A stretch of 40,150 nt of DNA, from the NCBI GenBank assembly GCA_007571315.1, contig RKRP01000082.1, positions 1-40,150 of the forward strand. Direction: 5' to 3'. The stretch is from Gammaproteobacteria bacterium. GTDB lineage: Bacteria; Pseudomonadota; Gammaproteobacteria; Steroidobacterales; Foliamicaceae. The position numbers and the translations under genes are program-made. Below, in pieces: positions 1 through 40,150 of the stretch. The notes beneath the pieces are model-generated. The model saw nothing but the letters and a program-made list of their open reading frames with translations, had not been told where the DNA came from and made no database searches. Position 1 is the first letter of the stretch, and every line of letters starts with the position of its first letter.

Positions 1-47
1 TCCCCCACCGCCGCCGCGGTGTCGATCGTGTAGCCCATGTCCATTTC
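1..47 (-). CDS. 5' end of a minus-strand CDS truncated by the window edge (reads MDMGYTIDTAAAVG...), product unknown
   Basis: Reverse complement has AAGGAGG a few nt upstream of ATGGACATGGGCTACACG; open to the window edge. Too short to identify. Confidence 0.35.
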
Positions 48-122
48 ATGCCTCCTTGCGAAGCCATTTCCCTATAACGCCGAGGATTGTAGCATTGCTT
101 TGCTCTGCCGGGGCGTGACAAG

Positions 123-584
123 CTAATCGGCAACGGCGCGCACGTTGATTTCCACCAGCAGGCCCGGGTAGGCCAGCGCCGATACCCCGATAACCATCGA
201 GGCGGGCTTATGGCCGGCGGGAAAAAAGTTGCGCACATCTTCATATGCGGGCGCGGGATCGATGTTTTCCAGATCAACGATGTAGATCTGAATCTCGACC
301 ACGTCCTCGCGCCGGGCGCCGGCGGCCTTGAGTGCGCGGTCGATATTGACCCAGGTCTGGCGCGACTGCTCGGCCAGGCTTTCAGGAAAGCTGTTGTCCG
401 GGTAGATGCCAGCTTTGCCGCCCAGATATATGAAGCGCCCCGGGTTTTTTGCGATCACCACTTGGGAATAGCCGTCGGGCTGCGAAAGCCCTTCGGGGTT
501 GAAGCGTTCGATTTCGGTGGCGCCCGCCACCGGGAGGGCAAACACCAGCCCGGCCAGGGGCAAGGCTCTGCTTTTGTAGGACAT
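123..584 (-). CDS. RidA/YjgF-like protein with N-terminal signal peptide
   Basis: ORF 123..953 trimmed to ATG at 584 (MSYKSRALPLAGLVFALPVAGATEIERFNPEGLSQPDGYSQVV...), preceded by AAGGAGA. RidA-type features: GLSQPDGYSQVV, AEQSRQTWVNIDRALKAAGA, PASMVIGVSALAYPGLLVEINVRAVA. Confidence 0.8.
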   Translation of the reverse strand: MSYKSRALPLAGLVFALPVAGATEIERFNPEGLSQPDGYSQVVIAKNPGRFIYLGGKAGIYPDNSFPESLAEQSRQTWVNIDRALKAAGARREDVVEIQIYIVDLENIDPAPAYEDVRNFFPAGHKPASMVIGVSALAYPGLLVEINVRAVAD

Positions 585-734
585 GGTCGGTTCTCCTTTT
601 TTATTCCGCATGCAATGCGCCAGCTTGAGTGGCGGCGCAAGGCTTATTTTCAACGATTGGCGTTGGGTGTCCAGGCGAATCCTGCGATCACTTCGCAGGA
701 CTATAATTTTTGCGAGTGCGGACTGTTTCATCCC

Positions 735-1559
735 ATGACCCTCGCGTTTACCAAAATGCAAGCCGGCGGCAACGACTTCATGGTCGTAGTGGGCCGCTCG
801 CTGCCTTTGCCGGAGCGGCGGCGGGTTCGCGCCTGGGCTGACCGGCGCCTGGGTGTGGGCTTCGATCAGTTGCTTTGGGTGGCGGAGCCCAAGAGCGGCA
901 ACGGCATGGTCCACTACCGCGTATTCAATGCGGACGGGGGCGAGGCGGAGCAATGCGGAAACGGCGCCCTGTGCATCGCGGCGCTGGTGGCGAAACGCCG
1001 GGCGAACGGCGATAGGATCCTTCTCAAGTCCTCCGGAGGCAAAGTGGAAGCGCGCGTTCTGGAAGGCGGCATGGTGAGCTGTTCGCTGGGGCGCCCGGAA
1101 TGGCGCCCGGAACGGGTTCCATTCCTGGCAAGCGGGCAGGAGGCGCCCTATCGCCTGGAAGCGGCGGGAGGCGAGCGGGAACTGGAGGCGCTTTCGCTAG
1201 GCAACCCCCACGCCGTGCTGGACGTGCCCGATGCGGCGGTCGCCGAGGTGAGCCTGCTGGGCGCGAGCATATCAACGCACGAGCGGTTCCCGCAGGGCTG
1301 CAATGTGGGTTTCGCCGAAGCGGTCGATGGGCACCGTCTCAGGCTGCGGGTTTATGAGCGCGGCGCGGGCGAAACGCCAGCTTGCGGCACAGGCGCCTGC
1401 GCCGCGGCGGTGGCTGGAATACGCCGGGGCCGGGTGCGCTCCCCGGTGCAGGTGGAAATGGCCGGCGGCCGGCTCCGCGTGGAGTGGCCCGGGGGCGAGG
1501 CGGCGGCATGGCTCACCGGGCGTATCGACCACGTGTTTGATGGCAACCTGCGCTTATGA
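735..1559 (+). CDS. dapF: Diaminopimelate epimerase
   Basis: MTLAFTKMQAGGNDFMVV..., FNADGGEAEQCGNGALC and ERGAGETPACGTGACAAAVA (catalytic Cys motifs). ORF 210..1559 trimmed to ATG 735. Confidence 0.95.
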   Translation: MTLAFTKMQAGGNDFMVVVGRSLPLPERRRVRAWADRRLGVGFDQLLWVAEPKSGNGMVHYRVFNADGGEAEQCGNGALCIAALVAKRRANGDRILLKSSGGKVEARVLEGGMVSCSLGRPEWRPERVPFLASGQEAPYRLEAAGGERELEALSLGNPHAVLDVPDAAVAEVSLLGASISTHERFPQGCNVGFAEAVDGHRLRLRVYERGAGETPACGTGACAAAVAGIRRGRVRSPVQVEMAGGRLRVEWPGGEAAAWLTGRIDHVFDGNLRL

Positions 1560-2257
1560 GCAAGAGCGGCGGAACTTCGGCGGCAGAGCTCACTGCGCAG
1601 GAGGTGGCGGCGTACCTGCGCGAGAATCCGGATTTCTTCAGGCTTAATGCGGACCTGCTGCTGGAGTTGCGGGTCCCGCACAGCAGCGGAGCGGGCGCCG
1701 TGTCGCTGGTCGAGAGGCAGCTTGACCTGCTTCGCCGCCGCAACGAGGAACTGCGCCGCACGCTTGAGGAATACATCGAAAACGCCCGGTCCAGCGATGA
1801 ACTGGCCCAAAAATTCAACCGCTTGGTTACCCAGCTGTTGTCCTGTCCCCATCCGGTCGAAAGGCTGCGCTCCCTGCCGGCGCAACTGAAGGAAATATTT
1901 GCGCTGGATTTTGTGCGCTTGCTTTTGTTTGACGCTTCGCCGGAGCAGTGCGCGGGCGTGACGGATCTGTCGGCCACTGCGCGCGAAGACGTAATGGCGG
2001 AGGGCTTAAGCGGAGTCCTCAAGGCCAACGCGCCTCGATGCGGACATTACAGCGATAAGCAACGCGAGTTCCTGTTTGGCGACCAGGCCCCGGAAGTGGC
2101 CTCGGCGGCTTTGACGCCGCTGGGCCAGCGCGGCAACCTGGGCCTGCTGGCCCTGGGCAGCCGCGACCCCTACCACTACCACCGCGCAAAGAGCACCGAG
2201 TTTCTCGGTCGCGTCAGCGCTGTCGTTTCAGTAGCCATATCGCCGGCCTCCAGTTGA
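1556..2257 (+). CDS. DUF484 family protein
   Basis: Overlaps dapF stop (ATGA); VAAYLRENPDFFRLNADLLLELRVPHSSGAGAVSLVERQ typical of DUF484; conserved dapF-DUF484-xerC order. Confidence 0.9.
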   Translation: MSKSGGTSAAELTAQEVAAYLRENPDFFRLNADLLLELRVPHSSGAGAVSLVERQLDLLRRRNEELRRTLEEYIENARSSDELAQKFNRLVTQLLSCPHPVERLRSLPAQLKEIFALDFVRLLLFDASPEQCAGVTDLSATAREDVMAEGLSGVLKANAPRCGHYSDKQREFLFGDQAPEVASAALTPLGQRGNLGLLALGSRDPYHYHRAKSTEFLGRVSAVVSVAISPASS

Positions 2258-3171
2258 TGCAGGCCGAATCTGACCGTCAGGTGAGCGCGTTTTTGCGCCA
2301 CATCCGCTTTGAGCGGCAACTTTCCCGCCACACGGTGGATGCCTACCGCCGCGACCTGAACGCGCTGAAGGACTACTGCATCAAGCGCAAGCTGCCCTCC
2401 TGGGCGGCGCTGGCCGCCAGCGACCTGCGGCGTTTTGCCGCCGGGGCGCACCGCAGCGGCCTGGCGCCTCGGACCGTGCAGAGGCGCCTGGCTGGCGCGC
2501 GCAGTTTTTTCAATTTTCTCGAACGGGAAGGCCAATTGGCAGCGAACCCGGCGCGCGGGATACGGGCCCCGCGCCCGCCCCGCGACCTTCCGCGCACGCT
2601 GGATCTGGACCAGGTGACGCGCCTGCTGGATATTCCCGAAGACGACACGGTGGCTTGCCGCGACCGCGCCATCCTGGAGCTGATGTATTCCTCGGGTTTG
2701 CGTCTGGAGGAACTGACCGCGCTGGAGGTGGGCGGAATCGATTTGCGTCAGGGCTTGATGCGGGTGACCGGCAAAGGGCGCAAAACGCGCATCCTCCCGG
2801 TAGGAGGCAAGGCCATTGAGGCCGTGCAGCGCTGGCTGCGCCGCCGCGGGGAGCTGGCCGCCCCGGAAGAGACGGCGCTGTTTGTGGGCGCCCGCGGGCG
2901 CAGGATTGCCGCCAGCACTGTCCAGGCGAGGATTGCCTACTGGGCCCGCCGCGCCGGTCTTCCAGGGCATGTGCATCCGCACATGCTGCGCCACAGTTTC
3001 GCCACGCACCTGCTGGAATCCTCCGGCGACTTGCGCGCCGTGCAGGAACTGTTGGGGCACGCGGACATTTCCACCACCCAGGTCTATACCCACCTGGACT
3101 TTCAGCATCTGGCCAAGGTGTACGATCGCGCCCATCCGCGCGCCCGGCGCAGCAAGGATTTCGAATCATGA
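2254..3171 (+). CDS. xerC: Tyrosine recombinase XerC
   Basis: Catalytic signatures [67 protein letters not shown]. Confidence 0.95.
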
Positions 3172-3746
3172 AGCCTGAACGCAGCAACCTCCCCATGCGC
3201 GGCCCGGGCAAGGTGCGTTCCACAACCATCCTTTGCGTGCGCAGGGGGAACACGGTGGCCATTGGAGGGGACGGCCAGGTGAGCCTGGGCGATACGGTGC
3301 TGAAGGGCAACGCCCGCAAGGTCCGGCGGCTGGCCAATGGGAAGGTTCTGGCCGGTTTCGCGGGCGGCACGGCTGATGCCTTTACCCTGTTTGAACTGTT
3401 TGAGAACAAGCTCGACCAGTACGGCAACCTGACCCGCGCCGCGGTGGAGCTGGCAAAGGACTGGCGCAGCGACCGGCGCTTGCGCCGCCTGGAGGCCATG
3501 CTTTGCGTCGCCGGCAAGGACAAGACCCTGCTGGTATCGGGCTCCGGCGATGTGGTGGAGCCGGAGGATGGCGTGTTGGCGCTGGGCTCCGGCGGCGGAT
3601 ACGCGCGGGCCGCGGCAAGGGCCCTGCTGAGGGAGAGCGAACTCGGCGCTGCGGACATCGCGCGCCGGTCGCTGGAAATCGCGGCGGAAATCTGCGTATA
3701 TACCAATACCGAAATTGTGATCGACTCGCTGGATGCGGATTCTTGA
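3168..3746 (+). CDS. hslV: ATP-dependent protease peptidase subunit HslV
   Basis: [38 protein letters not shown]; catalytic Thr after a somewhat long N-terminus. Confidence 0.95.
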
Positions 3747-5076
3747 TTCCATGACGCAGATGACCCCTCGGGAAATCGTCGAGGAACTCGACAAGCACGT
3801 GATCGGCCAGAACGCCGCCAAGCGCGCGGTGGCCATCGCATTGCGCAACCGCTGGCGGCGGATGCAGCTCGACGAGGAGTTGCGCCAAGAGATTACCCCC
3901 AAGAACATCCTGATGATGGGTCCCACCGGAGTTGGCAAGACGGAAATCGCGCGCCGGCTGGCGCGGCTGGCGCGCGCTCCCTTCATCAAGGTGGAGGCCA
4001 CCAAGTTCACCGAGGTGGGTTACGTTGGCCGCGAGGTGGACAGCATCGTGCGCGATCTCACCGACACTGCGGTCAAGATGGTGCGCGAAGCGGAAATGGA
4101 CCGTGTGAGGCATCGCGCCAGGGATGCCGCCGAACGCAAGGTCATGGATGCGCTCACACGCCGCGCCGCCGCCGCCGGCCCGGGCGCGGGAGCGCCGTGG
4201 AGCATGGATGAGCGAGCCATGAAGGCGGCCTTTCGGCGGGGCGATTTGGACGATGAGGAACTGGAAATGGAGTTGCAGGTGGCGCCGGTGGGTGTGGAGA
4301 TCATGGCGCCGCCGGGCATGGAGGAAATGACCAGCCAGCTGCAGAGCATGTTCCAGTCCCTGGGCAATGAGCGCACCCGCGCGCGCAAACTCAAGGTGAA
4401 GGATGCGATGCGGATTTTGACCGAGGAGGCGGGCGCTTCCATGCTGGACCAGGATGAACTCAAATCCCAGGCGCTTGAGGCGGTGGAGCAGAACGGCATT
4501 GTTTTCATTGATGAAATCGACAAGGTATGCCGCCGCGCCGAAGCGCTGGGCGCGGACGTGTCGCGCGAGGGCGTTCAGCGCGATCTTTTGCCGCTGGTGG
4601 AAGGGTGCGCCGTTACCACCAAGTACGGCGTGGTGCGCAGCGATCACATTCTGTTTATCGCATCCGGGGCCTTCCAGTCGGTCAAGCCCTCGGACCTGAT
4701 CCCGGAGCTGCAGGGCCGCTTTCCCATCCGGGTTGAGCTAAGCGCGCTGGGCATCGAGGAGTTCGAGCGCATCCTCACCGAGCCGGACGCATCGCTAACG
4801 GAGCAATACACTGCCTTGCTGGGCACCGAGCGAGTGTCATTGAGCTTTGAGGCCGGCGCTGTGCATCGCATTGCCGAGATCGCCTGCTCGGTCAACGAGA
4901 GCACCGAGAACATCGGCGCGCGCCGGCTTCAGACCGTGCTGGAGCGCCTTTTGGAGTCGATTTCGTTCGATGCGGCCGACCGCGGCGGCCAGGACCTGAA
5001 GATCGACGCGGCGTATGTTGACGAACACCTGGGGGCGTTGGCGGAGGACGAGGATTTTCGCCGCTACATCCTTTAG
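3733..5076 (+). CDS. hslU: ATP-dependent protease ATPase subunit HslU
   Basis: [57 protein letters not shown]-terminal [10 protein letters not shown]. Confidence 0.96.
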
Positions 5077-5131
5077 CCCTCAGGCCCCGCCACCGTTCTT
5101 CATCACCGGCAGCGATTGGATCGAAGCGCGC

Positions 5132-5494
5132 ATGGATATGCCGCCACCGCTGGAGTTGCGTTTGCTCGGCGAGCGCCGCTGGCTGCGCGTAAGCTTTGCC
5201 GATGGCGAGGCGTATGAACTGGGCGCGGAGTTTTTGCGGGTGAACTCGCCTTCGGCGGAAGTGCGCGGCCACGGCCGCGGCGGAGGCGTTTTGCCTGTCG
5301 GGAAGGCGGATGTTCGCGTCAAGGACATTCAGCCGGTGGGCCAGTACGCCGTCCGGCTGGTGTTTGACGATGGCCACGATTCCGGAATTTTTTCCTGGGC
5401 CTATCTCCGCGAACTGGGCCGCAACCGGCGCGAGTATTGGGACCGCTACCTGCGCCAGGTGGCGGCTGAGGGCCGCATTGATGCCGGCGGCTGA
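5132..5494 (+). CDS. DUF971 (gamma-butyrobetaine hydroxylase-like N-terminal) protein
   Basis: ORF 5015..5494 trimmed to ATG 5132; LRVSFADGEAYELGAEFLRVNSPSAEVRGHG...GHDSGIFSWAYLREL. Confidence 0.85.
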   Translation: MDMPPPLELRLLGERRWLRVSFADGEAYELGAEFLRVNSPSAEVRGHGRGGGVLPVGKADVRVKDIQPVGQYAVRLVFDDGHDSGIFSWAYLRELGRNRREYWDRYLRQVAAEGRIDAGG

Positions 5495-6245
5495 CTCCGG
5501 TTCCCGGCGCGCCGAGCGCTTTGGATTTCGCCGGGTGAGCTCGGCGGAAAAGACCCGGCGTGTGCGCGGCGTGTTCGACTCCGTGGCCGGCCGCTACGAT
5601 TTGATGAACGACCTCATGTCGCTGGGCGCGCATCGCTTGTGGAAAAAATTTACTCTGGCCCGCACAGGGCTGCGTCCCGGCGCAACGGCGCTGGATGTGG
5701 CCGGCGGCACCGGTGATCTGGCGATCGGAATGAGCCGCCAGGTGGGGCGCCATGGCCAGGTTCTTCTTGCCGACATCAATCCCTCGATGCTGCGCCTGGG
5801 CCGCAGGCGGTTGCTTGATACCGGCAGCCACGCCAATTGCCGGGCGATATGCGCCGATGCCGCGGCCCTTCCGGTGGCGCCGGCGGCGTTCGATTGCGTA
5901 AGCATCGGTTTTGGGTTGCGCAACGTTGCCGGCAAACCGGAGGCGCTGAGGAGCATGGCGCGCGCAATCAAGCCGGGCGGCAGGCTCCTGGTGCTCGAAT
6001 TCTCGCGCCCGGCGCTGGATGCGCTCAGGCCCGCCTACGACTGGTATTCCTTTGCCGTGATTCCCGCGCTGGGACGGCTGGTGGCCGGAGATGCCGACAG
6101 TTACCGCTATCTGGTGGAGTCGATCCGCGTGCATCCTGGCCAGGAAGAACTGGCCGCGATGATGCGCGAGGCCGGTTTCGAGGATGTGCGCTGGCACAAT
6201 CTGTCCGGCGGCATCGTGGCCTTGCATATCGGCTTCCGGTATTAG
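5481..6245 (+). CDS. ubiE: Ubiquinone/menaquinone biosynthesis C-methyltransferase UbiE
   Basis: KTRRVRGVFDSVAGRYDLMNDLMSLGAHRLWKK; VAGGTGDLA; SIGFGLRNVAGKPEALRSMARAIKPGGRLLVLEFS. Start trimmed to 5481. Confidence 0.95.
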   Translation: MPAADSGSRRAERFGFRRVSSAEKTRRVRGVFDSVAGRYDLMNDLMSLGAHRLWKKFTLARTGLRPGATALDVAGGTGDLAIGMSRQVGRHGQVLLADINPSMLRLGRRRLLDTGSHANCRAICADAAALPVAPAAFDCVSIGFGLRNVAGKPEALRSMARAIKPGGRLLVLEFSRPALDALRPAYDWYSFAVIPALGRLVAGDADSYRYLVESIRVHPGQEELAAMMREAGFEDVRWHNLSGGIVALHIGFRY

Positions 6246-6255
6246 CGCGCTAGCG

Positions 6256-6858
6256 ATGCTGACGCAACTGGCAACTTCCCTGGCGGCGGCCATGAATCGA
6301 AATCTTGCGGCTTCGCTAACCGCGCGCAGCGCCGCCGCCAAGCTGGAAGGTTTGTCCATGGATGTGGGTTTGGCAGGCGCCCGTCCCGTCTTGCGGGTGG
6401 CCGTGCGGGGCGGGCAACTCAACGTGGCGCCGCCGGATGAAGCACCTGCCGACGTGAGCCTGAGCGGCGTCTTGCCGCGTCTTGCCGCGCTTCTGACCGG
6501 CGACCATTCGGGACCCGGGCTGACTCTCAGCGGCGATCCGGCAGTAGCCGAGGATTTCGCGCGGTTGTTGAAGCATTGCCGCCCGGACCCTGAAGAGGAG
6601 TTGGCCCGGTTCAGCGGCGAAGTGTTCGCCCGCCAGGCCGGCGATGCCGCCCGCGCCGCGGCCCAGTGGGCCAGGGGAGGGTCGGCTTCGATGAGGCGAA
6701 GCGTGCGGGACTTCGTGCAGGAGGAGGCGCGGCTGGCCCCAACCCGTGTCGAGTTCGATGCCTTTGCCGAGCAAGTGGAACGTCTGCGCGATACGGTTGG
6801 CCGGCTCGCGCAGCGCGCGCGTCTCCTGCGGGACAGCGCGTCAGGCCAAGGCTCTTAA
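6256..6858 (+). CDS. ubiJ: UbiJ (SCP2 sterol-binding domain, ubiquinone biosynthesis accessory factor)
   Basis: Lies between ubiE and ubiB; SCP2-like VSLSGVLPRLAALL...LTLSGDPAVAEDFARLL and C-terminal coiled-coil region. Confidence 0.85.
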   Translation: MLTQLATSLAAAMNRNLAASLTARSAAAKLEGLSMDVGLAGARPVLRVAVRGGQLNVAPPDEAPADVSLSGVLPRLAALLTGDHSGPGLTLSGDPAVAEDFARLLKHCRPDPEEELARFSGEVFARQAGDAARAAAQWARGGSASMRRSVRDFVQEEARLAPTRVEFDAFAEQVERLRDTVGRLAQRARLLRDSASGQGS

Positions 6859-6882
6859 CCCGCATAATTCCCGGACGGCCAA

Positions 6883-8478
6883 ATGCGCGTGTTTCTGCGA
6901 ATCTTCGGAATCTTCCGCCTGCTGGCCCGCTACGGGCTGCTGCGCGAAGCCGGCCTGGCCCGGCCGCTGCGTGTTCCGGCGTGGATGCTGCTGGCAAGGC
7001 GGCGGCGCAAGGGGGCGCCGCGGGGCGCTCGCCTGCGCGAAGCGCTGCAGGAGTTGGGCCCCATCTTCGTGAAGTTCGGACAGAACATTTCCACCCGCCC
7101 CGACCTCCTCCCGGCGGACATCGCCACCGAACTGGCCCGGCTGCAGGACGATGTTCCGCCTTTTTCCGCCGAGCAGGCGCGCGCTCGCCTGGGCCAGGCG
7201 TACGGCCGCCCGGTAGAGGAAGTGTTCGCGGAATTCGAGCCCGAAGCGCTGGCGGCGGCTTCGATCGCCCAGGTTCATGCCGCCCGGTTGCCCGGTGGCG
7301 AGGAGGTGGTGGTAAAGCTGCTGCGGCCGGGAGTCGCCCGGCGGATAGCGCGGGACATCAAGCTGCTGCGCGGTCTGGCGCGCATAGCTACGGCATGCTG
7401 GCCGTCCACGCGGCGCCTGCGTCTGGCGGAAGTGGTGCAGGAGTACGAACGCACTCTCGAATACGAAATGGACCTCACCCGCGAGGGCGCTAACGCCTCG
7501 CGCCTGAAGCGCAGTTTCGCCAACTCCGGCATCATTCACGTTCCCGCCGTGCACTGGGACTACTGCCGGCCCGAAGCGCTGGTGATGGAGCGGATTCGCG
7601 GAGTTCCGATCCGAGAAATTGAGGCGCTCAAGGAAGCCGGAGTGGATATTCCCGAACTGGCGGCGCGGGGGGTAAGGATTTTCTTCACCCAAGTGTTTCG
7701 CGACAGTTTTTTCCACGCGGATATGCATCCCGGCAACGTGTTCGTGGATATCAGCGACCCAAAGAACCCCCGCTACGCGGCAGTGGATTTTGGGATCGTG
7801 GGCATCCTGGACGAGCGCGACCACCATTACCTGGGCCAGACTCTGCTGGCTTTCTTTGAGCAGGACTACGCGCGCCTTGCGCGGCTGCATTTGTATTGGG
7901 GCTGGGTGGCGCCGTCCACGCGGGCGGAGGACCTTGAGGCGGCGTTTCGCGTGATCGGCGAGCCGATCTTCGACCGGCCGCTGAGCGAGTGCAGTTTCGG
8001 CCGGGTGCTGGGACGCATCTTCGCCACTGCCCAGGAGTTCGACATGCAGTTGCAGCCGCAGATGCTGTTGCTGCACAAGACGCTGCTCAACATTGAGGGG
8101 CTGGGGAGGGAGCTGTGCCCGCAACTGGACCTTTGGGAAACCGGTTATCCGCTGCTCAAGCAATGGATGCAGCGCCGGGCCGAGCCGGCGCGGGCGCTCA
8201 AGCAACTTCGCCGCGACCTGCCGGAACTTCGCTATGCGCTCCAGCGCCTGCCGCGCGCAGTTCATCATCTGCTTGACCGGGCCGAGGGAAAGCCGGTCCG
8301 AACGGGCCGAAGCGGGCTGGATTCGCGCCGCAATTTGTGGCGCCAGCTAACCGGCTGCGCCCTGCTGATTGCCGCCGCGCTCCTGCTCGGCCTGCGCGCC
8401 GAGCCTGTCTGGCTGACCGGGCTGGCTGGCGCCGCCGCCGCCACCCTCCTATTCGTTTCCTGGCCGCGCCGCGGTTAA
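6883..8478 (+). CDS. ubiB: Ubiquinone biosynthesis protein UbiB (ABC1/ADCK kinase-like)
   Basis: LGPIFVKFGQNISTRPDLLPADIATELARLQDDVPPF; ASIAQVHAARLPGGEEVVVKLLRPGV; FFHADMHPGNVFVDI; C-terminal TM segments. Confidence 0.96.
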   Translation: MRVFLRIFGIFRLLARYGLLREAGLARPLRVPAWMLLARRRRKGAPRGARLREALQELGPIFVKFGQNISTRPDLLPADIATELARLQDDVPPFSAEQARARLGQAYGRPVEEVFAEFEPEALAAASIAQVHAARLPGGEEVVVKLLRPGVARRIARDIKLLRGLARIATACWPSTRRLRLAEVVQEYERTLEYEMDLTREGANASRLKRSFANSGIIHVPAVHWDYCRPEALVMERIRGVPIREIEALKEAGVDIPELAARGVRIFFTQVFRDSFFHADMHPGNVFVDISDPKNPRYAAVDFGIVGILDERDHHYLGQTLLAFFEQDYARLARLHLYWGWVAPSTRAEDLEAAFRVIGEPIFDRPLSECSFGRVLGRIFATAQEFDMQLQPQMLLLHKTLLNIEGLGRELCPQLDLWETGYPLLKQWMQRRAEPARALKQLRRDLPELRYALQRLPRAVHHLLDRAEGKPVRTGRSGLDSRRNLWRQLTGCALLIAAALLLGLRAEPVWLTGLAGAAAATLLFVSWPRRG

Positions 8479-8507
8479 TCTGCTTATTGCGCGAGCGCGT
8501 GCTTTCT

Positions 8508-8550
8508 CGCCCTTCGCTGGCCCCCCTCAACGGGCTAGTTGCGAAGGGCG
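8508..8550. terminator. Inverted repeat between convergent ubiB and trpA, possible bidirectional terminator
   Basis: CGCCCTTCGC (8508-8517) and its exact reverse complement GCGAAGGGCG (8541-8550); overlaps the trpA 3' end; no clear U-tract. Confidence 0.35.
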
Positions 8551-9305
8551 CGGACGAATGCGCCGGGGTTTTCGCCGCGCTCCAGACACTCGACGACCGC
8601 TGAACCTACGATCACGCCATCGGTCACGCCGCTCAGCGCGCGAACCTGCTCCGCGCTGCGAACGCCGAAGCCTGCGCACACGGGCAGTCTGGAATAGCGG
8701 CCCACTTTCTTCAGGTAGCGGGCCATTTCCGCGGAAACGCGCCGCTCGCCGCCGGTCACCCCGGTGGCGGTAACGGCATACACGAAACCTCTGCTGCCCC
8801 GGCACAGCGCGCGCAGGCGCTCATCGGGCGTGGCCGGAGTAACCATTTGCACCAGCGCGATGCCTTGCTTGCCTAGCTGGGCCCGGACCGGTTCGCATTC
8901 CTCCCAGGGAAGATCCGGAACGATCAGCCCGCACACCCCGCAGTCTCCGCAGCGCGCCGCCAGCCTCTCGATCCCGTAGGCGAGAAGCGGGTTGCAGTAG
9001 CTCATCAGCGCCACCGGCGCGCCCGGGTCGCCGTGCGCTTCCAGCGCCCGCAAAATCCATTGCAGGGTTACGTTGTTGGCAAGCGCCTTCTCGCTGGCCC
9101 GCTGGATGGTAGCCCCGTCGGCCATGGGGTCTGAGAAGGGAACCCCGATTTCCACTGCGTCGCCCGCGGCCGCCAGCTGACCGAGTATTGAATGAAAGTC
9201 CTGCCTGCGAGGGTGCCCCGCGGTAAAGAACGGCAACAGCGCCGGTTGCGGCGCCTGGGCGATGGCGCGCCGCAGCCGTTCGGCGCCGGTATTCGGGTTG
9301 CTCAC
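8535..9305 (-). CDS. trpA: Tryptophan synthase alpha chain
   Basis: PALLPFFTAGHPRRQDF, AVEIGVPFSDPMADGATIQRASEKAL, GFVYAVTATGVTGGE, CAGFGVRSAEQV. Confidence 0.95.
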   Translation of the reverse strand: MSNPNTGAERLRRAIAQAPQPALLPFFTAGHPRRQDFHSILGQLAAAGDAVEIGVPFSDPMADGATIQRASEKALANNVTLQWILRALEAHGDPGAPVALMSYCNPLLAYGIERLAARCGDCGVCGLIVPDLPWEECEPVRAQLGKQGIALVQMVTPATPDERLRALCRGSRGFVYAVTATGVTGGERRVSAEMARYLKKVGRYSRLPVCAGFGVRSAEQVRALSGVTDGVIVGSAVVECLERGENPGAFVRALRN

Positions 9306-9450
9306 GGGCGCATATTGTGAGGCATGGCTGCCGCGCCCCGCAATGCGAACGCCTGGAACGGGCGCCGGCGGGCGGAGTCCGGACTCTGCAACCTTAGGCA
9401 GTCAAACCGCATCTTTTCTTGTACCTGCTTTGCGCAAAAGGTGATCCTCA

Positions 9451-9819
9451 ATGAGCCGGTTTGTTCTGTTGCCATGTGTTTTGCTCGTTGCCGGATGCTC
9501 CGCCATGAAGGATCCCAGCGGAGCGATCGTGGATATGAAAGGCGTCGATCCGGGACAGTACGAAATCGACCTCGCCGAATGCCAGCAGTACGCCGACGAA
9601 GTGCGGATAGGCAAACACATTGGCACCGGAGCCGCAGCTGGCGCCGCTGTAGGCGCCGCCGCAGGCGCGATGTCCGGCCGCAACAAGTCGGGCATTGGTC
9701 AGGCTGCCGGCGTTGGGGCCGTGTACGGCGGAACCATGGCAGGGGTGTCCTCGGTGGGGGAGCATCGCCATGTGCTGCGCGAGTGCCTGCGCGGTCGAGG
9801 CTATCGAGTCCTCAACTAA
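9451..9819 (+). CDS. Glycine-zipper lipoprotein
   Basis: Lipobox LLVAGCSAM; Gly/Ala-rich GTGAAAGAAVGAAAGAMSGRNKSGIGQAAGVGAVYGG; C-terminal LRECLRGRGYRVLN. Confidence 0.8.
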   Translation: MSRFVLLPCVLLVAGCSAMKDPSGAIVDMKGVDPGQYEIDLAECQQYADEVRIGKHIGTGAAAGAAVGAAAGAMSGRNKSGIGQAAGVGAVYGGTMAGVSSVGEHRHVLRECLRGRGYRVLN

Positions 9820-9852
9820 CCCGTTATTGCGCCAGCTTGATCGGCCGTGTCG

Positions 9853-11079
9853 TCAACTTAGCGTTTGGGTGAGCGTGGGCATGTCCTTGTCCCCGCGGCC
9901 GGACAATCCAATGAGTATGCGCTTGCCCGGATTTTCCCGCGCCCATGCGCGCGCCGCGAACAGCGCATGGGCAGGCTCCAACGCCGGAAGGATGCCCTCC
10001 AGCCGGCAACATTCCGCCAGGGCCTCCAGGGCCTGTTCGTCGCTGGCGGCAAGGTAGGCGGCCCTTCCGACAGCTTGCAGCAGCGCATGCTCGGGCCCCA
10101 CGCCCGGATAGTCGAGGCCGGCGGAAATCGAGGAAGTCTCCAGTACCTGGCCGTCGTCGTCGTAGAGCAGCATGGAATAGCTGCCGTGCAACACCCCCGG
10201 CTTGCCGGCGCAAAGCGAGGCGGCGTTCTGGCCCGCGCCCGGCCCCTTGCCTCCGGCTTCGATGCCGAAAATGCGCGCCGACTCGTCGCCCAGAAACGCA
10301 TGAAACAGGCCTATGGCGTTCGAACCGCCGCCCACGCAGGCAAACACCGCATCCGGCAACCCTCCGGCGGATTGCGCAAACTGCTGGCGCGCTTCTTCGC
10401 CGATGATTTTTTGCAACTCGCGCACCAGCCAGGGATAGGGATGCGGGCCCACTGCCGAGCCCAGCAGGTAATACACGCCATGAGGGTCCGCCACCCATGC
10501 GCGGAAGGCTTCGTCGGTTGCCGCGCGCAGGGTTCGGTCGCCCTTGTCCACCGCCACCACTTCCGCTCCAAGCTGCCGCATGCGCTGCACGTTTGGCGCC
10601 TGCCGTTCCATGTCCAGCGCGCCCATGTACACCGCGCAGGGCAGTCCAACGCGGGCGCAAGCCGCCGCTGCGGCAACGCCATGCTGGCCTGCGCCGGTTT
10701 CAGCCACCACCTGCGCCGCGCCCAGACGGCGCGCCAGGTGCGCCTGGCCCAGCGCGTTGTTGATCTTGTGAGCGCCGGTGTGCGCCAGGTCCTCGCGCTT
10801 GATCCACACTTGCGCCCCCCAGGCCCGCTCCAGGCCCCGAGCGCGGGTAAGCGGGGTGGGGCGTCCGACCCATTCGCGCCGTTCCTCATCCAGGGCGCGG
10901 CAGGCATCCTCATCGGCGAAGAATTGGCGCGCCTGGCGTTCCAGCCGGAACAGCGCGGGCATCAGCGTCTCCGGCGCGAAGCGCCCGCCGAACGGGCCAA
11001 AGCGTCCTTCGCTGTCCGGCAGTTCACCGCTCAGCAGCGCAGCCATAAGGGAACGCGCTTCCGCTTCCTGGATTTTCAT
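9853..11079 (-). CDS. trpB: Tryptophan synthase beta chain
   Basis: GRPTPLTRARGL, REDLAHTGAHKINNALGQA (PLP lysine), ETGAGQHGVAAA, ACVGGGSNAIGLFHAF. ORF 9853..11286 trimmed to ATG 11079. Confidence 0.96.
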   Translation of the reverse strand: MKIQEAEARSLMAALLSGELPDSEGRFGPFGGRFAPETLMPALFRLERQARQFFADEDACRALDEERREWVGRPTPLTRARGLERAWGAQVWIKREDLAHTGAHKINNALGQAHLARRLGAAQVVAETGAGQHGVAAAAACARVGLPCAVYMGALDMERQAPNVQRMRQLGAEVVAVDKGDRTLRAATDEAFRAWVADPHGVYYLLGSAVGPHPYPWLVRELQKIIGEEARQQFAQSAGGLPDAVFACVGGGSNAIGLFHAFLGDESARIFGIEAGGKGPGAGQNAASLCAGKPGVLHGSYSMLLYDDDGQVLETSSISAGLDYPGVGPEHALLQAVGRAAYLAASDEQALEALAECCRLEGILPALEPAHALFAARAWARENPGKRILIGLSGRGDKDMPTLTQTLS

Positions 11080-11687
11080 CGTTGGGCGCTCTCCGCCCGG
11101 CGCGCCGCGCGCACGAACGCGCTCACCTTGGCGCTGTCCTTCACACCGGGCGCGCTTTCCACGCCCGAACTCACGTCCACGCCCCAGGGACGGACCCGGC
11201 GGACGGCATCGCCGACATTGCCGGGGTCCAATCCGCCAGCCAGCACCACCTGCGCGCCGCGCGCCAGCATGGCGGCGCGCTCCCAATTCGGCCGCTGGCC
11301 GCTGCCGCTAACGCCGCCTTCGAACAGGCAACAGGTTCCGGGCGGCACATCGTTCGGGTGGAATTCTTCATGGTCTCTATACACCGGCAGGGCCCGCATG
11401 CCTGGGGGCAGCGCCAGCCGCGCCAGACTGTCGGCATCCGCCTGCAAGCAGTCCGGCTTGAACCCGGCATATACCTCATCCCATTGGCTCTGGCCGGGGC
11501 GGAGCATAACCGCAACGCGCAGAATTTGCGGCGGGGCAGCTGCGGCAAGCGCGCCCGCGTCTTCCGGCGCGAGGTAGCGCGGCGATGGCGGGTAAAAGTT
11601 GAAACCGATAGCGTTGGCGCCCGCCGCCGCCGCCGCTTGCACAGTTTCGGTGGTTTTAAGACCGCAGATTTTCACGAACAGAGTCAT
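11076..11687 (-). CDS. trpF: Phosphoribosylanthranilate isomerase
   Basis: VKICGLKTTETVQAAAAAGANAIGFNFYPPSPRYL...VLAGGLDPGNVGDAV...GVDVSSGVESAPGVKD. Trimmed to ATG 11687. Confidence 0.95.
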   Translation of the reverse strand: MTLFVKICGLKTTETVQAAAAAGANAIGFNFYPPSPRYLAPEDAGALAAAAPPQILRVAVMLRPGQSQWDEVYAGFKPDCLQADADSLARLALPPGMRALPVYRDHEEFHPNDVPPGTCCLFEGGVSGSGQRPNWERAAMLARGAQVVLAGGLDPGNVGDAVRRVRPWGVDVSSGVESAPGVKDSAKVSAFVRAARRAESAQR

Positions 11688-12514
11688 TGCGGCGCCCGGC
11701 TCCGCCGGCCCTGCGAAAGCATCTCTCTGACCAGCGCGGCGGGGTTCGGCGAGCGCATCAGCGCAGCCCCCACCAGCGCGCCGTCCCAACCCTGGGCGGC
11801 CCGCTCCGCCACATCGCGCGCATCCGCCATGCCGCTTTCGGCGAACATGGCATGAGCGCCCGCGCCGCGCGGGCGGAAACGGCTGAAGCGCTCCGTGTCC
11901 ACGGCCAGCGTGCGCAAATCGCGGCAGTTGAGGCCTAGCAGCGCCTGATTGCGCGGCGCCGCCAGCCGCTCGGCGATGCTCCGGGCGCGTTGCAGTTGGT
12001 CTTCGTTGAAGGCCTCCAAAAGCGCAAACATTCCGCAGCCCAGGGCCGCGGCCAGCATCGCTTCGGTATTGGCATCGCCGGTTAAGCCCACAATCAGAAG
12101 CACGCCCGCCGCGCCATGCTTCCGGGCTTCCAGAACCTGGTAAGGCTCCACCAGGAAGTCCTTGCGCATGACCGGCGTGCGGGGCGCGGCGCGTGCCACT
12201 GCGGCGAGCAGTTCCAGAGAGCCGCCAAACCGGCAAGGTTCGGTGAGCACCGACAAGGCCGCGGCGCCCCCCGCCGCATACTGGGCGGCCAGCCCTTGCG
12301 GGTCGAAGGACAGTTCCGCGAGCTGGCCCTCGCTGGGGGATGCAGGCTTGATTTCCGCGATCAGCTCGAAGCACCCGGGCGCCAGACTGAGCTGCTGCGG
12401 CGGCGGCAAGGCATCCACGCGGCGCCGCAGTTGCGCCGCGCTAAGGCTTTGTTTGGCCGCCGCGGCGCGTTCACGGCTCAATTCCGCCATGCGCTCAAGA
12501 AATCCTGCGTTCAT
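11684..12514 (-). CDS. trpC: Indole-3-glycerol phosphate synthase
   Basis: IAEIKPASPSEGQL, AALSVLTEPCRFGGS, VMRKDFLVEPYQVLEARKHGAAGVLLI, LGLNCRDLRTLAVD, FAESGMADARDV. Trimmed to ATG 12514. Confidence 0.95.
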   Translation of the reverse strand: MNAGFLERMAELSRERAAAAKQSLSAAQLRRRVDALPPPQQLSLAPGCFELIAEIKPASPSEGQLAELSFDPQGLAAQYAAGGAAALSVLTEPCRFGGSLELLAAVARAAPRTPVMRKDFLVEPYQVLEARKHGAAGVLLIVGLTGDANTEAMLAAALGCGMFALLEAFNEDQLQRARSIAERLAAPRNQALLGLNCRDLRTLAVDTERFSRFRPRGAGAHAMFAESGMADARDVAERAAQGWDGALVGAALMRSPNPAALVREMLSQGRRSRAPQ

Positions 12515-13530
12515 CCCGCCCTGATGCTCTCCAGCAGGTGCGCCGCCCGCCCTTCGCGCAATGCCTCGCGGGCCGCTTGCAGTCCCTCGGCCGGCCCGCT
12601 CGCTTTCCCGGTGAGTTCGAGCGTCAGCCCAGCCTGCAGGGCCAGCGCGTCGCTCAGCGCCGTGCCGCCCTCGCCGCGCAGGGCGGACTCGAGCGTTTGG
12701 GCGTTGTATTCGCGGTCGCCGCCTGCCAGGGCCTCCGGCGCGCATCGCGCAATGCCCAGATCAGCAGGGTCGCGCGTCATCGAATCGATTTGGCCCGGCC
12801 GAACGTCCAGCAGCAGGTAGCGGCCAACCGGAGTCGGCTCGTCCCAGCCCGGTTCGCCGTGAACCACGAAACAGCGCTTGATGTCCAGTCCGCTCAGCGT
12901 TTCAGCAATCAGCCGCGCCGCGCGCTTGCTGAACGCCCCCACCAGCATGTGCGGCGGGCGCGCCGGATTGGCCAGCGGCCCCAGCAGATTGAACACGGTG
13001 GGAACCCCAAGGGCGGCGCGCACCGGAGCTACGGATTTCATGGCCGGATGAAAATACGGCGCGAACATGAAGGCGAAGCCGTGGTTTGCCAGCAGCGCCG
13101 TCACCTCTGCGGTGCCGACCGGCAGGGGCACGCCCAGCGCTTCCAGCACATCGGCGCTGCCGGTTTTGCTGGACACGGCTCGATTGCCATGCTTGGCAAT
13201 CCGCACTCCGCAGGATGCCGCCAGCAGCCCGGCTCCGGTGGACAGGTTGATGCTGCCGGAACCGTCGCCTCCCGTTCCCACCACATCCGCAACCGGTTCG
13301 CCCGCCGGCAGTTCGGGCCGAATCGCCAGCGCCCGCATGGCCCGCGCGAAACCGCGCAGTTCGTCGGCGTTTTCCCCTTTCAGGCGCAGGGCGGCGAGCA
13401 GCGCTCCGGCCAGCGCTTCCGCCACCTTCCCCTGAGCGAGTTCGCGCATGGCGGCTTCAGCTTCGCTTTCTTCCAGAGACCCGCCTGCCAGAAGCCGCGC
13501 CAGCATCCCGCGCAAAGGATCAGAGCTCAT
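12511..13530 (-). CDS. trpD: Anthranilate phosphoribosyltransferase
   Basis: VVGTGGDGSGSINLSTGAGLLAASCGVRIAKHGNRAVSSKTGSADVLEALGV. Trimmed to ATG 13530; overlaps the stop of the upstream transporter gene. Confidence 0.96.
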   Translation of the reverse strand: MSSDPLRGMLARLLAGGSLEESEAEAAMRELAQGKVAEALAGALLAALRLKGENADELRGFARAMRALAIRPELPAGEPVADVVGTGGDGSGSINLSTGAGLLAASCGVRIAKHGNRAVSSKTGSADVLEALGVPLPVGTAEVTALLANHGFAFMFAPYFHPAMKSVAPVRAALGVPTVFNLLGPLANPARPPHMLVGAFSKRAARLIAETLSGLDIKRCFVVHGEPGWDEPTPVGRYLLLDVRPGQIDSMTRDPADLGIARCAPEALAGGDREYNAQTLESALRGEGGTALSDALALQAGLTLELTGKASGPAEGLQAAREALREGRAAHLLESIRAG

Positions 13531-15353
13531 AGGCCATACATGATCGGCAGCAGCAAGGAGAAGCCGCTCCACATGATGAGCGTTAGCGGCGCGCCAATGC
13601 GCAGGAAATCCATCCGCCGGTAACCGCCTGCGCTCATGATAAGAAGGTTGGTCTGATAGCCGATGGGGGTAAGAAAACTCATGTTGGCGCCAAAGATTAC
13701 CGCCAGGATGAAAGGCTCCACCGGCGCTCCCAGCCCGGCGGCGAAAGAGGCGGCGATCGGGGTTCCGATAATCGCTGCGGCATTGTTGGACACCACGTTG
13801 GTGAGTATCGCCATCATCAGCATCAGGCCGCTGAGAATGAGCGGGATAGGCAAGCCCGCGGAAACCGCCACAAACAGCTGCGCCAGCCACTCGGCGGCGC
13901 CGGTTTTCAACAGGGCCTGTCCAAGTCCCAGGCTGGCCACGATGATGATGGTGAGCGGCACGTTGAAGGCATCCCGAACGTTGCGCCAACTGAGGCATTT
14001 CGCAGCGATCATGAGGCCAACCCCGGCCACTGAGGTAAGCACGATGGGGAGCAGGCCAAGCGCGGCGGGCGCAATCACCAGCGCCAGGATGCCCACCGCG
14101 GCGCGGGCCCTTCCAGCGCGCGGCAGCTCGATGACCCGCCCCAGCACCAGCATTGAGGACTCGGTGGCCAGACGGCGGATTTCGGCGCGATTGGCCTGCA
14201 CCAGCAGCACGTCGCCAGTGCTCAACTGTGTGTCAAACAGATCCTTGGCCTGCGTTTCGCGGTCGCCTGGACGGTAGATGGCCAGCGGTGTGAGACCGTA
14301 GATCTCGTCGAAGTGGGCCTCCCGGATGCTGCGCTTGTCCAGCGGCGAGCCGCGTGTCACCACCAGTTCCGCCACCTGCTGCGGCTCGTCGGAATAGCGC
14401 AGTTCGCCGCCCGGCAACGATGCGCCCAGCAGCTCCTCGTACTCGTGCAGCCGCTCTATGGTGTCGCGGACCAGGATCTGATCCCCGGCCTGCACCCGCG
14501 TTGTGGGCAGCGGCGACAGGTGGACCTTGCCGCGCCTTAATATGCTGGTTACCTTCAAGGTGTTGTTGGCGCGCTCGCGGATCTCGGCAAACGCCTTGCC
14601 GTCCGCGAACCCTCCAGCCCGCACCTGCAGCGTCGAAGCGAAAAACCGGCTGGCGGTTTGCAGCGGCAGCCTGCGTTCAGGCACCAGCCTGGGCGCCAGC
14701 AGCCAGAGGAAGGCAAGCGCCACGCTGCCCACCAGCAACACCGGCAGCGAGAAGGAGAACATGCCGAACGGTTCCAGGCCCAGATCCTGTTCGGCAATTC
14801 CCGCCACCAGCAGATTGGTGGAGGTGCCAATCACCGTGGACATGCCTCCGATCAGGGTTGCGAAACCCATCGGCAGGAGAATGGCCGAAGGCGCCTGATG
14901 AGCGCGCAGCGCGGCGGCGGTGAGCACCGGCAGCAGCATCACCACCACCGGAGTGTTGTTCACGAAAGCGCTGAACACTGCCGACCCCACCAGCGTCAGC
15001 AACGCCGCCAACAGCGGTTGACGGGTCCACAGCCGGGTGAAGAACAGCGCCACAGGACGCAGCGCGCCGGTGGTTTCCAGTCCCTTGCCCACCACCAGCA
15101 GGGCGGTGATGGTTACCAGCGCTTCATGGCCCAGGTTCTGGAAGAAATCGGTCGAGCGGATCACCCGCTCGCCGCCGTGTTCCAGCGGCCAAAGCTCGAA
15201 TCCCAGCAGCAGCAGCAGCAGAATGCCCATGCCGGCGGTTTCCAGCGGGATGCGGTCGCGGGTAAACAGGTACAGCGCGAAGGCGGTGAGCAGCATCACC
15301 ATGAGAGCGTGCGCGCCCGGGAATTCCGGCAAGATCCACCTCGTAAAGGCCAT
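13527..15353 (-). CDS. SLC13-family permease with TrkA-C-like domains
   Basis: Multiple hydrophobic TM stretches; FVNNTPVVVMLLPVL; ATLIGGMSTVIGTSTNLLVAGI; ILTNVVSNNAAAIIGTPIAAS; soluble RCK/TrkA_C-like insert in the middle. Confidence 0.85.
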   Translation of the reverse strand: MAFTRWILPEFPGAHALMVMLLTAFALYLFTRDRIPLETAGMGILLLLLLGFELWPLEHGGERVIRSTDFFQNLGHEALVTITALLVVGKGLETTGALRPVALFFTRLWTRQPLLAALLTLVGSAVFSAFVNNTPVVVMLLPVLTAAALRAHQAPSAILLPMGFATLIGGMSTVIGTSTNLLVAGIAEQDLGLEPFGMFSFSLPVLLVGSVALAFLWLLAPRLVPERRLPLQTASRFFASTLQVRAGGFADGKAFAEIRERANNTLKVTSILRRGKVHLSPLPTTRVQAGDQILVRDTIERLHEYEELLGASLPGGELRYSDEPQQVAELVVTRGSPLDKRSIREAHFDEIYGLTPLAIYRPGDRETQAKDLFDTQLSTGDVLLVQANRAEIRRLATESSMLVLGRVIELPRAGRARAAVGILALVIAPAALGLLPIVLTSVAGVGLMIAAKCLSWRNVRDAFNVPLTIIIVASLGLGQALLKTGAAEWLAQLFVAVSAGLPIPLILSGLMLMMAILTNVVSNNAAAIIGTPIAASFAAGLGAPVEPFILAVIFGANMSFLTPIGYQTNLLIMSAGGYRRMDFLRIGAPLTLIMWSGFSLLLPIMYGL

Positions 15354-15408
15354 GCGGCCGAAGCTAAACCGCTATGGTAGCAGTCTGAGTGTTGTCTGCC
15401 GCGCCCCC

Positions 15409-16737
15409 TCAGCCGTTTGCGGAGGCTCGAAACAGCGCCCATGCGCGGCGCAGCAGCTGCTCGTAATCGGCCCGCTCCAGCCGCGCGCGAACCCGGCTGC
15501 CGTGCATAGTGATGTTGTCCGCAACGCGGATAACCGGCAGCAGGTTCAGCCACGCCCGCGCAGGGATGCGGGTGGGTTGGCGCGGCAGCACGCAATACGG
15601 CGACAGCGCCAGCAGTTGCCGGTGGCGCGGGCTGCGCCGGGCAATAATCTGCCGCGCCCGCGCCTGGCCGTAGCGGGGAACCAGCATTTGCACCAGTTGC
15701 TCCGCGTCCAGGGCCGGATACGGCCCGCGTTCCCGGGCCAGGCGCATGGATTCGCGCAGAAGCTGGCGCTTGAACAGGCCGAGCCAGCGCTGAATGGTCA
15801 CCACCGTGGACTGTTCCTGCGGGTCCATGCCATGCCGCAGCGCCAGGTCTCCGATGCCCGTTACGTGCGCTGCCAGACGACGGTTGGCGCGGGCATCGGC
15901 TTCAAGATTTCCAGACGGCCAGGAAACGCAATCAATCAGGTTGTCCACCAGCCGCGCGCCTACGCGCACCAGCTTTTTGAGATGACCCACGCCCCTTTCG
16001 ATCTGTTCCACTGGAATTGTGCTCAAATCGAATTGCATGCCCAGCCAGGCGGTGTCCGCCGGCGCCTCAAACAGGCTCAAGGGCATTACGGTGTCCGGCG
16101 TTTCCCTGCCCGCCAGTTCGGTGAGGGGCGGCCTGTCGCCGCGCAGGACCAGGTCGATTCCGGATTGCTTGTGGCTGGCGTCGATCAGTTGGGTCCACTG
16201 CGCTCCTGATCCGAAAATTTGCGGGCCAACCCGCACCACCGCGCCTGTGCCCGCCAGACGGCCGCTGCGCGCCGCTTCAAGCAAAGCGGCGCATCCGGCG
16301 TGCTCGGCCTGCAAGGACATGGCAACGTAAGACGGCGCCTGTCCGGCCTTGCGCATCTGCTGCAATTCGTCGGCGAGGGTGGTCAGCCATGCGTCGAAAA
16401 ACCGCGGCGACATTCCAGACAGATCAACGCCCAGCGCCACTTCCTGCCCCTTCAGGCGGGAAACGCGCTGGCGGAATTTTCCCAGCGCCGGGCCGGACTG
16501 CTCGGGCGGCTCGTCTTCAGGGACATCAAGCGCAAAAGCGCATTGCCCGGCAATGGCGTGCTGGTTTCCCTCCAAGCACCCGTAATCGAACGGCAGCGGC
16601 CCGATCGTCCGGCCGCTGAGCAGGCGCTCAAAGTAGCCGCGCCAGCGTTCCGGTTCGTTCTCCCGCCGAACAGCGATATCCGCCAGCGCGCGGGAAAGCG
16701 CGGCTCGCTCGCCGATGCCTGCGGGTGGCGCATCCAT
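15409..16737 (-). CDS. Uncharacterised protein, possibly ribonucleotide-reductase-related
   Basis: Long ORF in the same strand and GC regime as flanking backbone. VRVGARLVDNLIDCVSWPSGNLEADARANRRLAAHVTGIGDLALRHGMDP resembles the RNR large-subunit segment (DNxID ... NRRIGLGVxGLADxL). Family assignment tentative. Confidence 0.5.
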   Translation of the reverse strand: MDAPPAGIGERAALSRALADIAVRRENEPERWRGYFERLLSGRTIGPLPFDYGCLEGNQHAIAGQCAFALDVPEDEPPEQSGPALGKFRQRVSRLKGQEVALGVDLSGMSPRFFDAWLTTLADELQQMRKAGQAPSYVAMSLQAEHAGCAALLEAARSGRLAGTGAVVRVGPQIFGSGAQWTQLIDASHKQSGIDLVLRGDRPPLTELAGRETPDTVMPLSLFEAPADTAWLGMQFDLSTIPVEQIERGVGHLKKLVRVGARLVDNLIDCVSWPSGNLEADARANRRLAAHVTGIGDLALRHGMDPQEQSTVVTIQRWLGLFKRQLLRESMRLARERGPYPALDAEQLVQMLVPRYGQARARQIIARRSPRHRQLLALSPYCVLPRQPTRIPARAWLNLLPVIRVADNITMHGSRVRARLERADYEQLLRRAWALFRASANG

Positions 16738-16865
16738 GCCGTAAATCCTGCGCCCGTTGAGAGCCTCGCGGCAAGCCCAAAATAGCCGCTATTCGACGCA
16801 TATTGCGCCTGCTGCATATGGTATGGGCCTAGCTATCCACCTCTATCAGTCGATTTGCTATTTCT

Positions 16866-17894
16866 TTAACACGGAGCACGTTTGTTTGAGGACGGGGAAG
16901 CAAACACACCTTCCAATCTTTGGTTTATGGCCAGAGCTAATTCACAACCATGATTTCGCGTGTTGTCTGTAACTACCTTTTTTGCTCCCGTTGCCTTGAT
17001 ATAGGCAAGTGTCTCGTTGAAGTCCGCATGGTTGGAGAGAGACACTCTGTAGGCTCGGTCTGAGTATTGCAACAGCGGGTTATTGCTCGGAACCATATAC
17101 GCACTGCAAGTGATGCTCGTGCCATCCATTGGCTCATTTCTGAAGCCGTCCCCCTTGGAGTAAAGATGCACAAAAGACTTCTCCTGCATTGCAAGCTGAC
17201 CGACTTCAGAATCAGCCCAAAGTAATTCTCCTGCGGCCAGTCCGTAGTCTTGATAGACCTCGACCTCCTTGATTAGACGAGCAGTTGCGATTATGGGCAC
17301 GCCAATGTTGTCGCTAAGCACATGCAGGACTCTTTCTATAGTTCCCCGGTGAGCGTAGATATGCACTGGCCCCTGTCGCAGTTGACCGAAAACGAGGCTG
17401 GAGAGACATTCTTCGGCCGCTGCTTGCGTATAGTGTCGGACGCTTCTCGGGCTTCCGTAAGTGCTATCGACAACAAGTTGATCGACCTCTATAACTTTTC
17501 CAAGCGGCCAGCCGAAGTCGCCCGAGTAACCAATCCGCAATCCATCTGTTCGTTGCAGTGTTACTTGGCACGAACCGAGCATGTGGTTGGAAGGAAGCAA
17601 ACACAGATGTGAGCCATCCTCCAGTTCAAATTTCTTTCCGCAACCCAGCCTGTGAAAATTGTCGCGGTACTCAAGATCAGCATTCTTTTCCGCAACCAAT
17701 AGCGAGTAGGTTTCCGGGCGCATTACTAAATCCTGCAACCCTTTACTCGTTTCAAATTTGATCATGTGATCATCATGCACATGGGTCTGGACTCTTATTG
17801 GAAATCCTTCCGCAAACCCATCGCAGGTGACGCTTGATCCAAGGCAGATGGTGCCGTCTCTCAGGACATCAACGATTTGCTTGACCATACTCAA
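16866..17894 (-). CDS. Metallo-beta-lactamase/beta-CASP-type nuclease (exonuclease-like)
   Basis: HVHDDH (HxHxDH) metal motif, PSNHMLGSCQV, YSGDFGWP, VDSTYGSPR, C-terminal SLSNHADFNETLAYI and a late H (NHG). ORF starts at TTG 17894; an in-frame ATG lies at 17888. Confidence 0.8.
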   Translation of the reverse strand: MSMVKQIVDVLRDGTICLGSSVTCDGFAEGFPIRVQTHVHDDHMIKFETSKGLQDLVMRPETYSLLVAEKNADLEYRDNFHRLGCGKKFELEDGSHLCLLPSNHMLGSCQVTLQRTDGLRIGYSGDFGWPLGKVIEVDQLVVDSTYGSPRSVRHYTQAAAEECLSSLVFGQLRQGPVHIYAHRGTIERVLHVLSDNIGVPIIATARLIKEVEVYQDYGLAAGELLWADSEVGQLAMQEKSFVHLYSKGDGFRNEPMDGTSITCSAYMVPSNNPLLQYSDRAYRVSLSNHADFNETLAYIKATGAKKVVTDNTRNHGCELALAINQRLEGVFASPSSNKRAPC

Positions 17895-18594
17895 GAGCTT
17901 TGGATATTTGTTTTCTTATTAGCGCCTCGAGATTTTCTTGGCCGAGTTCCACCATAGACTCGTTGAACTCGCTGCCGCCCACCAGCGTGAAGAACCGCGA
18001 ACCTAGGCGGCCATGGGCGTGATGCAATTCCGTCGCCTTCAGTCCCGACTCCAGTATCGAATCTCTTTCATCCTGCTTCATATCTGCCAGCACACCAGTT
18101 ATCTGCGGGCTGTTAAGGGTGCCAATGAACACATAGCGTTTTTCGACTGTTGGCCGCATCCCTACAATTTCTTGGACGCACTCTTCAATCAATCGTCGGG
18201 AGCGTGAGCGAAGTTGACGCACTTGCTGCACTTCCCTCGCTTTAAGTCCTTCTTCTAGGATAGCGTTAGCCACGAAACGCTGGTCGGCATTATCCTCAAA
18301 GCGTGACAGTTCCACTGCGGTCGAGAATCCGATTGTCTGCTTGCTAGCGCCCCAATCTACGAGGTGTTGCAAGTCATTCGGCAATTTAAGTATCTGCAAA
18401 AAACGCCCAATGTGGCCGGTTCCATTTAGGCGGATTGCTTCCGCGCATTCGCTTAGCGATGCACCGGTGTCCCGTGCTCGGCGTAGAAGCGAACCCACCT
18501 CGATTGGGGAAAGCGGACGTCCCTTTTTCTGCCTTCCATAACCAACCGACATTATTAGGCGACCAAGCTCTTCCTGGCTGATGTTTGCTAACAT
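17869..18594 (-). CDS. ParB/KorB-HTH-like protein lacking the ParB N-terminal CTPase motif
   Basis: LSPIEVGSLLRRARDTGASLSECAEAIRLNGTGHIGRFLQILKLPNDLQHLVDWG resembles the HTH region of ParB-like proteins; adjacent to a full ParB-like gene; GAGG upstream of the ATG. Confidence 0.6.
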   Translation of the reverse strand: MLANISQEELGRLIMSVGYGRQKKGRPLSPIEVGSLLRRARDTGASLSECAEAIRLNGTGHIGRFLQILKLPNDLQHLVDWGASKQTIGFSTAVELSRFEDNADQRFVANAILEEGLKAREVQQVRQLRSRSRRLIEECVQEIVGMRPTVEKRYVFIGTLNSPQITGVLADMKQDERDSILESGLKATELHHAHGRLGSRFFTLVGGSEFNESMVELGQENLEALIRKQISKALEYGQANR

Positions 18595-18599
18595 CCAAT

Positions 18600-19424
18600 C
18601 TAATCCTCAAGCAGGCCACGACTTGATAGCGCTTCATCAATTAGCATGCTTGCCGCGCCATCTCGCGTTGTCCCCTCTTCACGTGCATAGCGCCCAATCG
18701 CGGAGTGGGTATCCTCTGTTACGGATACGATAATTTGAATAGTCCTTGGTCCACTCTTCGCATCCTCAATAACGTCGTCTATTGGCTTGTCTTGGTTCTC
18801 TTTGCGGTCCTGCACGATCTTCTTGCGTTGGTTATTGGTCATTGGTTCCATTTCGAGCGCAAGTCGAATGGCTTCTTCCACATTAACCACGTTGTTTTTG
18901 TTTCTGCACGCATCCTGCGCTTTCAACGCCACTTTGAGTTCAATTTTGCCCTCGTCAACCATGCTCTTCAACTTAGGCTCCAACCGCGGATATTTGACGT
19001 ATTCCAGAACCTTGTTGTAGGGCAGGCCTGTTTTGTTCACAACCGCTTTTGCGGTTCCGTAAATTTTGTATAGATAGGTCACTCCGTCAATCAATTCGTT
19101 ACCGGTGAGTCTCCGGCGAATAAGGTTTTCGGTGATAGAGATTGCCTTGGCTTCCGCCTCCTCTACCCGTTCGTCAATTACAGCCGCAGCAATACTGTTG
19201 CGCCGAAGCGTTTTGTGAGCAAGAAAACGCCGCTGGCCTGCAAGGATCTCCCACTTATCGGCTTGGTGAGCGGGGCAGACTACGATGGGTTGAAGAAGAC
19301 CCTGTGCTTCAATACTTTGGGCCAAGTCTTCAATACCTTGTCCAGGGTCCGCCGTTCTGATTTGCCCCTTGCCGATCACCAATTGATCGAGCGGAATGTC
19401 GCGATATTCAACTATTTTCGCCAT
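18600..19424 (-). CDS. ParB-like N-terminal domain protein (ParB/Srx fold)
   Basis: YRDIPLDQLVIGKGQIRT...GIEDLAQSIEAQGLLQPIVV...WEILAGQRRFLAHKTLRRNSIAAAVI...AISITENLIRRRLTGNEL = ParB boxes I/II. Strong SD AAGGAGG overlapping the end of the upstream gene. Confidence 0.88.
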   Translation of the reverse strand: MAKIVEYRDIPLDQLVIGKGQIRTADPGQGIEDLAQSIEAQGLLQPIVVCPAHQADKWEILAGQRRFLAHKTLRRNSIAAAVIDERVEEAEAKAISITENLIRRRLTGNELIDGVTYLYKIYGTAKAVVNKTGLPYNKVLEYVKYPRLEPKLKSMVDEGKIELKVALKAQDACRNKNNVVNVEEAIRLALEMEPMTNNQRKKIVQDRKENQDKPIDDVIEDAKSGPRTIQIIVSVTEDTHSAIGRYAREEGTTRDGAASMLIDEALSSRGLLED

Positions 19425-19428
19425 TGAT

Positions 19429-20847
19429 TCAACCTCCTTGATTTTGGACTTCGGTTGGCAGTATGTCGCCGTCCGTAATCTCGAGAATTTGCATTAGCTC
19501 CCTCCGGGTAAATTGATGCGCTTGAGAATCGCTTGATCCCGAATCCACCATATTATCGAACAAGAGCTCTTTTCGTTCCAAAATGTTTGCTATTCGCTCT
19601 TCGATTGAGTCACAGACCAAAAACCGGATTACATGCAAGGGATATTCTCGTTCAAACCGGTGTGCCCTGAAAATCGCCTGAGATTCAACTGCCGGGTTCC
19701 ACCATCTGTCAAATAACACGACATGCGTAGCTTCGCCCAGATTTAGACCCACGCCCCCTGCTTTCAGCGAAACAAGCAAAGCACGAGGAGTATCTGCCTT
19801 CCTGAAGTGGTTCATTGCTTCATATCTGGCTGATGCAGACATGGAACCTGTCAGGAGATCATGCGGGATTCCAAGTCTCTTGGAAATCCATTGAAGCGTC
19901 TTGACGAATTGCGAGAATATGAGGATGCGGGCAGACCCTCCTGCGCTATCCGCAATAGCCTCCAAGGCTTCAAGTTTGGATGAAGCATTGTCTGCTGAGC
20001 TGTAATTGCACAAAATCTTCAACTTGGTTATCAGCCCCAGTAAGGCAGTGCTTGAATCCGTACCCATTTGTTCTGTTCTCAACGTGTCAACTCTCTCCAT
20101 CCATAGCCCGTCGTACTCTTGTCGCTGGGGGGCTGTGAGTTCCAACTGTAAGTCTTGAAAGATGACGGGCGGCAATTCCTTTCGAACATCGACTTTGCGC
20201 CTCCTGAGCATGAGCGATTCAATCTGCGCCGCCAAATTAGCCGTGGACATGCCTTTGCGCATAGAAGGATTCAGAAAACCTAGAATTGACATTAGGTCAT
20301 CCTCGCTGTTTTCCAGTGGCGTGGCGGAGAGCGCCCAGGCTCGAGTTCGTGGCAAGATGCGGCAGCCAAGAGCAGTGGCGGAATTCCTGTTCTTTATCCG
20401 CTGCGCTTCATCAAGAATGACTAGATCGAAAGTCCCGGAGGGTATGCGGTCAATGGCATCCTGGCGAATTTGTTCATATGAGCCAACAAGAACAGGAATA
20501 GGGAGCAGGTAATATGCTTCGCGTGATTTGCTCGGCCCTTGTATCAGCCTTGTCGTTAGCGAGGGCGACCAAGTTCCCAACTCACTCATCCAATTGGCAG
20601 TCAATGATGCCGGGGCAACAATCAACGCGCGGTTTATATCGTTATTTCCATTTAGGAGCAATGCCAGCGCCACGGCTGTTTGCACCGTCTTTCCCAGCCC
20701 CATTTCGTCTGCGAGCAGAGCAGACCTCGAACGGTAAAGGTAAGCTACTCCTTCCCATTGGTAATCATGTAGTTTCTTGGGGACATTGAGCTGGCTCTCA
20801 GCAAGACTCCGAAGTTTTCCGGCGTCCGGCATCAGGCGAATTTCCAC
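19429..20847 (-). CDS. Compact SNF2-family helicase/ATPase
   Basis: LHDYQWEGVAYL, LLADEMGLGKTVQT (Walker A), DLVILDEAQRIKN (motif II), SATPLEN, SLKAGGVGLNLGEATHVVLFDRWWNPAVESQAIFRAHR (motifs V/VI). Confidence 0.93.
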   Translation of the reverse strand: MEIRLMPDAGKLRSLAESQLNVPKKLHDYQWEGVAYLYRSRSALLADEMGLGKTVQTAVALALLLNGNNDINRALIVAPASLTANWMSELGTWSPSLTTRLIQGPSKSREAYYLLPIPVLVGSYEQIRQDAIDRIPSGTFDLVILDEAQRIKNRNSATALGCRILPRTRAWALSATPLENSEDDLMSILGFLNPSMRKGMSTANLAAQIESLMLRRRKVDVRKELPPVIFQDLQLELTAPQRQEYDGLWMERVDTLRTEQMGTDSSTALLGLITKLKILCNYSSADNASSKLEALEAIADSAGGSARILIFSQFVKTLQWISKRLGIPHDLLTGSMSASARYEAMNHFRKADTPRALLVSLKAGGVGLNLGEATHVVLFDRWWNPAVESQAIFRAHRFEREYPLHVIRFLVCDSIEERIANILERKELLFDNMVDSGSSDSQAHQFTRRELMQILEITDGDILPTEVQNQGG

Positions 20848-22610
20848 ACCCTGACCGCGACCTTCGCCATTTCATTTTGTCTGTGTTGAACTGACTCCGG
20901 GTTCCAACCGGAAAATTCTGTGATTTTTCGTGTGATCTTTAGGCCACTGTTCCTATAGCTTTCCACTTTCTTGCCAAAATTACCGTTAAATTCGGGTCCG
21001 GGCTTGTTATCTGCCGGCCCCATCAGCGTGAGATTACCCAGTCTGTGTACCCATGCGCCCTTATCTATATCCAAGAAGCCATCCCAACTTTCCCAATGAT
21101 CAGGAGACTTTGGGAGTATGTGTTCTATCGTGCACATCTCTTGATTCAAAATCTGGAAATCTGCCTGAACTTCAGTGTTGATTCCCAGCAAGAATAGCTT
21201 GATCTTTCTCTTGCCTGTCATCCTTGATTCAGCCATCGTTTTGCGAAACCTGGAATCATCTAGCACACCATACGCTGCGTGATCACATTCATGCAGAAAT
21301 CGTGCAAAGCCAGCGTCTGAAAGATCATCAACCGTCATGATTTCTTTAGAGAAATTCGCAAAGGCGGATTCAAAGCGTGAAGGTTCAAATTTTGGCGCTA
21401 CAAAAGCCGTCCTTAGCACGAATGCGCTCAATAGCCGAAGATTTTTGTTGATCACTTTAGCAATGCGCTTTCTATGGCGTAGGTCGGTTTCTTTCAGGTA
21501 CCGGGTCAGCAGGGCGAATACTAGAGGCTGAGCGACTTTATATCCGTTCAGCTCCTTGAGATAGACGGAGATATTTCTTTTCGAATTGGTAGTTCTCGAA
21601 TCAACTTTGAAAGGCTGGATCAAATCTGGGCTTGGAACTGGAGCCGTGATTGTGCGAAACAGCTCGAGTTGCTCCCGCGACGTTATTTGTTTCGTAAGCG
21701 TAAATGCGTAATCAGCGCGCGTTTGTGATTCGACCTGCCTTTTGTCACCTTGAGTCAGAATTGCACGCCGGGCATCACGGTAGAACTGATCCTTGCGAAG
21801 AAACCCAAATATGCATTGCAACTGACATCGCATGTATTCCTCAGCCTTTATGGCATTTGGAAACACAGGCCGAATGTCTTCGAGATGTTCATGGATTTTT
21901 TTTCTTCTCTCGGCTTCGCCCTCAGAGTTGAAATAGGAATACAGATGATTCCGAATAAGGTCCAGTGCGCCCAAAGTTTTTCCTCGATAATTGAGCGTCT
22001 CAAATACAGCGTTTGAATCAATGCTTGCAGGTACCCAGAGGCACGCGATTTCAAGCCTCTGTAGGACGTAGGTTAGGTATTTTTCACACAGTTCCGTACT
22101 CATCCCCGAGAAGAAGCCGCTAACTTCCCTCCAGGCTACCGTGAATTTGCCATTAGTTCCAATGGTATTTCCGCAAATCACTTGTTTGAAGTGCATCTCG
22201 TCGTTTTGCGGCGGGGTGATTCGTGGAGTGTAGTGATTTGCGTCATCCAGTTTCCATGCGCTTCGCCGGTGTAGGTCGAACAGCAACTGCAAAGCCAGTC
22301 CTTCGTACTGAGAGCCCGGAGATTGAAGGGCAAAGTGTCGACAAAGTACTGCGCAAATGATTGACAGAGTGATCATCCGCTGCTGCCCATCGTTGATTTC
22401 CCAAAGCCCTTCTTCGATGCGCACAAGCATCACGGCACCAAGAAAGTAGCATTCCCGGCCTTCTTCCATAGCACCAGCAATGTCGTGCAGCAGGTCGCGA
22501 ACATGCCTGCGGTCCCAGTCGTAGTATCTTTGGTGCCAAGGAACCCGAAACCGCCCTTTATGAAATAGCTCGGAGCACAACATCGCTTCGGACTTGATGG
22601 TGGTGCTCAT
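20832..22610 (-). CDS. DUF262 + C-terminal HNH (DUF1524-like) protein, GmrSD/SspE-type architecture
   Basis: N-terminal RFRVPWHQRYYDWDRRHVRDLLHDI...YFLGAVMLV...WEINDGQQRMITLSII (DUF262); FETLNYRGKTLGALDLIRN; C-terminal CTIEHILPKSPDHWESW...HRLGNLTLMGPADNKPGPEFNGNFGKKVESY (HNH/DUF1524). Confidence 0.88.
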   Translation of the reverse strand: MSTTIKSEAMLCSELFHKGRFRVPWHQRYYDWDRRHVRDLLHDIAGAMEEGRECYFLGAVMLVRIEEGLWEINDGQQRMITLSIICAVLCRHFALQSPGSQYEGLALQLLFDLHRRSAWKLDDANHYTPRITPPQNDEMHFKQVICGNTIGTNGKFTVAWREVSGFFSGMSTELCEKYLTYVLQRLEIACLWVPASIDSNAVFETLNYRGKTLGALDLIRNHLYSYFNSEGEAERRKKIHEHLEDIRPVFPNAIKAEEYMRCQLQCIFGFLRKDQFYRDARRAILTQGDKRQVESQTRADYAFTLTKQITSREQLELFRTITAPVPSPDLIQPFKVDSRTTNSKRNISVYLKELNGYKVAQPLVFALLTRYLKETDLRHRKRIAKVINKNLRLLSAFVLRTAFVAPKFEPSRFESAFANFSKEIMTVDDLSDAGFARFLHECDHAAYGVLDDSRFRKTMAESRMTGKRKIKLFLLGINTEVQADFQILNQEMCTIEHILPKSPDHWESWDGFLDIDKGAWVHRLGNLTLMGPADNKPGPEFNGNFGKKVESYRNSGLKITRKITEFSGWNPESVQHRQNEMAKVAVRVWKFA

Positions 22611-23755
22611 ACGGATGCGCTCTCATGCTGTGGCGACAGGGCTTTGCGCAAGGCGGAACGACAGTCTTGCCGCACCGAGTCTCTGCGCCAGATATCCTGG
22701 ATCACTTCCACTTCGCCTCGAGAAATCAGTTGTTTCCCAACTCTTAGCTCCAATGCTTGCAATTCAGACAAAATTTTCTTGCGCACCTCAATCCTGAATG
22801 GTCCGCGGACTAGCGTTCCGTTACTTCGCCTGCGGAAGTTGCCATCACGGCGAACTCGCTGACGATTTGAATCATTTTCACGAAGCTCTACCAGCCATTC
22901 CCGAAAATCATAGAGGTGCTCAAACAATCTCACATCTTTGTGTCCCGATTTGATTAGACCCTGCAAGCTTCGATCTTTTTGAACCACCGTGCATGTCCAG
23001 CATCCAAATCTTGGAGAAGTTGTTCCGCATGAAGGGGCATCCTCTTGAGAGAGCACCAATGGACATTCGCCGCCAGCAGCATTTCGGTACAAGGTGATCA
23101 GGTTTTGATGCGTGCCGCCCCATGGGGGGTTCCGCTGCATTAGTGTCAGCCAGACATCCTCGTCTTCAAATTCGGCCAAAGGTGCGAACATTCGGCATCC
23201 TTCCACAGAACTGTGGGGGTTCATTTTGGTCGCGGAAACCCCATGTTTCTCCATATTTCGCCGTCGCGCTGACGATTCGCTCTTGCGTGTCCCAATGAGC
23301 AATACAACTCGCCTGTGTCTGCTTACCAAACTGTCAAGCAAGTGGCTGGTTGGCAGAATCTTCATCCGGTCCGTACACCAACGGAAATTTCGTGTTGGCG
23401 GTATGTAGCCACGCCCGATGACGTTGACCCAAAACGTTTGGTCTATGTGCGGCCGGGTGATTTCTGCGGTGATGGGCAAATCTTGCGACAAGGCTGCGCT
23501 TGAGATTGTCCTTATAGTTTTTCTGAGATGCCTGATGACGAGCGGTGATTCAACAAGCGTGTCATTGCCAATCACGTATAACCTGCGGTTACGCTCAGAC
23601 GCTTCCAGATCTGCCAGCAGTTCCCAAACAAGTTGCAACAGGAGTGTGGAGTCCTTTCCGCCTGAGTAAGCAACTACCCAAGGATCAGTGTGCGCCCGCA
23701 TGTATTCGGTACGCAGCACTTCTTTGGCGCACATGAGTTTTTCTGGAATATTCAT
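22607..23755 (-). CDS. dndC: DndC-like phosphoadenosine-phosphosulfate-reductase-family protein (ATP-pyrophosphatase / Fe-S)
   Basis: AYSGGKDSTLLLQLVWELL (PP-loop), GNDTLVESPLVI, NFRWCTDRMKI, GGECPLVLSQEDAPSCGTTSPRFGCWTCTVVQKDRSL (DndC-type Fe-S cysteines). Start set to ATG 23755 (MNIPEKLM), preceded by GAGAGGAG; the longer ORF runs to 23809. Confidence 0.9.
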   Translation of the reverse strand: MNIPEKLMCAKEVLRTEYMRAHTDPWVVAYSGGKDSTLLLQLVWELLADLEASERNRRLYVIGNDTLVESPLVIRHLRKTIRTISSAALSQDLPITAEITRPHIDQTFWVNVIGRGYIPPTRNFRWCTDRMKILPTSHLLDSLVSRHRRVVLLIGTRKSESSARRRNMEKHGVSATKMNPHSSVEGCRMFAPLAEFEDEDVWLTLMQRNPPWGGTHQNLITLYRNAAGGECPLVLSQEDAPSCGTTSPRFGCWTCTVVQKDRSLQGLIKSGHKDVRLFEHLYDFREWLVELRENDSNRQRVRRDGNFRRRSNGTLVRGPFRIEVRKKILSELQALELRVGKQLISRGEVEVIQDIWRRDSVRQDCRSALRKALSPQHESASV

Positions 23756-23805
23756 GTGACTCCTCTCGGTACCGCCCGGTAATCCATCCATAAGGTTTTT
23801 CGGCC

Positions 23806-25065
23806 TCATGCCAATACCGCATGGCTTGTTTCATCAGGTACCTTAAAGTTCTTCTTGGATGGTTGCTGCTTTTTCAGACCTTTGGATAATTGGCGCAACA
23901 TGTTTACAGCTTCGGCAACATGCGCTGCGGCGAAATCAACTTCCGCTTCATTGGTGTACCTCCCAAGGCTGAAGCGCACAGAGCAATTTGCAAGTTGTTC
24001 GGGAACACCAAGCGAACTCAGCACATGTGATGATTCAATATGCGAGGATGTGCAGGCGGAGCCCGAGGAAAACGCAATGTTTGGCATGGACATCATTAGA
24101 GATTCACTTGCTACTCCAGAGAAACCAACATTTAGTATTCCCGGAGTCCGGTATTCTTGATTGCCGTTGAAGAAGGAATACTCAATGGCAGCCAGATGCG
24201 AGCGCAATGCAGTATCTAGCGCTGTGATCACCTGCATGTCCTGATCTCTGCATTCGTTGGCCAATTTCGCTGCTGCGCCCATACCAACGATTTGATGCGT
24301 TGGTAAGGTGCCAGAACGGACACCCCGTTCCTGGTTGCCCCCATGCATCTGCGGTTCAATTGGAAAGTGGCGCCTGCCACGAACGAATAAGGCCCCCACC
24401 CCCTTTGGGCCGTACATTTTGTGTGCGCTCAGCGAGATTAGATCCGCCTTGATTTCACGAGTATTTATCGGCAATCGTGCGGCACTTTGCGCTGCGTCCA
24501 CATGGAATACTATTCCTCTGGCGCGGGTGATTTCCGAGATGGTGCTGGTGTCTGTAATCGTGCCTACTTCATTATTTACGTGCATCAGGGAAACTAGGAA
24601 TGTGTCCTCTGTCAATGCGTCCTGCACTATTTCTGGGCAAATCATGCCTTGCGAATCCGGCTTGAGAAAGGTGACCTGATAACCCTTATCCGCCAATTGG
24701 AGGCATGTATCTATGACAGCCTTGTGCTCCAAACCTGAAGTCACGATATGCCGCTTGCCGTCCGGATTGGCGTAAGCCACGCCTTTGATTGCCAAGTTGA
24801 TTGATTCCGTTGCTCCCGAGGTCCAATAGACTTCTTCAGGATTGGCGCTAATCAGTTCAGCCACTTGCTCTCTGGCGCGCTCAACTGCTTGCTCCGCCTC
24901 TCTGCCGAAGCGGTGAGACCGAGAAGAGGGATTACCAAACATTCCATCCAATCCCAAGTAACGATTCATTTCAGCAACTACTTGAGGAGCTACGGGATTG
25001 GTGGCTGCGTAGTCAAGATAGACACTCTTGCCTTCTACAGCCGACAAATTTAACTGTGTGCTCAC
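23806..25065 (-). CDS. Cysteine desulfurase (IscS/DndA-like)
   Basis: VYLDYAATNPVAPQVV, TSGATESINLAIKG, HVNNEVGTI, HVDAAQSAARL, SLSAHKMYGPKGVGALFVR (PLP Lys), SSGSACTSSHIESSHVL (catalytic Cys), GRYTNEAEVDF. GTG start with AAGGA upstream. Confidence 0.92.
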   Translation of the reverse strand: MSTQLNLSAVEGKSVYLDYAATNPVAPQVVAEMNRYLGLDGMFGNPSSRSHRFGREAEQAVERAREQVAELISANPEEVYWTSGATESINLAIKGVAYANPDGKRHIVTSGLEHKAVIDTCLQLADKGYQVTFLKPDSQGMICPEIVQDALTEDTFLVSLMHVNNEVGTITDTSTISEITRARGIVFHVDAAQSAARLPINTREIKADLISLSAHKMYGPKGVGALFVRGRRHFPIEPQMHGGNQERGVRSGTLPTHQIVGMGAAAKLANECRDQDMQVITALDTALRSHLAAIEYSFFNGNQEYRTPGILNVGFSGVASESLMMSMPNIAFSSGSACTSSHIESSHVLSSLGVPEQLANCSVRFSLGRYTNEAEVDFAAAHVAEAVNMLRQLSKGLKKQQPSKKNFKVPDETSHAVLA

Positions 25066-25264
25066 CGCTTAGTCCTTATGCAAGTGCTTTGATCCATCTG
25101 GGGACACTAGTGGCGCAGCAATAGATCGCACGCTGGCAGCAAATGATTTTGCAAGCATAACTGTTTTTGCTAGTGGCCATTTGTTTCCGCTCGAAGTTAA
25201 TGATTACTGGATATGCGTGGATTTCCATACTTTAAACCTGCGCGTACGCGGCAATATGCGCTGC

Positions 25265-26482
25265 TCAGGAGGGCAGCAGCTCCTTGAGGGGGACGGAAGC
25301 GTCGGCGAGCAGGTTGGGGTCTGGGGAGACTTGCGCGGCGATCAATTTTTTGCCGGCCATGAATTCGCGCGGGCTGGATATGGCTTCGACGGCGCTCAAG
25401 CGGCCGTTGCGGAGGCGAAATGCCGCGAAGGCGCCGTCGCCGGGATTGCCCCGCAGCACCGTTTCGTCATCCGGAGCCGCCACGCCTGCGATTTGCAGCT
25501 TGGCCTGATACTGGTCGGACCAGAACCAGGGCGCGCCGGAATACGCCTTGGGATTGCCCAGGATCACGGAGGCTGCCACCTGCCCGTGGTCCACGGCGTT
25601 CTGGACCGATTCCAGGCGAATCGCCGTTCCCAGCAGCGTGTTTACGGCGCGCGCGCAATCGCCGGCGGCCAGGACGGACTCGTCTTCGGTGCGGCAGTAC
25701 TCGTCGGCGCATACTCCGTTGTCCTCGCGCAGGCCGCATTCCCGGGCCAGCGAGGAGGACGGCAGCACGCCAATCCCTACCACCACCGCGTCGGCCGGAA
25801 AGCTTCCGCCCGTGGTTTCAACGCCTTCAACGCGGTTTTCGCCGGCAAAACCGCGAACCTGCGCCCCGGTGTGAATCCGCACCCCGGATTGCCGGTGCAG
25901 ATCAGCCACCCAGTTCGCCACTTCGGCGCTAACCACCCGGCTCATCACTCGCGGCAGGGCCTCGAGCACAGTAACGGCCGCACCCATCCTGGTGGCTGTG
26001 GCCGCCACTTCCAGGCCGATGTAGCCGCCGCCCACAACAACAATCCGCCGTCCCGCCGCGAGTTCCGCGCGCAAGCGGCTGGAGTCATTCAGCGAGCGCA
26101 GGTAATGGATGCCGGACAGGTCGCCGCCCGGCACCTCCAGGCGCCGCAGGCTGCTTCCGGTGGCCAGCACCAGGCGGTCGTAGCGAATTTCTCCGCCGGT
26201 GTCCAGCGTGGCGCGCTTTTGCCGGCGGTCGATCGACACCACCCGCCGCCCGAGCAGCAACTCAACGCCCCTGGATTGGTAATACTCCGGCTGCCGCAGC
26301 AGCAGGCGCCGCCGGTCGAATTGTCCGCTCAGGTATTGCTTGGACAGCGGCGGGCGCTGATAGGGGACGGCGCCTTCCTCGCTGACCAGCGTAATCGGCC
26401 CCTCGTGCCCGCCCTGGCGAAGCGACGCAATCAACTGCGCCGCGGCCTGGCCGCCGCCAACGATCAGAACGCCCTCACCCAT
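25265..26482 (-). CDS. FAD-dependent NAD(P)H ferredoxin/rubredoxin-reductase-like oxidoreductase
   Basis: VLIVGGGQAAAQLIASLRQ, RPPLSKQYLSG, LVLATGSSLRRL, IVVVGGGYIGLEVAATA, SVLAAGDCA, VESVQNAVDHGQVAA-like segment and reductase C-terminal domain. Confidence 0.9.
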   Translation of the reverse strand: MGEGVLIVGGGQAAAQLIASLRQGGHEGPITLVSEEGAVPYQRPPLSKQYLSGQFDRRRLLLRQPEYYQSRGVELLLGRRVVSIDRRQKRATLDTGGEIRYDRLVLATGSSLRRLEVPGGDLSGIHYLRSLNDSSRLRAELAAGRRIVVVGGGYIGLEVAATATRMGAAVTVLEALPRVMSRVVSAEVANWVADLHRQSGVRIHTGAQVRGFAGENRVEGVETTGGSFPADAVVVGIGVLPSSSLARECGLREDNGVCADEYCRTEDESVLAAGDCARAVNTLLGTAIRLESVQNAVDHGQVAASVILGNPKAYSGAPWFWSDQYQAKLQIAGVAAPDDETVLRGNPGDGAFAAFRLRNGRLSAVEAISSPREFMAGKKLIAAQVSPDPNLLADASVPLKELLPS

Positions 26483-26507
26483 GATGAAGCGCGCCGCCTT
26501 TGCCGAT

Positions 26508-28868
26508 TTAACCGGAGCCGGTGGCCGGCTGCAGCGGCCAGAACACCGGCAGCGTCAGCATCACCACAATGAACACCAGCAGGGTTAGCGGCACGCCGGC
26601 GCGGATGTAGTCGGTGAAGCGGTAATTGCCGGGCCCCATAATCAGGATGTTGGCGGGATGTGAAATGGGACTGGTAAAACTGGCGGATGCGGCCATGGCC
26701 ACGGCCATCATCGCGGTGGTGGGCGCAATGCCAAGCGAGGCGCTGGCGGATAGTACCACCGGAGACATCAACACCACCAGCGCAGCGGTGGGCACGATCA
26801 TGGTGGCCAGCGCGGTAACCAGGTAGAGACCTCCGATCACGTACCAGGGCCCCAGGTTGCCGAGGAGGTCCACAGCGGTGCTGGCCAGCAGGCGGGCCGC
26901 GCCCGTATTGTCCAGAGCGACCCCCAGCGGCAGCATGCCGGCAACGAGAAACACCGCCCGCCAGTCGATGGCCCGGTAGGCATCTTCCATGCTGAGGCAT
27001 CGGATCAGCACCATCAGGGTGGCTCCGATGAGAGCGGCTATGGAAATAGGCAACCAGCCAGAAAGCACTGCGCCAACAACGCCAATCATGACCAGGCCGG
27101 CGTAGCGCTTGCGGGGACGGCGCGGCACAAAGGGCGTAACCTCAATGAACGAGGGATCGTTGGCCAAACGCCGCAAGTTGTCGCGGGGCCCCACAAGCAG
27201 CAGCGCGTCGCCAAAGTTGAGCCGCTGGGTTTGCAGGTCGGTGTGCAGCGTTTTTCCGGCCCGCCGAACGGCCACCAGCTCCAGCCCGTATTTCTGGTTG
27301 AACCCGATTTCTCCCGCAGTGCGTCCTGCAAGGCGGGACAGCGGCGCCAGCGTGACTTCTTCGGTTGCCAGCCGCTCGGAAGCGTACAGATTAAGCGCCG
27401 GCGTCATTTCCTCCTCGATCCGCAGTTCCTGCACCGCGCGCAACGTTTCCAGGTCCGCTCTTCGCGTTTGCAGCAGCAGCCGGTCGTCCTCCTGAAAGAC
27501 TTCGTCGGGGCCCGGGATGAAGCGCACTTCCTCATCGCGGCTGATCGCCAGCAGCCGGAATTGGAGCGCTTCCGCCAGCCGCGTTCGCGCATAGGCCGCT
27601 CCAACCAGCGGCGAGCCGGCCGCAACGCGCAGGCTGATGACCCGTTCGTCGGGCCGGTACAGTTGTTCCACCGCGGCCTCGTCGAGTTCCACCACTTCGT
27701 CGAACCCTTCCAGTCCACGCGCCAGGTCGGCGGTATCGACCAGACCCTGCAGCAGCAGGTAATCGCCGGCGCGCAACGGGAGCCGGTCCAGGCCGGCCCG
27801 CTCCACCCTGCCGCCGCGCCGCACCGCGATAACCAGCCCGCGCGTCTTTACCTGCATTTCCTGGCGGTTAACCGGATTCTGGATGAGCGTCGACCCCTGT
27901 GCCACACGCGCCTCCACCATGCGCAGGTGCTCGGTCATCGGCAGATTGGCGGCCAGCAACTCGCCCTTTTCGATTCCCGCCTGCCAGGCCCGCAACTCCT
28001 CAATATTGTCCCGCCGGCCCTGCACCAGCAGCCGGTCCCCCTCCTTGAGAACCGTTTGCCTGGAGGGCAGCCGAATGATGCGGCGGCCTCGTTCGATGGC
28101 GATGATTACCAGCCCCAGGGCTGCGATGCGGCTGTCGGCCAGGGTTCGCCCTGCGAGCTTGGAGCCGCTGTTCAGCGACACGGTGAACATGAATTCGCGC
28201 AAGCCGTAAAGCGCCCGCAGGTTGCGCTGGCTGGGCGTTCTGGCGAATTCGCCGACGGCCCGCGTGGGGAGCAGCCGTCGGCTGAAAAGCACAAAAAACA
28301 GCACGCCCGCCAGCATTGCGGCGCCGCCCACCGGCAAAAAATCAAACAGCTTGAAACTGTGAGCCCCCTGCTCCGCCAGCGCGGCGGACACCAGCAGGTT
28401 GGGCGGCGTGCCAATCTGGGTGGTCAGCCCGCCCAGCAGGCAGCCGAAGGACAGGGGCATGAGCAGCCGCGAAGGAGGCACTCGGGCCCGGCGGGCCAGT
28501 CCCATCACCACCGGCAGCATCAGCACCGCCACGCCAATGTTGTTCATGAAGGCCGACAACCCGCCCGAGGCAAGCATGATGACTGCCACCAGCGCGGCTT
28601 CGTTGCGGCCGGATATGCGCAGCATGTATCGCCCTATCAGGTCGCCCGCGCCGGTTCGCAACAGCCCCTCGCTGATGATGAACATGGCCCAAAGCGTAAT
28701 GACGGCCTCGTTGCTGAAGCCCGCCACCGCTTCGGCGGGCGTGACCAGGCCGGTGATGGTGAGCGCGCCCACCACCAGCAGCGCCACAATATCCATGCGC
28801 AGCGCCTCGGTCACGAACAGGACCAGGGCGATCACAAGGATCGTGATGACCAGGGCAATGTCAAACAT
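26508..28868 (-). CDS. SLC13-family permease with TrkA-C domains
   Basis: FMNNIGVAVLMLPVVMGLA, MPLSFGCLLGGLTTQIGTPPNLLVSAAL, RCK/TrkA_C-like repeats, IVPTAALVVLMSPVVLSAS. Confidence 0.88.
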   Translation of the reverse strand: MFDIALVITILVIALVLFVTEALRMDIVALLVVGALTITGLVTPAEAVAGFSNEAVITLWAMFIISEGLLRTGAGDLIGRYMLRISGRNEAALVAVIMLASGGLSAFMNNIGVAVLMLPVVMGLARRARVPPSRLLMPLSFGCLLGGLTTQIGTPPNLLVSAALAEQGAHSFKLFDFLPVGGAAMLAGVLFFVLFSRRLLPTRAVGEFARTPSQRNLRALYGLREFMFTVSLNSGSKLAGRTLADSRIAALGLVIIAIERGRRIIRLPSRQTVLKEGDRLLVQGRRDNIEELRAWQAGIEKGELLAANLPMTEHLRMVEARVAQGSTLIQNPVNRQEMQVKTRGLVIAVRRGGRVERAGLDRLPLRAGDYLLLQGLVDTADLARGLEGFDEVVELDEAAVEQLYRPDERVISLRVAAGSPLVGAAYARTRLAEALQFRLLAISRDEEVRFIPGPDEVFQEDDRLLLQTRRADLETLRAVQELRIEEEMTPALNLYASERLATEEVTLAPLSRLAGRTAGEIGFNQKYGLELVAVRRAGKTLHTDLQTQRLNFGDALLLVGPRDNLRRLANDPSFIEVTPFVPRRPRKRYAGLVMIGVVGAVLSGWLPISIAALIGATLMVLIRCLSMEDAYRAIDWRAVFLVAGMLPLGVALDNTGAARLLASTAVDLLGNLGPWYVIGGLYLVTALATMIVPTAALVVLMSPVVLSASASLGIAPTTAMMAVAMAASASFTSPISHPANILIMGPGNYRFTDYIRAGVPLTLLVFIVVMLTLPVFWPLQPATGSG

Positions 28869-31800
28869 CAGTCGGCGCCTTACGCTTTATCCCGCCATAG
28901 CCTCCGCCTCCGGGCGTTTCAAGAACGAACCGGTCGCCGGCCTCCACGCGCGTTCGGCCGCAGGCGCCCAGCGTGGTTACGCCGCCACCGCTGCGCACCA
29001 CGCGGGCCCGTCCCGGGGCGCCATTCCCGCCCCCTTTAAGCCCGAACGGAACTGTGCGCCTGCGGTTGGCCAGCAGCGCCAGTTCCATGGGCTCCAGAAA
29101 CTCAATGCTGCGCACTGCTCCATCGCCGCCCCGGCAGCGGCCGGCCCCGCCGCTGGCGGGGCGGCGCCGGAATTCGCGCAACAGCACCGGGTAGCGCAGT
29201 TCCAGCACTTCCGGGTCGGTAAGCCGGGAGTTGGTCATGTGGGTGTGCACAGCCGCCGTCCCGTCGAAATCAGGGCCTGCTCCGCTTCCGCCGCACACCG
29301 TTTCATAATACTGATACCGGTCATTGCCAAAGGTAACGTTGTTCATGGTTCCCTGCGCCGCCGCCGCCACGCCCAGGGCGCCGCACAGCGTGTCCACCAC
29401 GCACTGCGAGGTTTCAACGTTGCCGGCCGCCACCGCGGCGGGCCAGCGCGGGCTGAGCAGGCTGCCCTCGGGAAGTATCAGGCGCAGCGGCTTCATGCAG
29501 CCCGAGTTCATGGGTATGCTCGCGCCCAGCAGCGTTTTGAACACGTACAGCACGCAGGCGCGGGTAATCGGCGCGGGCGCGTTGAAGTTGCCGGGCGACT
29601 GGCGACTGGAAGCGCTGAAATCGATCACCGCTTCGCGTTTTTTCCGGTTGATGCCTAAAGTTACCGAAATGCGCTCCCCGCCATCCATCTCGCAGGCAAA
29701 AACGCCGTCTTCCAGCCGCTCGATGACGCGCCTGACCGATTCTTCCGCGTTGTCCCGCACATGGCGCATATAAGCGCGCACGGTATCCTGGCCATAGTGT
29801 TGCACCAGCGCCTCAAGCTCTCTCATTCCCTTGGCGTTGGCGGCGAGTTGCGCCTTGAGATCCGCCACATTGCGGGCCGGGTTGCGGGCCGGCCATGGGC
29901 CCGCCTTAAGCGCCGCCCGGAGTTTGCGCTCTCTCAGGCGCCCGCGGGAAGCCAGCAGAAAACTGTCGAACAGCACGCCCTCTTCATCAATGTGCCGGCT
30001 GTCCGGCGGCATGGAGCCGGGGGTGGAGCCGCCGATGTCGGCGTGGTGCGCGCGCGATGCCACGAAGAACTGCGCCCGGTCGGCATCGCCGAGGAATACG
30101 GGCGAGACCACGGTGAGGTCGGGGAGATGGGTGCCGCCGTTATAAGGCGCGTTGACCAGATAGGCTTCGCCGCGCTGCGGCCCGCGCTTTCGCGCTCTCA
30201 AGACCGCCCTCACGCTGGCGTCCATGGACCCCAGGTGCACGGGCATGTGCGGCGCGTTGGCGACCAGTTCGCCCTGCGAGTCGAACAGCGCGCAGGAAAA
30301 GTCCAGGCGTTCCTTGATGTTGACCGAGTGCGCGGTGTTCTCCAGCACCGCGCCCATTTGCTCGGCAATGTGCATGAAGCGGTTGTTGAACACTTCCAGC
30401 ATTACGGGATCCGGGCGCTCGTGGCCGTTCGCCGCTTGTGGGCGCCGTTCGCAGCGCGTCAGCACCAGATGGCCTGTTGACCGGGCGCTTGCCTGCCATC
30501 CGGGCGGCATCACCGTTGTGGCATGGTCCTCGGCGATGATGGCGGGGCCCATGATCGATGCGCCGGGCGCAATATCGACTCGCCGGTAAACCGGCGCGGC
30601 ATGGCGGTTTCCGTCGAACAAGGTTTCCGTTTCAAACAAGGGAGCGGGCTTTCCGCCGCTGCCTGCCTTGCCGCGGTCCTCGAAGCGGTATTCCTCGCCA
30701 GTCTCGCCGCTGGCCTGCGCACGGATCGCCTCAACCACCAATTGCTCGCCGGGGGGCTCAATGCCGAATCGCGCCCGGTGAGCTTTGGCGAATTGCTTGC
30801 GCATTGATTGCCGGTTCGATTGCCGCGGACAAAAGGCAATGGGCAGGGTGTTATCGGAGCCCATCACCCGAATTTCGGCGACCCTCTCGAAAAACAGCCT
30901 GCCGGCCGGAATATCCGCGCTGAGCAGTTCGCTTCGGCAGTCGTCATCCAGCCTCTGGAAGCGGACTCTCAGGTTCGCAATCAGCGCGCTGTCCAACACT
31001 TGCTCGACAGCCTCCTGGCGGTATGCGCGCAGGGGCGCCAGTCCCAACCCCAGGGCCGACAGAACGCCGGCCAGCGGGTGCAGCAGCACCGTTTCCATTC
31101 CAAGGGCATCGGCAACAGCGCAGGCGTGTTGGCCGCCGGCGCCGCCAAAGGAGCACAGCGCGAACTCGGCCGGGTTCTCGCCCCTTTGCACCGAGACTTT
31201 TTCGATGGCGGCAGCCATTTGGTCGATGGTTACGCGCAGGAACCCTTCGGCCACCTGCTCGGCGCTCATCGACGGGCCGCCGTCCGCCTCAACCTTCCGT
31301 GCCAGCCGGGCAAATCCCGCCTGCGCCGCCTCAATGTCCAGACCCTGGCGACCGTCCGGGCCAAAGACCCGCGGGAACAGATCCGGGTGGATGCGGCCCA
31401 GCAGCAGGTTGGCATCGGTTACGGTTAACGGGCCGCCGTTGCGGTAGCAGGCCGGCCCTGGGTTGGCGCCGGCCGATGCCGGCCCGGAAACGAATCGGCC
31501 GGCGCGCAAACTCAGCAGCGATCCGCCTCCGGCCGCAACCGTATGCACTTTGATCATTGGCGCCCGCAGCTTCACGCCGGCAATCTCGCTGTGGTTCACG
31601 TATTCGTAATTGCCGGCATACAGGGCCACATCGGTGGAAGTGCCCCCCATATCAAAGCAAATCAGCTTCTCAAAGCCCGCCTGCCGGGCAGTGCGCGCGG
31701 CGCCTACCACGCCGGCGGCGGGGCCGGAGAGGATGGCGTCCTTGCCGCGGAACCTTGCGGCATCCGCCAGCCCGCCATTGCTTTGCATGAAGGCGAGATT

Positions 31801-32499
31801 GGACGGCGAGATTTTCCGGGCGCGCAAACCCGCGCGCAGGCTGTCGATGTAGCGGCGCAACACTCCCGAAAGATAGGCATCCGCCACGGTGGTGTCGCCG
31901 CGGCTGATCAGTTTGATCAGTGGCGACACTTCGTGCGAGAGCGACACCTGCTCGAAGCCCGCCTGAACGGCCAGCTTGCCCGCCAGCAATTCGTGCTCCG
32001 GGTTGCGCCAGGCATGCATGAAGCACACCGCCGCCGCCGTCAGCCCGCGCCGCCGCGCAGCGCGCAACCCCTCCGCCAGCGCCCCGGTGTTCAGCGCGGC
32101 GAGTTTTTCGCCGCCGGCGTTGATGCGCTCGTCGGCTTCGAGCACTTCGGCATACAAGGGGTCGGGCCGGCTGATCCGGAGGTCGAACAGGTCCGGCCGG
32201 TTCTGGTAGCCGATCAGCAGGGAATCAGCGTAGCCCCGTGTGACGATCAGCAGGACCGGGTCTCCGCGGCGTTCGAGCAGAGCGTTGGTGGCCACTGTGG
32301 TGCCCATCTTCAGGTCCCGGACGGCGCCGGAATCTCCGCTGGCGGCCAGCAGCGATCCGATAGCATGCACGGCCGCGTCGGGATAACGGGACGGGTTTTC
32401 GGACAATAGTTTGCGAACCTGCAACCCTCCCTGGGGGGTGCGGGCCACCACGTCGGTGAACGTGCCGCCGCGATCAATCCAGAATCGCCATCCGGGCAT
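28861..32499 (-). CDS. Fused hydantoinase A/B (5-oxoprolinase-type) protein, 1212 aa
   Basis: FWIDRGGTFTDVVARTPQGG, LKMGTTVATNALLERRGD, FDMGGTSTDVALY, and second half VMLEVFNNRFMHIAEQMGAVLENTAHSVNIKERLDFSCALFD...PGSMPPDSRHIDEEGV (HyuA then HyuB). Confidence 0.92.
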   Translation of the reverse strand: MPGWRFWIDRGGTFTDVVARTPQGGLQVRKLLSENPSRYPDAAVHAIGSLLAASGDSGAVRDLKMGTTVATNALLERRGDPVLLIVTRGYADSLLIGYQNRPDLFDLRISRPDPLYAEVLEADERINAGGEKLAALNTGALAEGLRAARRRGLTAAAVCFMHAWRNPEHELLAGKLAVQAGFEQVSLSHEVSPLIKLISRGDTTVADAYLSGVLRRYIDSLRAGLRARKISPSNLAFMQSNGGLADAARFRGKDAILSGPAAGVVGAARTARQAGFEKLICFDMGGTSTDVALYAGNYEYVNHSEIAGVKLRAPMIKVHTVAAGGGSLLSLRAGRFVSGPASAGANPGPACYRNGGPLTVTDANLLLGRIHPDLFPRVFGPDGRQGLDIEAAQAGFARLARKVEADGGPSMSAEQVAEGFLRVTIDQMAAAIEKVSVQRGENPAEFALCSFGGAGGQHACAVADALGMETVLLHPLAGVLSALGLGLAPLRAYRQEAVEQVLDSALIANLRVRFQRLDDDCRSELLSADIPAGRLFFERVAEIRVMGSDNTLPIAFCPRQSNRQSMRKQFAKAHRARFGIEPPGEQLVVEAIRAQASGETGEEYRFEDRGKAGSGGKPAPLFETETLFDGNRHAAPVYRRVDIAPGASIMGPAIIAEDHATTVMPPGWQASARSTGHLVLTRCERRPQAANGHERPDPVMLEVFNNRFMHIAEQMGAVLENTAHSVNIKERLDFSCALFDSQGELVANAPHMPVHLGSMDASVRAVLRARKRGPQRGEAYLVNAPYNGGTHLPDLTVVSPVFLGDADRAQFFVASRAHHADIGGSTPGSMPPDSRHIDEEGVLFDSFLLASRGRLRERKLRAALKAGPWPARNPARNVADLKAQLAANAKGMRELEALVQHYGQDTVRAYMRHVRDNAEESVRRVIERLEDGVFACEMDGGERISVTLGINRKKREAVIDFSASSRQSPGNFNAPAPITRACVLYVFKTLLGASIPMNSGCMKPLRLILPEGSLLSPRWPAAVAAGNVETSQCVVDTLCGALGVAAAAQGTMNNVTFGNDRYQYYETVCGGSGAGPDFDGTAAVHTHMTNSRLTDPEVLELRYPVLLREFRRRPASGGAGRCRGGDGAVRSIEFLEPMELALLANRRRTVPFGLKGGGNGAPGRARVVRSGGGVTTLGACGRTRVEAGDRFVLETPGGGGYGGIKRKAPTDV

Positions 32500-32602
32500 G
32501 TTCCAATTGTACGCTGCGCCCTCCTTTCAGGCAGGCTATAGTTGGCCGCTTGATAAACCCGTCGGCGGGCCAACGGCGCCCGCCGGCCTTTGCGGATAGC
32601 GG

Positions 32603-34015
32603 ATGAGTACCAGCACCACCGTCATTGTTACCTTGATTGTCTATAAGCTCGCCCTGCTGGGGATGGGCTTGTGGGCGCGCAAGCGCACTCGCGGTCAGGG
32701 CGATTTTCTTCTGGGCGGCCGGCGCATCGGCCCCTGGGTCACGTCGTTGAGCGCATCGGCCAGCACCACCTCGGCCTGGACGCTGCTGGGAATCAGCGGT
32801 TTTGCCTATGCGCTGGGTCCGCCGGGCTTGTGGCTGATCCTGGGCGTTGTGTCGGGCTACGTGCTGAACTGGTGCTGGGTGGCGCCGCGCCTGAACCGGG
32901 CGGCCGAGCGCACCGGCGCGCTTACGCTGACGGAGTTGCTGCTGGGCGGGAGCGACCGCTGGGCGCGGCTTGCCCGCCGTGCCGCCTCGGTCATCATTCT
33001 GGTGTGTTTTACCTTCTACGTGGCCTCTCAATTTCAGGCCGCGGCCAATGCCTTTGAGGAATCGCTGGGCATTTCAGCGCAGTCTGGAATCTTGCTTGGG
33101 GCCGCCGTCATACTGGCGTACACGCTGCTGGGCGGTTTCCTGGCGGTGAGCCTCACCGACAGCCTGCAAGGATTGCTGATGCTGCTGGTTTCGTTGTTCT
33201 TGCCGGCGGTGGTGGTGTTCGCCCTCATTGTGATTTCCGGCAGCGGCAATTTGTTCAGCGTGACGGGGGAACCGTTCAGCATGGCGCCGCCGCAGGCCGG
33301 CCTGGCGGCGGCGGGCTTCCTCATTGGCTCCTTGTGCGTGGGTCTGGGCCAGCCCGGCCAGCCGCACGTGGCCAATCGCTTCATGGCGGCGCGCGATCAG
33401 CGCGCCGTGCGCCAGGGACGAATCATCGCGCTGGTTTGGGTGGCGCTGGTTTTCGCCGGCATGGGCATTCTGGGCCTGGCCGGACGGGTGTTGTACTCCG
33501 ACATCGGCAATCCCGAGAACCTGTTCTTTGTAGCCACCGAACGCCTCCTGCCCCCGGTGCTTTCTGGAATCGTCATTGCTGCCGTGCTCAGCGCCATCAT
33601 GTCCACCGCCGACAGCCAGCTGCTCACCGGGGCGGCGGCGGTTTCGCGCGACTGGAGCCTTGAGCGGGCGCGCAAGGCGGCGGGACTCAAAACCACCTAC
33701 GCCGCGGTGGTGGCGATTACGGCTGGCGCCGCGCTGATCGCCCTGTTCGCGCCCCAGTCCGTGTTCCTCAGGGTGCTGTTCGCCTGGCACGCGCTGGGCG
33801 CGTCCTTTGCTCCGCTGGTGTATATGGCGGTGCTGGGCCGGCAGGTGAAGTCCGGCTATGCGCTGGCCGTGCTGCTGTGCGGGTTCACCTTGACGGTCCT
33901 TCTTCACTGGCAACCGGACACGCCCGGCGACTGGGCGGAGCGCCTGGCGCCGATGATCGTGACCTTGAGCATCGCCATTGCCGGTTCGCGCCGCATGACC
34001 CATGCCGATGAGTAG
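32603..34015 (+). CDS. Sodium:solute symporter (SSS family, PutP-like), copy 1
   Basis: FLLGGRRIGPWVTSLSASASTTSAWTLLG, GLGQPGQPHVANRFMAARD, AAVLSAIMSTADSQLLTGAAAVSRDW. Confidence 0.9.
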   Translation: MSTSTTVIVTLIVYKLALLGMGLWARKRTRGQGDFLLGGRRIGPWVTSLSASASTTSAWTLLGISGFAYALGPPGLWLILGVVSGYVLNWCWVAPRLNRAAERTGALTLTELLLGGSDRWARLARRAASVIILVCFTFYVASQFQAAANAFEESLGISAQSGILLGAAVILAYTLLGGFLAVSLTDSLQGLLMLLVSLFLPAVVVFALIVISGSGNLFSVTGEPFSMAPPQAGLAAAGFLIGSLCVGLGQPGQPHVANRFMAARDQRAVRQGRIIALVWVALVFAGMGILGLAGRVLYSDIGNPENLFFVATERLLPPVLSGIVIAAVLSAIMSTADSQLLTGAAAVSRDWSLERARKAAGLKTTYAAVVAITAGAALIALFAPQSVFLRVLFAWHALGASFAPLVYMAVLGRQVKSGYALAVLLCGFTLTVLLHWQPDTPGDWAERLAPMIVTLSIAIAGSRRMTHADE

Positions 34016-35411
34016 CAACGCAACCGTCATCGTTACCCTGATCGCCTACAAGGTGGTGCTGCTGGGAATCGGTCTTTGGGCGTACCGGCGCTCGCAGGAC
34101 CAGAGCGATTACTTTTTGGGTGGCCGGCGCATCGGCGCCTGGGTCACGTCGATCAGTTCCTCGGCAAGCGCGGCTTCGGCGTGGACGCTGCTGGGAGTCA
34201 GTGGTTTTGCGTTTCTTGAGGGCGCTCCGGCGGTGTGGCTGTGCGGCGGAGTCATCCTTGGCTACATCATCAACTGGTTCTGGGTTGGGCCGCGGCTCAG
34301 GGCGATGGCCGAAAGCAGCGGCGCGCTGACGCTCACCGAGTTGCTTCTGGGCCAGGGCCACGATCTGCTGCGGCGCATTTCGCGCAAGGCGGCTTCGCTG
34401 ATTATTCTGGTTTCCTTCGTGTTTTACGTGGCCGCCCAGTTTCAGGCCGCGGGCAACGCTTTCAGCCAGGCGCTGGGGCTTGAGGCGGAGTTGAGCATTG
34501 TTCTGGGCGCCGCCGTGATTCTTGGTTACACCCTGCTCGGCGGCTTTCTGGCGGTTAGCGTTACCGACACGCTTCAGGGCCTGCTTATGGCGCTGGTGGC
34601 CGCGCTTCTGCCGCTCGCCGCGGTGCTTGCTTTGGGGCAGGCGGATGGATTGGCGGGGTCGCTCGCTTCGCCTGGAGCCGCTCTCCGCCTTACACCCTCC
34701 AGCGGCGGCCTGGCGGCGCTGGGCTTCATCGTGGGCTGCCTTTCCGTGGGACTGGCCCAGCCCGGCCAGCCGCATGTGGTGAACCGCTTCATGGCGGCGC
34801 GCGACGACCGTGCCATCCGCCAGGGAAGCATCATTGCGATGGTCTGGATCGTGCTGGTGCTGTCCGGTATGACTGCTCTGGGTCTTGCCGGGCGGGTCCT
34901 GTTTTCCGGCTTGGAAAACGCGGAAAACGTCCTGTTCGCGGCGGCAGAAGGGCTTCTTCCGCCGGTGCTGGCGGGCTTGGTGATTGCCGCTGTGCTCAGC
35001 GCCATCATGTCCACCGCCGACAGCCAGCTGCTGGCGGGGGCCGCGGCCGCGTCACGCGACTGGCGGCTTGAGGCCGAGCGGCGCAGGAAGGGGCTGAAGT
35101 CCACCTACCTGGTGGTTACGGGTATTACCGTGGCTGCCACCCTGATTTCCCTTTATGCTCCGGAGGCCATTTTCTCCCGCGTGCTGTTCGCCTGGCACGC
35201 GCTGGGCGCTTCGTTTGCGCCTTTGGTTGTGATGGCCGTGCTGCGCCGCCGCGTGCGGCCCGCTTACGCCCTGGCGGTGCTGCTTTGCGGTTTCGTTTTT
35301 ACCGTGCTGCTGAACTGGCAGGAAAATACCCCGGGCGACTGGGCGGAGCGCCTGCTTCCCCTGCTTCTAACGATGGCAATCGCCGCCTGCGGTTCGCGAA
35401 ACGCCCGGTAA
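34002..35411 (+). CDS. Sodium:solute symporter (SSS family, PutP-like), copy 2
   Basis: FLGGRRIGAWVTSISSSASAASAWTLLG, GLAQPGQPHVVNRFMAARDDRAIRQGSIIAMVW, AAVLSAIMSTADSQLLAGAAAASRDW; overlaps copy 1. Confidence 0.9.
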   Translation: MPMSSNATVIVTLIAYKVVLLGIGLWAYRRSQDQSDYFLGGRRIGAWVTSISSSASAASAWTLLGVSGFAFLEGAPAVWLCGGVILGYIINWFWVGPRLRAMAESSGALTLTELLLGQGHDLLRRISRKAASLIILVSFVFYVAAQFQAAGNAFSQALGLEAELSIVLGAAVILGYTLLGGFLAVSVTDTLQGLLMALVAALLPLAAVLALGQADGLAGSLASPGAALRLTPSSGGLAALGFIVGCLSVGLAQPGQPHVVNRFMAARDDRAIRQGSIIAMVWIVLVLSGMTALGLAGRVLFSGLENAENVLFAAAEGLLPPVLAGLVIAAVLSAIMSTADSQLLAGAAAASRDWRLEAERRRKGLKSTYLVVTGITVAATLISLYAPEAIFSRVLFAWHALGASFAPLVVMAVLRRRVRPAYALAVLLCGFVFTVLLNWQENTPGDWAERLLPLLLTMAIAACGSRNAR

Positions 35412-35592
35412 CCCCTCCCTGGCGTGAGCGGTCGTGGCCGGTTGGATTCGGGCAGCGATCTAAGGGTTTATTATTTATGTAAGTGGCCAGAACCGCTTAC
35501 CACAAAAAACGGCAGCATCAATCACCGATTACACCTTATTTCCGCCGCCAACTTGTTCGGCGAGTGAGACACGTTTCATTCCAGTTCGAGTA

Positions 35593-36433
35593 ATGGCAAT
35601 AGCATGGCTATTTAAGGATACTTCCAGAGGCAAAGGCCAATCTATTAGGCTTGAAAAACAACACGAACTTGCTGGCGGGCCAATTGGCATTTTTGGGGAA
35701 GAGGCCCAGAAGCATGACTTGTCTATTCGAAACGTCATGCTCTTGATAAACGAAGAGTTGCAAAAGAAGCATCCAAGTCTGATATTTCGGCATCGGAAGG
35801 GGATATCTAAAGAAAGGGATCAACAAGAAACTTTCATCACTTGATCCACAATTAGGGCAGGTTTTGTTTGTTCAAAAAGCAAGAATTAAACCTGATGGCG
35901 GGATAATTGAAGTGAAAGACAAGTTTGATAATTATCGGGTAGTGCTTGTAAGTGAATCCAAACATCAGGGCAATGATGTTGCGAAAATTCGTGCTGGAAT
36001 AAAGCAAGGAAAAAACAAAGACAAGGATCTAATGGTCGCAGGAAACGCGATTGAACGAGTGCATAAAAACATTATGGAATTCAGGAACTATATGTTGAGC
36101 GAAATCTACTTCCCCTACGTGGTTTTTCTACAAGGGTCGAATTTCGCTACTCATACATTTTTCGTCGAGTCTCCCGAAGGCAGGAAGGTGAAAATTGCGC
36201 ATGATGCTGGCAATCTCAATCGAATAGACCGAGTGACTGCTAGTAGTTTTGGGATGGAAATCAATCAGAATTATTGCAAAAATGTTTTTGTTGAACTTGA
36301 TGATCATATTCAAATGCTTCAAGCGCCATCATTGTATTTCCAGAGCGACTCCTGGGCGCAGCAAGACATGTTTCAGATATTGATGGAGGTTGCTTCAACT
36401 TCGATTGAAGTGTTATTGCCGGATATACGCTGA
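35593..36433 (+). pseudogene. EcoRI/RsrI-family type II restriction endonuclease, frameshifted
   Basis: Two ORFs (35593..35844 frame 1; 35864..36433 frame 2) join when one G of the 35816-35818 GGG run is removed: ...RHRKGISKER|INKKLSSLDPQLGQVLFVQKARIKPDGGIIEVKDKFDNYRVVLVSESKHQGNDV.... Recalled EcoRI: EINEALKKIDPDLGGTLFVSNSSIKPDGGIVEVKDDYGEWRVVLVAEAKHQGKDI. Also LEKQHELAGGPIGIFG, DLMVAGNAIERVHKNI, FPYVVFLQGSNF, LNRIDRVTAS. Confidence 0.92.
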
Positions 36434-36640
36434 CCTTTCTCCTTGCCCTTCCTGCTTGAGCGTCTCGTGCAGGGTGAGATGGCCGTAGCGGGGATAGCGC
36501 TTGGCTAGGGCTTTCATCCGATCACGCAGGTCCGCATTGTCTCTGCCCTTCGGCCGATACTAGGCTGCCTAACGGGACAGTCCCACTAGGCAGCAGGCCC
36601 GGCGCGCGCTGGCCGCAGCGGCGATTGGTTAAATACCAAC
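36434..36640 (-). mobile_element. IS3-family transposase (OrfB) remnant with internal stops
   Basis: Minus-strand translation ASARRACCLVGLSR*AA*YRPKGRDNADLRDRMKALAKRYPRYGHLTLHETLKQEGQGERS, typical of the N-terminal IS3 OrfB region; two in-frame stops; no intact transposase. Confidence 0.75.
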
Positions 36641-36660
36641 GGAATGCGCGGGCGGGCGCA

Positions 36661-37107
36661 TCAGCGGCTGCCGGTATGTCCGAAGCCGCCGGCGCCGCGG
36701 CTGGATGCGGCAAATTCCTCCACCACCTCAAAGCGCGCGCGCGCTATTGGCAGCAGCACGAGTTGGGCCACCCGCATGCCGTCCTCAAGCACGAAAGGCT
36801 GATTGCCCCGGTTCCAGCAGGACATCATGATTTCGCCCTGATAGTCCGAATCGATCAGCCCCACCAGGTTGCCGAGCACCACGCCGTGCTTATGGCCCAG
36901 CCCGGAGCGCGGAAGTATCGCCGCGGCCAGTCCGGGGTCGGCGATATGCAGCGCAATGCCGGTATGGATCAGCCGGGTCTCGCCGGGCTGCAAGGTTAGC
37001 GGGGCGTCAAGGCAGGCGCGCAGGTCCATGCCGGCGGAGCCCCGCGTTGCGTAGCGGGGCGGTTGGGCCTTTTCGTTGAGTATGCGCAGCTGTATCGGAT
37101 AGCTCAC
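36661..37107 (-). CDS. dut: Deoxyuridine 5'-triphosphate nucleotidohydrolase
   Basis: [69 protein letters not shown]. Likely GTG start at 37107 overlapping the coaBC stop. Confidence 0.95.
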
Positions 37108-38339
37108 CGCGCCGAACTCCCGGCGCGCAGAAGCGCTACTTTGCCCAAGCCCATGCGCCGGGCAATCAGACCCACCAACTGCCGGGCCAGTTCCGGCTTG
37201 GCGCATTGCCCAATGCGCTCGCTTCCGCCTTCCCACACCACCCGGGCCGACGTTTTCACATCGCCGAAGCCGCAGGCCTCGCCCACCTGGTTGCCCACGA
37301 TCATATCGACTCCCTTGGATTTGAGTTTGCCGCGCGCGCGCCGCTCCACATCTTCCGTTTCCGCCGCGAAACCCACAAGGAAAGGAGGGTTCTTCAGCCG
37401 GGCGACCGCGGCAAGGATATCGGGAGAGGGCTTAAGCTCCAGGCGGGCGGGAGCGTTCGACCTTTTCAGCTTGCCTGGGCTGTAGCGGGCCGGAGCATAA
37501 TCGGCAACCGCCGCGCAGGCAATGAAGATGTCGCAATCCGGAGCGCGGCGCATGACTTCCTCCAGCATCTCCCCGGCGGTCACCACATCAGTGCGATTCA
37601 CCTTGGGCGGCGTGACCGCCGCAGTGGGGCCGGCCACCAGATCAACGGCGCCGCCGGCCCGCGCCGCGGCCGCGGCCAGCGCAAAACCCATGGCCCCGGT
37701 GCTGCGGTTGGAAAGGTATCGCACCGGATCAATAGGTTCCCGCGTAGGACCCGCCGTGATCAGCACCCTCCGTCCGGCCAGCTGGCCGGAAAGATCCACG
37801 GCCTGCGCCACTGCGGCAACGATGTCAGGGACGCTGCTCATGCGCCCTTCGCCCACATCGCCGCAGGCCTGCTCGCCGAAGTCGGGCCCAACAAGGCTCA
37901 CGCCCCGGCGGCGCAAGGTGGCGCAGTTCTCCAGCGTGGCCGGATTGCTCCACATATTGCGGTTCATGGCCGGCGCCGCCAGCAGCGGAGCGGCAGCGGC
38001 CAGGCAAACCGTGCTCAGCAGGTCGCAAGCCTCGCCGCGCGCAAGGCGGGCAATCGTGTTGGCAGTGGCCGGCGCAATCACAACGCAGTCGGCCCAGCGC
38101 GCCAGTTCGATATGACTCATGGCCGCCTCGGATGCCTCGTCCCATAGTTCGGTGCGGGCGGGCGTTCCGGTTACCGCCTGCATCAGAAGCGGAGAAATCA
38201 GCCTGGTGGCGCCCTCGGTGAGGATGGTTCGGACTTCCGCGCCCCGCTCACGCAGGCGGCGCGCCAGTTCCGGAGCGCGATAGGCCGCAACGCTGCCGCT
38301 AACGCACAGCAGTATCCGCTTTCCGGCCAGGATGCCCAT
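37104..38339 (-). CDS. coaBC: Bifunctional phosphopantothenoylcysteine decarboxylase/phosphopantothenate-cysteine ligase
   Basis: [76 protein letters not shown]. Confidence 0.96.
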
Positions 38340-38456
38340 GGTTGCGGCCCATTATCCCCGCAAAAGCGGCAGGATGCCGGGCGCGGACCCAAAAATGCGC
38401 AAACGCGCCGTCATTCGATCTTTGCGGCGCGCGCGCATCACTGCACACTTCAACGC

Positions 38457-39140
38457 ATGGGCGGTTCAAGGATTAACCAATGGCCCAGCAGCCAGCGCCC
38501 CCGCGAACGGCTGTTGACGACCGGCGCGGACAGCCTTTCGGACGCGGAACTGCTTTGCATTCTCATCGGGTCGGGCGCCGGAGGCATGTCAGCGCTGGAA
38601 CTGGCGCAGGACCTGCTGCTGCGTTTCGGGAGCCTGAGAGGCATATTCGCCGCCACTCCCCGCGAACTTGGCAAGGTTAGGGGAATCGGCGCAGCCAAGG
38701 CGGCTTTGATGGCGGCCGCGCGCGAGTGCTGCACGCGGGCGCTCAAGGAGAAGATCACAACGGGCCGGCAGTTGTCCAACTCAAAGGACAGCGAACGTTT
38801 CCTGATGGCGCGATTGCGCGACCGGCGCTACGAGACCTTCTGCTGCCTGTTTCTCGATTGCCGCAACCGCGTGCTGGCCTTCGAGGAAATGTTTCACGGC
38901 ACCCTCGACAGCGCCATGGTGTATCCGCGCGAGATAGTCCGCCGATCGATGGAAAGGAACGCCGCCGCCGTAATTCTGGCCCACAACCACCCTTCAGGAG
39001 TGGCGGAGCCCAGCCAGGCCGACCACCTGATTACCCAGCGCATCCGCAAAGCCCTGGAACTGATCGATGTGCGAGTGCTGGACCACTTCATCGTGGGGCA
39101 CGACGGCTGCGCTTCACTGGCCAGGCTGGGGGTGCTGTAG
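38457..39140 (+). CDS. radC: RadC family (JAB/MPN domain) protein
   Basis: RPRERLLTTGADSLSDAELLCILIGSGAGGMSALELAQDLL; AVILAHNHPSGVAEPSQADHLITQRI; LDHFIVG. Confidence 0.95.
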   Translation: MGGSRINQWPSSQRPRERLLTTGADSLSDAELLCILIGSGAGGMSALELAQDLLLRFGSLRGIFAATPRELGKVRGIGAAKAALMAAARECCTRALKEKITTGRQLSNSKDSERFLMARLRDRRYETFCCLFLDCRNRVLAFEEMFHGTLDSAMVYPREIVRRSMERNAAAVILAHNHPSGVAEPSQADHLITQRIRKALELIDVRVLDHFIVGHDGCASLARLGVL

Positions 39141-39188
39141 CGCCCGCGCGCGGCTGGGCTCGGCGCCCGGATCCTGGTTAAGCCCCGG

Positions 39189-39344
39189 CTACTTGATCTT
39201 GCCTTCCTTGTAGAGCACGTGCTTTTGGACGCGCGGGTCGTATTTCTTCACCTGCATCTTCTCCGGATGAGTTCTCCGGTTCTTGGTGGTGGTGTAGAAA
39301 TGGCCGGTGCCGGCGCTGGATACGAGTCTGATCTTTTCTCTCAT
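39189..39344 (-). CDS. rpmG: 50S ribosomal protein L33
   Basis: Manual translation: [51 protein letters not shown] (51 aa); absent from the supplied ORF track. Confidence 0.96.
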
Positions 39345-39371
39345 TGCCCTTGCTCCCGGCCTGGCGCGGAA

Positions 39372-39608
39372 CTAGACGCGCTCTCCCGCTGCGCGAAGAC
39401 CGGCCAGAACGTTGTCGATGCCGTCCCGGTCAATAATCTTGAGGCCCTTGCGCGAAACCCTGAGCTTCACGTAGCGCTTCTCGCTTTCGACCCAAAACCG
39501 GTGCGTATGCAGGTTGGGCAGAAAACGCCGCCGCCGCTTGTTGTGCGCATGCGAAACGGTGTTGCCCGACATGGGCCGCTTCCCGGTAACCTGGCATACC
39601 CGTGACAT
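39372..39608 (-). CDS. rpmB: 50S ribosomal protein L28
   Basis: [60 protein letters not shown]. Confidence 0.96.
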
Positions 39609-39750
39609 GTTTTACTCCCCGGCGATTGCCGAACGGCCCGCCATTCTACCGCAGTACGGCAAGCGCAAACGGCTCTCCTCCTCCGATTACACTGCCTTGG
39701 TTGGCCGCGTAGCGGCAAATAATTGTTGACGCTCTTTAAGGCTAACTCCG

Positions 39751-40150
<400 letters not shown>

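What the first reader, a model, noticed from the sequence alone, without database searches (positions are those of the whole stretch)
16866..25065. Seven-gene operon with phosphorothioation sulfur chemistry but non-canonical partners: candidate undescribed DNA-modification/defence system
Seen: seven minus-strand genes with overlaps or small gaps (about 50 nt at most): cysteine desulfurase > DndC-like > DUF262-HNH > SNF2 > ParB-like > ParB-HTH-like > MBL/beta-CASP nuclease. Established: DndA/IscS plus DndC (or SspA plus SspD) supply and activate sulfur for DNA phosphorothioation; DndB/D/E or SspB/SspC normally complete the machinery; DUF262-HNH proteins such as SspE can be PT-sensing effectors. 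Inference: here ParB pair, SNF2 motor and MBL nuclease replace DndB/D/E or SspB/C as target recognition, remodelling and strand-opening modules, with DUF262-HNH as restriction arm. I do not recall a named system with this exact set.
Basis: partly seen in the sequence, partly recalled or inferred. Interest (0 to 1): 0.92.

Follow-up and report, generated by a model that had tools for sequence, protein, structure and literature searches.

The report
New sulfur-linked DNA defence operon
Seven neighbouring genes form a conserved, horizontally moving cassette that joins the sulfur-handling core of DNA phosphorothioation systems to an undescribed four-gene motor/clamp/nuclease module, suggesting a new variant of a bacterial DNA marking-and-defence system.

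Summary
In detail: seven coupled minus-strand genes at 16866-25065, in an island of 50% GC within 63-66% GC flanks. They are a cysteine desulfurase, a true DndC (above its curated cut-off), a DndI-like DUF262-HNH nuclease, SNF2, ParB, ParB-HTH and an MBL/beta-CASP nuclease. The SNF2-ParB-ParBHTH-MBL set recurs beside this DndC/DUF262-HNH core in 20 other loci from eight phyla. The two halves co-evolve (Mantel r 0.92). No PADLOC family fits the module, and no paper found describes it.

DndE is absent from 19 of 21 carrier genomes, the window's own included. But the four-gene module is not simply a stand-in for DndD/DndE: in two divergent genomes it sits beside a complete DndBCDE set, in one of them inside the same operon. 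Conversely, the DndD/E-free core also occurs without the module, carrying GIY-YIG+DndB instead.

Best reading: a DndD/E-free sulfur core plus an exchangeable, phosphorothioation-associated module. The module is most likely the scanning/cutting (restriction) arm, comparable in role to DndFGH; a role in modification is the main rival. Phosphorothioation itself is untested.

The parts
23806..25065 (-). Cysteine desulfurase (IscS/DndA/SspA type), 419 aa, active-site loop SGSAC
   Evidence: PF00266 3.7e-79; PADLOC SspA 4.5e-150 and DndA 6e-148; motif SGSAC at residue 334
22607..23809 (-). DndC-like sulfurtransferase, 400 aa: SGGKDS ATP-pyrophosphatase motif, cysteines C145, C249, C261, C270, C273
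   Evidence: TIGR03183 337.5 bits > cut-off 290.4; cysteines invariant in A4 and kept in DndCs that sit beside DndDE
20832..22610 (-). DndI/SspE-like DUF262-HNH nuclease, 592 aa: DGQQR at 74, EHILP at 496, GNLTL at 525
   Evidence: PF03235 and PF07510 over cut-off; best solved relative 9jfl (DndI) E 2e-30; DGQQR and HNH residues invariant in 24 sequences
19429..20847 (-). Compact SNF2 ATPase, 472 aa, Walker A DEMGLGKT, DEAQ box
   Evidence: PF00176 4e-44, PF00271 1e-20; motifs; A6 69% mean column identity
18600..19424 (-). ParB-like protein, 274 aa, with the CTP-switch motifs GQRR and ENLIR; C-terminal ribbon-helix-helix-like stretch (weak)
   Evidence: PF02195 over cut-off; TIGR00180 59.3 > 58.45; Noc/ParB solved relatives E 5e-18; invariant motifs in A3
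17869..18594 (-). ParB-HTH-like protein, 241 aa: ParB-type HTH (about 26-130) without the ParB N-terminal nucleotide domain, plus an alpha/beta C-terminal domain
   Evidence: PF17762 3e-4; AF2 pLDDT 90; fold matches Spo0J/Noc DNA-binding region, 6y93 TMt 0.80
16866..17894 (-). MBL/beta-CASP nuclease, 342 aa: HxHxDH at 38, H104, D126, NHAD at 288 (annotated TTG start; conserved Met3 is a possible start)
   Evidence: TIGR04122 2.5e-15, below cut-off; motif residues invariant in A2; AF2 pLDDT 86.6; matches to beta-CASP nucleases, E to 2e-14, SNM1A 4b87 TMt 0.70

Best explanation
The locus is an undescribed variant of the phosphorothioation-based (DndC-based) defence systems, made of two parts. 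(1) Sulfur core: the cysteine desulfurase loads sulfur and DndC activates and transfers it to DNA. The translationally coupled DndI-like DUF262-HNH protein reads the mark and nicks DNA. (2) An exchangeable four-gene module: SNF2, ParB, ParB-HTH and an MBL/beta-CASP nuclease. The ParB pair most likely forms a sequence-loaded, CTP-gated clamp that recruits or tethers the SNF2 motor. The motor scans the DNA, and the beta-CASP nuclease cuts DNA that lacks the mark. This would be a restriction arm comparable in role to DndFGH. Shown: the gene set, its conservation, linkage to DndC, co-evolution, phylum-mixed distribution, intact active-site motifs, absence of DndD/E and DUF4007 from the window's own genome, and coexistence of the module with complete DndBCDE elsewhere. 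Inferred: that the mark is a phosphorothioate, that the module restricts rather than modifies, and every step of the mechanism.
For: Twenty other loci carry SNF2, ParB, ParB-HTH and MBL beside DndC and DUF262-HNH, 18 collinear, in eight phyla. Junctions are conserved: commonly -4 nt CysD>DndC>DUF262 and about -20 nt ParBHTH>MBL. Core and module co-evolve: Mantel r 0.921, 0 of 5000 permutations as high. The operon is 50% GC in 63-66% GC flanks. In the genome scans (some genomes shared) the two newly found strong matches, G448 and G1540, both lie beside DndC. Restriction-arm reading: the module sits inside DndC-D-E-SNF2-ParB-ParBHTH-MBL-DndA-DndB with no DUF262-HNH (L116), and with DUF262-HNH convergent to DndBCDE (L107). 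The DUF262-HNH's nearest solved relative is DndI, a phosphorothioate-sensing nickase (PMC11662687).
Against: No phosphorothioate or defence phenotype can be shown by computation. If the module only restricts, then the core must work without DndD/DndE or SspB/SspC, for which there is no precedent that I know of. The residue used by DndI for sensing (Y25, PMC11662687) aligns with His26 here, His in 21 of 24 of these proteins, so sensing may differ. Beta-CASP enzymes can act on RNA as well as DNA. Only two divergent contexts with DndDE were found.
Confidence: 0.5

Rival explanations
1. One reading: the ParB pair, SNF2 and MBL nuclease replace DndD/DndE (or SspB/SspC) as the recognition, remodelling and strand-opening part of the modification complex, and DUF262-HNH is the restriction arm.
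For: DndE is absent from 19 of 21 and DndD (over cut-off) from the same 19 carrier genomes; DUF4007 is absent from 13 of 21. Loci without the module carry another nuclease plus a ParB-superfamily protein in the same place (GIY-YIG + DndB), a parallel that would suit a shared access/targeting role.
Against: The module coexists with DndD and DndE in L116 (one operon) and L107. The DndD/E-free core exists without it in loci whose genomes also lack DndE.
Confidence: 0.27
2. The sulfur is put somewhere other than the DNA backbone (a thiolated base or RNA), and the system is a defence system of another chemistry.
For: The known partners of DndA/DndC that were searched for (DndD, DndE, DUF4007) are missing from the window's genome; DndC belongs to the PP-loop superfamily that also thiolates tRNA bases (weak TilS/TtcA matches).
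Against: DndC passes the curated DndC cut-off, keeps the cysteines of DndCs that sit beside DndDE, and is paired with a DndI-like protein. The module itself is found inside a canonical dnd operon.
Confidence: 0.12
3. Two unrelated defence systems merely neighbour each other in a defence island.
For: The halves can be separated (core without module; module with other dnd sets; divergent halves in L026).
Against: Conserved order and overlaps, strong co-evolution, and every strong match of the module found lies beside DndC.
Confidence: 0.06
4. The ParB pair is mainly a regulator of the operon (KorB/DndB-like) and SNF2-MBL is a DNA-repair pair for nicks made by the modification or by DUF262-HNH.
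For: ParB and HTH resemble Noc/KorB; the MBL protein is nearest to the ligase-associated repair exonuclease family TIGR04122 and, among size-matched structures, to SNM1A.
Against: Four genes kept as a unit over large divergence (39-56% MBL identity in L107/L116), with a motor and a nuclease, suits one complex better.
Confidence: 0.05

Closest known systems
IscS-DndBCDE-DndI (Salmonella; PMC11662687)
   Same: IscS/DndA-type desulfurase, DndC, and a DUF262-HNH protein of nearly the same length (592 vs 596 aa) with DGQQR and HNH; best solved relative is DndI, E 2e-30.
   Different: No DndB, DndD or DndE in the locus, and no DndD/DndE in the window's genome; sensing Tyr25 is His26; four extra genes SNF2, ParB, ParB-HTH, MBL.
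DndABCDE-DndFGH (with the DndDE/CxC survey of Rakesh et al. 2024, PMC10853773)
   Same: DndA/DndC chemistry; a separate multi-gene arm with an ATP-driven DNA motor and a nuclease.
   Different: That survey defines the modification core by the ABC ATPase-DndE pair, which is missing here; text searches of it found no DUF262 and no MBL, and ParB/SNF2 only in other senses. The arm here is SNF2 + ParB pair + beta-CASP, not DndF/G/H.
SspABCD-SspE / BREX type 4
   Same: Cysteine desulfurase plus PP-loop sulfurtransferase plus a DUF262-HNH nuclease (SspE).
   Different: The sulfurtransferase is DndC, not SspD (3e-112 vs 1e-6); no DUF4007 in the window's genome; DUF262-HNH nearer DndI than SspE.
DISARM, Dpd and Zorya SNF2 proteins (DrmD, DpdE, ZorD)
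   Same: SNF2 motor in an anti-invader operon; Dpd also has a ParB-like DpdB.
   Different: Matches are to the generic SNF2 core only; no other component matched.
DndA/B/C-like genes of sponge Thaumarchaeota (PMC6790972, PMC7848895)
   Different: The four-gene module is not mentioned in those texts (no ParB or SNF2).

Membership tests
DndABCDE phosphorothioation module | DndC sulfurtransferase above curated cut-off | tested here: met
   TIGR03183 337.5 > 290.4 bits
DndABCDE phosphorothioation module | DndA/IscS cysteine desulfurase | tested here: met
   PADLOC DndA 6e-148, SspA 4.5e-150; active-site SGSAC. It stays below the TIGR03235 DndA equivalog cut-off (394 vs 480)
DndABCDE phosphorothioation module | DndD ABC ATPase | tested here: not met
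   None in the window; none in the genome at E 1e-10
DndABCDE phosphorothioation module | DndE | tested here: not met
   PF08870 absent from the window's genome and from 19 of 21 carriers
DndABCDE phosphorothioation module | Sulfur in the DNA backbone | not testable with these tools
   Needs LC-MS/MS
SspABCD / BREX type 4 | SspB-type DUF4007 protein | tested here: not met
   PF13182 absent from the window's genome; present somewhere in 8 of 21 carrier genomes
SspABCD / BREX type 4 | SspC/BrxC ATPase | not tested
   Not in the operon; genome not searched for it
DndI/SspE phosphorothioate-sensing nucleases | DUF262 (DGQQR) plus C-terminal HNH | tested here: met
   PF03235 and PF07510 over cut-off; DGQQR and HNH residues invariant
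DndI/SspE phosphorothioate-sensing nucleases | Sensing tyrosine (DndI Y25) | tested here: not met
   His26 in the window; His in 21, Tyr in 2, Arg in 1 of 24 rows
DndFGH restriction arm | DndF, DndG and DndH proteins | tested here: not met
   No such match among the seven proteins
ParB CTP-dependent clamps | ParB N-terminal domain with G-x-RR and E-N-x-x-R motifs | tested here: met
   PF02195 over cut-off, TIGR00180 over cut-off, motifs invariant, CTP/CDP-bound ParB structures among matches
ParB CTP-dependent clamps | CTP binding and sliding on DNA | not testable with these tools
   Biochemical
MBL/beta-CASP nucleases | MBL motifs plus beta-CASP fold | tested here: met
   Motif residues invariant; Foldseek matches to beta-CASP nucleases
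Any curated PADLOC family for the module | A model for ParB, ParB-HTH and MBL | tested here: not met
   No PADLOC match for MBL and ParB-HTH, only a marginal one for ParB; PADLOC v2.0.0 of 2023 only

The most novel reading that the evidence does not exclude
DNA phosphorothioation carried out without DndD/DndE and without SspB/SspC: CysD and DndC, helped by a ParB CTP clamp pair, a SNF2 motor and a beta-CASP nuclease, would be a third, mechanistically independent way of placing sulfur in the DNA backbone, with sites chosen by ParB-type sequence loading.
Probability: 0.27. Interest if true: 0.9.

Novelty: new variant of a known kind. Interest (0 to 1): 0.76.

Why it matters
How DndC gets sulfur into the DNA backbone, and why DndD and DndE are needed, is unsettled. 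A natural DndC lineage that appears to work without them, in many phyla, gives a smaller system in which to ask what the minimal machinery is. Separately, a four-gene ParB/ParB-HTH/SNF2/beta-CASP module tied to DndC in every strong match found adds a new arm beside DndFGH, SspFGH, PbeABCD, SspE and DndI, and would bring CTP-switch ParB clamps into DNA-modification defence.

Tried and rejected
Viral contigs, plasmids for ParB-HTH and MBL (46, 48) and phages for ParB-HTH (47): no homologs of the module. MBL of the divergent loci against plasmids and phages gave only generic or repair exonucleases or nothing. Flanking direct repeats as island ends: none convincing. No tRNA in the window. DndC profile against solved structures: no match. 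One wrong coordinate, one premature file read, one wrong handle type, a busy fold-search machine and one malformed report (107) were retried or worked around. Weak ParB-HTH matches in Acidobacteriota (E 4e-12 and weaker) were taken as ordinary ParB proteins; apart from a tblastn look at a few of their short loci they were not followed. 'Two neighbouring systems by accident' was rejected on order, overlaps and co-evolution.
Full report
OBSERVATION. The seven minus-strand ORFs are present exactly as described, ordered CysD > DndC > DUF262-HNH > SNF2 > ParB > ParB-HTH > MBL, with overlaps of 4, 4, 16 and 26 nt and gaps of 4-5 nt. The operon is 50% GC; the flanks are 66% (left) and 63% (right). 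It lies between a 442-aa ORF with ribonucleotide-reductase-barrel similarity and a reductase gene, and citrate-transporter-like genes lie on both sides. This looks like a horizontally acquired island. No flanking repeats or tRNA mark its ends.

WHAT THE PROTEINS ARE. DndC passes the curated TIGR03183 cut-off, 337.5 against 290.4 bits. The desulfurase matches DndA and SspA equally well. The DUF262-HNH protein has both GmrSD domains over cut-off. Its profile finds DndI (9jfl) at 2e-30 and SspE (6jiv) at 1.6e-19. The DGQQR motif and the HNH residues are invariant in 24 relatives, but the residue aligned with DndI's sensing Tyr25 is His in 21 of 24. In the divergent L107 copy, which sits beside a full DndBCDE, it is Tyr. 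The SNF2 protein is a compact 472-aa motor core. The ParB protein has the N-terminal nucleotide domain with GQRR and ENLIR and resembles Noc and other CTP-dependent ParBs. The next protein has only the ParB HTH plus an alpha/beta C-terminal domain (AF2 pLDDT 90; 6y93 TMt 0.80). The last is an MBL/beta-CASP nuclease with all motif residues invariant. Its model (pLDDT 86.6) matches beta-CASP enzymes; among size-matched ones SNM1A is best (4b87, TMt 0.70), so DNA is plausible as substrate but RNA is not excluded.

CONSERVATION. A DndC search of 85,462 species genomes gave 80 loci. tblastn with the seven proteins shows 20 loci that carry SNF2, ParB, ParB-HTH and MBL with DndC and DUF262-HNH: L002-L010, L012, L013, L018, L020, L022, L023, L026, L028, L029, L034 and L049. 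Eighteen are collinear; in L026 the two halves are divergent, and in L023 MBL lies 4 kb away. Sixteen also have the desulfurase beside DndC; the other four (L003, L018, L020, L034) may use a housekeeping IscS (inference). L015 ends at SNF2 with its contig. The desulfurase>DndC>DUF262 junctions are commonly -4 nt and ParB-HTH>MBL about -20 nt. Eight phyla are represented, and the DndC tree mixes phyla, which suggests transfer between them. Core and module distances correlate strongly (Mantel r 0.921, 0 of 5000 permutations as high). Many records look like sponge-symbiont assemblies from their titles; I did not verify this. Published work does report enrichment of phosphorothioation, DUF262 and DUF1524 in sponge microbes (PMC5099237, PMC7848895, PMC6790972).

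MISSING PARTNERS. Whole-genome searches of the window's genome (91% complete) and the 20 carriers found DndE in only two and DndD over cut-off in the same two. DUF4007 (SspB) was found in 8 of 21. Thirteen carriers, the window's included, have neither DndE nor DUF4007. These are incomplete assemblies, but loss by incompleteness in 19 genomes is implausible.

CONTEXTS THAT CHANGE THE INTERPRETATION. (a) In the same DndC clade, L011, L014, L017, L021 and L032 follow DndC-DUF262-HNH with a small GIY-YIG protein and a DndB-family protein instead of the four genes (the families were scanned on representatives). L033 has an ABC ATPase of the DndD/PbeC type and a DndE-HerA fusion just upstream (families scanned on a cluster member). 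Of the 13 genomes whose loci were not seen to carry the module, 9 have no DndE at all. So the DndD/E-free core does not depend on the module. (b) Scans with ParB-HTH and MBL profiles (some genomes shared) found two new divergent copies. In G448 (L107) ParB-ParBHTH-MBL-SNF2-DUF262-HNH is convergent with DndB-DndC-DndD-DndE. In G1540 (L116) a single coupled operon reads DndC-DndD-DndE-SNF2-ParB-ParBHTH-MBL-DndA-DndB. So the module can live with a complete dnd set, and in L116 without DUF262-HNH. Every strong match of the module found here lies beside DndC.

MECHANISM. I favour a restriction-arm reading: the ParB pair as a sequence-loaded clamp, SNF2 as motor and beta-CASP as cutter, acting where the sulfur mark is missing, in the place that DndFGH takes in other systems. 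The DndI-like protein would be a second, mark-sensing nickase, with an altered sensing site. This is inference from anatomy and context. For it speak the absence of DndD/E and the parallel 'nuclease plus ParB-superfamily' content of the GIY-YIG/DndB variant. Against it speak contexts (a) and (b). Both readings predict a phosphorothioate, which no computation can show.

KNOWN OR NEW. PADLOC (2023) has models for DndC, SspA/DndA and generic DUF262 and SNF2 proteins but none for the module. Text searches of 5.39 million open papers found no description. [quoted passage not shown] Most subscription papers and all bioRxiv preprints were not searchable, so prior description cannot be excluded. I rate it a new variant of a known kind: the sulfur chemistry is known, while the partner module and the lack of DndD/E and SspB are new.

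Noticed in passing
L116:5890-16922 and L107:2-11065: Divergent copies of the four-gene module inside or beside complete dnd operons; L116 is a coupled DndC-D-E-SNF2-ParB-ParBHTH-MBL-DndA-DndB set.
   Followed up: yes
L011:11119-14528, L014:11179-14583, L017, L021, L032: A sister arrangement without DndD/DndE: (CysD-)DndC-DUF262HNH-GIY-YIG-DndB; it may be another undescribed phosphorothioation variant.
   Followed up: partly
L033:1581-8355: ABC ATPase of the DndD/PbeC type and a DndE-HerA fusion placed directly upstream of a DndC-DUF262HNH pair like the window's.
   Followed up: partly
window:20832-22610 (residues 24-32): The DUF262 signature is PWHQRYYDW: the sensing Tyr of DndI is His in 21 of 24 relatives, while Trp25 is nearly invariant; L107 keeps Tyr.
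   Followed up: partly
window:15409-16737: A 442-aa ORF with only a 100-residue match to the ribonucleotide reductase barrel domain (6e-7); unusual size and unknown function.
   Followed up: no
window:13527-15353 and 26508-28868: Two CitMHS/TrkA_C transporters lie on either side of the low-GC island.
   Followed up: no
window:34501-37500 and 39001-40150: Further dips in GC (0.58, 0.58 and 0.54) that may be other acquired segments.
   Followed up: no
L029:10676-12424 (-): A second DUF262-HNH gene on the opposite strand just after MBL.
   Followed up: no
G413:C3:2481366-2482232: A DUF4007 (SspB-type) gene with an internal stop, apparently about 8.6 kb upstream of the L023 core if C3 is the same contig.
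   Followed up: no
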